Assembly: GCA_020161295.1 (NCBI GenBank)
Contig: JAIUOA010000006.1
Coordinates: forward strand, 62,001-126,000
Direction of reading: 5' to 3'
Length of the DNA stretch: 64,000 bases
From: Bacillota bacterium
GTDB lineage: Bacteria; Bacillota; Clostridia; Peptostreptococcales; Acidaminobacteraceae
The notes beneath the pieces are model-generated. The model was not told the DNA's origin and searched no databases. It was given only the letters and a program-made list of their open reading frames with translations. This document shows positions 1 through 64,000 of this stretch, one piece after another (position 1 is the first letter of the stretch; each line of letters begins with the position of its first letter). The translations under genes were made by a program, and so were the position numbers.

Positions 1-1119
1 GTAAGGCATGGCTTCAATATTAAGAACATCCTCCAGCGCACGTGATTGAACGTTCGTACGGTATAAAATGGCACAATCGGAGGGTTTGAATTCTTCTTCT
101 CTAATCAGCCTTTTGATCTGACCGATGATGAACCGCGCTTCATCCTTTTCGTCATACGCTTGATAATACCGGATCTTTTCACCCGCCTCTGCCTCAGTCC
201 ATAAATTCTTATCACGTCTACCGGGGTTGTTCTTGATGACGCCATTGGCTAAATCCAATATATTCTGTGTGGATCGGTAATTTTGCTCTAGCTTGATAAT
301 CGTCGCCCCAGGATAGTCCTTCTCGAAATCCTGGATATTACGAATATCCGCGCCACGCCACCTATAAATGGATTGATCGCCATCGCCGACGACGAAGACG
401 TTTTTATATTTACTGGTAATCTTCCGAATAAACAGGTACTGCGCCTTATTCGTATCCTGATACTCATCCACATGGACGTATTTAAACTTGTTTCGATAGT
501 ATTCCAGCACCTCCGGATACCTGTCGAAAAGCTCAAGCGTTTTTAATAGCAGGTCGTCGAAGTCCATAGCCTGATTCGCTTTGAGTCGCTCCTGATACAG
601 CTTGTAGAGTTTGATAAAGTCCCTTTCTCTGGGGTCCTTCATAAAGTTGGTTTCATAAACCTCAGGTGTCATCATGTCGTTTTTGCAGTTTGAAATCTTA
701 TATTGAAACGACTGGATCGGGGTTTGTTTATCATCGAGGTTGAGCGCTTTAAAGCAATTTTTGACCAAAGCCTTCTGATCTGTGGTGTCATAAATAACAA
801 AATCGCTAGAATACCCGATATGATGACCGTCTCTTCTTAAGATTCTCACACATAAGGCATGAAATGTCCCTACCCACATCTGAGATGTCACCGGTCCAAC
901 GAGCGACTCTATACGACTTTTCATTTCATTTGCCGCTTTATTTGTAAACGTAATGGCCATAATACTCGATGGAAAAATATCATGCGCTTCAACGAGATGG
1001 GCAATTCGATGGGTTAACACCCTTGTCTTTCCAGAACCCGCCCCTGCAACGACTAATATCGGTCCATCCACCGCTAACACGGCTTCCCTTTGCGCGGGAT
1101 TCAATCCGTTTAAATCCAT
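1..1119 (-). CDS. pcrA: ATP-dependent DNA helicase PcrA/UvrD, N-terminal part (cut by window edge)
   Basis: Superfamily 1A 3'-5' DNA helicase acting in repair and plasmid replication. Only the first 373 codons lie in the window; the gene continues past position 1. Visible motifs in order: Walker A AGAGSGKT (about residues 25-32), motif Ia ITFTNKAANEMK, the DEYQDTN box (motif II), the GDGDQSIYRWRGAD block (motif III) and the QNYRST block (motif IV). The start is ATG at 1119, preceded by GAGGAGG eight bases upstream. The gene lies downstream of yaaR in the same direction, with only a 30-base gap, so it is probably co-transcribed. PcrA is preferred over Rep or UvrD because it is the usual Gram-positive member. 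The family is certain; the exact paralogue is less so because the C-terminus is missing. Confidence 0.93.
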   Translation of the reverse strand, partial: MDLNGLNPAQREAVLAVDGPILVVAGAGSGKTRVLTHRIAHLVEAHDIFPSSIMAITFTNKAANEMKSRIESLVGPVTSQMWVGTFHALCVRILRRDGHHIGYSSDFVIYDTTDQKALVKNCFKALNLDDKQTPIQSFQYKISNCKNDMMTPEVYETNFMKDPRERDFIKLYKLYQERLKANQAMDFDDLLLKTLELFDRYPEVLEYYRNKFKYVHVDEYQDTNKAQYLFIRKITSKYKNVFVVGDGDQSIYRWRGADIRNIQDFEKDYPGATIIKLEQNYRSTQNILDLANGVIKNNPGRRDKNLWTEAEAGEKIRYYQAYDEKDEARFIIGQIKRLIREEEFKPSDCAILYRTNVQSRALEDVLNIEAMPY

Positions 1120-1149
1120 TGATTATTGCCTCCTCATTTCACTTTGCAA

Positions 1150-1599
1150 TTATATTAAAATATTGACCAAAAGGCCCTGAATTTCTCCCACTTTTTTGAG
1201 CACATTGATTTCTTTATGTTCACGTTTTAGAATCAGGTTCGTGAGTTCTATGAGCTTTGCATCGATTTCAGCAACCGTGCGCATGACCTTCGTTCTACCC
1301 GTCCTGCTAAATCCACGTCTCTCTCTGATTTCTAGCCCCTTCATCACCGTTTCTTCGATAAAGCCCTTAATGAGGTCCTTATAGGCATAGAGGTTCTCAA
1401 CCGTTCGATTTTCCACGAGCGCTTGCCCTTTTTTATCGATTTCATCCAGCGCTTTTTGCAGCTCCTGCTTTTGGGCGTCGTAATCCTTGAATGCTAGGAT
1501 CTCCGTAAAGCTGATTTTTGGACGTTCTTCCACCTTAGTCGCTGGCGTACTTTTAACGGTGCTGGTTTTTGAACTTTTAGAGGATTTTTCTACCTTCAT
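1150..1599 (-). CDS. yaaR: YaaR family protein (DUF327)
   Basis: A 149-residue, highly charged, largely helical protein without membrane segments. A Lys/Ser/Thr-rich N-terminal tail of about 30 residues is followed by the DUF327 body. Typical family features are the 'QALVENRTVENLYAYKDL' stretch in mid-protein and the C-terminal pattern EIQGLLVNI. The molecular role of the family is not established; in Bacillus it is a small cytosolic protein of unknown function. The gene sits 18 nt downstream of a hairpin that looks like a terminator and directly upstream of pcrA. Family assignment rests on the length, the mid-protein RT..LY.YK pattern and the C-terminal motif. Confidence 0.8.
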   Translation of the reverse strand: MKVEKSSKSSKTSTVKSTPATKVEERPKISFTEILAFKDYDAQKQELQKALDEIDKKGQALVENRTVENLYAYKDLIKGFIEETVMKGLEIRERRGFSRTGRTKVMRTVAEIDAKLIELTNLILKREHKEINVLKKVGEIQGLLVNILI

Positions 1600-1616
1600 A
1601 ATAGCCTCAAAAGAAA

Positions 1617-1653
1617 AGATTTGAGCAACTCTTAAGCAGAATCACTCAAATCT
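1617..1653 (-). terminator. Terminator-like hairpin downstream of the FlhB-like gene
   Basis: Perfect 9-bp arms AGATTTGAG / CTCAAATCT separated by 19 nt, followed on the minus strand by TTTCTTTT. It lies between the FlhB-like gene and yaaR. yaaR starts only 18 nt further on, so the hairpin either ends the flagellar transcript or attenuates entry into yaaR-pcrA. Confidence 0.6.
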
Positions 1654-1655
1654 AA

Positions 1656-1907
1656 TTATACCTTATTTTTGGGTTCACTTATATGGGAATTTTGACCTTC
1701 CGCAGCGAGGTTCTCCATCGCAGACGAGATTTTAGCCATAAGGGCATAAAGCTGTGGTGGAATAGCCTCTCTGAGGTCGTTTTTAATGAGGTGCTTGCAT
1801 TTATCAGCTGACGGTTCAATCGGTATCCCTGCCTTTTCAGCTTGTTTGATCAATGATTTTGCCACGCCACTAAAATCATCATAGGGTTGATCTGTATAGT
1901 TTTTCAT
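1656..1907 (-). CDS. FlhB C-terminal-like (YlqH/EscU family) small protein
   Basis: An 83-residue protein resembling the isolated cytoplasmic C-terminal domain of the flagellar export switch FlhB (YlqH/FhlX type). The family pattern is visible: 'SLIKQAEKAGIPIEP' near residues 18-32, then IPPQLYALMAKI about 20 residues later. No membrane segment is present and the autocleavage motif NPTH is absent, as expected for a stand-alone fragment. Its ATG overlaps the TGA of the FliK-like gene (ATGA), which implies translational coupling. The same pair, ylqG-ylqH, occurs in Bacillus. In other bacteria such proteins can replace the FlhB C-domain in switching export substrate specificity; that role here is inferred. 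Confidence 0.8.
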   Translation of the reverse strand: MKNYTDQPYDDFSGVAKSLIKQAEKAGIPIEPSADKCKHLIKNDLREAIPPQLYALMAKISSAMENLAAEGQNSHISEPKNKV

Positions 1908-4096
1908 ATTTTTACATCAAATCCTTTCCCGTCTAGAGGGATCCTTATAGGGGACGTCATCTCGGTTTTTAGGGATACACCCACATCTTCCTTCGTCTCA
2001 TGAGCCGAACTTAGAATCACCTTACCCTTAGTGAATCCCAGAGCCTCTAGATCTTCCATTACTGCCGTTAGGGCATCTGCGACACTGCCATCATCAGTTG
2101 ACTTAATTTTAAAATCCACATTACCCCCGTTAATAGATACACGTAGCGTGACAGGTCCCAATTTTCCGAGTTTTACACCGAAGTAGAGTTCTGTGTTTTG
2201 CCAATCGATGCGACCGTTTTTGTCCGCGCCCTTCATAAAGACCTTCATATTCCCGAGTTCTTCACCGTCCATTATGGGCAGGTTGAAAAAATGAAAAGGT
2301 TGCTCACGTTGCCCTGAATCGTTCATCATTTGTTGTCCCGAAAGATTCATCATGGTTTCACCAGAGGCGTTTACAGTGCGTTCTTTAAGCTCCTCCTTCA
2401 TGGATTTGAGCAAAATTTCCTTTACATTTGATCGGTTCCATTCCTTTAGCGTCTCTGGGTCTTCCATTTCGAGCGCTTCAGCGACTTCCGCCTCGTGATT
2501 TAGACCTAAAAACCTGATCGTATCTAGAATATCACGCGATAATCTCGCTTCAGGAAGTTCCCTTTGCGTCGTTAGATAGTCTTTAATTTGTGTGTCGATG
2601 GGCTTTAATGGGGCTTCGTTTTTCTGAAACTGTGTGCTTACCTGCTCCAAACGATTCGAAGCGAATACTTGAAGTTTTCGTTTGCTGGGATTGAAGTCAA
2701 TTTTATTAAGCAGTTCCAGCGTTTTATCGATTACGGCCTTTGCCTTCTGAAAATCTCCTTGCCTTAGTGCAGCTTCTGCCTTTTCCAGCTCAGCTCCCAT
2801 CACCAACAAGGACCGCTCAGTCTTCATGTCGGCATATAAGGTGACTTCACTTCTCATTATGGTTTTGCCTAGAATATCCATGGCCTGCGATAACTTATTT
2901 GCAGCATTATTAGGCATCTGTTTCGCCTGTTCTAAAGCTGCTGAAAAATCGGTTTTAAACGTCTCAAAGGTCTTCTTCGCGGCCAAAGTTGCTTCTGTCA
3001 CTGTCTCAACCAAATACGTTTTAAGTGAAAGGCCTTCCACAAGCGAAGTAAACCGCTCACTCACATCCTCCAGCAATTGATTCGTGAGGCCTTCGATGAG
3101 TGATTCCAGGTCATTACTCGACTCGGTTGTCAGCCCACTTTCCACAGTTTGATTCTTAGAGGTTTGAGTCACAGCAGCTTCTAACGTAGGCGTATCTGCT
3201 GGCGAAGCACCATTTGGTGTCAGCATGTCGCTTAGCGCTTGCGTGGTGCTTGATAGCTGAGTTGTGCTTGATAGCTGAGTTGCGTTTGATGCCTTGTCCG
3301 TGTTTGGTAACTGTGCAACACTTGGTTCACGGTAAGCGCTCGATCCCTGAGCAACACTTGGTTCATGTGTAGAGCTTGGTGTCTGGACGGTATTTTGTGC
3401 ATGTGAAATATTACTTGAAGCGTTATCGATACTGGATGCCAGTATATTGGAGGCCTTAGCATCAGCGCCTACCGTTTGTATAGTCGGACCCAGTTGGATT
3501 GCCGCCGTTATCTTTAGTATGATCTGTGCTGGTGAATCTTTTTCAGACACGCTGATACCTAACTGCTTAGCAATGGTCTTTAGGACCTGTTCGAGGGGCT
3601 CGCCTGTTTTCAAAAGCTGTTTCAACTCATTTTTTATCGCTTCAGGTAGCTTTAAATGAGACACAAGCTGGGAGATTTCCTTCGACGTCATTTTGGACAT
3701 CTGAATCACAGGAATCTCTGCTGCTGGCTGTGCTACGATTTCATCTTCGACGAGCGCTTGATGCAGGCTCGATAAATTATCTTGAGTGAGTTCAATCCCC
3801 TTATAAAGAGCGGTTTCCACCGTTTTGAGCTTCTCTCCCTCGGTTCCTTTCGCTTGATTCATGAATGCCGTCACTTGGCTTACCGACTCTTTCGTAGGCT
3901 TCACGCCATAACTGTTAAATAGGCTCTGAAGCGCTTCTCCCGATTTTAAGCCTGAGCTTTTAAAGTCCGATAGGATGGACTCGCTTGTGTTTTTATCCTT
4001 AGCGCCTACAGCCTGATGGGTCAACCCTAAATCCGCTTTCGGCGTCACTGATGAATCGATTTTTTTGCCTGTTTGAAAAAGTGTACTGATTTTCAT
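1904..4096 (-). CDS. FliK/YlqG-like flagellar hook-length control domain protein
   Basis: A 730-residue protein. The N-terminal half is Ser/Thr/Gln/Ala-rich and low in complexity, including near-repeats of 'LSSTTQ' and 'EPSVAQ' around residues 245-290. The middle is helical. The C-terminal ~120 residues form a FliK-C-like fold ('GPVTLRVSINGG', then 'LEALGFTKGKVILSS'). This matches the architecture of YlqG, the partner of YlqH. It is followed by, and translationally coupled to, the FlhB-like gene. Such proteins are thought to measure or license flagellar export. This one is long for the family and is not located in a flagellar operon, so the exact role is uncertain. The start ATG at 4096 is preceded by AGAGGTG. 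Confidence 0.68.
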   Translation of the reverse strand: MKISTLFQTGKKIDSSVTPKADLGLTHQAVGAKDKNTSESILSDFKSSGLKSGEALQSLFNSYGVKPTKESVSQVTAFMNQAKGTEGEKLKTVETALYKGIELTQDNLSSLHQALVEDEIVAQPAAEIPVIQMSKMTSKEISQLVSHLKLPEAIKNELKQLLKTGEPLEQVLKTIAKQLGISVSEKDSPAQIILKITAAIQLGPTIQTVGADAKASNILASSIDNASSNISHAQNTVQTPSSTHEPSVAQGSSAYREPSVAQLPNTDKASNATQLSSTTQLSSTTQALSDMLTPNGASPADTPTLEAAVTQTSKNQTVESGLTTESSNDLESLIEGLTNQLLEDVSERFTSLVEGLSLKTYLVETVTEATLAAKKTFETFKTDFSAALEQAKQMPNNAANKLSQAMDILGKTIMRSEVTLYADMKTERSLLVMGAELEKAEAALRQGDFQKAKAVIDKTLELLNKIDFNPSKRKLQVFASNRLEQVSTQFQKNEAPLKPIDTQIKDYLTTQRELPEARLSRDILDTIRFLGLNHEAEVAEALEMEDPETLKEWNRSNVKEILLKSMKEELKERTVNASGETMMNLSGQQMMNDSGQREQPFHFFNLPIMDGEELGNMKVFMKGADKNGRIDWQNTELYFGVKLGKLGPVTLRVSINGGNVDFKIKSTDDGSVADALTAVMEDLEALGFTKGKVILSSAHETKEDVGVSLKTEMTSPIRIPLDGKGFDVKI
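3246..3281. repeat. Exact 18-bp tandem duplication inside the FliK-like gene
   Basis: Two back-to-back identical copies of an 18-base unit (3246-3263 and 3264-3281), encoding LSSTTQ twice. A separate 15-base direct repeat lies at 3315-3329 and 3351-3365. Both are in frame and sit in the flexible Ser/Thr/Gln-rich linker, as expected for a length-variable ruler-like protein. Confidence 0.85.
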
Positions 4097-4139
4097 AGGT
4101 CACCTCTAAAGGCTCTATCGGCAGATTTCATCAACTTTT

Positions 4140-5021
4140 TTAGCCCTTCTTTTCATGAAGTGTCGTCACAGTAACCGACAGCATGACGAAAGCGCCACCG
4201 ATCAGTTGCTTAAGCGAAATCAGTTGTCCCATATAAAAATAACTGAAGATGATGGTTACCACTGGCAAGAAATTAATGAATACCGAAGACTCTGTAACCC
4301 CCAGCAGATCCATCGCCTTTGCGTAATAGTAAAACCCCAAAACCGATGCAAAAACGCTTAAGAATATAAGATGCGCCCAGCCTTCTACTGAGAGCTGAGA
4401 CCATTGATTCACCTCAAAGGGTACCATCAAAACGAAAAATGGTAGGGAATACAGGAATTGATAGAAAATAATCGTCAGATAGCTATATTTTTTAAACAGT
4501 GGTTTCGAGGCCATCGAGTAGACGATCCAGGAAAGCACTGCACCGCCCATCATCAAATATCCAAAGGCTTCCTTCGCTATAAAGAATTCCGATAATTTCA
4601 GATCGACGATCAATACGACACCGATGATGGAAATCAATATTGCCAGTGCATCAATCCAAGTTACTGGTCGCTTATAAATCAAGGCCTCAAATATTAAGGT
4701 GAACATGGGGATGGCGGCGATTATCAGCGCCGATGGCGAGGCAGATATATACTTGATGCCTGTATTTTCAAAGTAGAAATAGATGGCAATTCCGATCCCC
4801 CCCGCAAGCACAAACAGCAGGTGATCTTTTTTATCAATTTTTAACGATGTGCCCGTGGCCCGCATCATGAGGTACATGATAAAGGTGGCAAAAATGAAGC
4901 GAACGGCGCCGATGGTCATCGGTCCTAAATCCTCTAACAAATACTCTGTACTGACAAATGATATTCCCCATGTGATTACGGGAATCATTACACTTAGAAG
5001 TCCCTTCTGTCTACGATTCAT
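4140..5021 (-). CDS. EamA/DMT-family transporter
   Basis: A 293-residue integral membrane protein with about ten hydrophobic helices arranged as two EamA repeats (residues ~5-140 and ~150-290). Typical features are 'ITWGISFVSTEYLL' in helix 1, 'SALIIAAIPMFTLIFEAL' closing the first repeat, and 'FINFLPVVTIIFSYF' in the second. This drug/metabolite transporter family exports amino acids, nucleotides or other small metabolites; the substrate cannot be read from sequence. Its ATG overlaps the stop of the upstream flavoprotein gene (ATGA), so the two are translationally coupled. Confidence 0.88.
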   Translation of the reverse strand: MNRRQKGLLSVMIPVITWGISFVSTEYLLEDLGPMTIGAVRFIFATFIMYLMMRATGTSLKIDKKDHLLFVLAGGIGIAIYFYFENTGIKYISASPSALIIAAIPMFTLIFEALIYKRPVTWIDALAILISIIGVVLIVDLKLSEFFIAKEAFGYLMMGGAVLSWIVYSMASKPLFKKYSYLTIIFYQFLYSLPFFVLMVPFEVNQWSQLSVEGWAHLIFLSVFASVLGFYYYAKAMDLLGVTESSVFINFLPVVTIIFSYFYMGQLISLKQLIGGAFVMLSVTVTTLHEKKG

Positions 5022-6241
5022 GTCTTAACCCCTTCTAATTTTTTATTAATCGCCTCCGCAGCACACCATGCCGACGAAAATGCCCATTGTAAATTATAGC
5101 CACCCGTGTCCCCATCGACATCGAGCACCTCACCAGTGAAATAAAGGCCTTCGTGTTTAAGAGATTCCATGGTTTTTAAATTGATCTCATCCAGAGAAAC
5201 ACCGCCCACTGTGACCATGGCTTGCTGATACCCGATGAGATTTTCTATTTCCACCGGAAAACGGCAAAGATTTTCCATTAATCCACGGCGCTGAGCGCGT
5301 GTAATGTTCGCCAGTTTAACCTCTCGTGCCACTGACGCTTTCGAAAGCACAAGTGACAGTAGCGCGTCCGGAAGCACTAACCGGTTCAAGAAAAAAGCAA
5401 GCGGCTTCTCGCCATCACTTGCCACAAGTGCTAAGAAATCAGCTTCAAGCACTTCCTCGGACACCGTTACGAAGGAAATCGCCAGCGTATCACCGCGTTC
5501 AAACCATCGACTGTTGTTTAGAATCACAGGGCCGCTCAAGCCAAAATGCGTAAAAAGCAAATCTCCGTTATAGGCTTTAAACCTCGCACCTGAACGCAAA
5601 TGCGTGATAACGCAACCCTTTAATGCTATTCCACTTAATGCCGTCAAAGACTTCTCACGTGTGACCACTCCCGTAAGGCCCGGCTTAGGTGAAACAACGT
5701 GAAACCCAAGTTGCTCTGCAAGACGATAGCCGTCGCCCTCTGAGCCCATGGTCGGATAGGATTTTCCGCCCGTGGCGATAACGAGATTTTTTGATCGATA
5801 ACTCCCCTGTGCCGTTTCAACTCTATAAAGCCCCTCTTCAACCGCCACTGCTGTGACGGGTTTCTCCGTCAGGATTTGGGTATGGCGACACGCCTTCAAT
5901 AGGGCGCTCAGTACATCCATCGCCTTTAAGGACTGTGGAAATACTTTCCCGTCCTCTCTAGTAAAACAGTTTACGCCGTTCGATTCAAAAAACCGAATCA
6001 CATCATTATTGCTATGCGCGCTAAGTGCTGGCTTTACATAGCGCCTTTTATCGCCATAGCATTCATAAAAGTGATTCATATAACCGGCATGTGTCAAATT
6101 ACACTGTCCGCTGCCAGAGGCTAAAAGCTTGATTCCGACCCTCTGCTTTTTTTCTATGATTAAAGCATTTCTCGTCTTAAGGTGAGCTGCTAGATAGAGG
6201 CCAGAAGCGCCACCGCCGATGACGATTACATCATATGTCAT
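5018..6241 (-). CDS. NAD(P)/FAD-dependent oxidoreductase, YhiN/BaiN (HI0933) family
   Basis: A flavoprotein of 407 residues when started at ATG 6241 (MTYDVIVIGGGASGL), which is preceded by GAGAGGA; an upstream ATG at 6319 lacks a ribosome binding site. The N-terminal Rossmann motif GGGASG binds FAD. A second family motif, 'KLLASGSGQCNLTH', follows near residues 40-55, and 'ATGGKSYPTMGSEGDGY' and the C-terminal 'DVDGDTGGYNLQWAFSSA' are characteristic. Members include the bile acid enzyme BaiN and many uncharacterised proteins, and the physiological substrate here is unknown. It is coupled to the downstream EamA transporter gene. Confidence 0.87.
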   Translation of the reverse strand: MTYDVIVIGGGASGLYLAAHLKTRNALIIEKKQRVGIKLLASGSGQCNLTHAGYMNHFYECYGDKRRYVKPALSAHSNNDVIRFFESNGVNCFTREDGKVFPQSLKAMDVLSALLKACRHTQILTEKPVTAVAVEEGLYRVETAQGSYRSKNLVIATGGKSYPTMGSEGDGYRLAEQLGFHVVSPKPGLTGVVTREKSLTALSGIALKGCVITHLRSGARFKAYNGDLLFTHFGLSGPVILNNSRWFERGDTLAISFVTVSEEVLEADFLALVASDGEKPLAFFLNRLVLPDALLSLVLSKASVAREVKLANITRAQRRGLMENLCRFPVEIENLIGYQQAMVTVGGVSLDEINLKTMESLKHEGLYFTGEVLDVDGDTGGYNLQWAFSSAWCAAEAINKKLEGVKT

Positions 6242-6376
6242 ACACTGTTCATTCCTCTCAAAACTAAGATTATCTACTATACATTCTAATGAAATTTCTG
6301 AGTAGGTGCAAATTAACATTTAAGGGCGCATTAAAAAAGGTTATAATACGTTATAGACTTTTTGGGAGGAAATGCC

Positions 6377-7507
6377 ATGCGCCTTTCTAACGACGAGGCT
6401 CTTCGCTTACTGAACGCACTACGTAGCGGTACGACGCCCCTAAACAACGCCAAATCCTTAATCACTGGACGCGACCAGGAATGCCATCAATTTTCGAAAG
6501 ATTTGACTTCCCTCACCAAGGGCTCTGGTTTGGTGAGACTCGTCGTCGGCGATTATGGCATGGGAAAATCACAGCTCGTTAACACCTATAAGCATATGGC
6601 GCTGGAAGAGGATTTTATCACCGCTTCCTTTCAAATCAACAACGGCTTTCGTCTGAACAAAATCGATGACCTCTATTATGCCATTATGCACAATCTGTTT
6701 TTAAAGCATCAACCACAGGAAAAAAGCTCCTTTAATGAAATATTCGACCTCTGGATCGCCAACCTGCAAACCTCTCCCATCGCTGATCGTAAGCGTTATG
6801 AGGTCAACACCGTCTGCCAGGAAATCTCCAAATATAACATGAACTTCGCGAGGGCATTCCTCAGCTTCATGCGCGGGAGAATCCAGCGCAACACAGAAAT
6901 GATCAACGTCACTGGTGCCTGGTTGACAGGTGAGCGCAACATCCCTTTTGAGTTAAAGGCCAAATATGGCCTCACGGGATCGGTAGACAAGGCGAACACA
7001 TTAGATTTTTTAAAAGCGTTCATCAAATTGATTACCCTTCTCGACTATCAAGGACTGGTGGTTTTCATCGACGAGCTCGACCTTGTGTTGAATGACCGTT
7101 CTGATCTTCGCCAGACGGCGTATAATAATTTGAAGCATCTGACCGACCTCGCTGCTTCAGGTGAAATGCCAGGGGTAATGTTCGTCTTCTCAGGGACAAA
7201 CGACGTTATCGCTCATGAAGAGAAGGGAATCCTGTCATGCCCGCCATTGGCACAACGCATGGGACTAACACCGAACAACACGTTTGATGGTAGACATCAA
7301 AACGTCATCGCCCTCACCGGACTTGATGCCTCTGCGCTTTTTGAACTGACCTCGAAAATAGTCAAACTCTATACGCAGGTTCACGGAAGGATGGATGCGC
7401 TTAACGAGCACGAGCTCTATGTGAAGGCGTTATCCGATTTCGGAGACCCTCCTTACAATACTAGGCAGTTCATTACAACCTTGATTCGCCATCTCGACCA
7501 AAAATAG
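6377..7507 (+). CDS. BREX-type P-loop ATPase (BrxC/BrxD-like, DUF2791), stand-alone
   Basis: A 376-residue ATPase. The N-terminus 'LLNALRSGTTP' and the following 'LVVGDYGMGKSQLV' (Walker A, near residues 55-65) match the DUF2791/BrxD ATP-binding family. Walker B is 'VVFIDELDLVL' at about residues 230-240, and a 'FVFSGTND' sensor-like strand follows. The real start is ATG 6377, with GGGAGGA six bases upstream; an in-frame TTG at 6362 overlaps that site and is rejected. A TATAAT (6342-6347) lies about 30 bases upstream. BrxD proteins normally sit in BREX phage-defence clusters, but none of the other brx genes is here, so the function of this copy is open. Confidence 0.75.
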   Translation: MRLSNDEALRLLNALRSGTTPLNNAKSLITGRDQECHQFSKDLTSLTKGSGLVRLVVGDYGMGKSQLVNTYKHMALEEDFITASFQINNGFRLNKIDDLYYAIMHNLFLKHQPQEKSSFNEIFDLWIANLQTSPIADRKRYEVNTVCQEISKYNMNFARAFLSFMRGRIQRNTEMINVTGAWLTGERNIPFELKAKYGLTGSVDKANTLDFLKAFIKLITLLDYQGLVVFIDELDLVLNDRSDLRQTAYNNLKHLTDLAASGEMPGVMFVFSGTNDVIAHEEKGILSCPPLAQRMGLTPNNTFDGRHQNVIALTGLDASALFELTSKIVKLYTQVHGRMDALNEHELYVKALSDFGDPPYNTRQFITTLIRHLDQK

Positions 7508-7534
7508 AAAAGACCGCTTCGGCGGTCTTTTAAT
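7508..7534. terminator. Bidirectional terminator with TTCG tetraloop
   Basis: Ten-bp perfect stem AAAAGACCGC / GCGGTCTTTT closing a TTCG tetraloop. It is flanked by A and T runs on both sides and sits between the convergent ATPase and kinase genes, so it can stop both transcripts. Confidence 0.9.
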
Positions 7535-9079
7535 TTAGTCGATTTTTATGAGAATATCGAAACGGGTAAAGAGGTTTACCCCAGAAGAAACACTCACCAC
7601 ACCGCCAGCAGCTTCAATGCGTTTTTTAAGGATGCTCAGTCCTGTACCACGAGACAAGCGGTCATGGGATGCATAAGTGGTAACCCCTTCCATAAACACT
7701 GCCTCCATCACCTGTTGATCATCCATGACGACGATTTCGTCGAATGGCATGAGCTTTTTATCATAAAGCACGTCTTTTACCGCATTGATGTCGATGCCTC
7801 TGCCATCATCCTCGAAGCTGATCAATAAGCCTAGGTCATTAATCCGTGTGGTGACCTTGATCATGCCGTGTTCGGGTTTGCCATTGCGATAGCGGTCGGA
7901 AGGGAACTCGATGCCATGCTCTATGGCGTTTGAAATCAGCTCGATAAAATCGTTGATCACGTCACCATAACGGTCTTCATCGATCAGCAACGTTTCGCCT
8001 TCGTAGATGATCGGACGGACTTTTTTTCCTAGCTTTTTCGCATAATCTCTAGCAAATTTGTCGAATCTCTGAATGATTTCCTCCACGCCAACATGCCTGA
8101 TTCTGGCATAACGTGTGGCAAGCAGATGCTTTTCTTCGCTTTCCGGTAAATTATCGATTAACCGGTAAATCTCATGAAAGGCTTCCAAACTGACTGGCAA
8201 CGTCCTCGATGTGAGCAAATCATCACCAAAGCGCTGATTTAATAACATTTGATCAACTTCCATCAAACGATAGATTCCAAGATTGTCCAGTCGATACAAA
8301 AGCTGTTCCACCGACAAATCCACGGCCATATGATCGATATTCTCTTCCAAGTACTCGATGGCTTTTAGGGTGTTACTTAAACTGAGCGATAGGCACCGAA
8401 GCTTTATCGGGTGTAGCGCATACCTTATGGCATTTTTTAGCCTTTGCCCATCGTGAATTTCATAGCATAGTCGTTCGATTTCCACCGTGGTGAATTGGTG
8501 GAGCATTTCCTTAAGTTCAAAATAAGCCTTTTGATGGGTCAATACTTCTATGGCCATTTCCAATTCTGTCATTTTATCATTTACATCTGAAGCGAAGGTT
8601 TCTGTAACTGAACCCTCAGATAAGATTATATACAGCAGGTTTTCTTGACTGGAAAAGGCATAACGTAGCCTCATGATGCGATCGATGATATTGATTTCCA
8701 CGGGCAATAAAGTTATCAATTCGTGTTGCTCTGAAGGTACTTCAGCGCGAAATAGATAATCCAGTGTCTGATCCACTTCCGACTGACGGACGGGTTGCTT
8801 GGGATAAATCACTTCACTGAGTCGTCTGCCTTCGACCTCATGGGTTAGTAAATCGATGGCATTTTGATTAAGTAAAGCTCGGACACGTTTGCTTTCGTCC
8901 ACTGTGATTACGCTGTCAGTGATTTGCGCCAAAATAAACGCCTCTCTGGCACTGTCACTGTTTTGTGATGAACTCTGTGCTTTGGGTTGCACATCCGGTA
9001 TATTGTATTTTGAACCTGTCCTATAAGCCAACATCGCCGAAATAATTCCGACTCCTAGGACCAGAAATAGAGTCTCCAT
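7535..9079 (-). CDS. Membrane-anchored CheA-like histidine kinase/ATPase
   Basis: A 514-residue protein. Residues 1-20 form one N-terminal membrane helix. Residues ~45-160 look PAS-like ('ITDSVITVDESKRVRALLNQNAIDLL'). Residues ~190-270 are helical, with a possible phospho-acceptor in 'YEIHDGQRLK' (His209). The C-terminal ATPase domain (~330-514) carries an N-box of CheA form (NAIEHGIE, N384/H388), the G1 box DDGRGID (424-430) and the G2 box GTGLS. The sequence 'RFDKFARDYAKKLGKKV' before the N-box also follows CheA. No receiver, CheW-like or dimerisation domain is apparent. It is divergent from the H-NOX chemoreceptor gene, which suggests a shared signalling role (inference). The start ATG 9079 has GGGGAGG upstream. 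Confidence 0.72.
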   Translation of the reverse strand: METLFLVLGVGIISAMLAYRTGSKYNIPDVQPKAQSSSQNSDSAREAFILAQITDSVITVDESKRVRALLNQNAIDLLTHEVEGRRLSEVIYPKQPVRQSEVDQTLDYLFRAEVPSEQHELITLLPVEINIIDRIMRLRYAFSSQENLLYIILSEGSVTETFASDVNDKMTELEMAIEVLTHQKAYFELKEMLHQFTTVEIERLCYEIHDGQRLKNAIRYALHPIKLRCLSLSLSNTLKAIEYLEENIDHMAVDLSVEQLLYRLDNLGIYRLMEVDQMLLNQRFGDDLLTSRTLPVSLEAFHEIYRLIDNLPESEEKHLLATRYARIRHVGVEEIIQRFDKFARDYAKKLGKKVRPIIYEGETLLIDEDRYGDVINDFIELISNAIEHGIEFPSDRYRNGKPEHGMIKVTTRINDLGLLISFEDDGRGIDINAVKDVLYDKKLMPFDEIVVMDDQQVMEAVFMEGVTTYASHDRLSRGTGLSILKKRIEAAGGVVSVSSGVNLFTRFDILIKID

Positions 9080-9168
9080 AGTACCACCTCCCCAGAGTAT
9101 TTTACCATAAGATTAAATTAATTTAATGAAATGAATTCAAAAAAAATTTTAAAACGATAATAATTGGA

Positions 9169-9174
9169 TATAAT
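9169..9174 (+). promoter_or_regulatory. Likely -10 of the H-NOX receptor promoter
   Basis: TATAAT lies 38 bases upstream of the chosen ATG in the AT-rich divergent intergenic region (9080-9212). No convincing -35 hexamer and no sigma-D (GCCGATAT) element was found at the expected spacing. Confidence 0.4.
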
Positions 9175-9212
9175 TGAGTTATGCAAACCAAAACATTCGA
9201 GGAAGGTGCAAT

Positions 9213-11027
9213 ATGAAAGGAACCGTAGTCAACATATGGCTGAACACCATCACTAAATTGTACGGAGAAAGTACAAAAAATTCAATATTAACGAAAGAGG
9301 GATGGAACCCCCATAAACTGATAACTCCCTTAGAAGAGATAGAAGACCCTAAAATCATGAGTCTGATGAGTGCATTTGCAAGGCACGAAGGTGTTAGCCC
9401 TGAGGAGTTTTGGAAGAAAATTGGCCAGAATAATATTTCATCATTTTATCAATGGTTTCCATCATATTTTGATAAATCATCCGCCATGGGATTTTTGATG
9501 CTCATGGATAAAATTCATACTCAGTTGACTAAAATTATTCCTGGTGCTAAACCACCGCGCATGATTCCTGAAATCATCGACGAGAAAAATATGTATATCA
9601 TCTATAAATCAAAACGCGGGCTTCAGTCCTATTTAATGGGTTTGATTGAAGGGGTCGGCAAACACTTTAACGAGCGCATCGATGCAAAAATCGTCGACCA
9701 AAAGGTGGAATCTGACGGCACTCACGTGGTAAAGATTCACTTGGCATTTGAAAAGTCCCCTAAGAAAATCCTAAACTATCGTTTCTCTAAACTTTTGTCT
9801 TTCGGCTTTATCCGATCCACAACTGTAAAGATCATTCTCATCCCCACGATCATATCATTGATCACCGTATTGTTACTGAACGGGGTTAAGAACATACCGC
9901 TTCTCATCGCCGTCCCACTTCTCGTGCTAATCGTGGGCATCATCAACGGACGTGCTATCACCCGTCCGATGAAAGCCCTCACAGATGAAATGGAAAAAAT
10001 CAAAAAGCTAGAGCTTTCAGAGGATATTGTTATTCACACTGGCGATGAAATCGAAGAGACCTATAAGAGCCTTACGTCAGCAAAAGAATCTTTAAGAGAA
10101 GAAATCACCTACCTCAAAGGGGGGATGGATGATTTATACTCCTTTACTGGAAAATTCGCAGCCGTGGCAGACAACATGAGCCATGTATCCGACTTGATTT
10201 CCAGATCGGTCCAAGAGGTTGCAGAAGGCGCGATCCATCAAGCAACGGAAACAGAAGGCTCCGTAAGCATTCTGTCAGATAATATCGAAATCCTGAACAC
10301 CATCAGCAAGCGGGAGCTCGAAGGCAAAGAAAGTCTTGAAGCGGCCGTTAAACAAATCGAAGTATCGTTCATGGATTTGGAATCTGTCTCTAACAAACTT
10401 AATGGGGTTAAAGACAAATTTGCCGAGGTCAACAACCAAGGCAACGAACTCTCCACGAAAGTTAAGGACATTATCACCATCGTCAGTACCGTTGAGTCCA
10501 TCGCAGAGCAAACCAACTTGCTTGCACTCAATGCGTCCATCGAAGCAGCACGTGCTGGAGAAATGGGCCGTGGCTTTAGTGTCGTGGCAGAAGAAATCCG
10601 TAAGCTGGCTGAGGATTCAAAACAAGCGGTCAACACCATCAACTCGAGCTTGAAGCTCTTTACCCAAGGCGTAAACAACATGGTACAACAAGTCAACGAC
10701 CAGTTTAAAGAGCTTGAAAACGGTACGAAAACCATGGAAAATGTCACCGAGGAAAGTAAAGTAGCGTCAAAACGCATCAAGGATGTTTCCGGATCCATTT
10801 CAGAAATCTCTAAACAGTTGTCAGACGAAACCGCTAAGATTAATAAGGTTTTCGAAAACATGCATACCTTAGCCGCCATCGCTGAAGAAAACTCAGCCAC
10901 CTCTGAAGAAATGAGTGCCAATGTCACCAACTTCTCTTCAGAAATCGTCAACCTCACTGAGAATATTTCAGAGCTTGAGAAAGTGGTTCTCTTCTTAAAA
11001 GACGAGCTCAAGCGTTATAAAATCTAA
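9213..11027 (+). CDS. Methyl-accepting chemotaxis protein with N-terminal H-NOX heme sensor
   Basis: A 604-residue receptor. Residues 1-185 are a heme-nitric oxide/oxygen binding (H-NOX) domain: proximal heme ligand H102 (MDKIHTQL), P115, and the YxSxR heme-propionate motif Y131-S133-R135. The distal residues W9, N74 and Y140 are all present at the same numbers as in the O2-binding Caldanaerobacter H-NOX. Two hydrophobic helices follow (about 200-250) with a short loop, then a HAMP-like linker. The cytoplasmic signalling domain has the conserved hairpin tip 'EQTNLLALNASIEAARAGE'. The heme domain is cytosolic, so the receptor should sense intracellular gas. The start is ATG 9213 (GAGGAAGG upstream); an earlier ATG at 9174 overlaps the -10 and is rejected. 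Predicted function: aerotaxis or NO avoidance. Confidence 0.93.
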   Translation: MKGTVVNIWLNTITKLYGESTKNSILTKEGWNPHKLITPLEEIEDPKIMSLMSAFARHEGVSPEEFWKKIGQNNISSFYQWFPSYFDKSSAMGFLMLMDKIHTQLTKIIPGAKPPRMIPEIIDEKNMYIIYKSKRGLQSYLMGLIEGVGKHFNERIDAKIVDQKVESDGTHVVKIHLAFEKSPKKILNYRFSKLLSFGFIRSTTVKIILIPTIISLITVLLLNGVKNIPLLIAVPLLVLIVGIINGRAITRPMKALTDEMEKIKKLELSEDIVIHTGDEIEETYKSLTSAKESLREEITYLKGGMDDLYSFTGKFAAVADNMSHVSDLISRSVQEVAEGAIHQATETEGSVSILSDNIEILNTISKRELEGKESLEAAVKQIEVSFMDLESVSNKLNGVKDKFAEVNNQGNELSTKVKDIITIVSTVESIAEQTNLLALNASIEAARAGEMGRGFSVVAEEIRKLAEDSKQAVNTINSSLKLFTQGVNNMVQQVNDQFKELENGTKTMENVTEESKVASKRIKDVSGSISEISKQLSDETAKINKVFENMHTLAAIAEENSATSEEMSANVTNFSSEIVNLTENISELEKVVLFLKDELKRYKI

Positions 11028-11046
11028 TATTTTATGCTTTAATTCT

Positions 11047-11092
11047 AAAAAAGCGCCAATGCCTCCTTTATCGGAACGCATTAGCGCTTTTG
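11047..11092. terminator. Bidirectional terminator between H-NOX receptor and S9 peptidase
   Basis: Stem AAAAGCGC-c-AATGC with GCATT-a-GCGCTTTT and a 15-nt loop, flanked by A/T runs on both sides, between two convergent genes. Confidence 0.85.
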
Positions 11093-11100
11093 TATTTTGT

Positions 11101-13188
11101 TTACCAGCGATCAAACCAATCCGTTATTTCTTGAATCCGGCGGATTCGGCTTTTAGGTTTTCCACTTCTGCTAAGCTCATGGTTTTCTCCCTTTGTGATG
11201 ATGATCCGCGCTTCTTTCCCTTGATCTTTTAGGGCTGTGAACATTTGAAGGGCTTCAGGTAACCAACAACGATAGTCTTGATCAGAATGCTCAAGCAATA
11301 GAGGCGTTTCAATATTTTCAGCATATTTTAGTGGCGACATGTTCCATAGCGCTTCGTAATCACTGAATGGTGTCGCCCCCATTTGGTCTGGAACAAAGTA
11401 ATAGCCAATATCCGTAACGCCATATTCAGTGGTCCAGTTTGATATACTGCGTTGAGCTGCAGCTGCTCTAAAACGGTTCGTATGACCCACGATCCAGTTG
11501 GTCATGAAACCACCGTAGGACCCCCCCGTTACATAAAGCGCTTTTGGATCGATACTAGGGTATTTCTGTAAAACTTCATCTACAAATGCCATGATATCTT
11601 CATAATCGATGCTTCCATATTTTCCACGGATGTCGGCAAAATCATCTCCTTTACCATCAGAGCCCCTTGGATTACAGAAGAGCACATGATAACCGAGATT
11701 CGCCCAGTACTGCATTTCGTGATAGAACACTGTACCATAGACTGTTTTAGGCCCACCGTGGATATTTAGAATGGCACGTCCTTTATATTTTTTTGAAGTT
11801 TCATCGTTCAAATCCAGTGGCTTTAAAACCCAACCTTCTATACTAACTGGATTTTCCGCACCATCTAACCCACGGTCGATGGAAATTTCCTCTGGTGTCG
11901 AAAGATGATAATTCTCGAATACCCAATCATTATGATGCGTGATTTGAACCTCGTTTTTAGCATTCAACAGATAGATTTCGGCAAGTCCGTTTCCTCTCAT
12001 GGCGTTTATCGCCACTTGCGTGTTCGCTGACGTACTAATGGCAAAATCATCCACACTGCCTTTTAACGTCGTCAAGCGTTTGATTTCACCGCTCATGTTC
12101 ATTACATTTAAATAGGCGCTTTCGTTTTCAGTGGTGATGAAATATAAAGTCCCCTGATGTGACTTTATGTTTCTTTTACCACCAAATCGAGCATCGGAGC
12201 CTACCGTATTGCCCACACTGCCTTTAAACTCAGGCGCAAAAGGTGCCAAAACGCCTTTTTTAGTCAGCGTGTAGAACGTGCTATTTTGATTAAGGCCATG
12301 GGTGGATCCGTCGTTTGCCAGAAGCACTAGCGTCTCACGATCAAGTGAGTACGCGTACCGAATCGCATGTTTCTCTGCTGGGTAGACACATTTTAATGCT
12401 GATTTGAGGGCTTCCTTTGATGCGTTGGCGAAATCAACCTCATGTAATAATGCCACCATTCCATCTGCAATTTGAAGTGCGCTTTCTAACGGCGCTTTCC
12501 CACGGAATTGCTTCGTTATGGCGACCAGACGATCGAGCGTGGCTTCATAATGCCAGCTTTGTACATCTGTATCCTCATCGGTTAAAGGCAAAAGGACCTT
12601 GTCCTGATTACAGTAAGCATAAAGACGATTCCTCACACCTCTAAGATAGGTGCCCCCATTTGTCCAGAAGGGGATTTCTTCGATGACCTCATAGTTTAAG
12701 GCCTCTTTCCACTCCTTTAAAATACCCGGACGCACTGCCGCATCTGCTTCGTTAAATCGATCCCATTCTGGATGGTAACCGGCCGAAAGCAAATATAACG
12801 TATCGCTGATGGGGGTAATTTGACTGACTTTAAGAGGAATACGCATCCATTCCTGACTTTCGCCACCGTGAATCGAAAGTGCATAATAAACCGTAAGCGG
12901 CTCTCCATTTTCAATCGACGTTTTGACAGCCATGTCTTTAATACTCGGATAGATTAACCGATCGCCGTCAGGTAGCCACTCGAAGGAACTTGCCTTGCCA
13001 CTGGTGGTTAACTGCTTTGGCGGCTGATCCAGGTCTACTGGATTAAATAGCCAAATATCACTGTGATAACTGTTGTCTTCCATCTGTGCCGTGTGCGCAA
13101 CGTATGCGCCATAAGTTCCGGCCACATTAAAATTAAGTCCAGATAAGTAGGTATATTTTGCAAGTGCGTCTAAAGGTAATCGTTCCAT
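11101..13188 (-). CDS. S9 family peptidase (acylaminoacyl-peptidase/prolyl oligopeptidase type)
   Basis: A 695-residue cytosolic serine peptidase with no signal peptide. Residues ~1-420 show repeated beta-strand patterns consistent with a beta-propeller that gates access. Residues ~430-695 are an alpha/beta-hydrolase domain: oxyanion region 'ILNIHGGPKTVYG', nucleophile elbow GGSYGG (Ser557), likely acid Asp638 (HSDQDYRC) and His670 (GENHELSR). Such enzymes cleave short peptides and N-acylated amino acids. The start is ATG 13188 with AGGAGG upstream. It stands alone, convergent with the H-NOX receptor gene and divergent from hcp. Confidence 0.92.
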   Translation of the reverse strand: MERLPLDALAKYTYLSGLNFNVAGTYGAYVAHTAQMEDNSYHSDIWLFNPVDLDQPPKQLTTSGKASSFEWLPDGDRLIYPSIKDMAVKTSIENGEPLTVYYALSIHGGESQEWMRIPLKVSQITPISDTLYLLSAGYHPEWDRFNEADAAVRPGILKEWKEALNYEVIEEIPFWTNGGTYLRGVRNRLYAYCNQDKVLLPLTDEDTDVQSWHYEATLDRLVAITKQFRGKAPLESALQIADGMVALLHEVDFANASKEALKSALKCVYPAEKHAIRYAYSLDRETLVLLANDGSTHGLNQNSTFYTLTKKGVLAPFAPEFKGSVGNTVGSDARFGGKRNIKSHQGTLYFITTENESAYLNVMNMSGEIKRLTTLKGSVDDFAISTSANTQVAINAMRGNGLAEIYLLNAKNEVQITHHNDWVFENYHLSTPEEISIDRGLDGAENPVSIEGWVLKPLDLNDETSKKYKGRAILNIHGGPKTVYGTVFYHEMQYWANLGYHVLFCNPRGSDGKGDDFADIRGKYGSIDYEDIMAFVDEVLQKYPSIDPKALYVTGGSYGGFMTNWIVGHTNRFRAAAAQRSISNWTTEYGVTDIGYYFVPDQMGATPFSDYEALWNMSPLKYAENIETPLLLEHSDQDYRCWLPEALQMFTALKDQGKEARIIITKGENHELSRSGKPKSRIRRIQEITDWFDRW

Positions 13189-13326
13189 AAAGCCTCCTAT
13201 CGTTCTTTCTCTTACTCAAATATAACATATTCGAAGACAGCACACCCAATTTTTATTTCGCGTTACGTTGTATTTGGGGAGGGTAGCGATTTTCTTTTTT
13301 TCGTGTTTATTTCGGTGCATTATGTG

Positions 13327-13345
13327 TATAATTAACTCGTACGAG
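13327..13345 (+). promoter_or_regulatory. hcp promoter -10 with overlapping perfect palindrome
   Basis: TATAAT (13327-13332) is followed by the perfect 10-bp palindrome CTCGTACGAG (13336-13345), which would cover the transcription start. This is a good position for a repressor. Which regulator binds is not known from sequence. Confidence 0.5.
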
Positions 13346-13363
13346 GTACCATCTTGGGCGAAG

Positions 13364-13381
13364 GTAAGCAGTCACGCTTAC
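13364..13381 (+). promoter_or_regulatory. Inverted repeat in hcp leader
   Basis: GTAAGC-N6-GCTTAC, perfect 6-bp arms, between the putative hcp transcription start and its ribosome binding site (13401-13405). It could be an operator or an mRNA hairpin. Confidence 0.4.
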
Positions 13382-13413
13382 TTCAGGATGAAAATAATAA
13401 GGAGGCTTTAATT

Positions 13414-15042
13414 ATGGGTATGTTCTGCTATCAATGCCAGGAAACAGCACGCGGCACCGGTTGTGACATCAAAGGTGTGTGCGGAAAAAACGAAGAAGTG
13501 GCAAACCTTCAAGACCTTTTAATTCATACGTTAAAGGGCGTTTCGGAAATCGTCATCATCGGTAAACTTGACGTTAAAGACATAAGTCATGTCAATCACG
13601 AATTACTTAACAGCTTATTTATGACCATCACAAACGCCAATTTCGACCAAGACGCACTCCACAACCAAATCCTAAAAGTCATTAAAATCAGAGATGAACT
13701 TAAGAAAAAAGCTCCCGGCTTACCATTAAGTGACGCTGCGACATTCATGGTGAACGACCGCGATGAAATGCTTGCGAAAGCACCACTTGTAGGGGTACTT
13801 GCCACTGCTAACGAAGATGTGCGTTCACTCCGAGAACTCGTCATTTACGGTTTAAAGGGAATGGCTGCTTATGCACATCATGCCCTCAATATCGGTAAAG
13901 AAAATCCTGATATTTACAATTTCATGTACGAAGCCCTAGCGGCCACTTTAAATAATGGCCTAACTGCTGACGATCTCGTTGCTTTGACATTAAAAACAGG
14001 GCAGTACGGCGTTGCTGCCATGGCATTACTCGATGAAGCAAACACTTCAAAATATGGCAACCCTGAGATCACAAAGGTCAACATCGGCGTTAAAGGCAAC
14101 CCAGGCATTCTGGTATCCGGTCACGATTTAACTGACCTTGAGCAATTACTTGAGCAGACAAAAGGTACAGGTGTGGATGTCTATACGCACAGTGAAATGC
14201 TACCTGCTCACTATTATCCATTCTTTAAGAAATATGGTAATTTCGTCGGTAATTACGGAAGCTCATGGTGGCGTCAAGTGTCAGACTTCGAAACCTTCAA
14301 CGGTCCAATCCTCTTTACGACGAACTGCATCGTTCCTCCTAAAACAGATGAAGTGAGAAATCGCATCTTCACCACAGGTTCCGCTGGTTATCCAGGCTGT
14401 TTGCACTTTTATACCGATGAAAACGGTAAGAAAGATTTTAGTGCCATCATCCAAATGGCTAAAGGTAGCAAGCCACCAACCGAAATTGAAACAGGCGAAA
14501 TCGTCGGTGGATTCGCGCATGCACAGGTTTTCGCTTTAGCGGATAAGGTGGTTGATGCCGTTAAATCAGGTGCTATCAAAAAATTCTTCGTCATGGCAGG
14601 CTGCGACGGTCGTATGAAGTCACGCGACTATTACACTGAATTTGCAGAAAAATTGCCTAAAGACACTGTAATTCTCACTGCTGGATGTGCAAAATACCGC
14701 TATAACAAACTCCCACTCGGTGACATCGGTGGAATTCCACGCGTTCTTGATGCTGGACAATGTAATGACTCCTATTCACTTGCAGTGATTGCACTGAAGC
14801 TAAAAGAAATCTTTGGGCTCGACGACGTCAACCAATTGCCAATTGCCTATAACATCGCGTGGTACGAGCAAAAAGCCGTAATCGTTCTCTTAGCACTTCT
14901 GTATTTGGGTGTTAAAAATATCCATCTGGGACCAACCTTACCTGGATTTTTATCACCTAACGTAGCAAAAGTCCTCGTTCAAAACTTCGGAATCGCCGGA
15001 ATAGGTTCCGTAGAAGAGGATATCAACCTATTCATGGGTTAA
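13414..15042 (+). CDS. hcp: Hydroxylamine reductase / hybrid-cluster protein, class I
   Basis: A 542-residue cytosolic iron-sulfur protein with a [4Fe-4S] cluster and the hybrid 4Fe-2S-2O cluster. It reduces hydroxylamine in vitro; in vivo, Hcp is linked to NO reduction and nitrosative stress. The N-terminal cysteines follow C-x2-C-x8-C-x5-C ([19 protein letters not shown]), the class I anaerobe pattern. Hybrid-cluster ligands are visible in 'TTNCIVPP', 'GYPGCLHF', '[10 protein letters not shown]' and '[10 protein letters not shown]'. The start ATG 13414 has GGAGG eight bases upstream; ATG 13420 is a possible alternative. The gene is monocistronic, with its own promoter and terminator. No hcr reductase gene is adjacent, as is usual for class I. 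Confidence 0.96.
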
Positions 15043-15050
15043 TCGCATTT

Positions 15051-15081
15051 AAAAGGGGCTTCCATTTGGAAGCCCCTTTAC
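15051..15081. terminator. Terminator of hcp (probably bidirectional)
   Basis: Twelve-bp stem AAAGGGGCTTCC / GGAAGCCCCTTT with an ATTT loop between the convergent hcp and MATE genes. The T-run is short. Confidence 0.8.
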
Positions 15082-15089
15082 GATTATCA

Positions 15090-16454
15090 TTAAACCAGCT
15101 TTGGGTTTTTATAGATATCCGTCTTAAAATAGAGAATACTATTAAGAAGTAGTCTAACCGTCATGTCGAACCCGATGGCGAAGAACACCACATTGACGGA
15201 AAGGTCTAGTACATAAGCTGCTAAAAGCGCGATGGGTACCCTTACCAGGTAAAGACCAACTCCAGCAGCGTACATCGGCATCTTCGTGTAACCTGCTCCA
15301 CGTAGTGCACCACCAAGTACACCCGCCATATTCTGCGGTACTTGTGCCACGCCACAGATGATTAGGTAGACCGTGCCCAACTTAATCAAACTGGTATCAT
15401 CTGTCATAAAGCCTAGAAGTCCTTTCGGGAACAGCATCAAAGCCCCGCCACCGATGATGGAAATCAAGATGGCCCCCATCAGAATCTCCCTTAAATAAAG
15501 TCGTGCCAAATCAGGATTTTTCGCGCCTAAATGACGACCTACAAACGCTGTTGCGGCGACCTGAAACCCTGCCGCAGGCATATACGCGATGCTTTCTGCC
15601 TGAAGTCCTAGCTGATAGGCTGCATAGGCGGAATCACCATAGGTAAGGATCGCGCGAATCAGAATTATCGAACTAATTTGCCAGAAGAGGGATTCCAGCG
15701 CACTGGGAATCCCGGTCTGAAAGACTGAGCGCAGAATATCTCTCGTAAATTTAAAAAACCTTAAAAGGGGTTGGCCTTCCACGAGGCCACCTTTTTTAAT
15801 GACAAACCATAGGGCAATGATTGCTGCTACCGCTTGAGATAATGCGAGTGCAATCGCCGCCCCCATGAGCCCCATTTTTGGAAAGCCCAGTTGCCCCTCT
15901 ACTAACACGACGCCGAAAATGACGTTAAGTATGTTCATGATACCGCTGATGATCATAGGGGTCATAGCATCTCCCTTGCCTTGGAGCGCCCCTGAAATGA
16001 TGAGAATAATCCCTAGAAATGGCATGCCCGTTCCCACGACGCGAAGGACATCTGCACTTACAGCCAGTAATTCCCCTTCTGCGCCGAATATGGTAAGCCA
16101 GAAATGTGGTGTGAAAATCATCGTCACTAAGAATGCCATGGAGATGATAAAAATGGAACCCACTGTCTGGCTGAGGGCAGCGCTAATCCGCTTTTGGTCA
16201 CCTGCGCCATATGCCTGTGCCACCACCACCTGGACACCGATGGCGATTCCCTTATAAACAGCCCATATGATACCACGCACCCTTGTGCTAAGTCCCATGG
16301 CACCGATGGCGATAAAACCGAGATTCCCGATGAGCTTCATGGAAATAATCCCCACGAACATCTCCAGCACACTGGATGCCAGAATCGGTAGAATCATTTT
16401 AAGGATCGATATTCTAATGCTGGCCTTTGATGGCTGAGTTACCGCTTCATTCAT
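15090..16454 (-). CDS. MATE family multidrug efflux transporter
   Basis: A 454-residue membrane protein with about twelve helices in two six-helix halves, the multidrug and toxin extrusion (MatE) layout. Family features include 'GIISMKLIGNLGFIAIGAMGLSTR' near the N-terminus, 'GVQVVVAQAYGAGD' after helix 2 and 'ATAFVGRHLGAKNPD' at the equivalent place in the second half. It exports cationic drugs or metabolites by Na+ or H+ antiport; the substrate is unknown. The start ATG 16454 has GAGGCATT upstream. It is not close in sequence to the second MATE gene at 17495, so the two are paralogues rather than a recent duplication. Confidence 0.92.
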   Translation of the reverse strand: MNEAVTQPSKASIRISILKMILPILASSVLEMFVGIISMKLIGNLGFIAIGAMGLSTRVRGIIWAVYKGIAIGVQVVVAQAYGAGDQKRISAALSQTVGSIFIISMAFLVTMIFTPHFWLTIFGAEGELLAVSADVLRVVGTGMPFLGIILIISGALQGKGDAMTPMIISGIMNILNVIFGVVLVEGQLGFPKMGLMGAAIALALSQAVAAIIALWFVIKKGGLVEGQPLLRFFKFTRDILRSVFQTGIPSALESLFWQISSIILIRAILTYGDSAYAAYQLGLQAESIAYMPAAGFQVAATAFVGRHLGAKNPDLARLYLREILMGAILISIIGGGALMLFPKGLLGFMTDDTSLIKLGTVYLIICGVAQVPQNMAGVLGGALRGAGYTKMPMYAAGVGLYLVRVPIALLAAYVLDLSVNVVFFAIGFDMTVRLLLNSILYFKTDIYKNPKLV

Positions 16455-16550
16455 AATGCCTCACATGCTTCATATTATTGTTTGCTGATTTATTATTTCG
16501 GTTCCCTTAATAGTTTAGCAGATAATTAACACGATTCAAGACATGGAAAC

Positions 16551-16580
16551 AAAAAAAACGCCTTTCTCGCGAAAAGGCGT
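16551..16580 (-). terminator. Terminator of ribU
   Basis: Eight-bp stem ACGCCTTT / AAAGGCGT with a seven-base loop, followed on the minus strand by a run of T residues. It lies just downstream of ribU. Confidence 0.85.
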
Positions 16581-16613
16581 CAATATAGGGTGGCATTACA
16601 ACTCGAATAGAGC

Positions 16614-17210
16614 TTATAATCCTTTGTGCAAAATAGGTGAAATACGTTTGTAAATCAATAGCGTCAGCAGAGAAACGACAATCCCCTTAAATACATTGAA
16701 CGGGAAGATACCGAATACGATCAACGTCCATAAACTGTCGATCGCTGGATTGACTGCTGTACCAAGTCCGATGATGGCATCTATCGGCATAAACGCTGTA
16801 TAGAAAGGGATCAATACGAAATAGTTCATCAATGAGCCCGTGATGGCCATAAATACAGTGCCTACCATTAAGCCGATTAAAGCAGATTTCTTCGTTTTAT
16901 GTTTCGTATAAATCCAAGCAGCAGGGACGACCAAGGCACTTCCGATTAAGAAGTTAGCAAGCTCACCGACACCGCCAGTGGTTGTTTGGAACAAGTGAAG
17001 TAAGTTTTTAACCGCTTCGATGGCAACGCCAGCGAATGGTCCCATAGCGAACGCACCTACCAATGCTGGTAAATCGCTCACGTCAATTTTAAGGAACGAA
17101 GGAAAAATAGGAAGCATGAGCTCGAGTTGCATGAGCACAAACGCCAAAACACTTAGCATCGCAATTTTCGTCATTTTTGATACTGACATTTTCTTAGATG
17201 TGGTAACCAT
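16614..17210 (-). CDS. ribU: Riboflavin ECF transporter S component RibU
   Basis: A 198-residue membrane protein of six predicted helices. It is the substrate-binding subunit that combines with the shared ECF ATPase/transmembrane module to import riboflavin. Features: 'KIAMLSVLAFVLMQLELMLPIFPSFLKIDVSDLPALVGAFAMGP' pattern in the N-terminal third (broken here for length: LMLPIFPSFLKID, then DLPALVGAFAMGP) and 'VKNLLHLF'. The assignment is strongly supported by the FMN riboswitch and its terminator directly upstream (17291-17452). The EcfA/T genes are not in the window. The start ATG 17210 has GAGGAGG upstream. Confidence 0.93.
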   Translation of the reverse strand: MVTTSKKMSVSKMTKIAMLSVLAFVLMQLELMLPIFPSFLKIDVSDLPALVGAFAMGPFAGVAIEAVKNLLHLFQTTTGGVGELANFLIGSALVVPAAWIYTKHKTKKSALIGLMVGTVFMAITGSLMNYFVLIPFYTAFMPIDAIIGLGTAVNPAIDSLWTLIVFGIFPFNVFKGIVVSLLTLLIYKRISPILHKGL

Positions 17211-17290
17211 ACCTAAAACCTCCTCATATAGTTTGCTATTCTCGCAAACATTATCAAAATAGTGTGGTGGGCTTCAGGGTACTCAAAAAT

Positions 17291-17321
17291 AAAAATACCC
17301 CTAAAGCATACACTTCAGGGG
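17291..17321 (-). terminator. FMN-riboswitch expression platform terminator
   Basis: On the minus strand CCCCTGAAG-N6-CTTTAGGGG forms a nine-bp stem followed by TATTTTTATTTTT. Its 5' arm is also complementary over eight bases to the 5' strand of the aptamer (minus strand of 17439-17446), giving a clear antiterminator alternative. Confidence 0.85.
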
Positions 17322-17341
17322 CAATGTACATAAACATAAAC

Positions 17342-17452
17342 CTCTTCTTTCATCCAGACTTTAACTGTCGGCCCTGGAATTTCACCAGATCAACCTTTCG
17401 GCTCGCGGGCTATACCGCCGGTGGGGACTCACACCCCGCCCTGAAGATTCTT
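17342..17452 (-). ncRNA. FMN riboswitch (RFN element)
   Basis: Read on the minus strand, the RFN consensus is intact: CTTCAGGGCGGGG, then the CCACCGGCGGTA block, GCCCGCGAGC, GGTTGATCTGGTGAAATTCC and the closing CCGACAGTTAAAGTCTGGAT segment before GAAAGAAG. It senses FMN in nascent mRNA and should terminate transcription upstream of ribU when FMN is plentiful. A strong promoter lies just upstream. Confidence 0.96.
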
Positions 17453-17460
17453 ACAACTAG

Positions 17461-17489
17461 AGTATAGCATGATGTGAAAAAAGTGTCAA
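17461..17489 (-). promoter_or_regulatory. Sigma-A promoter of the FMN riboswitch-ribU unit
   Basis: On the minus strand, a perfect -35 TTGACA (17484-17489), 17-bp spacer and -10 TATACT (17461-17466) stand about ten bases upstream of the riboswitch 5' end. Confidence 0.85.
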
Positions 17490-17494
17490 CGCCA

Positions 17495-18877
17495 TTACAC
17501 AGCAACTTCCTCAATCACAGATTTCTTTTCCTTAATAATTTTATGCTCCCACCTTCCCGTGAGATAAATGCCCAAACCAATCAGGCATATGATCAAATTG
17601 CTGACGATCATGGCATACCAGATGGAGCTTGGACCGAAACCGTCTAGCTTGCTGAGCGCATAGACCATGGGAATTCGTAGTCCCCATAGACGCCCCATCA
17701 TCAGCACCATGGCTGAAAGCGTATGTCCCGAGCCTTGGAACACCCCTACGAGAATCTGAAAGTAACCCATGAGTGGAATCGAGTAAATAATCATGTTCAG
17801 ATACTCCGTGCCGCTGTCGATCACGGCTAAATCCTGCGAGAACGCCATGACGATTTGTCTGGAGAACGGTAGCATCGCTAATCCCCCTATCACTAGAAAG
17901 GCGGTCGATAAATAGGTGCTGCTTTTTACCGCTTCCTTCGCACGCTTCACGTTATCCGCGCCGAGATTTTGACCCACGATGGTGGCCAGCGCACTACCGA
18001 TCCCCATGGCAGGCATCATGATGAGCGAGCTGACACGGTTGCCGATAGCGAACGCCGTTAAGGTCACTTCACCGAAGGAAACTAAAAAGACATTTAAAAT
18101 GGTGAAACCAAAGGCCGTCGTCGCTTGCCCTGTAGAGGAAGGGAGCCCGATCTCTATAATCTTCGTTAAAACCTCACGATTGAACTTCAAATCGGAAAAC
18201 TCAAGCTTCAAACTTTGTTTAGCGCTAAAGGTCGTGGCGATACCATAAACCGCAAAAACACCGGTGGCGATCACCGTCGCAAGCGCAGCCCCCCAAACAC
18301 CTAAATCGAGAACAAAAATGAATATCGGATCGAGTATAATGTTCAGCCCCACTGAAAGTCCACCCAATATCAGCGGAGACATCATATCGCCCTGCCCCTG
18401 TTTGATGGCGTTATAAGCGTTAATCAAAAAGGTCGTAGGCAATCCCAGAAACATCACACTGAGGTATGCATAAGCGTTTTCATAAAGCTCACCTGTACCT
18501 CCCATCCACCTTATAATGGCAGGTGCGCCGAGAAAACCCAACACTCCAAGTACCAGCGACAGCATAAATAGAAACGAAATGGACTGTCCCGCTGTCTGAC
18601 GTGCCCGGTGCTTATCATGAGCCCCTATGTATTGGGCGATGATGGAAGACGTCGCCTGTGCCATCCCCATACCAAAGGCGCTCATCAAAAAGATTAGCGG
18701 CCAAACGAATTGAACACCCGCTACGGCATTTCCCGGAATTTTGGACACAAAAAAAGTATCGGTCAAATTATAAATCGTATGGATAAAATTATTAAGCATG
18801 ATCGGCAGCGATAAAACCATAATCACCTTCGTCATTTTTCCTTTTAAGATCATTTCTCTCTTTTGAAGAAAGTCCAT
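17495..18877 (-). CDS. MATE family multidrug efflux transporter (second copy)
   Basis: A 460-residue membrane protein with about twelve helices. MatE features: 'LSLPIMLNNFIHTIYNLTDTFFVSK' near the N-terminus (split for reading: LSLPIMLNN, TDTFFVSKIPG), 'ATSSIIAQYIGAHDKHRA', and 'ATIVGQNLGADNVKRA' in the second half. This resembles the DinF/NorM-like MATE branch of Firmicutes more than the gene at 15090. The start is taken as ATG 18877 with GGAGGGG close upstream; a track-long start at 18949 has no ribosome binding site. The exported substrate is unknown. Confidence 0.9.
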   Translation of the reverse strand: MDFLQKREMILKGKMTKVIMVLSLPIMLNNFIHTIYNLTDTFFVSKIPGNAVAGVQFVWPLIFLMSAFGMGMAQATSSIIAQYIGAHDKHRARQTAGQSISFLFMLSLVLGVLGFLGAPAIIRWMGGTGELYENAYAYLSVMFLGLPTTFLINAYNAIKQGQGDMMSPLILGGLSVGLNIILDPIFIFVLDLGVWGAALATVIATGVFAVYGIATTFSAKQSLKLEFSDLKFNREVLTKIIEIGLPSSTGQATTAFGFTILNVFLVSFGEVTLTAFAIGNRVSSLIMMPAMGIGSALATIVGQNLGADNVKRAKEAVKSSTYLSTAFLVIGGLAMLPFSRQIVMAFSQDLAVIDSGTEYLNMIIYSIPLMGYFQILVGVFQGSGHTLSAMVLMMGRLWGLRIPMVYALSKLDGFGPSSIWYAMIVSNLIICLIGLGIYLTGRWEHKIIKEKKSVIEEVAV

Positions 18878-18982
18878 AGCCCCTCCATAAAGTTTTCTCA
18901 GAACTATTATAGCACGCAAACCTTCGTCACTCAAATATTTCGTGTACAAAAATAGTTTTAACGTTTATTACTTCTTCAAATT

Positions 18983-18991
18983 TGGTATAAT
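18983..18991 (+). promoter_or_regulatory. Extended -10 promoter of the cupin gene
   Basis: TGGTATAAT, an extended -10, stands 24 bases upstream of the cupin ATG. A clear -35 is not seen, which is acceptable for extended -10 promoters. Confidence 0.6.
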
Positions 18992-19015
18992 AAAGGTATA
19001 ACAAAGGAGGTCACT

Positions 19016-19363
19016 ATGATCGTCGGAAACTTTAATGAACTCATCGCTAAACCCATCACGAGCCCTGAGGCGAAAAACGCTGCCATGAAGGTACTCGTTT
19101 CCCCTAATGAAGGCTGGGAAGGACACGTTATGCGCGTCGTCGAACTCGAGCCAGAGGGATACTCACCTAAGCATTCACACGATTGGCCGCACATCAACTA
19201 TATTATCGAAGGCAAAGGGACGTTGCTGATCGGCGACACGTTGAACGAAATCCAGGCTGGTAGCTATGCCTACGTGCCGGCAAACACGCTTCATCAATTC
19301 TCAAATGCGGGTGATACGCCTTTTAAATTCATATGCATCGTTCCAGAAAAGGGTCATTATTAA
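19016..19363 (+). CDS. Single-domain cupin protein
   Basis: A 115-residue small beta-barrel cupin. Motif 1 is visible as 'EGYSPKHSHDWPHINYIIEGKG' (split: SPKHSHDWPH with metal-ligand histidines, then IIEGKGTL), and motif 2 as 'YVPANTLHQFSNAG', giving a third histidine. Such proteins bind a metal and either sense small molecules or isomerise or oxygenate them; no specific substrate can be assigned. The gene is monocistronic, with its own promoter and an AAAGGAGG site, and shares a terminator with purD. Confidence 0.88.
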   Translation: MIVGNFNELIAKPITSPEAKNAAMKVLVSPNEGWEGHVMRVVELEPEGYSPKHSHDWPHINYIIEGKGTLLIGDTLNEIQAGSYAYVPANTLHQFSNAGDTPFKFICIVPEKGHY

Positions 19364-19381
19364 ATCCCATCCTAAAAAAAC

Positions 19382-19432
19382 AAGCAGGCACGAGGTCTAA
19401 AACGACTTCAGATGCCTGCTTTTTTTATTTTT
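19382..19432. terminator. Bidirectional terminator of cupin and purD
   Basis: Nine-bp outer stem AAGCAGGCA / TGCCTGCTT with an inner GAGGTC-like stem in the loop, then TTTTTTT on the plus strand and an A/T run on the other. It lies between convergent genes; purD ends within it. Confidence 0.85.
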
Positions 19433-20702
19433 GAATCAGTGTGCCAATGTCTTTGCGGAACATCATCTTTTCGAAAGAAACCGACTTCACCGCATCATAT
19501 GCGCGTCGTCTCGCCTCTCTCAAATCCTCGCCGAGCGCTGTGACACCGAGTACCCGTCCGCCGTTTGTGGCGACGCCATCCAGCACCCTTTTCGTACCGC
19601 AGTGATAGTAAAACGGACCTAGGTCATGCTCCGAAAGCGAAAAGACGGGAAGTCCTTCTATAAGGAAGCCTTTTTCATAGGCCTCAGGATAGCCACCGGA
19701 TGCCATGATGACACAGACCGCATGCTCAGGTCGCCACTTTAGTGTGATTTCACTTAAACGTTCCTCCAGTGTCGCTTCCACCACCTCTAAAAGATCGTTC
19801 TCCATACGGATGAGGGTGACCTCCGTTTCAGGATCGCCAAGCCTTGCATTATATTCGAGGACGTTAATGTCGTCCCCATCAATCATAAGCCCTACGAATA
19901 GGATGCCCTTAAATGGAATGCCATCCTGTTGAATCCCTGTGATGAACGGATCCAGAATCTCATGTTGAATGCGAGACATGAGCCCTTCATCGATGATCAT
20001 ACTCGGTGAATAGGTGCCCATACCGCCTGTGTTAAGCCCCTCATCTCCATCAAACGCCTTTTTGTAATCCTGCGCTGGTTGAAGCGGCAAAATGGTCTTC
20101 CCATCTACGAAGCATAACACGGACGCTTCGACGCCCTTTAAAAACGCTTCAATCACCACACAGTCTCCCGCGTCACCGAAGACGCGGTTTGTCATCATGT
20201 CTATAAGTGCCTGCTCAGCCACCCTCTGATTCTCTGCGATGACGACGCCTTTTCCCGCTGCCAGTCCATCTGCTTTAATCACCACAGGATAGTCAAAACC
20301 CTTCAGTGCCGCGATGGCAGCGTCCAGCTTCGTGTGCGTTTCATATTTCGCGGTGGGGATGCCATGCCTTAGCAAGAAGGCTTTTGTGAAATCCTTACTG
20401 CCCTCAAATAACGCACCCGCCTTTTTCGGTCCGAAAATATTAAGCCCATGACTTTCAAAAAGATCAACCACCCCCATGACAAGTGGGAGCTCTGGGCCGA
20501 CGATGGTGAGTTCGATTTTCGCTTTAACGGCGAAATCGAGGAGTCCCTCAAGGTCGTCCACCTGAATATTCACACAGGTGGCAACCTCAGCGATGCCTGC
20601 ATTACCAGGCGCAGCATAGAGTTCAGGGTTTCTAGGACTTAACGAAAGCTTATGTGCGATGGCGTGTTCTCTACCGCCACTGCCGATAATGAGGATTTTC
20701 AT
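19425..20702 (-). CDS. purD: Phosphoribosylamine-glycine ligase (GAR synthetase)
   Basis: A 425-residue ATP-grasp enzyme joining phosphoribosylamine and glycine, step 2 of purine synthesis. The N-terminal motif 'ILIIGSGGREHAI' and 'APGNAGIAEVA' are family signatures. The ATP-grasp core runs from about residue 100 to 290 ('VIKADGLAAGKGVVIA', 'LNTGGMGTYSP', 'LEYNARLGDPETE'). Length is normal for the family. It is the last gene of the purE-C-F-M-N/H-D operon, 14 nt after purN/H, and ends in a shared terminator. Confidence 0.97.
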   Translation of the reverse strand: MKILIIGSGGREHAIAHKLSLSPRNPELYAAPGNAGIAEVATCVNIQVDDLEGLLDFAVKAKIELTIVGPELPLVMGVVDLFESHGLNIFGPKKAGALFEGSKDFTKAFLLRHGIPTAKYETHTKLDAAIAALKGFDYPVVIKADGLAAGKGVVIAENQRVAEQALIDMMTNRVFGDAGDCVVIEAFLKGVEASVLCFVDGKTILPLQPAQDYKKAFDGDEGLNTGGMGTYSPSMIIDEGLMSRIQHEILDPFITGIQQDGIPFKGILFVGLMIDGDDINVLEYNARLGDPETEVTLIRMENDLLEVVEATLEERLSEITLKWRPEHAVCVIMASGGYPEAYEKGFLIEGLPVFSLSEHDLGPFYYHCGTKRVLDGVATNGGRVLGVTALGEDLREARRRAYDAVKSVSFEKMMFRKDIGTLIQK

Positions 20703-20716
20703 GTCCTGCCTCCCGA

Positions 20717-22867
20717 CTAATGTTTGAAGTGACGCATGCCTGTAAATACCATGGCCATGCCGTATTTGTTCGCCTCGTCGATGACCTCTTGATCGCGCAT
20801 GGAGCCACCCGGTTGAATAATAGCCGTTATACCCGCTTCAGCCGCCGCTTTAATGCTGTCCGCAAAAGGGAAAAAGGCATCCGAAGCCAGTACAGCGCCT
20901 TTCGTTGGAAAGTTAGACTGCCTGATGGCATTTTCTGTGGCCCATACGCGGCTAACCTGCCCTTGACCAAGCCCTAGTGTCTGGCCATCTCTGGTAATGA
21001 CGATGCCATTAGATTTCGCATGCTTGACGACCTTCCATGCAAACAACAGCTCTTCCATTTCCTTTTTCGTCGGAATACGCTCTGTGACCGACCTTAACGC
21101 TTCACCTACTAAAAGCGTGTCCGCGTTTTGGACCAAAAGACCACCTGGCGTTTTTTTCATGTCCTTTTGCATATCAGAGGGTTTAACAGAAATTTCAGGA
21201 AGCTTAAGAAGACGCAAATTCTTCTTTTGCTTTAAGCATTCGAGGGCATCGTCGTCGAAATCAGGTGCAATAATGATTTCCAGGAAAGTTTCATTCATCT
21301 TTTCAGCTGTTTTTAAATCCACTTTGCGATTCACCGCCACGATGCCACCGAAAATAGACACAGGATCACAGTCATACGCCTTCGTATAAGCGTGAAGGAT
21401 ATCAAAGCCTGTGCCGACACCGCATGGGCTGGCGTGCTTCACCGCTACCACAGCCGGCTTTTCCTCCAGCTCCTTCAAAAGAGCAAGTGCACCACTGGCA
21501 TCGTTGATGTTATTATAGGAAAGCTCCTTACCATGGATTTGGATGGCATCGGATAAGGTGCCCTTTGTTTCAAACACTTCTTTATAAAACGCGGCGTTTT
21601 GGTGTGGATTCTCACCATAGCGGAGGTCCTGTACCTTTTCAAACGTCAACGTCAAGGTTTCTGGGTATGGATTGCGCTTACCGTGTTTCATGAGGTACTC
21701 CGCGATCATGGCATCATAATGTGCCGTGTGCTGGAACACTTTAAGGGCGAGATCGTATTTCGTGTCGTGGCTGACATTGGCACCACTCTCAAGCTCAGAA
21801 ATCACGCGCTCATAATCTGACGGATCCACGATAACCACCACGTCCTGATGATTTTTCGCCGCGGATCTCAGCATGGTCGGGCCACCGATGTCGATGTTCT
21901 CGATGGCTTCCTCAAACGTGACGCCAGGCTTGATGACGGTATTTTTAAAAGGATAAAGGTTGATGATGACGTAGTCGATGGTTTCGATTCCCAGCTTTTT
22001 CAGCTGTTCCATGTGGTCCTCGCTTGAGCGCATGGCTAAAATTCCCCCGTGAACCGCTGGATGCAGCGTCTTCACTCTGCCGTCCAGACACTCTGGAAAC
22101 CCGGTCACCTCTGAGATGTTCATCACCGGAACCCCAGCCTCGCGAAGCGCCTTTTCCGTACCACCAGTGGAAATTAGCTCAACGCCATGCAACTGAAGCT
22201 TTTTAGCGAATTCCACAATACCCGTTTTATCGGAAACGCTGATCAATGCCCGCTTTTTCATAACCCCTCCCCTATTTATACGCCCATAGGCGAAATCTTC
22301 TAACGTCTTCACCAGTAGTTCATGCTCGACCCGGAGAACCCTTTGACTAAGCGATTCCACCGTATCGTCCGAAAGTACCGGTACTGTTTCTTGATATATA
22401 ATTGCCCCTGTGTCCACGCCTTCATCTACGAAGTGTGTGGTAGCGCCTGAAATCGGGTCCCCAGCATCCAGTACCGACTGGTGCACGTGGTGACCATAGT
22501 ACCCTGGACCACAGTGCTTCGGAATCAGCGATGGATGGATGTTGATGATTTTGCCGCGATACGCCTGAATCACTTCGGATGGGATTATGGCCAAATAACC
22601 CGCTAGGACGATTAAATCCAAACGTTCCTGATTCAAGGTAGCCAGCAACGCATCATTTCTGTCTTTTTCGACAGGATAGTTGCCCTTTCCGATATAGTAG
22701 GCCTCGATGTCGAACTTCTCGGCGCGCTTCAGGCCAAACGCGTCTTTGCGATTCGAGATTACACATGCAATTTCAACAGGCAATCCTCGACCCTGGACAG
22801 CGTCGATGATTGCCTGTAAGTTTGAACCGCCACCTGAGATCAGCACTGCGATTCTTAGCTTTCGCAT
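20717..22867 (-). CDS. purNH: PurN-PurH fusion: GAR transformylase + AICAR transformylase/IMP cyclohydrolase
   Basis: One open frame of 716 codons encodes two enzymes normally separate in Firmicutes. Residues 1-202 are PurN (formyl-THF GAR transformylase): '[13 protein letters not shown]', the catalytic Asn and His in 'NIHPSLIP' and Asp in '[10 protein letters not shown]'. From residue 203 the frame runs into a complete PurH of 514 residues: '[20 protein letters not shown]' (IMP cyclohydrolase start) and AICAR transformylase motifs such as '[12 protein letters not shown]'. The junction has no stop, yet just before codon 203 (ATG 22261) stands AGGGGAGGGG, a ribosome binding site in frame. Thus both a fused protein and free PurH may be made. 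The start of purN overlaps the purM end by 13 nt. Confidence 0.93.
22261..22277 (-). promoter_or_regulatory. Embedded ribosome binding site and start for PurH inside the purN-purH frame
   Basis: On the minus strand, AGGGGAGGGGTT precedes ATG at 22261, which is codon 203 of the fused frame and the first residue of a normal PurH. It implies internal initiation of a separate PurH. Confidence 0.6.
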
Positions 22868-23904
22868 AAGATAACTCCCTTTTCTCCATGTGCACCCTTT
22901 TGAACAGAACCGATAACACTAGCCGTTTCTCCAGCTTCACGTAATAACGAAAGGGTTTTTTCCACATCCTCTGGTGCTACGGTTACGATATAACCGATGC
23001 CCATATTAAACGTTCCGAACATCTCATCTCGGGCAACGCCTGCCTTTTCAGCCATATAGTTGAATACCGGAGGCACTTGCCAGCTGCCGAGCGCGATATG
23101 CGCATCAAGCCCTAAAGGTAGGATTCTCGGAATATTTTCGAAGAAACCGCCACCCGTCATGTGAACCATGCCTTTTACCGCAACCTCTTCCAGCAAACGG
23201 CTGATGGCCTTTACATAGATGCGCGTCGGTGTGAGCAGCGTCTCGCCTAGGGTACTCTCAAACTCTGGAACAAAGGTTTCTACCGTCATCCCGAGTAAAT
23301 CAAAGAAGATTTTTCTAACCAATGAATAACCGTTGGAATGAACGCCACTTGAAGACAAGCCGATAAGTACATCCCCTTCATTAATACCACTACCTGTGAT
23401 GATTTTAGGTTCATCCACCACACCCACAGCAAATCCCGCCATGTCGTATTCTCCATCGGCATAGAAACCAGGCATTTCAGCGGTTTCACCGCCTAAAAGC
23501 GGCATGTTTGAGAGCTTGCAGCCATCGGTGATGCCTTTAACCAAAAGCGCTGCGTCTTCTGCTTTTAACTTACCTGTCGCCAAATAATCCAGGAAAAATA
23601 AGGGCTTTGCACCCTGACACAAAATATCGTTAACACACATGGCCACTAAATCCTGACCCACAGTGTCGTGTTTATCCATCATAAAGGCGATTTTTAGCTT
23701 CGTACCGACACCGTCAGTTCCCGCCACTAACACTGGGCTTTCAAACTGACCGCTTAGTCTTAACAGACCGCCGAAGCTTCCCAAATCGCCGATGACATCT
23801 GGGTTGAACGTTTCCTTTACATGTTTTTTCATCAGTTCCACAGCGCGTGCACCCTCTTTTACATCCACACCAGCCACTGCGTAGGTTAATGATCCATTCG
23901 ACAT
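22855..23904 (-). CDS. purM: Phosphoribosylformylglycinamidine cyclo-ligase (AIR synthetase)
   Basis: A 349-residue enzyme that closes FGAM to AIR using ATP, step 5 of purine synthesis. Signatures: '[11 protein letters not shown]' at the N-terminus, '[15 protein letters not shown]', '[19 protein letters not shown]', '[11 protein letters not shown]' and the C-terminal '[14 protein letters not shown]'. Length is normal. It lies between purF (18-nt gap) and purN/H (13-nt overlap), consistent with translational coupling in the pur operon. Confidence 0.97.
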
Positions 23905-23922
23905 GAGCCTCTCCCGTTTTCT

Positions 23923-25332
23923 TTATTCGAACATAAATTTATCAGCTTCTTCAGGCACATCCATCGGATAATCCCCATCAAAGCAAGCTCTGCAAAGACC
24001 ACATTTTTCAAAATTGATGGCTTTTGTAAGCCCCTCGACACTGAGATAAGCAAGGCTATCCGCGCCGATCATTTCACAGATTTCATCGAGCGTGTTTACT
24101 GCGCCGACCAGCTGCTGACGGTTCGGTGTATCGATGCCGAAATAGCATGGATGCTTGACAGGTGGCGAGCTGACTCTGATATGCACCTCTTTAGCACCCG
24201 CCGCTTTGAGCATGCTGACGATGCGCTTGCTGGTGGTTCCTCTGACGATGGAGTCGTCGATCAAGATCAGACGTTTACCATCGATGTTCTGCTTCATGAC
24301 GTTGAGCTTAAGTCTAACCGCCAGCTCACGTGATTTTTGGTCGGGCTGGATAAACGTTCTACCCATGTATTTGTTTTTAATCATCCCGATATTATACGGG
24401 ATGCCTGATTCTTCAGCATAGCCGATGGCCGCTGCTACCCCTGAGTCCGGTACTGCGATGACCATATCCGCATCCACTGGATTTTCTCTCGCAAGGATTT
24501 TACCAGATTCCTTTCTGACCACGAACACGTTTTTTCCATCGATAAAGCTGTCTGGTCTTGCGAAGTATACATATTCAAACGCACAGATGGCTTTTCTGCA
24601 TCCTTGGTTGAAATAAACGGATTCGATGCCGTCCTTGCCGATGATGACGATTTCGCCAGGCTCCACATCTCTGATAAACTCAGCGCCTACCACGTCATGG
24701 GCACATGTCTCTGACGCCAGCACATAACCACCCTCAATCTTAGCGATGGAAAGCGGTCTTAAGCCGTTAGGGTCTCTGACGCCGATCAGCATATGATCGA
24801 TCATGATGGCGAGTGCATAAGAGCCCTTAATCTCCTTCACCGATTCGATGACTGCTTCCTTCATGCCGAGGTGATAATTTCTGGCGATCAGGTTTGCGAT
24901 AACCTCCGAGTCGATGGAGGTTTGAAAAATCGAACCCTCATCTTCCAGACGATCTCTGATTTCACTGGCGTTCACGAGGTTGCCATTATGCGCCAGAGCG
25001 ATACTGCCCCCTTTGTAACGCACCACGAGCGGTTGCGCGTTTGAGACGTAGCTTTCACCAGTAGTAGAATACCTAACGTGACCGATGCCGATATCTGCAG
25101 GGAGACGATCCAAGATACTGCTGTTGAACACCTCTTGAACGAGACCCATCTCTTTATAATACTGCATTTTATTATCTTTCAGCACGGCGATACCCGCACT
25201 TTCCTGACCTCTGTGCTGAAGGGCTATCAAACCGAAGCAAAGCATCTGCGATACAGCCTCTACGCCTGGTGCATAAATGCCGATAACGCCACATTCCTCG
25301 TGAAGCTTGTCCTTTTCAAACAACTCGCTCAT
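23923..25332 (-). CDS. purF: Amidophosphoribosyltransferase, Fe-S type with propeptide
   Basis: A 469-residue enzyme for the committed first step of purine synthesis (PRPP + Gln to phosphoribosylamine). The start is ATG 25332 with GGAGG upstream; a GTG at 25344 overlaps that site. The Ntn glutaminase nucleophile Cys lies in 'EECGVIGIYAPG' after a 13-residue propeptide, which must be cleaved. The PRPP loop is 'LIDDSIVRGTTSKRIV'. Cysteines matching the Bacillus [4Fe-4S] ligands are present (AICAFEYVYFARPDS, HPCYFGIDTP and GLCRACFDGDYP), implying an oxygen-sensitive cluster that controls stability. It stands between purC and purM. Confidence 0.97.
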   Translation of the reverse strand: MSELFEKDKLHEECGVIGIYAPGVEAVSQMLCFGLIALQHRGQESAGIAVLKDNKMQYYKEMGLVQEVFNSSILDRLPADIGIGHVRYSTTGESYVSNAQPLVVRYKGGSIALAHNGNLVNASEIRDRLEDEGSIFQTSIDSEVIANLIARNYHLGMKEAVIESVKEIKGSYALAIMIDHMLIGVRDPNGLRPLSIAKIEGGYVLASETCAHDVVGAEFIRDVEPGEIVIIGKDGIESVYFNQGCRKAICAFEYVYFARPDSFIDGKNVFVVRKESGKILARENPVDADMVIAVPDSGVAAAIGYAEESGIPYNIGMIKNKYMGRTFIQPDQKSRELAVRLKLNVMKQNIDGKRLILIDDSIVRGTTSKRIVSMLKAAGAKEVHIRVSSPPVKHPCYFGIDTPNRQQLVGAVNTLDEICEMIGADSLAYLSVEGLTKAINFEKCGLCRACFDGDYPMDVPEEADKFMFE

Positions 25333-25347
25333 TCTATCCTCCACAGG

Positions 25348-26052
25348 TTATCCCTGAATTCTGTTTAATACCTCTTGATAGGTCTCTTCCACGTCGCCCA
25401 AATCACGTCTAAAGCGGTCTTTGTCCATTTTTTTGTTCGTTTCCGCATCCCAAAGTCTGCAGGTATCCGGCGAAATTTCATCAGCGAGGATCACTTCCCC
25501 TTTATGTGTTCCGAACTCAAGTTTGAAGTCGATAAGCTTAAGGCCATGCTCTTTAAAAAAGCTGATCAGCACCTCATTTACTTTAAGCGCCATGGCTTTG
25601 ATGGCTTCCACTTGCTCAGGCGTCGCGTATTCCATGGCGAAGATATGATAATCGTTGATCATCGGATCGCCGAGTTCGTCGTTTTTGTAACAGAACTCTA
25701 AAACCGTTTCTTTCATGACCACGCCCTCTTCGAGCCCTAAGCGCTTTGCCAATGAACCTGCCGCCACATTGCGCACGATGACTTCCAGCGGAAGAATCTT
25801 CACTGCTTTGACGAGTTGTTCTCTATCATTTAGAAGGCTTACGAAATGCGTCGGAACGCCTTTTTCTTCTAAGAGCTTAAATAAGAGTGCGCTCATTTTG
25901 TTATTTACGACGCCTTTATCGTGGATGGTTCCCTTTTTTTCACCGTTAAATGCGGTGGCATCATCTTTATATTCAACCAAATACAAGTCTTCATCATCCG
26001 TCTTGAATACTTTCTTAGCTTTTCCCTCGTAAAGTTGCTCTAACTTAGTCAT
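25348..26052 (-). CDS. purC: SAICAR synthetase
   Basis: A 234-residue ATP-dependent ligase adding aspartate to CAIR, step 7 of purine synthesis. The N-terminal signature '[12 protein letters not shown]' and 'FNGEKKGTI' are clear, as are '[14 protein letters not shown]' and '[14 protein letters not shown]'. The start is ATG 26052 with GGAGG upstream, rather than the in-frame GTG at 26067. It lies 16 nt after purE and 15 nt before purF. Confidence 0.97.
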
Positions 26053-26068
26053 CTTATCCTCCAGCACA

Positions 26069-26554
26069 TTAGTATTTGATTTGAATCGAACGGTCCTTTT
26101 GAACCACGGCTTCCGCCATATCCGCTTTGTATTGTCTCATTTTTTCTCTTAGCTCCGGGTATTTGATGGATAACATTTGAACCGCAAGAAGGCCTGCATT
26201 TTCAGCACCATCGATGGCCACTGTGGCCACTGGAATGCCACTAGGCATCTGAACGATGGAGAGAAGTGAATCAAGACCATCCATGGTGGAAGACTTGATG
26301 GGGATACCGATTACAGGAAGGTTCGATACGCCTGCGATGACACCAGGTAAATGCGCCGCCTTACCCGCAGCACCGATAATCACCTCAACGCCATTTTTCT
26401 CTGCGTTCATGGCGAATTCCACCGCTAAGTGTGGGGTTCTATGTGCTGAAAGCACACGGGCCTCAACTTCAACACCAAATTTCTTCAGTATGTTGATACA
26501 TCTCTCAACAATCGGGAAATCCGAATCGCTTCCCATCAGAATTGCAACCTTCAT
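26069..26554 (-). CDS. purE: N5-CAIR mutase (class I PurE)
   Basis: A 161-residue class I PurE, which interconverts N5-CAIR and CAIR. Signatures are '[13 protein letters not shown]' at the N-terminus, 'VLSAHRTP' with the catalytic His, and '[16 protein letters not shown]'. The companion purK is absent from the window. It is the first gene of the operon, with a strong promoter and paired PurBox-like sites in front. Confidence 0.97.
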
Positions 26555-26563
26555 AACGCCTCC

Positions 26564-26607
26564 ATATCCGAATAATTTGTACTTTGATAATGTTTTTGTT
26601 CGTCTAT
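26564..26607 (-). promoter_or_regulatory. Candidate PurR operator: two inverted PurBox-like sites
   Basis: Site 1 (26564-26576, plus strand) matches the Bacillus PurBox AWWWCCGAACWWT except for one base. Site 2 (26595-26607, minus strand) keeps the CGAAC core. They are inverted and separated by 18 nt, close to the 16-17 nt known in Bacillus, and lie between the -10 and the purE ribosome binding site. Inference from matching the consensus only. Confidence 0.45.
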
Positions 26608-26611
26608 TACC

Positions 26612-26640
26612 ATCATAGTCAAGAATGCGTTTGCCGTCAA
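26612..26640 (-). promoter_or_regulatory. Sigma-A promoter of the pur operon
   Basis: On the minus strand, -35 TTGACG (26635-26640), 17-bp spacer and -10 TATGAT (26612-26617), placing transcription start about 50 bases upstream of purE. Confidence 0.8.
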
Positions 26641-26713
26641 CCCGATTACGAATATTTTAAACTATTTTAAGAATATCATTCAGAATTCTTTATTTTCAAA
26701 AGTGTCTTGTTGT

Positions 26714-26741
26714 AAATAAAAAAACGCCTTAAAGGCGTTTT
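26714..26741 (-). terminator. Terminator of the gal operon
   Basis: Palindromic stem around AAAACGCC / GGCGTTTT followed on the minus strand by TTTATTTAC, just downstream of galM. Confidence 0.85.
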
Positions 26742-26773
26742 ATAAACGGTTATTGAAGCTGCATCATTTCTGA

Positions 26774-27775
26774 TTATGACGACACCACTGAAAATCGATA
26801 GGTCGTTTCGTTGATATAAGGCTCTCCGCCCTCTAAAAGATTCACTTTATTAGGCACCTGCTGCATCTCAAAACAGATTCCCATATGATGCTTATAGCCG
26901 ATATTGTTCGTATAGATCACGGCACATGGCTGATCCGTGGTCACCTCAAGTCGCCTGCCTGAAATCGGGTCTTCATAAACGACCTGTGGGGCATCGGAAA
27001 GTCGGTCATGCTCAAGAACAAAAGGATGGTCGATACCACCACGGTCACCATGAAGCGCTTTCATAAGTGATGACTGCTGACTAAAATCAAATTCCGAACA
27101 TTCTTGGGAAACCAAATCGAAAATAGGCAAATTATGTGTGTCCACTTCATAAAAACCTTTTGACCGCAACATGAGCAAATGTTCGGATATTTCTGTTTTC
27201 TCGTTACCAGATAAATTAAAATAATTATGGTTAGCCATATTAAGATGGCACGCTCTATCAGAAATTGCAGAGTATAAAAGGGTCAACTTCCCGTCATCAT
27301 AAAGGGTAAATACGGCCTTTACGGCGATATTTCCCGGAAAACCATCCTCTAAATGCTCATGCTCAAGCCCTAGCGTCACTGAGCAACGGTCAGTTCCAAC
27401 CTGCTCACCCATCATGGTCCAGATTTTGGTATGAAAGCCTTTTCTACCGCCATGAAGATTGCTGATGCCCTCATTGATCTCTAGCGAATAGACCTCGTCT
27501 CTAATCTGAAGCTTTCCACCAGCAAGCCGGCCAGCATTTGGGCCGATGGTAGCGCCCATGTACATGGGGTTTGACACGTAATCCTCGAGATGTTCATACG
27601 AAAGCAAGACGTTTTCCACCACACCGTTTTTATCGGGTACATTGATGGCCAACATCAGGGCACCATAGGTCATGAGCTCGACCGATACACCTTTCGCGTT
27701 ATGAAGGACGATACGCTCAACTGTTTCGCCTAAAAAAGCCGTCATGGCATCAAATCTTTCCACTTCGATACGCAC
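26774..27775 (-). CDS. galM: Aldose 1-epimerase (galactose mutarotase)
   Basis: A 333-residue enzyme interconverting alpha and beta anomers of galactose/glucose. The start is taken as GTG 27775, with GAGGGGG upstream and one base after the galT stop; an upstream ATG at 27847 lies within galT and has no ribosome binding site. Signatures: 'GATIGPNAGRLAGG', 'NLHGGRKGFHTKIW' with the catalytic His, 'NMANHNYFNLSG' and 'DHPFVLEH'. It is the last gene of galE-K-T-M. Confidence 0.93.
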   Translation of the reverse strand: MRIEVERFDAMTAFLGETVERIVLHNAKGVSVELMTYGALMLAINVPDKNGVVENVLLSYEHLEDYVSNPMYMGATIGPNAGRLAGGKLQIRDEVYSLEINEGISNLHGGRKGFHTKIWTMMGEQVGTDRCSVTLGLEHEHLEDGFPGNIAVKAVFTLYDDGKLTLLYSAISDRACHLNMANHNYFNLSGNEKTEISEHLLMLRSKGFYEVDTHNLPIFDLVSQECSEFDFSQQSSLMKALHGDRGGIDHPFVLEHDRLSDAPQVVYEDPISGRRLEVTTDQPCAVIYTNNIGYKHHMGICFEMQQVPNKVNLLEGGEPYINETTYRFSVVSS

Positions 27776-27776
27776 G

Positions 27777-29336
27777 CTATTTCCCCCTCTCGCAGAGGCT
27801 AAAAAACGGTTTAAGTTTTTCAAAATCGCGTTTATAGATTCCCGCATCCTTTAAGACCTCACCAAACTTACGGCCGATCCCATCCTTGAGGAGACGATCA
27901 AGTGACGATGCGAAATCTGAAGATGATTTAACACAGTCCGCATAACAAGCTTCGACCTCAGGAATCAGCGTGGCAATCCACTCCGCGTGTTTAGCCACCT
28001 TTTCCGATGCGATGAACCTTTTCAAATCCACATGACCTGTGGGGACCATTTGAACCAACAAGTCGATGGCCTCTTCCATTTCTTCTACCAGTCGCGCTGG
28101 TAGAACGGCTAAGCCCATCACTTCAATAAGGCCGATATTTTCACGTTTGATATGGTGGTGTTCACGGTGCGGGTGGAAAATGCCATCTGGATGTCTCTCA
28201 TCCTTTCGATTATTACGAAGTGCCAAGTACATCTCATAAACGCCATCGACTTTCCTTAAAATAGGCGTAATCGTGTTATGGCGTTCAAAGGTATGCGCCG
28301 TAAGCTCAACCCTTTCATCCGAATAATCGATCCACTGCTTTAAAATAATCGTCGATAGGTCTTCAATCGATGCCCTATCATCACTTACTAACTTAAGAAC
28401 CGTCAGCGGCCAATCGATGACATCGATACGAACGCTTGGGAAGGATTCTGGAACATGTGAAAAGATGGTTTTAGCACGCATCATCGGCATCTCATAATGA
28501 CCTGCCTGGTAATGGTCATGCGTCAATATGGAGCCACCCACCGTGTGCAGGTCGGCATTGGAACCGATAAAATAATGCGGAAGGTAATCCACGAAATCAC
28601 AGAGACGGACAAATGTATCCCGGTCAATCTTCATGTCGCGGTGCTCACGGCACAGAACGATGGCGTGCTCGTTATAGTAGACATACGGCGAATACTGCAA
28701 GTACCACGGCTCATTTGCCAGTGTCATCTCGACGATACGGTGGTTGTGGCGCGCAGGATGGTTGATATTACCGCTATAGCCTGCATTTTCCACACATAGT
28801 AGACATTTCGGATACACAGAAGGCTTCGTGTTTTTTTGAAGCGCAATCTCCTTCGGATCTTTCTCGGGCTTTGAACAATTAATGGTGATGTCCAGTTCTC
28901 CATATTCCGATGGACTTTTCCACGAAATATTCTTACTGACACGGTCCATACGGATGTACGTAGATGCATTCGATAGGTCATAAAAATACTGTGACGCGAA
29001 CTGCGGCGACGCCTGATGATACGCCCAGAAAATCCGATTGACCTCAGAATTTCTCGGCATGATCAGCGACATGAGCTCAGCCTGAAACATCTCGATTTCA
29101 TAACCGTAATCCAGTGGTGTCCCAAGCGATTTCGCAAGCTCTGTCATCTCATCTAACAAACGATAAATATCCGCCACCTGATTCGTGTCGGCTTTAACCG
29201 TCAACAGATCACATTCAATATTCAGTTTGCGCCATAATTGATTTCGGGTTACTTCCACATCGAGTTCATCCATTAACTGATGCTCAAGTCCATATCCGAT
29301 CAACTGTTCCACACACTCAAATAGTCTACTCGACAC
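27777..29336 (-). CDS. galT: UTP-hexose-1-phosphate uridylyltransferase, class II
   Basis: A 519-residue enzyme transferring UMP between UDP-glucose and galactose 1-phosphate in the Leloir pathway. It is the class II (TIGR01239-type) form found in Firmicutes and distinct from the E. coli type. Visible features include 'LCVENAGYSGNINHPARHNHRIVE', shortened here as GYSGNINHPAR, and 'LTHDHYQAGHYEMPM' with conserved histidines. The start is GTG 29336, with AGGAGGAA upstream, overlapping the galK end by 11 nt. Confidence 0.94.
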   Translation of the reverse strand: MSSRLFECVEQLIGYGLEHQLMDELDVEVTRNQLWRKLNIECDLLTVKADTNQVADIYRLLDEMTELAKSLGTPLDYGYEIEMFQAELMSLIMPRNSEVNRIFWAYHQASPQFASQYFYDLSNASTYIRMDRVSKNISWKSPSEYGELDITINCSKPEKDPKEIALQKNTKPSVYPKCLLCVENAGYSGNINHPARHNHRIVEMTLANEPWYLQYSPYVYYNEHAIVLCREHRDMKIDRDTFVRLCDFVDYLPHYFIGSNADLHTVGGSILTHDHYQAGHYEMPMMRAKTIFSHVPESFPSVRIDVIDWPLTVLKLVSDDRASIEDLSTIILKQWIDYSDERVELTAHTFERHNTITPILRKVDGVYEMYLALRNNRKDERHPDGIFHPHREHHHIKRENIGLIEVMGLAVLPARLVEEMEEAIDLLVQMVPTGHVDLKRFIASEKVAKHAEWIATLIPEVEACYADCVKSSSDFASSLDRLLKDGIGRKFGEVLKDAGIYKRDFEKLKPFFSLCERGK

Positions 29337-30504
29337 GCGCCGTTCCTCCTGAAATTTGTGCGATATAAATCGAAGCTTGGAGCCCCGTCTTTTCCTGATA
29401 AAGCTTCGCCATTACCGCTTTATACTCATCCACATGCGCTTCATGAACGAGCGCGATGGCACACCCACCGAATCCAGCGCCTGTCATTCGTGCGCCGATA
29501 ACACCTCTCTGGCCACGGCTGATCTCCACCACTGTGTCGAGTTCGAAGCAGCTGACCTCAAACTGATGCTTTAACGATTCGTGCGAGCTGTACATGCATT
29601 CACCAAATGCGATCAGGTCTCCAGCGGACAAAGCACGCTTGCTCTGAAGGGTTCGGTCATTTTCCGTAATGGCGTGATAAGCCCTTTTATAGACATTGTC
29701 AGGCATTACTTCAGTGAAGCCTAAAAAGGCCGATGGTGTAAGGTCGCACAAGGTGTTATATTGATGCCCACCATCCGCTTCGTTAATCATCTCTAATGCC
29801 ACTTCACATTCTTTTCTTCTTTGGTTATATGCCGAGTCCACCAGTCCTCGCTTTTTATTCGTGTTGACGATAACGATGCGGTATTTCCCTAAGGTTGCCG
29901 GCACATGCTCGTAATCCAAGGTGTCACAATTAAGCAGCACCGCATGCTCTGCCATGCCGTTGGCGATGGAAAACTGATCCATGATTCCGCAATTGACCCC
30001 ATTAAATTGGTTTTCAGATTTTTGACAGAGTAAGGCGATTTTCTCAGGAGCGATACCAAACGCTTCATACTGGTTTAAAATCGTCGCCGTGAGCACTTCG
30101 ATTGAAGCGGATGAAGAAAGGCCCGCGCCGTTTGGAAGGTCGCCATAAAATAAAATATCAAACCCTCTCGTAATGGCGAAACCTTCATTCTGCAGGGTAT
30201 GAAAAACCCCCATGGGATAATTGGCCCAGTCCATCTTCGCATCATAAGCAATCTGATCCAGTGAAAACTCTAAAACACCCATTTCTTCGAAATTGAGTGA
30301 CATCAAACGCACTTTTCGATCATTTCTCTGCGCAACAATGCCATAGGTTCCCAGATTTATGGCAACCGGCAAAACCATCCCGCCATTATAGTCGATGTGT
30401 TCACCGATGAGGTTCACACGTCCCGGCGAAAAAAACACCTGTATTTGTTCTGTCTCCGTTCCAAAATGCTCAGCAAATTTACTTTTTAAATGTTCAGTCG
30501 TCAT
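29326..30504 (-). CDS. galK: Galactokinase
   Basis: A 392-residue GHMP-family kinase phosphorylating galactose at C1. Motif I is 'SPGRVNLIGEHIDYNGG' with the galactokinase signature, motif II is 'GLSSSASIEV', and motif III is 'ARMTGAGFGGCAIAL' at the C-terminus. Length is normal. It lies between galE (9-nt gap) and galT (overlap). Confidence 0.97.
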   Translation of the reverse strand: MTTEHLKSKFAEHFGTETEQIQVFFSPGRVNLIGEHIDYNGGMVLPVAINLGTYGIVAQRNDRKVRLMSLNFEEMGVLEFSLDQIAYDAKMDWANYPMGVFHTLQNEGFAITRGFDILFYGDLPNGAGLSSSASIEVLTATILNQYEAFGIAPEKIALLCQKSENQFNGVNCGIMDQFSIANGMAEHAVLLNCDTLDYEHVPATLGKYRIVIVNTNKKRGLVDSAYNQRRKECEVALEMINEADGGHQYNTLCDLTPSAFLGFTEVMPDNVYKRAYHAITENDRTLQSKRALSAGDLIAFGECMYSSHESLKHQFEVSCFELDTVVEISRGQRGVIGARMTGAGFGGCAIALVHEAHVDEYKAVMAKLYQEKTGLQASIYIAQISGGTARVE

Positions 30505-30512
30505 AAGCCCTC

Positions 30513-31502
30513 CTACAGCCCTACAAAGCCGTTAGGATGCTTACTGTGCCAGTTCCAAGCATCTTTGACTATCGTCTCTACATCATTATATTTTGGTTTC
30601 CAACCAAGAAGGCGCTCCGCCTTCTCAGAGGAAGCAATTAAAGTCGATGGATCTCCTGCACGTCTAGCCGCAATAACTGCCGGAATCTCATGGCCGGTTA
30701 CTTTACGCGCCACATCGATGATTTCCTTAACAGAGAAGCCATCTCCACTGCCCAGATTAAAGATCTCACTGCCATGACCTTGACGCAAATAATCAAGGGC
30801 ACGCATGTGGGCATCGATGAGGTCGGTAACATGAATGTAATCCCTAATACACGTTCCATCTTTGGTCGGGTAATCATCGCCAAAAATCGTGATTTCCTTA
30901 CGCTTACCTAGTGGTACCTGAAGCACCAGTGGAATCAAATGCGTCTCGACACCATGCGCTTCGCCGATATCACCCGATTGGTCTGCTCCGGCCACGTTAA
31001 AATATCTAAGCGACACAAATCGGATTCCGTGCGCCAAATCCGCCCATTTGAACATTTTTTCCATCATGAGCTTCGACTCGCCATATGGGCTAGTCGGAAG
31101 GGTTTCGCTATCCTCTAAGATAGGCACCTGCTTAGGCTCTCCATAAACAGCCGCTGTTGAAGAAAAGACGATTCTTTTCACGCCATACTTTTCCATGAGC
31201 TTTAAGACGTTAACCGCACCCGCAACGTTGTTTTCAAAATACTTGATCGGCAAACTAACCGATTCGCCTACCAAAGAGTTTGCACTAAAATGGATGATCG
31301 ATTCAACTTCGTTTTCTGAAAACACACTTTCGAAGGCATTTAAATCTCTTAAATCAACATTATAAAACTTCGCGCGTGTATCAACTGCAGCCAGATGACC
31401 TGTTTCGAGATTATCTACGACGCCTACCGTCTCACCCGCATCCAGTAACATTTTCACCGCATGGCTACCGATATAACCTGCACCACCTAAAACCAATATC
31501 AT
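30513..31502 (-). CDS. galE: UDP-glucose 4-epimerase
   Basis: A 329-residue NAD-dependent short-chain epimerase interconverting UDP-galactose and UDP-glucose. The NAD motif GGAGYIGSH is at the N-terminus and the catalytic SSTAAVYG / YGESK (YxxxK) follows at about 120-155. The start is ATG 31502, with GAGGAGAA upstream; the long start at 31550 is not supported. First gene of the gal operon. Confidence 0.96.
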   Translation of the reverse strand: MILVLGGAGYIGSHAVKMLLDAGETVGVVDNLETGHLAAVDTRAKFYNVDLRDLNAFESVFSENEVESIIHFSANSLVGESVSLPIKYFENNVAGAVNVLKLMEKYGVKRIVFSSTAAVYGEPKQVPILEDSETLPTSPYGESKLMMEKMFKWADLAHGIRFVSLRYFNVAGADQSGDIGEAHGVETHLIPLVLQVPLGKRKEITIFGDDYPTKDGTCIRDYIHVTDLIDAHMRALDYLRQGHGSEIFNLGSGDGFSVKEIIDVARKVTGHEIPAVIAARRAGDPSTLIASSEKAERLLGWKPKYNDVETIVKDAWNWHSKHPNGFVGL

Positions 31503-31587
31503 ATGAGTTCTCCTCGTCATAAGAATTAGTGGACCATCATGTTTGCGCACATGTTATCCATCTGTTTATCCATTTTTTCTTAAGACT

Positions 31588-31615
31588 ATCATACCATATT
31601 AGTTAACAAAATCAA
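31588..31615 (-). promoter_or_regulatory. Promoter of the gal operon
   Basis: On the minus strand, -35 TTGATT (31610-31615), 16-bp spacer and extended -10 TGGTATGAT (hexamer at 31588-31593). The leader that follows carries a direct repeat of ATGGATAA, 12 bases apart, and a CATGT-N6-ACATG inverted repeat, either of which could bind a sugar repressor. Confidence 0.65.
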
Positions 31616-31651
31616 TTATTTTAACTTGAATTTACTAAATTTTTACTTGAT

Positions 31652-32395
31652 TCAGTGTAGTTTTTCCACCAAGTACTTCCAATACTTCTTCGGCATCATC
31701 TGCCTGTGAAGCTTCGGGTTCTTTCTGGCGTCGATGGCAATATGCTCAAAGTAGCCCTGCCACATCTTTTGATAGTCGTGCTCCCTGGCCGACAAACTCA
31801 TGGTATCCAGTGGATCCAGCTCACCAAAATGAACTTCATGCCCATTATAGAATGCCGCCTTTCGACGTTTAATATCGTGAATCACCCATACCTGGTCATT
31901 CAATCGCTCTGTAAAGTGGGGTACCATAAGCCCAAGCAGATCATAGGTTGGATCGAACGGAGCATAATACACGCCCTTTTCAAGCTCCATAAACCTTAAA
32001 AGGCCAAGCATGCGATGGGATTCACGCGCAACGGCATTGAAGCATTTGTAAAGCGCCAGAATATCTGGATCCGATAAGTTCTCAAACGCCATTCCACCTA
32101 GCTTATACGCGCGTTTGAGGCACTTAAACAGAATCGTACCAAAGGCTTCATCCTCCGACAAATAGGCATAACCTATCCGTCTAAACGCTTCTTGTCCAAA
32201 GGTCTCGATTATGGAGCTGGCAACCTTACCGGCTTCTTCAACTTGCGTTTCGACTAAGACAACCTCGTCAAAAATTCCGTACTGATATCGGTCCTTGTGC
32301 ATCAAGCGCGCGGCATCAACAGGGCATTTTTGATGAAACATCACATAAATCCCCGATAGAACCCCTTCAAAGGTTCCATCATACAGATAAACCAT
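31652..32395 (-). CDS. DUF4130 / TIGR03915-type DNA repair protein
   Basis: A 247-residue protein of the TIGR03915 (SAM-radical-associated, uracil-DNA-glycosylase-like) family. It begins 'VYLYDGTFEGVLSGIY' and ends 'MPKKYWKYLVEKL', both typical. The start is ATG 32395, with GGAGG upstream, lying 17 nt inside the end of the preceding radical SAM gene. The two genes form a conserved pair thought to act in DNA repair or modification; the reaction is unknown. Expression is likely part of the SOS response, because a LexA box precedes the pair. Confidence 0.85.
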   Translation of the reverse strand: MVYLYDGTFEGVLSGIYVMFHQKCPVDAARLMHKDRYQYGIFDEVVLVETQVEEAGKVASSIIETFGQEAFRRIGYAYLSEDEAFGTILFKCLKRAYKLGGMAFENLSDPDILALYKCFNAVARESHRMLGLLRFMELEKGVYYAPFDPTYDLLGLMVPHFTERLNDQVWVIHDIKRRKAAFYNGHEVHFGELDPLDTMSLSAREHDYQKMWQGYFEHIAIDARKNPKLHRQMMPKKYWKYLVEKLH

Positions 32396-33668
32396 AACTC
32401 GCACCTCCACCACTAAACTGTCCTGGATAAAGCTCAAACATAGACATCTGGGAAGTTTGGGACTTAGGCGCATCGATGAGCTGCTGCTTTAGCTTCATCG
32501 GTTCTAAATCGATACCCCCAAACACCTGACCACTGCAGGTGATAAAATACTTCGCTCGCTTCATTACTACGCCCATCTTTATAAGCGAATCAAAATTAAG
32601 CGGTCCAAACCGTCTCGATGCCATGATACGTCGCGCGGTTACATTTCCGATCCCCGGTATACGAAGGAGCGCTTCAAAAGGTACTCGGTTGATTTCCATG
32701 GGGAAAAGATGCATATTCCTCAGTGCCCACTGGCACTTGGGGTCGACCTCCATGTCCAGATTCGGCTCCTCACGCGTGAGAATCTCATCAGCTTTAAACC
32801 CATAAAACCTAAGAAGCCAATCCGCCTGATAGATTCGATGTTCACGCCTAAGCAGGTTGAGTTGATTCGGTGTGGCAATCTCCGTCTTCCCCACCGGAAC
32901 ATATGCCGAATAATAAACACGCTTGAGCGCCATACGGTTATATAGTGCTTCAGAAATTTTTATGATCTTCAAATCCACTTCCTGAGTTGCGCCTACGATC
33001 AGCTGAGTGCTTTGACCTGCAGGAACAAACGATGGCGTGTTCTGAAACCTTTTGGATAGCGCTTTATATTCTGCAATCTGTTCCTTTATATAACCCATAG
33101 GCGCGATCATTTCCGAACGGCTCTTTTCAGGAGCAAGAAGCCTTAAACTTTGCGTCGTCGGAAGCTCGATGTTGATACTCATGCGGTCGACATATCTCCC
33201 AGCTCTGTCAATCAACCGCTGGTCAGCACCCGGTATGCCCTTGAGATGAATGTAGCCATTGAACCGCTCGACTTCACGCAGCTTCTTTACAACATCCACC
33301 AGTAGTTCCATGGTATGGTTCGGATTTTTCACCACGCCAGAGCTCAAAAACAACCCCTCGATGTAATTCCTTCTATAGAAGTTGATGGTTATGGCCACCA
33401 CCTCATCCGGTGTAAACTCCGCTCTAGGCATATCTCCATTTGAAGCGCGATTCACACAATAAGCGCAATCATAGATGCATTTATTTGTAAACAGGATCTT
33501 TAAAAGTGAGATGCAGCGACCATCCTCAGAAAAGCTGTGACAGATCCCCGGAGGTGCCGCATTACCCAGCATCCCCTTCACCGCTTTACGATCGCTGCCA
33601 CTAGACGAACAAGAAACATCATATTTTGCAGCGTCTGCCAGTATCGTCAACTTGTCCAGCGCATCCAT
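32379..33668 (-). CDS. Radical SAM putative DNA modification/repair protein (TIGR03916)
   Basis: A 429-residue protein. The radical SAM [4Fe-4S] motif is CIYDCAYC (CxxxCxxC) at about residues 60-70. A helix-hairpin-helix 'LLRIPGIGNVTARRIMASRR' near residues 330-350 is consistent with DNA binding. The N-terminus 'DKLTILADAAKYDVSCSSSGS' is typical for the family. It is coupled by overlap to the DUF4130 partner. The substrate is not known; the pair is widespread in Clostridia. Confidence 0.9.
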   Translation of the reverse strand: MDALDKLTILADAAKYDVSCSSSGSDRKAVKGMLGNAAPPGICHSFSEDGRCISLLKILFTNKCIYDCAYCVNRASNGDMPRAEFTPDEVVAITINFYRRNYIEGLFLSSGVVKNPNHTMELLVDVVKKLREVERFNGYIHLKGIPGADQRLIDRAGRYVDRMSINIELPTTQSLRLLAPEKSRSEMIAPMGYIKEQIAEYKALSKRFQNTPSFVPAGQSTQLIVGATQEVDLKIIKISEALYNRMALKRVYYSAYVPVGKTEIATPNQLNLLRREHRIYQADWLLRFYGFKADEILTREEPNLDMEVDPKCQWALRNMHLFPMEINRVPFEALLRIPGIGNVTARRIMASRRFGPLNFDSLIKMGVVMKRAKYFITCSGQVFGGIDLEPMKLKQQLIDAPKSQTSQMSMFELYPGQFSGGGASYGLSV

Positions 33669-33684
33669 AAGCTACCTCCAAATA

Positions 33685-33696
33685 GAACATGTGTTC
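33685..33696. promoter_or_regulatory. LexA (SOS) box
   Basis: GAACATGTGTTC fits the Gram-positive LexA consensus GAAC-N4-GTTC exactly and sits 8 bases downstream of the -10 of the radical SAM gene, where a bound repressor would block transcription. Confidence 0.85.
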
Positions 33697-33703
33697 TGTT
33701 TTT

Positions 33704-33732
33704 ATTATACTGCGGATGGCTTTAATAATCAA
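33704..33732 (-). promoter_or_regulatory. Promoter of the radical SAM/DUF4130 operon
   Basis: On the minus strand, -35 TTGATT (33727-33732), 17-bp spacer and -10 TATAAT (33704-33709). Confidence 0.75.
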
Positions 33733-33735
33733 GGC

Positions 33736-33767
33736 AAAAAAAGAGCCGTCCATGTGGACAGCTCTTT
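33736..33767 (-). terminator. Terminator of the SleB-like hydrolase gene
   Basis: Stem AAAGAGC-c-GTCC / GGAC-a-GCTCTTT with an ATGT loop, followed on the minus strand by a T-run. It lies just upstream of the next promoter. Confidence 0.85.
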
Positions 33768-33773
33768 CATTGC

Positions 33774-34574
33774 TTAATAATAGAAGTAATCGCCTTCGAT
33801 CAACTTATAGAATCGGTCAGCCTTGCTGGCCCATGGAATGTAGTTGAAGAAGAGACAATCCTTTGCTACCTTTACACCCATAAGGGCGCGTGTGGCGGCG
33901 ATGATGCTGTTTTCAGACGGCTCGAGTGTCGTAAAGCGGCTGGTGTACACGGGCGGGAATTGGCCACGTTGATAGATTACATCGTACACCGTATTCGGAA
34001 ATCTCGGACTGGCCACACGGTTAAGCACCACGTTTGCAACTGCCGTCTTCTTATTTACCGAGCCACCTCTGGCTTCGATTTCCACGATTTTGGAAAGCCA
34101 ATATAAGTCTTCAGGCGTATAGTTCAGCGGCCTGATCGTGGCTGGATCCACAGTGATGCGTTCATCTGTGACCACCACATGAATTAATTTTTCGTTATAG
34201 CTGATGGTGAGTCCCAATTGCTCAATCAGGTCTTCCATGGCTACGTAAACCCTGTGATCTCTCATGATCGTTTTTTGCTTAAGGAAAAAATCTTGGTTAT
34301 TTATGATGAGTAGATTAGTGTCGACACCAAAACAGTAGTACGCTTCGTCGATTTTCAGGACGGCCAATCGTGGTAATTCCATCCAGTTTACTTCGATTCC
34401 CAGTTTTTCTGCGAGCGGCCCCACCGAGCCATAAACCACGCCATTCTCTTCGATGAAGAGATCGTCATGATTGATGAGCTTGCCATTGACGGTCACGAGG
34501 ACCTCATCTGCAAACGCTAAACTGGAAAGCAGTAAAATCGAAAAAAGCGTCAAAATCATTACCTTGGTTTTCAT
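33774..34574 (-). CDS. Secreted SleB-type cell wall hydrolase with copper-amine-oxidase-N-like domain
   Basis: A 266-residue protein. The first 22 residues form a signal peptide (cleavage likely at SLAFA|DEV). Residues ~25-130 resemble the copper amine oxidase N-terminal-like repeat, a wall-associated module, with 'VVYGSVGPLAEKLG' and 'HRVYVAMEDLIEQLG'. Residues ~150-266 are a SleB/CwlJ (Hydrolase_2) domain: 'DLYWLSKIVEIEARGGS', 'AVANVVLNRVASPRFPNTVYDVI', and a conserved QF motif. The catalytic Glu is probably in 'IVEIEARGG'. Such enzymes hydrolyse spore cortex or vegetative peptidoglycan. A spore role is possible but not shown. Confidence 0.85.
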   Translation of the reverse strand: MKTKVMILTLFSILLLSSLAFADEVLVTVNGKLINHDDLFIEENGVVYGSVGPLAEKLGIEVNWMELPRLAVLKIDEAYYCFGVDTNLLIINNQDFFLKQKTIMRDHRVYVAMEDLIEQLGLTISYNEKLIHVVVTDERITVDPATIRPLNYTPEDLYWLSKIVEIEARGGSVNKKTAVANVVLNRVASPRFPNTVYDVIYQRGQFPPVYTSRFTTLEPSENSIIAATRALMGVKVAKDCLFFNYIPWASKADRFYKLIEGDYFYY

Positions 34575-34623
34575 AAGACCTCCGTTATGAATTTAGCTAT
34601 GTTTTAGATTCTAACACAAAAAT

Positions 34624-34662
34624 CAAAAAAGGCAAAGACAAATATTTCCATATCGTCTCTGC
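34624..34662 (-). terminator. Terminator of purL
   Basis: GGCAAAGAC / GTCTCTGCC arms (one mismatch), then TTTTTTGATTTTT on the minus strand, just downstream of purL. Confidence 0.7.
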
Positions 34663-34698
34663 CTATTGGAATTGCACTATTCTTAAGTGGGACAAATT

Positions 34699-37600
34699 CT
34701 ACTTAAAGTAGTTTACCCCTGCCTTAAAGAGATCAAAATGCGTGTTGCCAGGGATATTTTTATAAAGGTGGTCACCATATCGCTCGGCGTGACCCATTTT
34801 TCCGAACACGCGGCCATCTGGTGAAAAGACCCCTTCGATGGCATGAACTGAGCCATTGATGTTATATTGTGGATCTGTGGTGGCAGCTCCGCTAGCATCG
34901 ACGTATTGCGTCGCGATTTGACCTTTTGCCGCCATTTCCTCCACGAAAGCGTCACTGGCATAAAAGCGACCTTCTCCATGTGAAAATGCCGTTTCGAACA
35001 CATCCCCCACCTTAAAGCCATCAAGCCAAGGCGAATTAACCGATGAAACCCGTACATGCGCCATGCGCGCCACGTGTCTACCGATTTTATTAAAGGTCAG
35101 TGTCGGCGAGGATTCATCCAGCTTACGAATGTCCCCATAAGGTAAAAGACCAAGCTTTACGAGTGCCTGGAATCCATTACAGATGCCGAGCATGAGCCCG
35201 TCGCGTTTTTCCAGATGTTCCATAATCGCCTCAGCTAAAACAGGATTTCTAAATACAGAAGCGATAAATTTGCCCGAGCCCTCTGGTTCGTCACCTGCAC
35301 TAAAGCCTCCTGGTATCGCGATGATTTGGGATGATTTGATGGCCCTAGCAAATGCTTCGATGGATGCCTCCACGTCCTTCGCCGTTAGGTTTCTAAACAC
35401 TGTGGTCTCAACCTCTGCGCCAGCATTTCTAAACGCGCGCTCCGTATCGTATTCGCAGTTTGAGCCAGGGAAAACGGGGATAAACACCTTAGGCTTCGCC
35501 GTTTTGAAGGTTGGTTTTGGTACGTAGAGCTTTTTCTCGAAGCTGAACGTCTTCGCAGTTTCAGAAACCTCATCCGTATGCACTGCCGGGAAAATCGGCG
35601 CTAAAGGCGCTTGCCATGCCTGCTCAGCTACTGGTCCACTCACTGAGAATTTTCCATAATCGAGCGTATAATCAGCCGTAAGTGTGCCGATCATCTCGAC
35701 GCCGTCCACAGAAGGGCGATAATCAGGCGATACCTCCATGATCAGGCTACCATATGCAAAATCGAACAAATCCACACCCGATTCAAGTTTAAAGCCGATG
35801 CGGTTCCCAAAAGCCATTTTAGCAACTGCCGCCGCTACACCACCTTGACCGATGGCATAGGCTGAAATCACTTCACCCTTCGCCATGCCAGAAAGCACGG
35901 CGTCGTATTGCTTTTGTAACGCTTCAAAGTCAACCATTTCATAAGCATCGCGCTTCGCTTTTACGAGCGCTATTTTTGAGCCAGGTGTCGTAAAAACCTG
36001 TGGCTTAATGTGTTTTGCATGACCATGCGATACGGCAAAAGCGATGAGTGTCGGTGGCACATCTAGGTCCTTAAAGGTTCCCGACATACTGTCCTTTCCG
36101 CCGATGGCTGCCGTGCCAAAGGCGGACTGCGCAAAACTAGCGCCTAGTAAGGCTGCTAACGGCTTACCCCATTTAGATGGATGATCGCCGAGACGCTCAA
36201 AATACTCCTGAAGTGAAAGTCGCGCCTTTTTATAGTCTCCACCCACTGCTACCAGCTTCGCCATGGCATCCACCACCGCGTAAACACCACCATGGAAAGG
36301 GGACCATTTACCGATTCCAGGATCATAGCCGTAGCTCATCAATGATACGGTTTCCGTTTCAGCACCTAGCACTGGAATTTTCGCAACCATGGTTTGTGAA
36401 GGCGTCAGTGCCGTTTTTCCACCAAAGGGCATCAGAACGGTTCCAGCACCGATGGTGTTATCAAAACGCTCGACGAGCCCCTTTTGCGAGCAGACATTCA
36501 AGTCACTCAGCAAACGGATCAAGCCCGATTCAGAAGCATCACATAAAAGCTTACGCCGACGAAAGTAGGACACCTGATCCGGTGTCGTCACGAATACATT
36601 GGCTTTTCCTCTGACCCCATTCGTGTCTAAAAAAGCACGGGAGAGATTGAGGACATCACGGCCCTTCCATTTCATCGCTAAACGGCCATGGTCCTTTACC
36701 ACTGCGACCACAGTGGCTTCCAGATTTTCCATCGCGCACTGGTGAAGGACTTCCTCCAGATGTTCTGGAGCGATGACCACCGCCATACGCTCTTGTGATT
36801 CAGAGATGGCCAGTTCGGTTCCATCAAGCCCTTCGTATTTTTTAGGTACAGCATCAAGGTTGATTTCGAGGCTATCAGCGAGTTCGCCGATGGCCACTGA
36901 AACGCCCCCCGCACCGAAGTCGTTACATCTTTTGATTTTCGTCGTTAGCTCCGGATTCCTAAAGAGGCGCTGAATTTTTCGCTCTTCAGGCGCATTCCCT
37001 TTTTGCACTTCTGCACCACATGAGAGCAAGCTGTCCTCAGTATGTGCTTTTGATGAGCCTGTCGCGCCACCAACACCGTCACGTCCAGTTCGACCACCGA
37101 TGAGCACCACCAGGTCGCCAGCCGCAGGAACCGAACGCACCACTTGCTTCGCGGGCGCTGCACCGATTACCGCACCTACCTCCATGCGTTTCGCCACGAA
37201 GCCGTCATCATAGACCTCTGCCACGTGACCCGTCGCGAGGCCGATCTGGTTACCGTAGGCACTAAAGCCAGCCGCTGCTTTTTGCGTGATCGTCTTCTGT
37301 GGCAGCTTACCCTCTAATGTCTCTTCAACTGGTGAAAGTGGATTACCTGAACCAGAAACTCTCATGCTCTGATAGACATAGCTTCTTCCAGAAAGCGGGT
37401 CTCTTATAGCGCCCCCTAGGCATGTGGCAGCACCACCAAAGGGTTCAATTTCCGTCGGGTGGTTATGGGTTTCATTTTTAAACATCAATAACCATGGCTC
37501 TGTCACGCCATTTACATCCACATCTATTTTAATACTGCATGCATTGATTTCTTCCGAAACGTCTAAATCCTCTAAAGCCCCTTGCTTTCTCATGGCCTTC

Positions 37601-38439
37601 ATGTTGATGGTCGCTAAATCCATAAGACTCATGGGACGCGTGCCCTTTTCATACACCATTTCGCGAAGCTGGGTATAATTTTCAAACGCTTTATAAATAG
37701 GTGCTGAATACTCACCTGCCTCGATGCCTACTGACTCGAGCACGGTCATAAAGGTCGTATGACGACAGTGGTCTGACCAATACGTGTCGATTACCTTTAG
37801 CTCGGTAATCGTAGGATCACGCTGCTCTTCATCTCTAAAATAATTTTGCACGTGTTTAATGTCAGCTTCCGACATGGCGAATCTCATTTGTGTTCTAAAA
37901 CCTAGAAGCGCATCCGAAGACCAGTCCATAAACCCCTCAATCGTCGCCACTGCTTCTGGGGATTCACCTGTCATGATGAGCGTTTCAGGAATTGAAATAG
38001 ACACCTCGTGGGCTTCCACGGGATTGATGAGAAACTTTTTAATCGCCTCGACCTCAGCGGTTTTTAGCTGACCTTTCAGTGCGATTATGCGCGAAGAAGC
38101 GATAACTGGACGTGTTTTAAGGGTGACGATTTCGATACATTGAGCTGCCGAGTCGGCACGTTGATCGTACTGGCCTGGTAGAAGGGCAATTCTGAATGCC
38201 ATTTCATCAGCGTTCGCCTCAAAATGACCTTCGTAGACACGGTCCACATTGGGTTCAGAGAGAACAGAGGCCTTAATCGTTTCAAGTGCCGCCGTTTCAA
38301 CGCCTTCCATATCGTAGCAATTGACGATTCTCACACCTTCAAGATTTTCTAAATGGAGCGTTTTTACCAGCTCGTCTCTCAGAGATTTCGCTTCTATATC
38401 AAATCCACTTGTCTTCTCAACCAATATCCTCGTAACCAT
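34699..38439 (-). CDS. purL: Phosphoribosylformylglycinamidine synthase, single-chain
   Basis: A 1246-residue enzyme converting FGAR to FGAM, step 4 of purine synthesis. Instead of separate PurS, PurQ and PurL subunits, one polypeptide carries the PurL core and a C-terminal glutaminase. Core motifs include 'DTYWSDHCRHTTF', 'FKNETHNHPTEIEPFGGAATCLGG' (split: NETHNHPTEIEPFGG, AATCLGG) and 'NDFGAGGVSVAIGEL'. The glutaminase has the nucleophile in 'GICNGFQALVKLGL' and the acid/base pair in 'HVRVSS...HGEGRF'. It is separated from the pur operon by 8 kb of unrelated genes and has its own transcript. Start ATG 38439 with AGGAGGG upstream. Confidence 0.96.
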   Translation of the reverse strand: MVTRILVEKTSGFDIEAKSLRDELVKTLHLENLEGVRIVNCYDMEGVETAALETIKASVLSEPNVDRVYEGHFEANADEMAFRIALLPGQYDQRADSAAQCIEIVTLKTRPVIASSRIIALKGQLKTAEVEAIKKFLINPVEAHEVSISIPETLIMTGESPEAVATIEGFMDWSSDALLGFRTQMRFAMSEADIKHVQNYFRDEEQRDPTITELKVIDTYWSDHCRHTTFMTVLESVGIEAGEYSAPIYKAFENYTQLREMVYEKGTRPMSLMDLATINMKAMRKQGALEDLDVSEEINACSIKIDVDVNGVTEPWLLMFKNETHNHPTEIEPFGGAATCLGGAIRDPLSGRSYVYQSMRVSGSGNPLSPVEETLEGKLPQKTITQKAAAGFSAYGNQIGLATGHVAEVYDDGFVAKRMEVGAVIGAAPAKQVVRSVPAAGDLVVLIGGRTGRDGVGGATGSSKAHTEDSLLSCGAEVQKGNAPEERKIQRLFRNPELTTKIKRCNDFGAGGVSVAIGELADSLEINLDAVPKKYEGLDGTELAISESQERMAVVIAPEHLEEVLHQCAMENLEATVVAVVKDHGRLAMKWKGRDVLNLSRAFLDTNGVRGKANVFVTTPDQVSYFRRRKLLCDASESGLIRLLSDLNVCSQKGLVERFDNTIGAGTVLMPFGGKTALTPSQTMVAKIPVLGAETETVSLMSYGYDPGIGKWSPFHGGVYAVVDAMAKLVAVGGDYKKARLSLQEYFERLGDHPSKWGKPLAALLGASFAQSAFGTAAIGGKDSMSGTFKDLDVPPTLIAFAVSHGHAKHIKPQVFTTPGSKIALVKAKRDAYEMVDFEALQKQYDAVLSGMAKGEVISAYAIGQGGVAAAVAKMAFGNRIGFKLESGVDLFDFAYGSLIMEVSPDYRPSVDGVEMIGTLTADYTLDYGKFSVSGPVAEQAWQAPLAPIFPAVHTDEVSETAKTFSFEKKLYVPKPTFKTAKPKVFIPVFPGSNCEYDTERAFRNAGAEVETTVFRNLTAKDVEASIEAFARAIKSSQIIAIPGGFSAGDEPEGSGKFIASVFRNPVLAEAIMEHLEKRDGLMLGICNGFQALVKLGLLPYGDIRKLDESSPTLTFNKIGRHVARMAHVRVSSVNSPWLDGFKVGDVFETAFSHGEGRFYASDAFVEEMAAKGQIATQYVDASGAATTDPQYNINGSVHAIEGVFSPDGRVFGKMGHAERYGDHLYKNIPGNTHFDLFKAGVNYFK

Positions 38440-38567
38440 ATGCCCTCCTGATTTTAGAATCTATATTCGCTTTCAGTGTAACATAGCCCGATTGATAAAT
38501 AAAATTAATGTTATTAATCATATTTATTAGTTTAACTAATCCTATGAATAGCACCGAGACCATTGGC
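38440..38567. promoter_or_regulatory. purL upstream region with ATTAGTT-t-AACTAAT palindrome
   Basis: This AT-rich stretch between purL and the ArsR-like gene carries a near-perfect palindrome with 7-bp arms (38526-38540). The core half-site resembles the TAGTTA half-sites upstream of the 39-residue/MFS/ArsR-like operon. A CGAAT-type element also lies nearer purL (38466-38476). No confident promoter hexamers were identified. Confidence 0.35.
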
Positions 38568-38595
38568 ACAAAAAAAGAAGACGCCGAGGCGCCTT
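38568..38595 (-). terminator. Terminator of the MFS/ArsR operon
   Basis: AAGaCGCC-ga-GGCGcCTT stem followed on the minus strand by CTTTTTTTG. Confidence 0.75.
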
Positions 38596-38637
38596 AAGGA
38601 GTTTATCGAATGAAGAAATAAGCTATTTTGGGAAATG

Positions 38638-39663
38638 CTATTGCGGGTAAATCGATTGGATAAAATTTTCAAACACGCGTTTGAGCAGTGCTTTGTTGGT
38701 GCTATAGTACATCTTTTTGCCTTCCTGCAGGTTAAGCGTCAACAGCTTAAGCCCGATGAGCAAGCTAATGTGGTGGCTAATGGTCGCCTTCGATAACGAT
38801 AATAGATCGGAAAGGTCCTTCGCACAAACCGGAGTTTTCGAAGCGAGCTGTATAATTTCCAGCTTGGTGGGATCCCCAAGTGTTTTAAACACTTCCTGAT
38901 AGAGGGTTTCTTCCTGGGCGGCCACCATTCTGCGGATGCCAAAGCCCACTACCATCAGTAGGTGATTACGTTCTTCATAGAGCTTATAGAGCTGCATAAA
39001 TTCAGGTATTACTGTGACGCACACCTCGACGGTCTGAATCATATCATTTGAACCATCGAATTGAATCATTAAAAAGCTATTTCTAAAGCGCTCTTCATCG
39101 GCCATCATTTCTTCGAAAAGCTTGATTTCTCGATCATAGATGGCATTGACGCGCGGGGCGATCTTTTTATAAATCTTCGCAAACTCAGTAACAGCCTCCA
39201 TCATGCGCACATAGACCTCAGGTGCTTCCGATTTGAAACGCTTAATCTGATGGTAGTTCATGACGAACTGCGACGTATTGTTTTCGAGAAGCATCTCGAT
39301 GCGCTCTTTAAGTGCAGCATCACTGGCGTCATGTGGCCTGATGGCTTCTCTGATGTAGGCGTCATAAAGGCCGTCCTTGCCGATTTCACCCAGCTTGACC
39401 ACCAGTTGTTCAGGCTCTAGCTCGGGATTATTAATGGCATAATGGACCATTAGGCTATCGAGGAAATACTTTTTAGAAAGGACCTTCAGCTCCTCGAAAA
39501 GCCGCATGGAAACAGCTGATGCTAGAGATTCGAGAAGTTCGGTAATTTCTGGTGTGGGATCAAAGCCCATTTTTTTTGCTTCTTTTGAATAATCCTTCAT
39601 GCCCACTAGCTGATGAATCGCATAGACAAAATCGATGCTTTTTACACGTAAGTTTTTTAGCAT
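38638..39663 (-). CDS. ArsR-like winged-helix transcriptional regulator with long N-terminal domain
   Basis: A 341-residue protein. The first ~230 residues are helical, without a recognisable domain. The C-terminal ~90 residues (about 250-340) form an ArsR-type winged helix: 'FKTLGDPTKLEIIQLASKTPVCAKDLSDLLSLSKATISHHISLL' (recognition helix SKATISHHI), then the beta-wing 'LTLNLQEGKKMYYS'. No metal-binding CxxC motif is visible. It follows the MFS transporter by 38 nt, so it probably regulates that operon, responding to a compound bound by its N-terminal domain (inference). Confidence 0.8.
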   Translation of the reverse strand: MLKNLRVKSIDFVYAIHQLVGMKDYSKEAKKMGFDPTPEITELLESLASAVSMRLFEELKVLSKKYFLDSLMVHYAINNPELEPEQLVVKLGEIGKDGLYDAYIREAIRPHDASDAALKERIEMLLENNTSQFVMNYHQIKRFKSEAPEVYVRMMEAVTEFAKIYKKIAPRVNAIYDREIKLFEEMMADEERFRNSFLMIQFDGSNDMIQTVEVCVTVIPEFMQLYKLYEERNHLLMVVGFGIRRMVAAQEETLYQEVFKTLGDPTKLEIIQLASKTPVCAKDLSDLLSLSKATISHHISLLIGLKLLTLNLQEGKKMYYSTNKALLKRVFENFIQSIYPQ

Positions 39664-39701
39664 GTCATCACCTTCCTCTTAGTCTTACCACCATTATTGC
39701 A

Positions 39702-40943
39702 TTAAGTGGGGCTAACTGCAACCTCTTTAAGGGCATTGTTATTATGGATGGAAAGCGAGATAAGCAAGAGCGCCGTTGCTGCGCCGAAAAGAATCAAGTA
39801 GCTGGGCATTTGATCGATGAGCAGCCCCGTAATGAGATAGGCGACTGGCATGACCCCTTGGGCAAAAGCGCCGAGCACACCCATGGCTCTGCCGCGGTAA
39901 GCATCTTCGATTAAGGTTTGGAACAATACTTGAAGCGGCACATTGACGAGGATGACCACCATGGCCATCAGTGCCATCATCATGCCATAGTATCCTACCA
40001 ATCCCCAACCGAACGAAACGCCAGGAAGCGTCGGAATCGCGAAAGCCACCATGAGTAGTCCAAACATGATCATGGTATTACGCAATAGCGCATGGGAGAA
40101 GGTCACGCTTTTCTTCCCCACATAAATCGACATAATGATCGCACCCACTGGAAAAAGCGACTGGATAAGGCCATTAGACTGCGCGCTGATGCCATGCACT
40201 GTAATTAGGTTATAAGGCATGACGATGGTAAACGCCGACATGAAAAAGTTGATAAACAGGGCATAGATGGCGATGGTCATGAAAGTCTTTTGGCTACGCA
40301 CATAGACGAAGCCTTCTTTCATGGTTTGGATAAATGAGCCCTTCTGTTTTTTATGATTCAGACTTCCACCATATAAATGAAAGTCGATAAAGCATTCGCT
40401 CAGTGCTGAAAGTAAAAACGAAATCGCATTGACCAGGAAAAACCACTCAATGGAAATAACCCCATATAAAACGCCACCTAATATCGGCGTTGCGATGGAA
40501 AGGACACTATCAAGCCCTTGTGAGTAGGCGTTGATTTTCGTTAGCCGCTCTTTTGCGACCAGATTAGGATACGAGGATGAAAACGCGTTGCTGAGAAATA
40601 CGAACAGCACCGATAGGATTAGCTCCGCTAAATAAATCTGCCAAAGCGTCAGGTCATTTTTCTGCAAAACGATAAAAAATGCTAACATGGCCATCCCACT
40701 GATGAAATCGGCGCCGACCACGATTCGCTTTTTATTCGCTCTGTCGGCGATCACACCTGCTACCGGACTTAGGAGTACCGCTGGTAAGGTGGTAATCAAA
40801 AGGGAGATGGCAAAATTTTGAGCTGATCCTGTAATTTTTAAAATATAGAAGCTCATGGCAAAACCAAATAGCTTTGAACCAAATTGGCTGACACCCTTTC
40901 CACTGAGTGTCAGCCAAAAATTTCTACTTTCCTTTGGCGTCAT
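39702..40943 (-). CDS. MFS transporter (macrolide-efflux-like)
   Basis: A 413-residue major facilitator with twelve predicted helices. The start is ATG 40943 with GAGGTTATT upstream. Features: 'FWLTLSGKGVSQFGSKLFGFAMSFYILK', shortened as GKGVSQFGSKLFGFAM at helix 1, and 'SPVAGVIADRANKKRIVVGAD', giving the motif A-like GVIADRANKKR. The family includes Mef-type macrolide exporters, but the substrate of this one is unknown. It lies in an operon with a 39-residue protein upstream and an ArsR-like regulator downstream. Confidence 0.9.
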   Translation of the reverse strand: MTPKESRNFWLTLSGKGVSQFGSKLFGFAMSFYILKITGSAQNFAISLLITTLPAVLLSPVAGVIADRANKKRIVVGADFISGMAMLAFFIVLQKNDLTLWQIYLAELILSVLFVFLSNAFSSSYPNLVAKERLTKINAYSQGLDSVLSIATPILGGVLYGVISIEWFFLVNAISFLLSALSECFIDFHLYGGSLNHKKQKGSFIQTMKEGFVYVRSQKTFMTIAIYALFINFFMSAFTIVMPYNLITVHGISAQSNGLIQSLFPVGAIIMSIYVGKKSVTFSHALLRNTMIMFGLLMVAFAIPTLPGVSFGWGLVGYYGMMMALMAMVVILVNVPLQVLFQTLIEDAYRGRAMGVLGAFAQGVMPVAYLITGLLIDQMPSYLILFGAATALLLISLSIHNNNALKEVAVSPT

Positions 40944-40981
40944 AATAACCTCGCGTCTTCGAATTATTTTATGCACTCGTG

Positions 40982-41101
40982 TTATTTTCTTCTTTTATCT
41001 GTGAGGTGTTTTAAGTCGTCGATGCTGAGGGGTTTAAAGATAATTCTTCCATCCATATCTGATTGAATCGTAATTGAGTTGTAAGAATTCATGTTTTTCA
41101 T
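40982..41101 (-). CDS. Small 39-residue protein upstream of MFS transporter
   Basis: An unannotatable but well-supported small ORF: ATG 41101 preceded by GGAGGAACTT, 39 codons and a TAA at 40982, between a strong promoter (41151-41179) and the MFS start, with 38 nt between its stop and the MFS ATG. The protein is hydrophilic and basic at its C-terminus ('HLTDKRRK') with no membrane segment. It is too short for any domain call. It may be a regulator, an accessory to the exporter or a leader peptide affecting downstream translation. Confidence 0.65.
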   Translation of the reverse strand: MKNMNSYNSITIQSDMDGRIIFKPLSIDDLKHLTDKRRK

Positions 41102-41150
41102 AAGTTCCTCCGGAATCTCTAAAAAAGGGGGTGTTGGTTTCTATGTTTAC

Positions 41151-41179
41151 ATCATACCACCTTTTTAATTGAAGTTCAA
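41151..41179 (-). promoter_or_regulatory. Promoter of the 39-residue/MFS/ArsR operon
   Basis: On the minus strand, -35 TTGAAC (41174-41179), 17-bp spacer and -10 TATGAT (41151-41156). Confidence 0.8.
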
Positions 41180-41206
41180 TAGTTATCTAACTAAATAATA
41201 GTTAGA
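41180..41206. promoter_or_regulatory. Operator-like cluster of three TAGTTA half-sites
   Basis: TAGTTA (41180-41185), TAACTA (41188-41193) and TAGTTA (41199-41204) form overlapping inverted repeats; the last two extend to TCTAACTA-N5-TAGTTAGA (perfect 8-bp arms). The cluster abuts the -35 of the MFS operon. Confidence 0.6.
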
Positions 41207-41278
41207 ATTGTATTAAACAAATGTGAATAAGATTTTAACCAAACTTTAACCTTATTTTTCAGAATCTTCAAAATAATG

Positions 41279-41307
41279 TTGCGACAAATCTTCTGGATTG
41301 CTATAAT
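41279..41307 (+). promoter_or_regulatory. Promoter of the LysR gene
   Basis: -35 TTGCGA (41279-41284), 17-bp spacer and extended -10 TGCTATAAT (hexamer 41302-41307). Confidence 0.75.
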
Positions 41308-41376
41308 GATATAAGTTTATCTAATCGTAAGTCCGATTTTAATCAGCAGGGTTAATTATTGACCCAGGAGGCGAAA

Positions 41377-42273
41377 ATGCAAAATCCCACCATCAGCTTC
41401 GAGCTCTACAAAATATTCTACCACGCTGCTGCCACGCTGAATTTTTCTAAAGCGGCCGAATCCATGCATGTGACCCAATCAGCGGTTAGTCAAGCCATCA
41501 AATCGCTGGAGACACAGCTGGGCATCCCCCTTTTCTTTAGACAAGGAAGATCCGTCTCACTCACCCACGAAGGCGAAATCCTATTTGCGCATATCGAAAA
41601 GGCATTTCATTTTATCAGGTCAGCGGAAATCTCTATGCAGAACATCAAATCACTGGACGAGGGAACTGTCTTTATCGGCGCCAGCGACACCATCACACGG
41701 TATTTCTTGATGGATGCCATAAAAGCATTTCATCTGGCATATCCGCGTGTGAAGCTCTCCATCAACAACCGCCCTTCTCCTAGATCCGTTGAAAAGCTGA
41801 AAAATGGCGAACTGGATTTAGCCGTGATCAACTTACTGCCAGACAGCGATTACGAGGGACTTGAAGGCGTCTCATTAACCACACTGGAGCATATTTTCAT
41901 CTCCAGCAGTCCAGTCAGTGCCGTCCCTGTGACACTTAAAACACTTTCACAGCACCCGCTGGTTTGCCTTGAAAGGAAATCCACAACCCGGCGTATACTC
42001 GAACAGTTTTTCGCCACTAACGAGGTGATATGGGAGCCCGCATTCGAGTTCGGTTCGTTCGATGTGATTTTAGAAGCCGTTAAAGCCAGTATGGGCATCG
42101 GTTTCGTCCCGAGGAAGATTGCCGCCGCACTGATCGAGGCAGGCGAGCTCTCCGAGGTGACGATTAAGGAGCCTATCCCATCTATCGAAATCGGTATTAT
42201 GGTGAATAAAAGTAAACCGCTTTCATTGGCAGCGAAAAAATATCTCGAAATCCTCAAAAACACTGGGGTTTAG
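41377..42273 (+). CDS. LysR-family transcriptional regulator
   Basis: A 298-residue protein with an N-terminal winged helix-turn-helix ('LYKIFYHAAATLNFSKAAESMHVTQSAVSQAIKSLE', shortened: NFSKAAESMHVTQSAVSQ) and a C-terminal substrate-binding (PBP2-like) domain of about 200 residues. The start is ATG 41377 with AGGAGGCG upstream. It is followed 60 nt later by glgB in the same direction, with no terminator between, so it may be part of or control the glycogen operon (inference). The inducer is unknown. Confidence 0.92.
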   Translation: MQNPTISFELYKIFYHAAATLNFSKAAESMHVTQSAVSQAIKSLETQLGIPLFFRQGRSVSLTHEGEILFAHIEKAFHFIRSAEISMQNIKSLDEGTVFIGASDTITRYFLMDAIKAFHLAYPRVKLSINNRPSPRSVEKLKNGELDLAVINLLPDSDYEGLEGVSLTTLEHIFISSSPVSAVPVTLKTLSQHPLVCLERKSTTRRILEQFFATNEVIWEPAFEFGSFDVILEAVKASMGIGFVPRKIAAALIEAGELSEVTIKEPIPSIEIGIMVNKSKPLSLAAKKYLEILKNTGV

Positions 42274-42332
42274 TAAAAAAAATGGGAATAATAAGACTAA
42301 GTCATTTTAACACGATTGGGGGGCGTTAACAT

Positions 42333-44261
42333 ATGTCGTTTAACAGAGAAAGTATCCTCGAAAAGGGCTTCTATTACTTAAATGAAGGTGAGCTCGACGT
42401 TCACTTGTTCCACGAAGGCACGAACTATAAAAGTTATAACTACTTCGGTGCCCATGCAATCTCAAACCATGATCTTGAAGCGGTACGATTCGTCGTATGG
42501 GCGCCTAATGCACGAGAGGTCCATGTCGTTGGTGACTTTAACGATTGGAACGATTTCGGTTATCCCATGCAGCGCGTAAGAGACAGCGGCGTATGGCAGA
42601 TATGTGTCGTTGGGGTTCAGCCCTATGACCGTTATAAGTTCAGAATTACCACACAAGATCAGCAGGTACTTTTCAAGTCGGATCCTTTTGCTTTTCACGC
42701 TGAGGAAAGACCACATACCGCGTCGAAATACTATGATCTTAAGGGGTTCGCTTGGCACGATGGCGAATGGCTGGCGAAGCGGAAAGACACGGATCATCAC
42801 CATAGCCCTATGAGTGTTTATGAAGTCAACCTCATGTCTTGGCGAAAAAAACACGACGGCAGCCAGTATTCCTATCATGATCTGGCTCAGGAGCTCGTAC
42901 CGTATGTAAAGGACATGGGTTTTACCCACATCGAATTGATGCCCATTATGGAGCACCCGTTTGACGGGTCCTGGGGTTATCAAGTAACTGGCTATTTTGC
43001 GCCGACGAGCCGATATGGTACGCCGAAGGACTTTATGTACTTCGTCGATACCTGTCATCAAAACGGCATCGGCGTCATCCTGGATTGGGTTCCCTGCCAC
43101 TATTGTAAAGACGCACACGGTCTTTACCATTTCGATGGCGGACCGGTGTTCGAGTCACCGGAATACGACCGGGCACATAACGACCAATGGGGCACCATCA
43201 ATTTCGATTATGGCAGACCAGAGGTACAATCCTTCTTGATTTCAAACCTGCTCTACTGGATGGAGCTTTACCATGTGGATGGCATAAGAATCGATGCCGT
43301 CGCTTACATGCTGTACTTGAACTTCGGTGGAAAGCTTTTAAAAAACCGTTATGGTGGGTTCGAAAACCTCGATGCCATCGATTTCATCAAGAAGATGAAT
43401 CACGTGGTGTTCAAGGAGCACCCCGATGTACTCATGATGGCTGAGGAAAGCACCGCTTGGCCGAAGGTCTCAGGCGATATCAAGGACGGTGGCCTGGGAT
43501 TCAACTATAAGTGGAACATGGGTTGGATGAACGACATTCTCGAGTACATGTCTCTCGATCCCGTTTATCGCAAAGGCTTCCATAAAGCGCTGACGTTTAC
43601 CATGACCTATGCTTTTTCCGAATTTTTCGTCCTACCCCTTAGCCATGATGAAGTGGTACACGGTAAAAAGTCGTTACTGGAAAAAATGCCAGGCAATTAT
43701 TCAGATAAGTTTGCGAATCTCCGTTTATTGCTGGCTTATATGTATGCCCATCCCGGTAAGAAGCTTTTGTTTATGGGCAGCGAGTTTGCACAGTTTATCG
43801 AGTGGAACGAATGGCAGGCGTTGGATTGGCATTTGCTGGACTATGACTCACACCGCAAAATGCAAGCCTTTATGAAGGCGTTGAATCACCTTTATAAAAA
43901 TGAGCCGAGCTTTTATGAGCAGGACACCACCTACGATGGTTACGAATGGATCGAAGTGGATAATAATGAGGAAAGTACCATTTCCTTCGAGCGCATCGCC
44001 GCCAGTGGCGAGAAACTCATCTTTATCTTCAATTTCACACCTGTATCCAGGGATGCCCACCCGATCGGTGTCGACCACTTAGGAGAATACGAAGTCCTTC
44101 TGAACACCAGCGATGTGTCCTTCGGCGGTTATGTCGAGGGAGGAAGCACCACTTATACAGCCATAAAGGAACCTTCATTCAGACGACCTAACACGATTCG
44201 CGTTAAACTGCCGAGCTTAGGCGGCCTGATCATCAAATATAAGGAGGAAAAGCCCATATGA
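42333..44261 (+). CDS. glgB: 1,4-alpha-glucan branching enzyme
   Basis: A 642-residue GH13_9 enzyme making alpha-1,6 branches in glycogen. An N-terminal CBM48-like domain shows '[18 protein letters not shown]'. The catalytic barrel has the nucleophile region '[14 protein letters not shown]', the acid/base in 'MAEESTAWP' and the transition-state His/Asp in '[15 protein letters not shown]'. Length is typical of the short N-terminal form. The start ATG 42333 is preceded by a G-rich site (GGGGGGCG). It heads glgB-C-D-A-P-pulA, and its stop overlaps the glgC start. Confidence 0.96.
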
Positions 44262-45397
44262 AAGAAGGAAAAATGATAGCCATGCTCTTAGCAGGAGGCC
44301 AAGGCTCCAGACTCAAACTACTCACCAAGGAAGTCGCTAAACCGGCAGTTCCTTTCGGTGGAAAGTATCGCATCATCGATTTTCCACTAAGTAACTGCTC
44401 CAACTCAAATATTTTCGACGTGGGGATTTTAACCCAGTATAAGCCTTATCACCTTAACTCTCATATCGGCATCGGTAGCGCATGGGATTTGGACCGTCGC
44501 TCTGGCGGCGTAAGAATCCTGCCACCGCATACAGACGAACAAGGCGGTCGATGGTATAAAGGAACCGCTAACGCCATCTACGAAAACATCAGCTTTATCG
44601 ATGAGCTCGATCCGCAGTACGTCCTGATTTTATCAGGTGACCATATCTATAAAATGGATTATTCCAGTATGCTGGATTTCCATAAGGCGAAAAAGGCCGA
44701 TATCACCATCAGCGTCATCGAAGTGCCTTGGGAGGAAACCTCGCGCTTTGGTATTCTCAACACTGACGCAGACCAATTTATCACCGAATTCGAGGAAAAG
44801 CCGAAGCACGCGAAATCCAACCTTGCGTCCATGGGAATCTACATCTTTGATTGGAAATCCCTGAGAAGCTATCTCATCGCCGATGAGAAAAATCCAAACT
44901 CTGAAAACGATTTCGGAAAAAACATCATCCCTCAAATGAAGCACGACGGCAAACGTACGTATGCCTACAAATTTGAAGGCTACTGGAAAGATGTCGGTAC
45001 TGTAAAGAGCTACTGGGAAGCAAACATGGATCTCCTATCGGAAGATAACGCACTTGATCTTTACGATGCCAGCTGGAAGATCTATACGAAAAACAAACAC
45101 CTTCCACCACAGTACATCGGTTCAGAGGCCTCTGTGGTCAACAGCATGGTCAACGAAGGGTGCAACGTGGAAGGCAGCATAGAAAACAGTATTTTGTTTA
45201 ACGAAATTCTGATTAAGAAAGGCGCAAAAGTGTTTAACAGTGTCATTCTCTCAGGCGTTACCATTTCTGAGGATTGCGAAATTCATAACGCCGTCATCAT
45301 GGAAGATGTCACGGTCAAGCCAGGCACAGTCATCGGAAAGCCTGATAGTGAATTTGTCTACTTGGTCAGCAAAAACAAAATAATCGAATCTGAGTGA
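44258..45397 (+). CDS. glgC: Glucose-1-phosphate adenylyltransferase, catalytic subunit
   Basis: A 379-residue ADP-glucose pyrophosphorylase. Motifs: '[40 protein letters not shown]', visible as [11 protein letters not shown] and [16 protein letters not shown]; '[10 protein letters not shown]'; and a C-terminal left-handed beta-helix. It supplies ADP-glucose for GlgA. The ATGA overlap with glgB implies coupling. Firmicutes usually pair it with GlgD, as here. Confidence 0.96.
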
Positions 45398-45404
45398 GGT
45401 GCTT

Positions 45405-46541
45405 ATGAAAAATTGTCTTGGAATCATCAACCTAAGTGAAGTCGATAGCCCGTTCGGACTTCTCAGTCAAAATAGACCGACCTCGATGCTGCCCTTTGCT
45501 GGTCGTTACCGCGTCATCGATTTTATGCTTTCCAACATGGTCAACAGCGGCATCAACACCATCGGTGTCTTTACAGGTAACAAGGTCCGCTCAGTAATGG
45601 ACCATCTCGGTTCAGGCTCGCCATGGGACCTCGACCGTAAAATCAATGGTTTGTTCCTTTTTACACCAACCTACGATTACACCACCATCAATTCAAAGGT
45701 GGGCGATATCGATTTGTTCTTCCAGAACAAGTCCTTCGTAAAGAATGCAAAGCAAGAAAACATTCTCATGTCGAAGACCTACATGCTCGCCAACATCGAC
45801 CTTAATGCCGCTTATGAGGATTTCATCGCCTCTGGTGCAGACATCTCCATCGTCTATAAAAAGGTAAACGACCCTATGAATCGGTTTATCGGATGTGACA
45901 AAATCAATTTCGATGCGCGGGGTGAATTCGAAAGCATTGGCACCAACCTAGGGATGGAAGAAAATTTCAACCTCTCTCTGGAAATGTATTTCGTAAAAAA
46001 AGCCGTCTATTTCGACATGCTCTTCGACTCCATCGAAAAGGGCAATGCCAACTACATGAAACAGGCCGTGCTTAACAGCCTCAGCAAATACAAGATACGC
46101 ACCTACGAGTTCGACGGATATGTGGCTTGTATCAACAACCTTCGTAATTATTTCGACGCCAACATGGCCATCCTAAATCCTGAAATTTCTAACGAGCTGT
46201 TCTTTAAACATGGGCAGATTTTCACGAAGGCGAAAGACGAGCCTTCCACGCATTATCAGAAAAATGCCCGTATTAAAAACTCGTTTGTGGCCAATGGCTG
46301 TCAAATCGATGGCTATGTGGAAAATTCCATCATTTTCCGCGGTGTCAACATCGCTAAAGGCTGTATCGTAAGAAACAGCATTCTCATGCAGAAAACCCAC
46401 GTGGATCAAAACGTCCACCTCAATTACGTCATCCTTGATAAGCGCACCACTGTCAACCAGGGGGTTACACTTATCGGCGATCCGTCACTGCCTTATATCG
46501 GCGGAAAGAAAGCCGTGATTTCCAAGGAGGGCAAGTCATGA
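45405..46541 (+). CDS. glgD: GlgD, ADP-glucose pyrophosphorylase partner subunit
   Basis: A 378-residue paralogue of GlgC that forms the GlgC/GlgD heteromer. The fold is kept ('SMLPFAGRYRVIDFMLSNMVNSGI', read as PFAGRYRVIDF), but the N-terminal GGxGxRL nucleotide loop of GlgC is replaced by 'LGIINLSEVDSPFGLL', typical for the non-catalytic/regulatory GlgD. Its ATG 45405 has GAGGTG upstream and lies 7 nt after the glgC stop. Confidence 0.94.
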   Translation: MKNCLGIINLSEVDSPFGLLSQNRPTSMLPFAGRYRVIDFMLSNMVNSGINTIGVFTGNKVRSVMDHLGSGSPWDLDRKINGLFLFTPTYDYTTINSKVGDIDLFFQNKSFVKNAKQENILMSKTYMLANIDLNAAYEDFIASGADISIVYKKVNDPMNRFIGCDKINFDARGEFESIGTNLGMEENFNLSLEMYFVKKAVYFDMLFDSIEKGNANYMKQAVLNSLSKYKIRTYEFDGYVACINNLRNYFDANMAILNPEISNELFFKHGQIFTKAKDEPSTHYQKNARIKNSFVANGCQIDGYVENSIIFRGVNIAKGCIVRNSILMQKTHVDQNVHLNYVILDKRTTVNQGVTLIGDPSLPYIGGKKAVISKEGKS

Positions 46542-47992
46542 TCAATGTCGTATTTGTCGCTTCGGAAGCAGCGCCATTTGCAAAAACAGGAGGGCTCGCC
46601 GATGTGGCGGGCTCTTTGCCCAAAGCACTGAATCAGGGCACCATCGATGGCCAGCCTGTAAATGTCAAGGTGTTTATGCCCCTCCATGTGAAAATCAGTC
46701 CAAGCTTTCGCGATCAGATGACTTATCTCGGCTTCACCACTGTGAATATGGGCTGGCGGACACAATACGTCGGACTGTTGACACTTCGTTATGATGGGGT
46801 CGATTATTACTTCATCGATAACGAATTCTACTTTAAAAGACACGCGCTTTATGGTGATGGCGATGATGCCGAGCGCTATATCTATTTCAGTAAGGCCGTG
46901 CTTGCCGCACTTAAAATGATCGAATTGAAGCCTGAAATCATCCATACCAACGACTGGCATGCCGCTTCGGTAAATGTATTGCTCGACTATTATCGCAAGC
47001 ACGATCCCTTTTACCAAGGCATCAAAACCGTTTTCACCATCCATAACCTGCGCTACCAAGGGGTTTTCGACCCGTACATCATGGGCGATTTGCTAAATCT
47101 CCCCTATGAGTATTACCACGAGGAACGCCTCAAGTTCTATGAAAACATTAACATTCTAAAAGGTGGCATCGTCTTTAGCGACCATATCACCACCGTCTCA
47201 AAATCGTATGCCCACGAAATCACCTACCCTTATTTCGGAGAGAACCTCGACGGAATCATCAACAAGTATAGCCATAAGCTTACCGGGATTGTCAATGGCA
47301 TCGACTACGACGTCTACGATCCAGAAACCGATTCAAATCTCCCCGTACACTACACCGTCACAGACCTGTCTAATAAAAAGATCATTAAAAAGCAGGTGCA
47401 GGAGCGTTTCGGACTTCCTGTTAACCCAGACGTCCCGATGCTAAGCATTATCTCCAGACTGGCCGATATGAAGGGGCTTGATCTGGTACAGCACATTCTG
47501 GATGAGCTCTTAACCTTAGATGTCCAGCTGGTGGTTTTAGGAACAGGCGAAAAGCGTTATGAGGATTTGTTCAAGCATTATCAATACATGCATCCCAACA
47601 AGCTCTCTGCGCGCATCTTTTTCGATCAGCATGAGTCACATCTCATTTATGCCGCCTCAGATTTGTTCCTAATGCCTTCGCTTTTTGAGCCTTGTGGCTT
47701 AAGTCAGCTTATCGCACTTCGATATGGAACGATTCCTGTGGTGAGACAAATCGGTGGACTTAAGGACACCGTAATTCCATATAACAAATACACCGGCGAA
47801 GGCACCGGTTTTGGATTTATGAATTATAACGCACACGAGCTTCTCTTCACCATCAAGGAAGCCCTTGAATATTTTAAAGATCCCGTGGCTTGGCCAAAAC
47901 TGATGACTCAGGCCATGCAAGCTGACCACAGCTGGGAAACCTCTTCAAAAGAGTATTTGTCTATTTATGCATCGCTATTAAGGAAAGCATGA
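46538..47992 (+). CDS. glgA: Glycogen synthase (ADP-glucose type)
   Basis: A 484-residue GT5 glycosyltransferase extending alpha-1,4-glucan from ADP-glucose. 'FVASEAAPFAKTGGLADVAGSLPKAL' (KTGGL substrate loop) and 'TNDWHAASV' lie in the N-terminal Rossmann domain; 'PSLFEPCGLSQL' in the C-terminal one. The start overlaps the glgD stop by 4 nt (ATGA). Length is normal. Confidence 0.96.
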   Translation: MINVVFVASEAAPFAKTGGLADVAGSLPKALNQGTIDGQPVNVKVFMPLHVKISPSFRDQMTYLGFTTVNMGWRTQYVGLLTLRYDGVDYYFIDNEFYFKRHALYGDGDDAERYIYFSKAVLAALKMIELKPEIIHTNDWHAASVNVLLDYYRKHDPFYQGIKTVFTIHNLRYQGVFDPYIMGDLLNLPYEYYHEERLKFYENINILKGGIVFSDHITTVSKSYAHEITYPYFGENLDGIINKYSHKLTGIVNGIDYDVYDPETDSNLPVHYTVTDLSNKKIIKKQVQERFGLPVNPDVPMLSIISRLADMKGLDLVQHILDELLTLDVQLVVLGTGEKRYEDLFKHYQYMHPNKLSARIFFDQHESHLIYAASDLFLMPSLFEPCGLSQLIALRYGTIPVVRQIGGLKDTVIPYNKYTGEGTGFGFMNYNAHELLFTIKEALEYFKDPVAWPKLMTQAMQADHSWETSSKEYLSIYASLLRKA

Positions 47993-48000
47993 GGTAATTT

Positions 48001-50442
48001 ATGAAATTGACCTTAACTGAATTCAAAGACGATTACATGTCGGCGATTAAAGGCACTTCTGCCAGGCAAATCGAAGACACCACTCCCCTTGAACGCTATA
48101 ATGCGCTAGGTGAGCTCTTAAAGGATTATATCGGTAACATCTGGGCAAACACGAATAAAGAATACCGAAACGAAAAAACCAAACAGGTTTACTATTTTTC
48201 CATGGAATTTCTCACGGGAAAATTTCTGGCGACGAACCTTAACAACCTCGGTATTTATGATATCGTGGATAAGGGCTTACATGAAATGGGCATATCACTG
48301 GATGAGCTCATGGAGGTCGAAGTGGATCAAGGCCTTGGTAATGGTGGTCTCGGTCGTTTGGCCGCCTGCTTTATGGATGCGCTGAGTTCACTTTCCGTTC
48401 CAGGCCACGGCTGTGGCATCCGTTATAAAAACGGGCTTTTCGAGCAGCGCATCATCGACGGCTATCAAGTGGAGTTTCCTGACAGGTGGCTGGTAAATAA
48501 TAACGTTTGGGAGTATAAACGACCAAACAAAGCCGTGGTCGTAAAGTATAACGGTCGTGTGGACACGCGCATGGAGGATGATAAACTCGTCTTCGAGCAC
48601 GTGGACTATGACGCGGTTAGAGCCGTTCCATATGACACACCAATCGTCGGTTTCGAAAATAATACAGTGAATACTTTACGACTTTGGTCTGCAGAGGAAA
48701 TCGAAGACATTTTTGACTTCGAAAACTTTTCACGCGGCAACTACCTCAGTGCGTTCGAGAAAAAGCACAACGTGGAAATCATCACTCAAATTCTCTATCC
48801 AAATGATGCCTATGACGAGGGAAAACTCTTAAGGCTTAAACAGGAATACTTCTTCGTCTCTGCCGGTATTCAAAGCATCTTTACCACCTTTAAAAAAATG
48901 GGCGTTCCCGTGGAGGAGTTTAACGACTATGTGGCCATCCACATCAACGACACCCATCCTGCACTTGCTGTCCCTGAGCTCATGCGCATTTTACTGGATG
49001 AGGAAGGCCTCGACTGGGATACGGCATGGCGCGTCACAACCGCCACCATCTCATATACGAACCATACCATCATGTCTGAGGCCCTTGAAAAATGGCCGCA
49101 CTTCATGATGTCCGGTCTTTTGCCGCGGATCACCATGATCATCGATGAGATCAACAGGCGCTTCATCGAACACCTAAGAAATGTCTACCTCTATTCCGAT
49201 GATGAACGCATCCAAAACATGGCCATCATAAAAGACGGTATGGTCAAAATGGCGCATCTGGCCATCGTAGGGTCTCATAGCATCAACGGCGTGGCGAAGC
49301 TCCATACGGAGATTCTAAAAACTAAAGAGCTCAAAGACTTCTATAATATCTATCCAAGCAAATTCAATAATAAAACAAATGGCATCATGCATCGTCATTG
49401 GCTACTGACTGCTAATCCAAATCTAACGGATTTCGTAGAAGAGTTAATCGGAGATGGCTTTAAAAAGAATCCGATCGTACTTCGCGACCTTTTAAAATTC
49501 AGAGATGACCGCGCCACACAAGACAGGCTATTCGAGATCAAGCATCAAAATAAAGAAAAGTTGGCGAAGTTTATCTATGAAAAGCAAGGCATCAAAATCG
49601 ATCCGTATTCCATTTTTGACATGCAGGCCAAGCGAATTCACGAATACAAACGCCAGCATCTGAATATTCTTCACGTGATGCACCTGTATAATAAGCTCAA
49701 AGAGAACCCTAATCTCGACATCCCACCACGTACCTTCATCTTTGCAGGTAAATCGGCACCAAGCTACTATGTGGCGAAGCAAATCATCAAGCTCATCAAT
49801 ACGGTGGCTAATGTCATTAATAACGACCCGACCATCAAGAACAAATTAAAGGTTGTATTCCTTCCAAACTATGGTGTATCATTAGCAAGTAAAATGATAC
49901 CAGCAGCGGATGTCAGTGAGCAGATATCAACCGCCACGAAAGAAGCCTCAGGCACGGGCAACATGAAGTTTATGATGAACGGCGCCATAACACTGGCAAC
50001 TTTAGATGGGGCAAATATCGAAATCATGAATGAAGTGGGCGAAAATAACATCGTCATCTTCGGACTTAGAGATGAAGAGGTTTATGAGTACTATCAGAAT
50101 GGCGGCTACAGCGCTTATGAATACTATAACCATTCCCCTTCGTTAAAGCTCGTCGTCGATCAATTGATCAATGGCCATTTCCCCGTTCCTAAAGAAGAGT
50201 TTATCCCTATCGTCGATCGCTTGCTTCGATTTAACGATGAATTTTTCATCCTAAGAGATTTTGAATCGTATTGCGATGCGCAAGAACGAATCGGTCTATA
50301 TTATCGCGACAAGCAGCACTGGACAAAAATGTCACTCTCAAATATCGCTTGTTCAGGGGTCTTCTCAGCCGATTACACCATCGAGAAATATGCTTCAGGA
50401 ATTTGGAACATCAACCGAAAGCCGCTGGATTTCAAATTATAA
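48001..50442 (+). CDS. glgP: Glycogen/starch phosphorylase
   Basis: An 813-residue PLP-dependent GT35 enzyme releasing glucose 1-phosphate from glycogen. Signatures: 'DQGLGNGGLGRLAACFMDAL', 'EASGTGNMKFMMNG' with the PLP lysine, and 'IHEYKRQHLNILHV'. The start ATG 48001 is 8 nt after glgA. Its position between synthetic and debranching genes makes the operon able both to build and to mobilise glycogen. Confidence 0.96.
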   Translation: MKLTLTEFKDDYMSAIKGTSARQIEDTTPLERYNALGELLKDYIGNIWANTNKEYRNEKTKQVYYFSMEFLTGKFLATNLNNLGIYDIVDKGLHEMGISLDELMEVEVDQGLGNGGLGRLAACFMDALSSLSVPGHGCGIRYKNGLFEQRIIDGYQVEFPDRWLVNNNVWEYKRPNKAVVVKYNGRVDTRMEDDKLVFEHVDYDAVRAVPYDTPIVGFENNTVNTLRLWSAEEIEDIFDFENFSRGNYLSAFEKKHNVEIITQILYPNDAYDEGKLLRLKQEYFFVSAGIQSIFTTFKKMGVPVEEFNDYVAIHINDTHPALAVPELMRILLDEEGLDWDTAWRVTTATISYTNHTIMSEALEKWPHFMMSGLLPRITMIIDEINRRFIEHLRNVYLYSDDERIQNMAIIKDGMVKMAHLAIVGSHSINGVAKLHTEILKTKELKDFYNIYPSKFNNKTNGIMHRHWLLTANPNLTDFVEELIGDGFKKNPIVLRDLLKFRDDRATQDRLFEIKHQNKEKLAKFIYEKQGIKIDPYSIFDMQAKRIHEYKRQHLNILHVMHLYNKLKENPNLDIPPRTFIFAGKSAPSYYVAKQIIKLINTVANVINNDPTIKNKLKVVFLPNYGVSLASKMIPAADVSEQISTATKEASGTGNMKFMMNGAITLATLDGANIEIMNEVGENNIVIFGLRDEEVYEYYQNGGYSAYEYYNHSPSLKLVVDQLINGHFPVPKEEFIPIVDRLLRFNDEFFILRDFESYCDAQERIGLYYRDKQHWTKMSLSNIACSGVFSADYTIEKYASGIWNINRKPLDFKL

Positions 50443-50498
50443 GACGTCGCATGCAGGATAGACGCCACGTCGTAAACTATTATAAGTAAGGTGAGACT

Positions 50499-52472
50499 AT
50501 GAAAATCAGCGATTACCCAGTTAGCGAAAAAAATCTGGGTGCAAATTACACTCAGGCGCGAACAATTTTCAACGTTTGGGCACCCACTCAAAAGGACGTT
50601 AAGGTCGCGCTATATGATTCCGCAAAAGCGCCATTCAGAACCCTTCACCCGATGTTGAAGGGCTCTGACGGGGTGTTTTCCACGACCATAGAAGGCGACT
50701 TGCACGGATTATTTTACACCTACATCGTGGATGGTCAAACTGAGGTCACGGATCCATACAGCCTTTCCACATCCGCAAACAGCGCGCGAAGCGCCGTAGT
50801 CGATCTCGAGAAGACCCATCCTGAAAACTGGCAAAATCACCACCGTCCAAACGGCATTAAGGGCTGTGATGCCATCCTTTATGAGGTTCATGTAGGAGAT
50901 TTTTCAGCGCATAAGACCAGTGGAATGACCCATAAGGGAAAATTTTTAGCGTTTACTGAAAACGGTACCAGTTATACGAGCGTGTCTACAGGCATCGATC
51001 ACCTCGTGGAATTGGGCGTTACCCATGTCCACTTGATGCCTGTCTATGATTTCTTAACTGTGGATGAAGAGCTTGTCGAAGACAAGAACTATAATTGGGG
51101 CTATGATCCTGAGCATTATAATGCACCAGAAGGGAGTTATGCCTCCGATCCAAACGATCCTGTTTGCAGAATCCGCGAGCTAAAAGCTGCCATCATGGCG
51201 CTTCACGAAAAGGGGCTAAAGGTCGTACTCGATGTGGTTTACAACCACACATTCCGTACGGAGCATTCAAACTTCAACGTACTCGTTCCTAAATACTATC
51301 ACCGCACCACTGAAACAGGCGAATTCTCAAACGGCTCAGGCTGTGGAAACGAATTTGCCAGCGAGACCCCCATGGGCCGCAGGTTTATCGTGGATTCCTT
51401 AGTTTACTGGGCAAAAGAGTATAAGGTCGATGGATTCCGCTTCGATCTCATGGCACTGATCGACCTGGAAACCATCACGATTGCTAAAAAAGCGCTAAGG
51501 GCTATCGATCCAGAAATCATGATTTACGGCGAGCCATGGATGGGCGGACTGTCCACACTCCCCGATAAAATGAGAGTCTATAAGGGTTCCCAGTGTGACC
51601 AGCAGTTTTCTTTATTCAACGACGACTTCAGGGATGCCATCAAGGGCGATAACGACGGTTCCGGTAAAGGCTTTATCCACGGGAATCGCGACATGAAACA
51701 CCAGATGCACGTCGGTCTTGCAGGCTCCATCCCATATGATGAGAAAACCATCGGCTTCACCACCCACCCTTGCGAATCCATTAATTACTTCAACTCTCAT
51801 GACAACCTCATCCTCGAGGATAAACTCAGGCTAACCACACCAGAGGCCTCGTACGATGAACTCCTTAAGCAAAGTAAGCTTGCGTTCAACTTGCTCTTTA
51901 TGGCTCAGGGTGTTCCCTTCTTCCATGCTGGCAATGAATTTCTGCGCAACAAAAAAGGGCATCACAACACCTATAATGCACCATTCAGCATCAATGCCAT
52001 CGACTGGAGCAACAAGGTCAAGCACGAAGCCTTTTTCAAATATGTAAAGGATGTCATAAAGCTCAGAAAGACTTACAAATGCTTTAGAATGAACGAACCG
52101 GAAATGATCAAGGAACGTATCCACTTCATCGAAGACGATGAGTTCAAGGAAGCCTTTAAGGATGGCATCGTCATGGTCATCAAGCAAAATGAAGTCCCTG
52201 GCTTTGATGGCTTGCTCATCGCCCATAATCCTGGGCACGAGCCAATGCTGCTTTCCATCGATCAGTTAAAGGAAGCCATCATTGAGCTATACACCACGAA
52301 GAAAATGGAAATTCCAAATGATAAGCTCTTAGTGGAGCTCATCTTTGACGAGCGTGGTTTACTGGATTCACCCGAGCGCATCGACGCCACCACACACCAC
52401 CTGGTACGTGTGGACCCGGTCAGCTCAAGCGTCTATAAAATCGGGCGTTTAAATGGCCTTTCTAAAAAATAA
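50499..52472 (+). CDS. pulA: Type I pullulanase
   Basis: A 657-residue GH13_14 debranching enzyme cleaving alpha-1,6 links. The hallmark 'YNWGYDPEHYNAPEGSY' is present, with the nucleophile region 'VDGFRFDLMALID', 'MIYGEPW' (acid/base) and 'NSHDNLILEDKL'. A CBM48-like N-terminal domain is also seen. No signal peptide, so it acts on cytosolic glycogen, consistent with its place as last gene of glgB-C-D-A-P-pulA. Confidence 0.95.
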   Translation: MKISDYPVSEKNLGANYTQARTIFNVWAPTQKDVKVALYDSAKAPFRTLHPMLKGSDGVFSTTIEGDLHGLFYTYIVDGQTEVTDPYSLSTSANSARSAVVDLEKTHPENWQNHHRPNGIKGCDAILYEVHVGDFSAHKTSGMTHKGKFLAFTENGTSYTSVSTGIDHLVELGVTHVHLMPVYDFLTVDEELVEDKNYNWGYDPEHYNAPEGSYASDPNDPVCRIRELKAAIMALHEKGLKVVLDVVYNHTFRTEHSNFNVLVPKYYHRTTETGEFSNGSGCGNEFASETPMGRRFIVDSLVYWAKEYKVDGFRFDLMALIDLETITIAKKALRAIDPEIMIYGEPWMGGLSTLPDKMRVYKGSQCDQQFSLFNDDFRDAIKGDNDGSGKGFIHGNRDMKHQMHVGLAGSIPYDEKTIGFTTHPCESINYFNSHDNLILEDKLRLTTPEASYDELLKQSKLAFNLLFMAQGVPFFHAGNEFLRNKKGHHNTYNAPFSINAIDWSNKVKHEAFFKYVKDVIKLRKTYKCFRMNEPEMIKERIHFIEDDEFKEAFKDGIVMVIKQNEVPGFDGLLIAHNPGHEPMLLSIDQLKEAIIELYTTKKMEIPNDKLLVELIFDERGLLDSPERIDATTHHLVRVDPVSSSVYKIGRLNGLSKK

Positions 52473-52490
52473 ATAAAGCATCATGAAAAA

Positions 52491-52528
52491 AGGAGCGTCG
52501 CTTAAACAAGCGCGCTCCTCATTTTATT
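52491..52528. terminator. Bidirectional terminator of pulA and the selenoprotein gene
   Basis: AGGAGCG / CGCTCCT arms with an inner CGCTT-loop-AAGCG extension, and T-runs on both strands. Confidence 0.88.
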
Positions 52529-52546
52529 CTTTTGATGCTACTAAAA

Positions 52547-52834
52547 TTAGCACTTTGAACCGCCACGGACAGGTGTCACAGAATAACTATAGCCATTCCA
52601 TTTGACTTCAATCTGACCGAACGTCTCTTCAAGATACTTTTCCATGATAAACGGAATACCGTCGATATTTTCTACGATATCATCCTCTTTTACTTGATCT
52701 AGACCTAGACCAAAACTTGGGCCACCTCAGCCCATGCCTGCGACATATACCCTCAGATTTTGGGGTTTGTCAGGCTGTTTTTCAAGAACGCCGCGGATGC
52801 GATCCGTCGTGTCCTTATCTACGATAAAAATCAT
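52547..52834 (-). CDS. HesB/IscA-like selenoprotein (in-frame UGA = Sec36)
   Basis: A 95-residue protein when the TGA at 52727-52729 is read as selenocysteine. Upstream the frame starts at ATG 52834 (GGAGGG upstream); after TGA it continues as GGPSFGLGLDQV and ends 'GGSKC' at a TAA. The adjacent paralogue has Cys at exactly this place (residue 36 in both, GMGU-GGPSFGLGLD against GMGC-SGPSFGLGLD), so Sec replaces a conserved cysteine of the HesB/IscA fold. Downstream of the TGA stands a bSECIS-like hairpin. HesB-like selenoproteins are a known bacterial family; the biochemical role is unknown. An own -10 (TATAAT, minus, 52866-52871) precedes it. Confidence 0.9.
52693..52714 (-). promoter_or_regulatory. 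bSECIS element (selenocysteine insertion hairpin)
   Basis: On the minus strand, a 9-bp stem (two G-U pairs) with a GGTC apical loop begins 12 nt after the UGA; the loop begins 22 nt after it. This fits the bSECIS rules: G among the first loop bases, a loop of 3-14 nt and 16-37 nt between UGA and loop. Confidence 0.8.
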
Positions 52835-52865
52835 AATTCGCCCTCCATTGTTAGCATACATTGTC

Positions 52866-52871
52866 ATTATA
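52866..52871 (-). promoter_or_regulatory. -10 of the selenoprotein gene
   Basis: TATAAT on the minus strand, 32 bases upstream of ATG 52834, with a weak -35 (TGTTTC) 17 bases further. It implies a transcript separate from the Cys paralogue. Confidence 0.45.
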
Positions 52872-52929
52872 CCCGAAGAAAATAGTCCGAAACAGTGACT
52901 AAGACGCAAAAGTAAAGAAAAACGTCATG

Positions 52930-52959
52930 TAAAAAGCGCCTTTCACATGGAAAAGCGCT
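52930..52959 (-). terminator. Terminator of the Cys-form HesB-like gene
   Basis: AGCGC-TTTTC / GAAAG-GCGCT stem with a CATGT loop, then a T-run on the minus strand, between the two HesB-like genes. Confidence 0.8.
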
Positions 52960-52985
52960 TCGTGTCTTCGTGCTAATTCAGTTCA

Positions 52986-53297
52986 TTAACCGCAGCTTGA
53001 GCATGAACCACAAGCTGATGGTTGAACGTTGACTGGTTGTACGGAATAACCATTGCCAACCCACTCAACTTTAATTTCGCCAACTGTATCAAACACGGAT
53101 TGCTCAACGACGAAATTTACGCCATTGATGACTTCAACGTGATCATTATCGTTAACGTTATCGAGACCAAGTCCAAAGCTAGGGCCACTGCAACCCATTC
53201 CTGCGATGAAAACTCTAATATTTTGTGGTTTGTCAGCTTGTGCAGATAAAACCTCGCCGATTTTTGCACAAGTTTCTTCATTAGTAGCAATATACAT
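52986..53297 (-). CDS. HesB/IscA-like protein, cysteine form
   Basis: A 103-residue paralogue of the selenoprotein downstream. Residues 1-90 share the HesB/IscA-like fold, with the conserved cysteine (C36) in 'AGMGCSGPSFGLGLD'. The C-terminal tail 'ACGSCSSCG' adds three more cysteines, probably for Fe-S binding. The start ATG 53297 has GGAGGTG upstream; the longer ORF start at 53342 is not supported. The family is related to A-type Fe-S carriers, but this subgroup's job is unknown. Confidence 0.88.
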   Translation of the reverse strand: MYIATNEETCAKIGEVLSAQADKPQNIRVFIAGMGCSGPSFGLGLDNVNDNDHVEVINGVNFVVEQSVFDTVGEIKVEWVGNGYSVQPVNVQPSACGSCSSCG

Positions 53298-53529
53298 AGA
53301 TACACCTCCGTAGATTCTAACGATGTCCGTGCCTTGACACATTATTCACCATTACTTGCTTTGATTATAATATAATTCCTACTAAATTAGTATAGTTAAT
53401 TTGAAATTTTAATGAATCTTTACAATTTATTTTCAATTTTTGTTGCTTAATTTTGACGTTGCCCACTTTGGACGCATAGACAAATACGCCCTATTTATGA
53501 TAGATTATAGAAAACCCCTGGAGGACTCC

Positions 53530-55038
53530 ATGAAACTTGGCTTTGATTCTGAAAAATATCTCGAGGAACAGTCTAAATTTATCCTTGAGCGCGTTAATAA
53601 CTTCGATAAACTCTATCTAGAATTCGGCGGCAAGCTTATCTTCGATATGCATGCAAAGCGCGTATTACCTGGATTTGATGAAAACGCAAAGATTAAACTG
53701 CTTCAAAAACTTAAGGACAACCTCGAAGTTATCGTCTGCCTTTATGCAGGTGATATCGAACGCAACAAGATCCGTGGTGACTTCGGCATCTCGTATGATA
53801 ACGACGTTCTAAAGCTTATCGATGACTTACGTAGCAATGGCCTTTTGGTGAACGGCGTGGTCATCACACGCTATGACCATCAACCCGCTGCTAAGGTGTT
53901 TATCAACAAGCTCGAACACATGGGCATCAAGGTCACGGTTCATAGAGCGACGAAAGGCTATCCAACGGACGTGGACATGATCGTCAGCGAAGAGGGCTAC
54001 GGCCAAAATCCTTATATCGAAACCACTAAACCCATCGTGGTGGTCACAGCACCTGGTCCAGGAAGCGGTAAGCTAGCGACCTGCCTCAACCAGCTCTATC
54101 ACGAAAATCGCCTAGGCCGCAAAGCAGGCTATTCTAAATTTGAAACATTCCCAGTTTGGAACATGCCACTTAAGCACCCACTCAACATCGCTTATGAAGC
54201 GGCTACAGTAGACCTTAAGGACGTCAACATGGTGGATAGCTTCCATCTCGAAGCTTACGGCGAAGTGGCTGTCAACTACAACCGCGATATCGAAACCTTC
54301 CCTGTGCTTAAACGCATCATCGAGAAAATCACAGGGGCAGAATCCATGTATCAATCACCAACCGATATGGGTGTCAACCGCATCGCATTCGGCATTACAG
54401 ACGACGAAGTGGTCAAAGAAGCTTCAAGACAAGAAATCATCCGCCGATATTTTAAGACCGGATGCGAGTATAAAAAAGGGCTTTGTGACATCGAAACGTT
54501 CAACCGTGCAAAAATGATCATGGAAGAACTTCAGCTTAAACCGACACACCGCATGGTAGTCGAACCAGCACGCCTTTACGCGCAGGAGCTCACCGCAAAA
54601 TATGGTGAGGATGCTGTAATCCCGACCATGGCACTCTCGCTTCATAACGGTGAAATCGTCACCGGTAAAAACGGACAGGCCATGGATGCCATCGCTGCTT
54701 GTATCATCAATGCACTCAAACGATTTGCGGGAATTTCGGACGATGTTCACCTTCTGTCACCGGCGATTTTAAACCCGATCATCAGACTGAAGACTGAATC
54801 CCTGGGGGATAAAACAGCTTTACTGGATCTGGAGGAAGTGCTCATCGCCCTTTCCATCAGTGCGGCGTTCAACCCGATTGCACAGGTTGCACTAGATGCA
54901 CTGGAAAGCTTACGCGGTTGCCAGGCACATGCCACTATTATACTCCACAGCAATAACGAAGCAACGATCCGCAACCTCGGTATCGACATTACCAGCGACC
55001 CGCAGTTCGCTTCCACTAACCTCTTCTACGGAAAGTAA
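53530..55038 (+). CDS. DUF1846 domain-containing protein
   Basis: A 502-residue cytosolic protein matching the DUF1846 family over its whole length: N-terminal '[34 protein letters not shown]' (split as [24 protein letters not shown]), '[23 protein letters not shown]' at ~residues 165-185, and '[18 protein letters not shown]'. The 'PGPGSGK' loop is P-loop-like and suggests nucleotide binding. Its function is unknown. The start is ATG 53530 with GGAGGACTCC upstream; the in-frame ATG at 53440 has none. It is monocistronic. Confidence 0.93.
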
Positions 55039-55081
55039 CTTCTTTAGTTTCTGAATGCTTATCATAACCATTACGCTCAAG

Positions 55082-55115
55082 CGAGACCTTTCGGGGTCTC
55101 GTTTATAATTTTTAC
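55082..55115 (+). terminator. Terminator of the DUF1846 gene
   Basis: CGAGACC / GGTCTCG seven-bp stem with a TTTCGG loop, then TTTATAATTTTT. Confidence 0.85.
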
Positions 55116-55230
55116 GACAGATTATCGTAGATAGGCGTGATGTTCACCGAATTTTCAAATTATACATGTATGCGCATAAAATAAGTGATATACTGAAATC
55201 ATTAGAAGTATGGACATCTTAGGAGGAAGT

Positions 55231-56904
55231 ATGGAACGCAAGCGCGCCCTTTCTAAACGCGTCGAAGAATTGACACTCGACCTCGTACGTATCAGAAGCA
55301 TCGTGGGGACCACTGATGAAAATCAAATCAGCGATGCCATCTATGCGCTATTTAATCAAATGCCGTATTGGCAGGCACACCCCAATAAACTTAAACAGCT
55401 CCCCTTTATCAACGACCCCCTCGGTAGAAGCAGTGTCATGGTTGAAATGACCGGTGAATTAAGGCCCAATGCTAAAACAGTGATCCTTATCGGTCATACA
55501 GATACTGTCGGCATCAGCGACTACGGTGACTTTAAGGAACTGGCCACTGAGCCTGGCGCGCTAAAAGAGGTTTTAAAGTCACTGCCATTATCTGACGATA
55601 TCAGGGCCGACCTGGAATCGGATGATTACCTTTTCGGGCGTGGGATTCTCGACATGAAATGCGGTGTCGCCATGATCATCGCCATGATGGAGGACCTTTC
55701 CAAGCGAATATCCGAATGGGAGGGAAATATCATCTTTTGTGCCGTAGGTGATGAGGAAGGCAATTCAGGCGGCATGCTCTCATTTGTCCCTGAGCTTATC
55801 GATAAACAAAAGGAGATGGGCTATGATTATCAGGCGTGCGTGGATACGGACTATGTCGCCCCACGTTACGATGATGATAACCACCGATACATCTATATCG
55901 GAACCGTGGGCAAGCTCATGCCATCGTTTTATATCGTCGGCAAGGAAACCCATGTGGGGCAACCCTTCAACGGGCTTGATCCTACGCAAATCGCAGGTGC
56001 CATCATCTTAAAGATCAATAAAAACATCGCGTACTCAGATGTGGTGGAAGGCGAGGTTTCGTTACCGCCGATTACCTTACAGCATCGTGACCTCAAGTCG
56101 GAATACTCGGTTCAAATCGCCAGAGCTGTTAATCTCTACTTTAATTACGCAACCCACAACAGCACCCCAGACCAAGTCATGGAAAAAATGTTGAAGGCCG
56201 CATACGACGCCTTTTACGATGTGGTATGCACCATTAACGAGCGCTACGATATTTTCTGCAAGGCAAGCCATATCGATACAAAGCTTTTACCATGGAAGGC
56301 CCGCGTCATGTCATATGATGAGTTATATGAAGCGGTCTATGCCGAGCGTGGTGAAGAGCTCAAGCAACGCATCGAGGACCTTAAACTGGAAATGCTGGGC
56401 GACACCACCATCGATGAGCGCCTCTTTAGCCAGTACCTCGTAGAAGAAGTCCATAACCTTTGGTCTGATAAGGATCCAGTGGTCATCGTGTATTTTTCAC
56501 CACCGTACTATCCGCACAACTATGTAAAGGGCGATAGTGATAAAGAACGACGCCTACTGGAAACCGTCGATGCGGTGGTTAAAAAGCACAAGGGACGTCG
56601 TCCCATCATCAATCGCAAGTTCTATCCGTATATTTCCGATTTAAGCTTCGTTTCTGCCCCATCAAATGAGCGCATCGCTTCACTGGAAAAGAACATGCCC
56701 GCATACGGCTCAAGGTATACCCTCCCCATCGAGGACATGCAAAAGCTTAGCCTTCCTGTAGTCAACATCGGTCCGTTCGGAAAGGATGCACACCAGTTCA
56801 CAGAGCGCATAGAAAAAGAATACTCCTTTAAGGTCGTACCGACGATTTTATACGAAACGGTGCTCGAGCTCCTCAAACGTGATAAGCCTGAACAGACCTT
56901 ATAA
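55231..56904 (+). CDS. M20 family peptidase, RocB-like
   Basis: A 557-residue zinc peptidase-like protein. The start is ATG 55231 with AGGAGGAAG upstream. M20 metal motifs are visible: 'LIGHTDTVGISDYG' (His/Asp ligands), 'LDMKCGVAMI' and 'AVGDEEGNSGGM' (catalytic EE). The lengthened C-terminal half resembles RocB, encoded with arginine catabolism genes in Bacillus. No arginine genes are near here, so the substrate is open. An extended -10 (TGATATACT, 55186-55194) lies upstream. Confidence 0.86.
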   Translation: MERKRALSKRVEELTLDLVRIRSIVGTTDENQISDAIYALFNQMPYWQAHPNKLKQLPFINDPLGRSSVMVEMTGELRPNAKTVILIGHTDTVGISDYGDFKELATEPGALKEVLKSLPLSDDIRADLESDDYLFGRGILDMKCGVAMIIAMMEDLSKRISEWEGNIIFCAVGDEEGNSGGMLSFVPELIDKQKEMGYDYQACVDTDYVAPRYDDDNHRYIYIGTVGKLMPSFYIVGKETHVGQPFNGLDPTQIAGAIILKINKNIAYSDVVEGEVSLPPITLQHRDLKSEYSVQIARAVNLYFNYATHNSTPDQVMEKMLKAAYDAFYDVVCTINERYDIFCKASHIDTKLLPWKARVMSYDELYEAVYAERGEELKQRIEDLKLEMLGDTTIDERLFSQYLVEEVHNLWSDKDPVVIVYFSPPYYPHNYVKGDSDKERRLLETVDAVVKKHKGRRPIINRKFYPYISDLSFVSAPSNERIASLEKNMPAYGSRYTLPIEDMQKLSLPVVNIGPFGKDAHQFTERIEKEYSFKVVPTILYETVLELLKRDKPEQTL

Positions 56905-56915
56905 TCATTAAATGC

Positions 56916-56962
56916 AAAACGCTGCTACGAGACCGTTTGTCTGAATCGTAGCAGCGTTTTTT
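56916..56962 (+). terminator. Terminator of the M20 peptidase gene
   Basis: A 15-bp stem (AAAACGCTGCTACGA / TCGTAGCAGCGTTTT) followed by TT. Very strong; it may also stop the convergent lipoprotein transcript. Confidence 0.9.
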
Positions 56963-56999
56963 ATTGGGGTATTGGAAAAAGAGGAATTATTCGTTTGGT

Positions 57000-58799
57000 T
57001 TATTTTTGAAGTGCTGCGTTAGCGCCTGCGATGCGACCAAAGACATTGATATCAGCGAGCGCATTACCGCCGAGGCGGTTTGCTCCGTGGATACCGCCAG
57101 TAACTTCTCCTGCCGCATAAAGACCTGGAATGACGTTACCCGCTGTATCGATGACATGGCCACTCACGTCGATTTGAACACCACCCATGGTATGATGAAC
57201 CGTAGGTACGCGCTTACCAGCATAGAATGGGCCTTGATCGATCTTATCTTGATAGAGGGTTCTACCAAATGCATCTGGCGATTTATTATCCACATGCGTG
57301 TTAAACGCTTCAACAGCGCTCACGAGATTTGCAGGATCGACGCCGATTTGTGCAGCCAAATCCTCTAAGGTCTCACCTTTAAACGCACGGCCTGCAGCCA
57401 CGAGCTCATCGATGCTCTCGTTAAAGTGATTTTTAATATCACCAGTCGGATAAGAGTGTTTATCGAGAATTACCCACATGGACTGTTCCTTTTGTTCCAT
57501 GAGCGCTTTCGTCATCACGTCGCGGCGTGCGCCTTCATCGACGAATCGGTTACCGTCGAGGTTGACGAAAATACGGTTTTCCACGCCTTGCTCGATGTTG
57601 CCGCTTAAGCTGCCTGTTTCAGGATCACCCATCGGTAACAGCTGGATCCACTCCATGCCCACGAGGTTTGCACCCAGTGCTTTCGCCATGGTGATGCCAT
57701 CGCCAGTTGCGCCAGAATGGTTCGTGCTCTTGATGTTTGCCAGTGATGGCCAGTTTTTATTATATTCTTCCCTCATTTCAGGATTGTTTGCAAATCCGCC
57801 GGAAGCGATGATGACCCCTTTATTTGCCATGGCGACGACTTCGCCGTTCTCACCTTTAGCCTTCACGCCCACTGCTTTGCCGTTCTCCATAATGATTTCG
57901 ACCGCTTCAGTGTTGACCATGACTTCGATCTTATCACTATTTTTCTCTATATAGCTCATGTAGGTTTCGATAAAGCCAGTCCCCAGCGGTTTAGCAGGGG
58001 CATGTGCTCTCGGCCAGAGACCACCTAACACTGTGTAAACTTCGGGTTTAAACTCCATGCCTAAGCCTTCCAGCCACTGTAGCGTCGGATAAGCATTTTC
58101 CACGAGCGTCTGAATTAATTCAGGATTGCCTAATTTATCGCCGCCCTCATAAGTTTGGGTGAAATGTTTTTCGATAGAGTCTTCAATATTTTGCGCGGAC
58201 TGACGTTCAGGATCCACTGCATTATAGGCCGCACCTGAGATAATGGTGTTTCCGCCCACACGTGACATCTTTTCCAGTACCAATACAGACGCACCGTTTT
58301 GGTGTGCTGAAATCGCTGCTGAGAGGCCTGCGCCACCTGCACCGATGATGACGACATCCGCCGTTTTTTCGATATTTTCTTCTGCTGCTTTTACCACAGG
58401 CACATTTTTAAGTGCTTCTATGTCTGCGCCTGCTTTAGTCAATGCATCAGTTACTGCAGCTAGAATCCCCTCACTTGAATACGTTGCGCCAGACATCACG
58501 TCGATGCCTAAGCTTTGCGATTCGATGATTTTTTGTGGTATTTTTTCAAACGCGATATCACTGACCCCAGCCGCTTCGCTCTGGCTGATGATCTTGATCT
58601 CTGTGATTTCGTTTGCAGTAACAGTGACCTCGACTTCGATTTTTCCGTGGTTACCATCACTTACGCCTGTATAAGTTCCAGGAACATAAAGACCTTTTTT
58701 TTCAGCAGTCGATTCGGTTGAGCCTTTGCATCCGGTAAATGAAAATACCATCATAAAGATCAACAGAAGCGCTAACCTTTTTTTTGATTTTGAAATCAT
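57000..58799 (-). CDS. Extracytosolic flavin reductase lipoprotein (FMN-binding + FAD-binding)
   Basis: A 599-residue secreted lipoprotein. The signal peptide ends in a lipobox FTGC (lipid Cys24). Residues ~35-120 are an FMN-binding domain with the flavinylation motif DVMSGATYSS (SGAT at 103-106), modified covalently by ApbE in known relatives. Residues ~145-590 are a fumarate-reductase/urocanate-reductase-like FAD domain: 'VVIIGAGGAGLSAAISA', catalytic-type Arg in 'ARRDVMTKAL' and 'VHHTMGGVQID', and the C-terminal 'IHGANRLGGNALAD'. In relatives these enzymes reduce fumarate, urocanate, methacrylate or other acceptors at the cell surface using extracellular electron transfer. The acceptor is not predictable. 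A TetR gene lies 183 nt upstream. Confidence 0.92.
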   Translation of the reverse strand: MISKSKKRLALLLIFMMVFSFTGCKGSTESTAEKKGLYVPGTYTGVSDGNHGKIEVEVTVTANEITEIKIISQSEAAGVSDIAFEKIPQKIIESQSLGIDVMSGATYSSEGILAAVTDALTKAGADIEALKNVPVVKAAEENIEKTADVVIIGAGGAGLSAAISAHQNGASVLVLEKMSRVGGNTIISGAAYNAVDPERQSAQNIEDSIEKHFTQTYEGGDKLGNPELIQTLVENAYPTLQWLEGLGMEFKPEVYTVLGGLWPRAHAPAKPLGTGFIETYMSYIEKNSDKIEVMVNTEAVEIIMENGKAVGVKAKGENGEVVAMANKGVIIASGGFANNPEMREEYNKNWPSLANIKSTNHSGATGDGITMAKALGANLVGMEWIQLLPMGDPETGSLSGNIEQGVENRIFVNLDGNRFVDEGARRDVMTKALMEQKEQSMWVILDKHSYPTGDIKNHFNESIDELVAAGRAFKGETLEDLAAQIGVDPANLVSAVEAFNTHVDNKSPDAFGRTLYQDKIDQGPFYAGKRVPTVHHTMGGVQIDVSGHVIDTAGNVIPGLYAAGEVTGGIHGANRLGGNALADINVFGRIAGANAALQK

Positions 58800-58923
58800 T
58801 GAATTGCCCCCTTATTGAATTTGAATGAATCGTTTCGATGAATAGATTCACCGAATAAGTTCATTTTAATTTATGGTTAATTATTTGTCAACGATTTTCC
58901 GTTTAGTTTTTAACAATTTTTGA

Positions 58924-58973
58924 AAATAAAAAAGCTGTCCACGCGACTGGCATTTACCAGTGGTGGGCAGCTT
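58924..58973 (-). terminator. Terminator of the TetR gene
   Basis: AAGCTG-t-CCAC / GTGG-g-CAGCTT stem with a large loop containing an inner CTGG/CCAG stem; T-run on the minus strand. Confidence 0.85.
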
Positions 58974-58982
58974 AATCCGCCT

Positions 58983-59555
58983 TTATAATACAAACAATCG
59001 AATCAGTCGACTAAAATAGTCCTTTACGTAAGCCTTTTGGTCATAAGCACCCTCTCGACTACACCAATCATATGAAATACCCCGGGCTGCGATGAAGAAA
59101 AATTCCGTCATGTCCTCCGGAGATAACTCCGTGGAGATTTCACCCTTCTCCTGACCTTCTTTAATCACTTGCATGAGTAGCGCTTGCATAAAACGTCCTT
59201 TAGATACGAAAAGCTTATTTGACGGATGAAACAGTTGTTTAACGGTTTCAAGCCCCGTCATTTCATTATACGCAGCATAATGGACGAAATAGGTGATGAT
59301 CTTATCTGCCGTTCGATCTTCTGTTAAGTCCTGCGCGACGACCGATTCGAAGTAATGGTCGGCCCTTTTATAGATTTCCATCAGAATCTCGTTTTTCGAT
59401 TTGAAGTAATTATAGAAGGAACCGACAGAAACGCCTGCCAGCTTACAGACTTCTTCAATTTTCATGTCTTGGAAACCCTGCTGCTCCATCAGTTTTATAG
59501 CGGCTTGATAAATCCTGTTTTTAGTCTCGATGGCTTGAAGCTGTCTGTTGGTCAT
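58983..59555 (-). CDS. TetR/AcrR family transcriptional regulator
   Basis: A 190-residue regulator, started at ATG 59555 (GAGG upstream; the GTG at 59567 overlaps it). The N-terminal helix-turn-helix is 'TKNRIYQAAIKLMEQQGFQDMKIEEVCKLAGVSVGSFYNYFKSK' (recognition part GVSVGSFYNYFK). The C-terminal ligand domain is not diagnostic. It is oriented toward the flavin lipoprotein gene and may control it (inference). Confidence 0.92.
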   Translation of the reverse strand: MTNRQLQAIETKNRIYQAAIKLMEQQGFQDMKIEEVCKLAGVSVGSFYNYFKSKNEILMEIYKRADHYFESVVAQDLTEDRTADKIITYFVHYAAYNEMTGLETVKQLFHPSNKLFVSKGRFMQALLMQVIKEGQEKGEISTELSPEDMTEFFFIAARGISYDWCSREGAYDQKAYVKDYFSRLIRLFVL

Positions 59556-59694
59556 CTTTTTCCTCACCTTTAATCACATTTTTACTCTATCAAAATTGTA
59601 TCATTATCTTTCCTGATGTTCTAGATAAATGTCATGTGACTTTCTGTCATTTTGTGGTAACATAGATTTAATGAAACGCGCATTTGGAGGTTAC

Positions 59695-61830
59695 ATGAAA
59701 CGAAATCAACTCAACAAAATAATACGTCACCTCATCGTTTCGATTATCGCTATACTGTCCATATCAGGTGCTGTAACCTTTGCTGAAGTAGATGAACGCA
59801 TCGCGACTTTATTGACCCCAGAGGAAATTAACTGGCTTCAAACCCATGGTGAGGACATCTTCTATGTGGGATTAGATCCCGATGCAGGCATGGAATATTT
59901 TCAGTATGACGATCGTGAAATGGGTTATCTAAGCGATATTGTTCAGCTTCTATCTGAAAAGCTCGATATAAAAATGCAAATCAGACCAGACCTCAGCTGG
60001 TCCGAGGCGGTTTCTGGATTGCAATCCGACGAGATACAAGTCCTCTTCGGTGCTAACCCCACTCCAGAACGTCTAAAAACCATGCGGTTTACCGATGCGA
60101 TCTACAGCGTCCCTTATACCGTTTTAGGCAGAGTGATGGGCGAAGTGCAAAACATCGGGGACCTCAACCATAAAAAGGTCGGATTTCTGGCAGGAGATGT
60201 TGCTAATACACTAATACAAGAGGCATATCCAAATTTAAGCTTCGATTTCATCTATTATGATAACCAGGAAGTAGCATTAGCCGCTTTAAACCGCGGTCAA
60301 ATAAGCGCTTTCATCACCTCAGGTGGCGATGTGGTTTACGATTATCTATTCCGGTTTCCAAGCCTGCGCGTCATCGCCAACATCGAAGACATCCGCTCCC
60401 TACTAACCTTTTCAACCCTAATCGAAAATGAAAGGTTGGTCAACATCCTTTCTAAAACCTTTTCATCCTGCGAGGTGGAGATTACCGCATTAATCGACGA
60501 AGCCCGCACCCATTATGTGCGAAAAATACTCAATTTGACAGAGGATGAAGAAGCTTGGATGCGTAATCACCCGCAAATCAAAGTGGGGGTTCCCACCGAT
60601 TATCTTCCCATCGACTATCCGGTCGACGGCGAATATAAGGGAATCGCAGGTCACTATCTTACAGCATTTGCCGATTTGATCGGTCTGGAAATCATCGCTG
60701 TTCCAGGCACCTTCGACGACGTCTACGATAAGATTCAAAACGGAGAAATCGACCTTTTAAATATGGCCAAAACCGATGATCGATTACGTGATTTCGTATT
60801 TACAGAAGCTTTCAGTAATGAGCGCGACTTAATTTATGGCCTTAGGGACAGCAAATACGTCCATGATATCTACGGACTTGAGGGAAAACGCGTGGCTGTC
60901 ATAAGGGGATTTTGGCACATCGACCACCTCAATATGAACCTACGCGAGGTCGAGTTGATTCTCACCGATGATATAAAAGGGGCTATAGAAGCCGTAGTCA
61001 CCGGAAAAGCAGATTACTTTATCGAAACGCCCGCAGTTGCCGATTTCTACATCTCCGGTCTCGGCTATACGAATATCATCAAAAAAGGAGAAACCTCCTC
61101 CGATTCCTTCCTCACCTTCGGTATGCTACCCGAGCATGCGCCTCTGGCAAGCATCTTCAACCGCGCCAGACTCCTCATTAGCTACGAGGATGCTAAGTAT
61201 CTAGGGATCCAAGGACTACCCGAGGTAGCCAATGTCGCAAACAAACGTCTAATCGCCATCATCATCGGAATTAGTACGTTTTTAATCTTATTGATCATCG
61301 CACTTATGAAAGTCCTCAGGGACCTGTGGTTAACTCGAGAGAGAGAACGCCTCATCTACATCGATCCACTGACAGGACTTTATAACCGTGGTTATTTTAA
61401 CCAACTGGAAACAACTGCAAATGAACAGCAGTTTCCTCAATCGCTTTTTGTTTTGGACATCAACCTGCTCAAAGACATAAACGATTCCTATGGACACCAT
61501 CAGGGCGATCGCTTGATCGATGCCGTTTCCACGATTTTAACTGAGACCGCGAAGACCTATAACGGTTCCGCCATCCGCATGGGTGGGGATGAGTTCGTCC
61601 TCGTGTTTTTCGGGATGTCTAAGGACAAAGCCGTTTTCGTGGCGGATGCCCTTAGGAAAACCTTCGAATCTTCATCACTACTAGACGGCGAAAAAGTTTT
61701 ACTAAGTAAGCTCGAAGTGGCCATCGGCTTCAGTCATCGCGATGACGCCAGCGTATCGTTCGAAGTACTTGCTAAGCACGCCGATCACCTCATGTACGCA
61801 AATAAGGCGGAAATGAAGGCAAATGGGTAA
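59695..61830 (+). CDS. Sensor diguanylate cyclase with two periplasmic solute-binding domains
   Basis: A 711-residue protein, started at ATG 59695 (GGAGGTTAC upstream). A signal/anchor helix (about residues 11-30) is followed by two tandem SBP_bac_3-type domains (about 35-270 and 285-520), a membrane helix (about 525-545) and a GGDEF domain. The active-site motif GGDEF lies at residues 630-634, and 'YIDPLTGLYNRGYF' opens the domain. No RxxD inhibitory site lies at the usual place upstream, so product feedback is unlikely. It should convert binding of an amino acid or related solute outside the cell into c-di-GMP. Confidence 0.93.
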   Translation: MKRNQLNKIIRHLIVSIIAILSISGAVTFAEVDERIATLLTPEEINWLQTHGEDIFYVGLDPDAGMEYFQYDDREMGYLSDIVQLLSEKLDIKMQIRPDLSWSEAVSGLQSDEIQVLFGANPTPERLKTMRFTDAIYSVPYTVLGRVMGEVQNIGDLNHKKVGFLAGDVANTLIQEAYPNLSFDFIYYDNQEVALAALNRGQISAFITSGGDVVYDYLFRFPSLRVIANIEDIRSLLTFSTLIENERLVNILSKTFSSCEVEITALIDEARTHYVRKILNLTEDEEAWMRNHPQIKVGVPTDYLPIDYPVDGEYKGIAGHYLTAFADLIGLEIIAVPGTFDDVYDKIQNGEIDLLNMAKTDDRLRDFVFTEAFSNERDLIYGLRDSKYVHDIYGLEGKRVAVIRGFWHIDHLNMNLREVELILTDDIKGAIEAVVTGKADYFIETPAVADFYISGLGYTNIIKKGETSSDSFLTFGMLPEHAPLASIFNRARLLISYEDAKYLGIQGLPEVANVANKRLIAIIIGISTFLILLIIALMKVLRDLWLTRERERLIYIDPLTGLYNRGYFNQLETTANEQQFPQSLFVLDINLLKDINDSYGHHQGDRLIDAVSTILTETAKTYNGSAIRMGGDEFVLVFFGMSKDKAVFVADALRKTFESSSLLDGEKVLLSKLEVAIGFSHRDDASVSFEVLAKHADHLMYANKAEMKANG

Positions 61831-62118
61831 TGATGGAATGATTAGTGATGTGGATTTTATTAAAATCCCCTTCACAATCCCACGCTCCGCTTGAGTCATT
61901 CGGATGCATACTGTTTACGACTCGTTCAACGCGAATATGAAACTCGCTTCGCTCAAACAGTCATATTCGCTATGTCTCACTTCATCGAACAGCATTGGCA
62001 TCCTCATGAAATCGCTTCTCGCGTGTTGTGAAACGAATTTTATAATAAAGTTACATCAACATATAAATTCCATAAATAAACTTGATTTGCATATAATATA
62101 ATCGTATCCAAACACTTA
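61831..62118. other. Non-coding region with a ~114-nt imperfect palindrome
   Basis: The whole gene gap here is 367 nt, from the diguanylate cyclase stop to ATG 62198; its right part (62119-62184) holds the promoter and Fur-like site listed separately. This left part is dominated by a nested inverted structure: TCAT (61896-61899) with ATGA (62006-62009), GGATGC (61902-61907) with GCATCC (61998-62003), CTGTT (61911-61915) with AACAG (61988-61992), and a perfect 10-bp core GCGAATATGA (61931-61940) / TCATATTCGC (61961-61970). A 65-codon ORF crossing it has no ribosome binding site and is not considered a gene. Confidence 0.7.
61896..62009. repeat. Nested imperfect inverted repeat (REP/MITE-like or structured RNA)
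   Basis: See the arms given for the surrounding gap. The core 10-bp arms are perfect, with a 20-nt loop containing CTCGCTTCGCTC, which is itself repetitive. The overall arms are interrupted by unpaired segments. This could be an interspersed extragenic repeat, a degenerate mobile element, a small RNA or a protein-binding site. Confidence 0.6.
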
Positions 62119-62146
62119 TTGAAATTATTTCATTATCCCCTATAAT
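62119..62146 (+). promoter_or_regulatory. Promoter of the TSCPD gene
   Basis: -35 TTGAAA (62119-62124), 16-bp spacer and -10 TATAAT (62141-62146). Confidence 0.75.
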
Positions 62147-62173
62147 ATAAGAGGAGTTTAACGTCAAAAATCA

Positions 62174-62184
62174 ATGATAATCAT
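62174..62184. promoter_or_regulatory. Candidate Fur-like site in TSCPD leader
   Basis: ATGATAATCAT equals the central 11 bases of the classical Fur box, though the outer parts do not match. Just upstream of the ribosome binding site. A weak candidate. Confidence 0.3.
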
Positions 62185-62197
62185 AGGGGGTAACGAC

Positions 62198-62437
62198 ATG
62201 TATCGCATTAAGACATCTGGGGTGTGCGCCAGTGAAATTCATTTCGACATCGAAGCGGGATTCATCAAGCATGTGGAATTTATCGGCGGTTGCCCAGGCA
62301 ATGCCATCGGACTAAGCAATATGGTGGTTGGACAGTCCGTAGAGGAAGTCGTCAAGAAATTAAGAAATGTAAAATGTGGTGGAAAAGCCACTTCTTGCCC
62401 ATCGCAGCTCGCTATTGCATTAGAAGCACATATATAA
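62198..62437 (+). CDS. TSCPD domain protein (TIGR03905 family)
   Basis: A 79-residue protein: 'MYRIKTSGVCASEI', 'GGCPGNAIGLSNMVVG' and 'CGGKATSCPSQLAIAL', giving four conserved cysteines of the TSCPD family. Some related proteins are fused to B12-dependent ribonucleotide reductase. The cysteines could bind metal. The start is ATG 62198, with GGGGG upstream. The function is unknown. Confidence 0.9.
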   Translation: MYRIKTSGVCASEIHFDIEAGFIKHVEFIGGCPGNAIGLSNMVVGQSVEEVVKKLRNVKCGGKATSCPSQLAIALEAHI

Positions 62438-62451
62438 CCGATCATAAAAAT

Positions 62452-62492
62452 AAACCTCCAAAATAGATGTCTAATTTGGAGGTTTTTATTTT
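62452..62492. terminator. Bidirectional terminator between TSCPD and LuxR genes
   Basis: AAACCTCCAAA / TTTGGAGGTTT 11-bp stem with an inner TAG/CTA extension, T-runs on both strands. Confidence 0.9.
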
Positions 62493-63108
62493 ACATATTT
62501 TGTTCACCAGACCATAGGTGGTATAACGCCGAAAAACTTGCACGGTCCTCTGCGCCACACTTTCTAAACATGTTTTGGATGTGCTTCTTTACTGTGGCTT
62601 CTGAGATATAAAGCTGTGATGCGATTTCTTTATTGGCACAGCCCTCGAGAATTTTCAGGGCCACGTGAACCTCTCTGGGAGAAAATCCGTGGGAAACCAA
62701 AATAGCTGAGGCGCGCTGGATGTTGAGCCCTTCTGGCACTAAAGGCGTGATTTCGCCGGACTTTACTTGCTTTTCTGAAGCGATTTCGAGCGCTAAAAAG
62801 AGGACACTTCCATATAATAACGGAATCGAAGCGCTCATGTAATCCGCCTCACGTGCGTCCGCCCCAGTGACGAAGGCCAGCGTCGCAAGTAGCGTCGTTA
62901 ATAGGCCCGAGAAAAATGCATTCCAACGGGCCAGTTGTATGATTTGGTGCATCGATTTGCGTCTATTTAACTGGGATAGGGTTAAAATCAGCGTCCCGAT
63001 AAGCACCGCCACAAGCGAGCGGCCATCGATCAGCACGCGCTGGTCATAACCCATGATTAGCACAGCGAGGATGGTAAAAAACGCCATCCCCAGTATTCTT
63101 TTCATCAT
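62491..63108 (-). CDS. Membrane-anchored LuxR-type transcriptional regulator
   Basis: A 205-residue protein. The N-terminal ~110 residues contain about four membrane helices. A short linker is followed by a LuxR helix-turn-helix (about 145-200): 'SPREVHVALKILEGCANKEIASQLYISEATVKKHIQNMFRKCG', seen as SPREVHVALKIL, NKEIASQL and EATVKKHIQNMF. The protein has no receiver domain, so any signal must come through the membrane part. It lies 7 nt after a compact MotA-like gene, strongly implying co-expression. Confidence 0.88.
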   Translation of the reverse strand: MMKRILGMAFFTILAVLIMGYDQRVLIDGRSLVAVLIGTLILTLSQLNRRKSMHQIIQLARWNAFFSGLLTTLLATLAFVTGADAREADYMSASIPLLYGSVLFLALEIASEKQVKSGEITPLVPEGLNIQRASAILVSHGFSPREVHVALKILEGCANKEIASQLYISEATVKKHIQNMFRKCGAEDRASFSALYHLWSGEQNM

Positions 63109-63115
63109 AAGGCCT

Positions 63116-63553
63116 CTACTCCAGTGTGATTAATATGGCTTTAATTTTCGCTTGAATCGGAATAAGTACAAACGTCAGAATCAATGCATAGAAAGAAGTA
63201 AGGACTGCCACGGCAAGGCTAGGGCCGATCATCATGTCCGTCAGATGCGTCAACATGCCGATACTGCCGATAATCGTTCCCATAATGCCCGATAATAAAA
63301 TAAGTGTGATGCCGAGTTTGTTCGCGATGAGCATGCGCTTTAGTTCAAGCGCAGTGAAAGAATTTTCCTTTTGCCCCATGACTTTAAAGCCTTTGAGAAA
63401 GTCCCCCAGCAACCCGCTGGCCATGAGGATCGGCACGGTAAAACCGATGATGACCACGATGCTGGGAAAATCGATGTAAGTGATGAGCGTTGCCGAGATC
63501 AGTGTCGTTCCCACCAATAATCCTAAAAAAATCATAATGCCAACTAAATACAT
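63116..63553 (-). CDS. Compact MotA/TolQ/ExbB-like membrane protein
   Basis: A 145-residue protein of four predicted helices. The start is ATG 63553 with GGGAGG upstream. N-terminal 'ITYIDFPSIVVIIGFTVPIL' matches the MotA opening, and 'GIMGTIIGSIGMLTHL' with 'IGPSLAVAVLTSFYALIL' matches the MotA/TolQ/ExbB proton-channel signature. The large cytoplasmic loop of MotA is almost absent, and no MotB/ExbD partner is visible. It forms a two-gene unit with the membrane LuxR gene, suggesting a sensory rather than motor role (inference). Confidence 0.7.
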   Translation of the reverse strand: MYLVGIMIFLGLLVGTTLISATLITYIDFPSIVVIIGFTVPILMASGLLGDFLKGFKVMGQKENSFTALELKRMLIANKLGITLILLSGIMGTIIGSIGMLTHLTDMMIGPSLAVAVLTSFYALILTFVLIPIQAKIKAILITLE

Positions 63554-63670
63554 AAAAACCTCCCTGTTCTTCCTTTGATACCAAAAGCATAGCATTTGAA
63601 ACAGGCTTTTACCATTATCCCTAAGGGCGAAATCGGGATAATTTATCTACTCTCTTGCCACAATCATGGT

Positions 63671-63676
63671 TATAAT
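63671..63676 (+). promoter_or_regulatory. -10 of the ClC gene
   Basis: TATAAT, 38 bases upstream of the ATG. No good -35 at 16-18 bp. Confidence 0.4.
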
Positions 63677-63713
63677 GAAATTAGCCATTACATAGACAGG
63701 GAGGCGTGCATCA

Positions 63714-64000
63714 ATGGACCCTAGAAAATTATTACATTACGTCACTAGCGGCATTCTGATCGGAATCGCTCTCGGCATTTTTCGGCAACTGATTTTTGGT
63801 CCACTCACATTATTCGAAATAGAGTCGCTTCCTCTCTTTCTAGTGGTAGCACTTACCGCTCTCCTGATTTCGCAATGGATAATTGATCGGCACTCAATTT
63901 TAAGAGGTTCTGGTGTTCCTCACGTGAAAAGCTTCCTTTCGGGCAAAAGAAAAATCCACCCTCTAAAAGAAGGTGGTTTAAAATTCATCTTAATCGTCAT
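63714..64000 (+). CDS. ClC-type chloride channel/antiporter, N-terminal part (cut by window edge)
   Basis: The first 95 codons of a membrane protein. A first helix 'YVTSGILIGIALGIFRQLIF', a second hydrophobic segment, then 'LRGSGVPHVKSFLSGK', which matches the ClC selectivity-filter motif GSGIP. The start ATG 63714 has GGGAGG upstream. The rest lies outside the window; the assignment rests on the GSGVP motif and topology. Confidence 0.8.
   Translation, partial: MDPRKLLHYVTSGILIGIALGIFRQLIFGPLTLFEIESLPLFLVVALTALLISQWIIDRHSILRGSGVPHVKSFLSGKRKIHPLKEGGLKFILIV

Follow-up and report, generated by a model that had tools for sequence, protein, structure and literature searches.

The window, that is, the whole stretch of 64,000 nucleotides analysed here, carries two adjacent HesB-like genes on its minus strand. 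The downstream gene (52547..52834, minus strand) is predicted to encode a HesB-like selenoprotein of 95 amino acids with an A-type carrier fold. As stated in the initial annotation, its frame is interrupted only by a TGA at codon 36 (52727..52729, minus strand), and it is open only if this UGA is read as selenocysteine (Sec), U36 being the sole recoded codon. Read in this way, the protein is MIFIVDKDTTDRIRGVLEKQPDKPQNLRVYVAGMGUGGPSFGLGLDQ...GGSKC, which contains at the first ligand position (GMGUGGPSFG) the UxGP motif of HesB-like selenoproteins (PMC13188914) and ends with a single cysteine (Cys95), without a Cys-rich tail. The upstream gene (52986..53297, minus strand) encodes a paralogous A-type-carrier-like protein of 103 amino acids. 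The annotation had assigned to it a cysteine at residue 36 and the tail ACGSCSSCG, and both were found: the Cys36 codon (TGC; 53190..53192, minus strand) falls opposite the neighbour's UGA in the alignment, and the tail (C96GSC99SSC102G) is of the CxxCxxC type. The two proteins share 51% identity. An alternative, longer start of the Cys gene lies at 53342; the shorter start was favoured because a GGAGG site lies immediately 5' of 53297. The convergent neighbour of the Sec gene is an alpha-amylase/CBM48 (pullulanase-like) gene (50499-52472, plus strand), which forms the end of a glycogen gene cluster (45.4-52.5 kb); in the lineage of the window, almost every locus with the pair has retained this gene.

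The machinery for Sec insertion, which had been proposed as a check, is complete in the genome of the window (3.08 Mb, 41 contigs). The genes selD-selA-selB are located on contig C29 (63.6-67.9 kb), and the tRNA-Sec gene (selC) lies at 73 kb of the same contig, 5 kb from them; all four matches were above their cut-offs. The selD gene (L021:1495-2427(+), contig C29) has an in-frame TGA of its own (KSAGUGAKIG), indicating that the selenophosphate synthetase is probably itself a selenoprotein here. In the alignment, 13 further genomes with the pair have a UGA at this codon too. In the region 3' of the UGA, the substitutions counted among seven genomes (21 genome pairs) were 180, 112, and 456 at codon positions 1, 2, and 3, respectively, and this excess at third positions shows that the region downstream of the UGA is translated. 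Coding constraint was observed on both sides of the UGA, with the Cys homologue aligned at the site itself.

A bSECIS-like hairpin (52693..52714, minus strand) consists of 9 pairs, two of which are G-U, with a loop GGUC starting 22 nt past the UGA. Its minimum free energy had a z-score of -2.96 for a 91-nt region and -1.62 for a tighter region of 76 nt; against codon-level shuffles, the hairpin of the window Sec gene was not significant (z 0.40). Folding energy alone is therefore weak as proof for this gene, and it is codon conservation that carries the SECIS argument. The stem-loop codons of the Sec copies stay GGT/GGC CTA GGT YTA in the 14 pair-bearing genomes, and codon +7 is CTA in 14 of 14 Sec copies versus 0 of 14 Cys copies, although CTA is rare among the other Leu codons of the same Sec genes (4 of 51). 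The mean z-score of the hairpin region against synonymous-codon shuffles was -1.43 for tailed Sec copies, -1.04 for other Sec copies, and +0.15 for Cys copies. On this codon evidence, the SECIS stem fixes the rare Leu codon CTA at +7 of the Sec copies, and the 9-bp hairpin described in the initial annotation is real. Judged from its sequence and that of its homologues, the UGA36 gene is a true HesB-like selenoprotein gene, a member of what had been called, in agreement with the literature, an established bacterial family (PMC1794560, PMC13188914, PMC11097638).

The best NCBIfam matches of both proteins were NF038090 (IscA_HesB_Se) and TIGR01911 (HesB_rel_seleno), with scores under the curated TIGR01911/NF038090 cut-offs (44.5 and 61.2 versus 85 bits; 36.2 and 44.4 versus 66.35). 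No NCBIfam A-type model reached its curated cut-off with either protein, and Pfam Fe-S_biosyn was absent among the Pfam matches reported for the two. The predicted models of the proteins (pLDDT 86 and 91) matched SufA and IscA first (2d2a, Z 12.2; 1r94, Z 11.5), with a Foldseek E value of 5e-6 against IscA, and both proteins are thus predicted to share the IscA/SufA fold. The Cys-rich tail was modelled with low confidence, and therefore no claim is made on ligand geometry. The ligand pattern is C36 plus CxxCxxC in the Cys copy and U36 plus one cysteine in the Sec copy, the canonical pattern being one Cys on the N-terminal side plus a C-terminal CxC. A search of the genome with TIGR00049 found no canonical A-type carrier and returned HesB-like genes only, all below the cut-off; other HesB-like genes aside, the Cys copy is the closest match to an A-type carrier in its genome. 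A third HesB-like gene (L003:1459-1746(+); contig C21 of the same genome, 105.6 kb) has a UGA at the same place and ends with GSRC, and a glutaredoxin gene (PF00462) follows 38 nt 3' of it. The relatives also have this Sec-only subfamily, and the third copy and the copies of relatives likewise scored below the curated NCBIfam cut-offs.

The initial annotation had suggested that homologues be compared for recurrence of Sec/Cys pairs, and such pairs do recur. The 41 family genomes that were compared include carriers of an adjacent pair in seven genera (g1, g2, g14, g16, g18, g19, and g21); Fusibacter bizertensis and F. tunisiensis are among the carriers with a species name. In six of these genera the order is an upstream Cys copy that has the CxxCxxC tail and a downstream Sec copy that lacks it; in the g2 pair the Sec copy comes first and both copies have the tail. 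In genome G062 each of the two copies is located at the end of a different contig, which is what a break in the assembly between them would produce. In another family (f3), tandem pairs were found in five genomes, with the Sec copy first in genus g92 and the Cys copy first in g86. Unlinked Sec and Cys copies occur in g7, in family f9, and in other f3 genomes, and g11 has two copies on separate contigs, one of them at a contig edge. In all 31 two-copy genomes examined, a count that takes in tailed and tailless forms, one copy is the Sec form and the other the Cys form. Among them, G166 additionally has a second Sec copy, and the two (L154:533-856(+) and L153:565-888(-)), about 107 kb apart, encode identical proteins, which suggests recent copying. 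Genome G018 contains, besides its other copies, a highly divergent, Cys-only member of the tailless subfamily (L097:923-1204(+)). A scan of genome contigs returned close relatives only.

The trees rest on about 105 columns, and many of their forks have weak support. In them, the Cys copies from the lineage of the window form one group, which excludes the tailless Sec copies of g1, g16, g18, and g21; these are divided among several groups. This grouping across genera indicates one old duplication, and a recent local duplication was rejected. For the divergent Sec partners of G016 and G021 the position in the trees is uncertain, and the G016 partner also lacks the C-terminal Cys. Well-supported forks identify the pairs of g2, g7, g11, f9, and f3-g92 as separate events, so that, according to the trees, there were at least five further, independent duplications with a Sec and a Cys copy, of which two gave tandem pairs (one in another family). 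The Cys copies of g2 and g7 have long branches and lie next to or within their respective Sec groups, a placement that fits a switch from Sec to Cys once the gene had duplicated. Among the relatives with a single copy, the nearest (g8 and g9) have the Sec form, already with the GGTCTAGGTYTAGAC stem, and the pair of the window is therefore also likely to have started from Sec. Identity among orthologues is 84.5% for the Cys copies compared to 59.3% for the Sec copies, and the Cys copy is the more conserved one in 91 of 91 genome pairs.

The annotation had further proposed that each gene has its own transcript, which is backed in the window by a terminator-like hairpin between the genes and by TATAAT-like boxes. 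The intergenic hairpin (52933..52961, minus strand; -15.6 kcal/mol, z -4.6) is strong and is followed by a T-run, and another terminator-like hairpin lies 3' of the Sec gene (52490..52520, minus strand; -19.8 kcal/mol, z -3.7). The putative -10 box of the Sec gene, TATAAT-like GGGTATAAT (52866..52871, minus strand), was identified by eye, without support from a promoter tool; most of the orthologous Sec genes also have it on their 5' side. For the Cys gene, a TATAAT -10 box lies at 53364..53369 (minus strand). The gene spacing permits co-transcription in G032 (gap of 30 nt), G021 (74 nt), and G016 (overlap). The Sec promoters within g1 (G000, G001, and G002) have in common a motif GTCTTAGTCACTGTT upstream of CGGGTATAAT (window 52875-52905, minus strand).

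Overlapping the Cys-gene promoter is a conserved element, CTATACTAATTTAGTAGGAATT (53374..53395, minus strand), that is related to an element of the iscR promoter. The promoter stretch ...AACTATACTAATTTASTMGGAATTRTATTATAAT is conserved across five genera, and the core of the element is unique in its own genome at up to 3 mismatches. The isc operon of this genome is iscR-iscS-iscU, its iscR promoter reads TTGACGCATTTAATCGGATATATTATAAT, and IscR is the one Rrf2 protein above the cut-off. A pattern covering the Cys and iscR promoters gave 21 matches in the 41 genomes of the family, compared to 1 with the reversed control; 13 matches lie before the Cys gene, 6 before iscR-iscS, and 2 elsewhere. The pattern was built from both promoters of the window's own genome, where the joint match arises by construction, and only its specificity and its recurrence in relatives count as tests. 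The element is absent before the G016 Cys copy and in the g2 pair, and it was not found before the Sec gene of the window. In the f3 genus g86 (L151, L152, and L153), a TATTGATTATTTA-like stretch precedes the -10 region of the Sec gene as well as that of the Cys gene; the two genes may thus share their control there, unlike those of the window. The type 1 IscR consensus of E. coli (PMC3899308) matched the Cys-promoter site at 17 of 25 positions, the same as about 100 windows in the 64 kb. It scored higher in the Sec promoter region (19 of 25, at 52869-52893), a match that is not evident upstream of the Sec genes of G001 and G002, and it was rejected as proof of IscR control because it is non-discriminating. 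Given that the pattern derives from the two promoters themselves and that the E. coli consensus does not discriminate, control of the Cys-gene promoter by IscR is a reading that we infer and lean towards slightly.

The explanation considered best is that the two genes, which encode HesB-like proteins with the predicted IscA/SufA fold, became a tandem pair through an old duplication. The upstream Cys copy, with Cys36, the CxxCxxC tail and strong constraint, would be the A-type Fe-S carrier of the bacterium, taking clusters from IscU and handing them on, and its promoter would be controlled by the only Rrf2/IscR protein of the genome. That the Cys copy is a working Fe-S carrier is the most likely reading, given its strong constraint, its iscR-like promoter and its being the closest A-type match in the genome; the predicted fold and the promoter point to cluster carriage rather than sensing. 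The Sec copy would be made through Sec insertion at UGA36, would have lost the Cys-rich tail save one C-terminal Cys, and would evolve faster behind its own promoter. It may have a narrower, selenium-dependent task, with a selenolate at the cluster-ligand position, either in cluster transfer or in thiol/selenol redox work, but this exact assignment is a guess and more doubtful than the rest. Overall, we give slightly better than even chances to an Fe-S-regulated A-type carrier (the Cys copy) with a separately expressed, specialised partner (the Sec copy). The specialisation suggested in the initial annotation has its signs in the different C-terminal tails, the different promoters and the very different conservation of the two forms; its further ideas, joint action of the two proteins, redox sensing and a ratio set by selenium supply, are conjectural. 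Extended to several clostridial lineages, the idea would be that heterotypic duplication was selected for, one A-type-carrier copy staying Sec and the other turning Cys, and both kept for different jobs, the Cys form under Fe-S feedback control and the Sec form for selenium-dependent cluster or redox chemistry beyond the reach of Cys; in this general form it is a tentative and rather unlikely proposal.

The main rival is a selenium switch, in which the two forms are interchangeable isoforms and the Cys form substitutes when selenium is short, as with methanogenesis enzymes of Methanococcus maripaludis. Such switches do exist in methanogens (PMC11097638, PMC2933860), each two-copy genome examined in the subfamily has one Sec and one Cys form, and the g2 and f3 pairs keep the same tail on both forms. 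In the lineage of the window, however, the tails differ, the Cys form is far more conserved, which is not expected of a stand-in, and the Cys promoter resembles that of iscR and not a selenium-controlled one. A switch is therefore more in keeping with the g2 and f3 pairs than with the pair of the window, and as a general explanation we regard it as unlikely. Less probable still is that the pairs are snapshots of a neutral Sec-to-Cys replacement after duplication, with the Sec copy being lost. The faster evolution of the Sec copy and the divergence of the G016 and G021 partners, the former lacking its C-terminal Cys, could be read in this way, and two Sec-to-Cys conversions are known in the HesB-like family (Zhang et al. 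2006, PMC1794560, Table 1). Against turnover, the UGA, the SECIS codons and the coding constraint are kept in the Sec copies across g1, g16, g18, and g21, and pairs arose repeatedly instead of decaying to one copy. That the UGA is a true stop followed by a relic frame is highly improbable and was rejected on the conservation of codon +7 and the substitution pattern downstream, the complete Sec machinery and the shared position of the UGA in 13 other genomes also speaking against it.

The reading of the pair as a regulated carrier with a specialised Sec partner bears on the function of HesB-like selenoproteins and on why prokaryotes keep Sec beside Cys homologues. The family itself was known; what goes beyond the initial annotation is the comparative picture of the pairs. 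One cell with both forms, separated long ago, with different tails and promoters and of repeated origin, amounts to a natural side-by-side test, and the pair carriers F. bizertensis and F. tunisiensis are culturable, so that the question is open to experiment. According to a 2026 review, Sec-to-Cys substitution is rare and concerns mainly FdhA and SelD (PMC13188914); the HesB-like family adds several cases beyond these. The literature searched contained neither a description of Sec/Cys pairs that are in tandem or arose repeatedly nor a selenoprotein paper naming Fusibacter; for the pairs, this absence is weak evidence, since most subscription journals were outside the search.

Compared to known systems, the pair resembles the HesB-like family (TIGR01911/NF038090) in having Sec at the first cluster-ligand Cys, a small single domain and a bSECIS within the coding region, but it differs in its scores below the curated cut-offs and in the tandem Sec/Cys arrangement with divergent tails. 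With IscA, SufA, and ErpA it shares the predicted fold, the position of the first ligand Cys and, in the Cys copy, C-terminal Cys ligands, although these are arranged as CxxCxxC, or reduced to one Cys in the Sec copy, instead of CxC. In Clostridium perfringens, a Firmicute described as lacking suf, cysteine limitation induces the HesB-like A-type carrier gene cpe0664 along with iscR-iscS-iscU (PMC2940859). This gene, apparently part of the isc regulon, is a precedent for the control proposed for the Cys gene; it is a single gene, and no Sec partner is described there (PMC2940859). The Sec/Cys isoform pairs of M. maripaludis are similar in that one organism makes both versions of a protein, but they serve methanogenesis and are switched by selenium through the regulator HrsM, a kind of control that is considered unlikely for the pair of the window.
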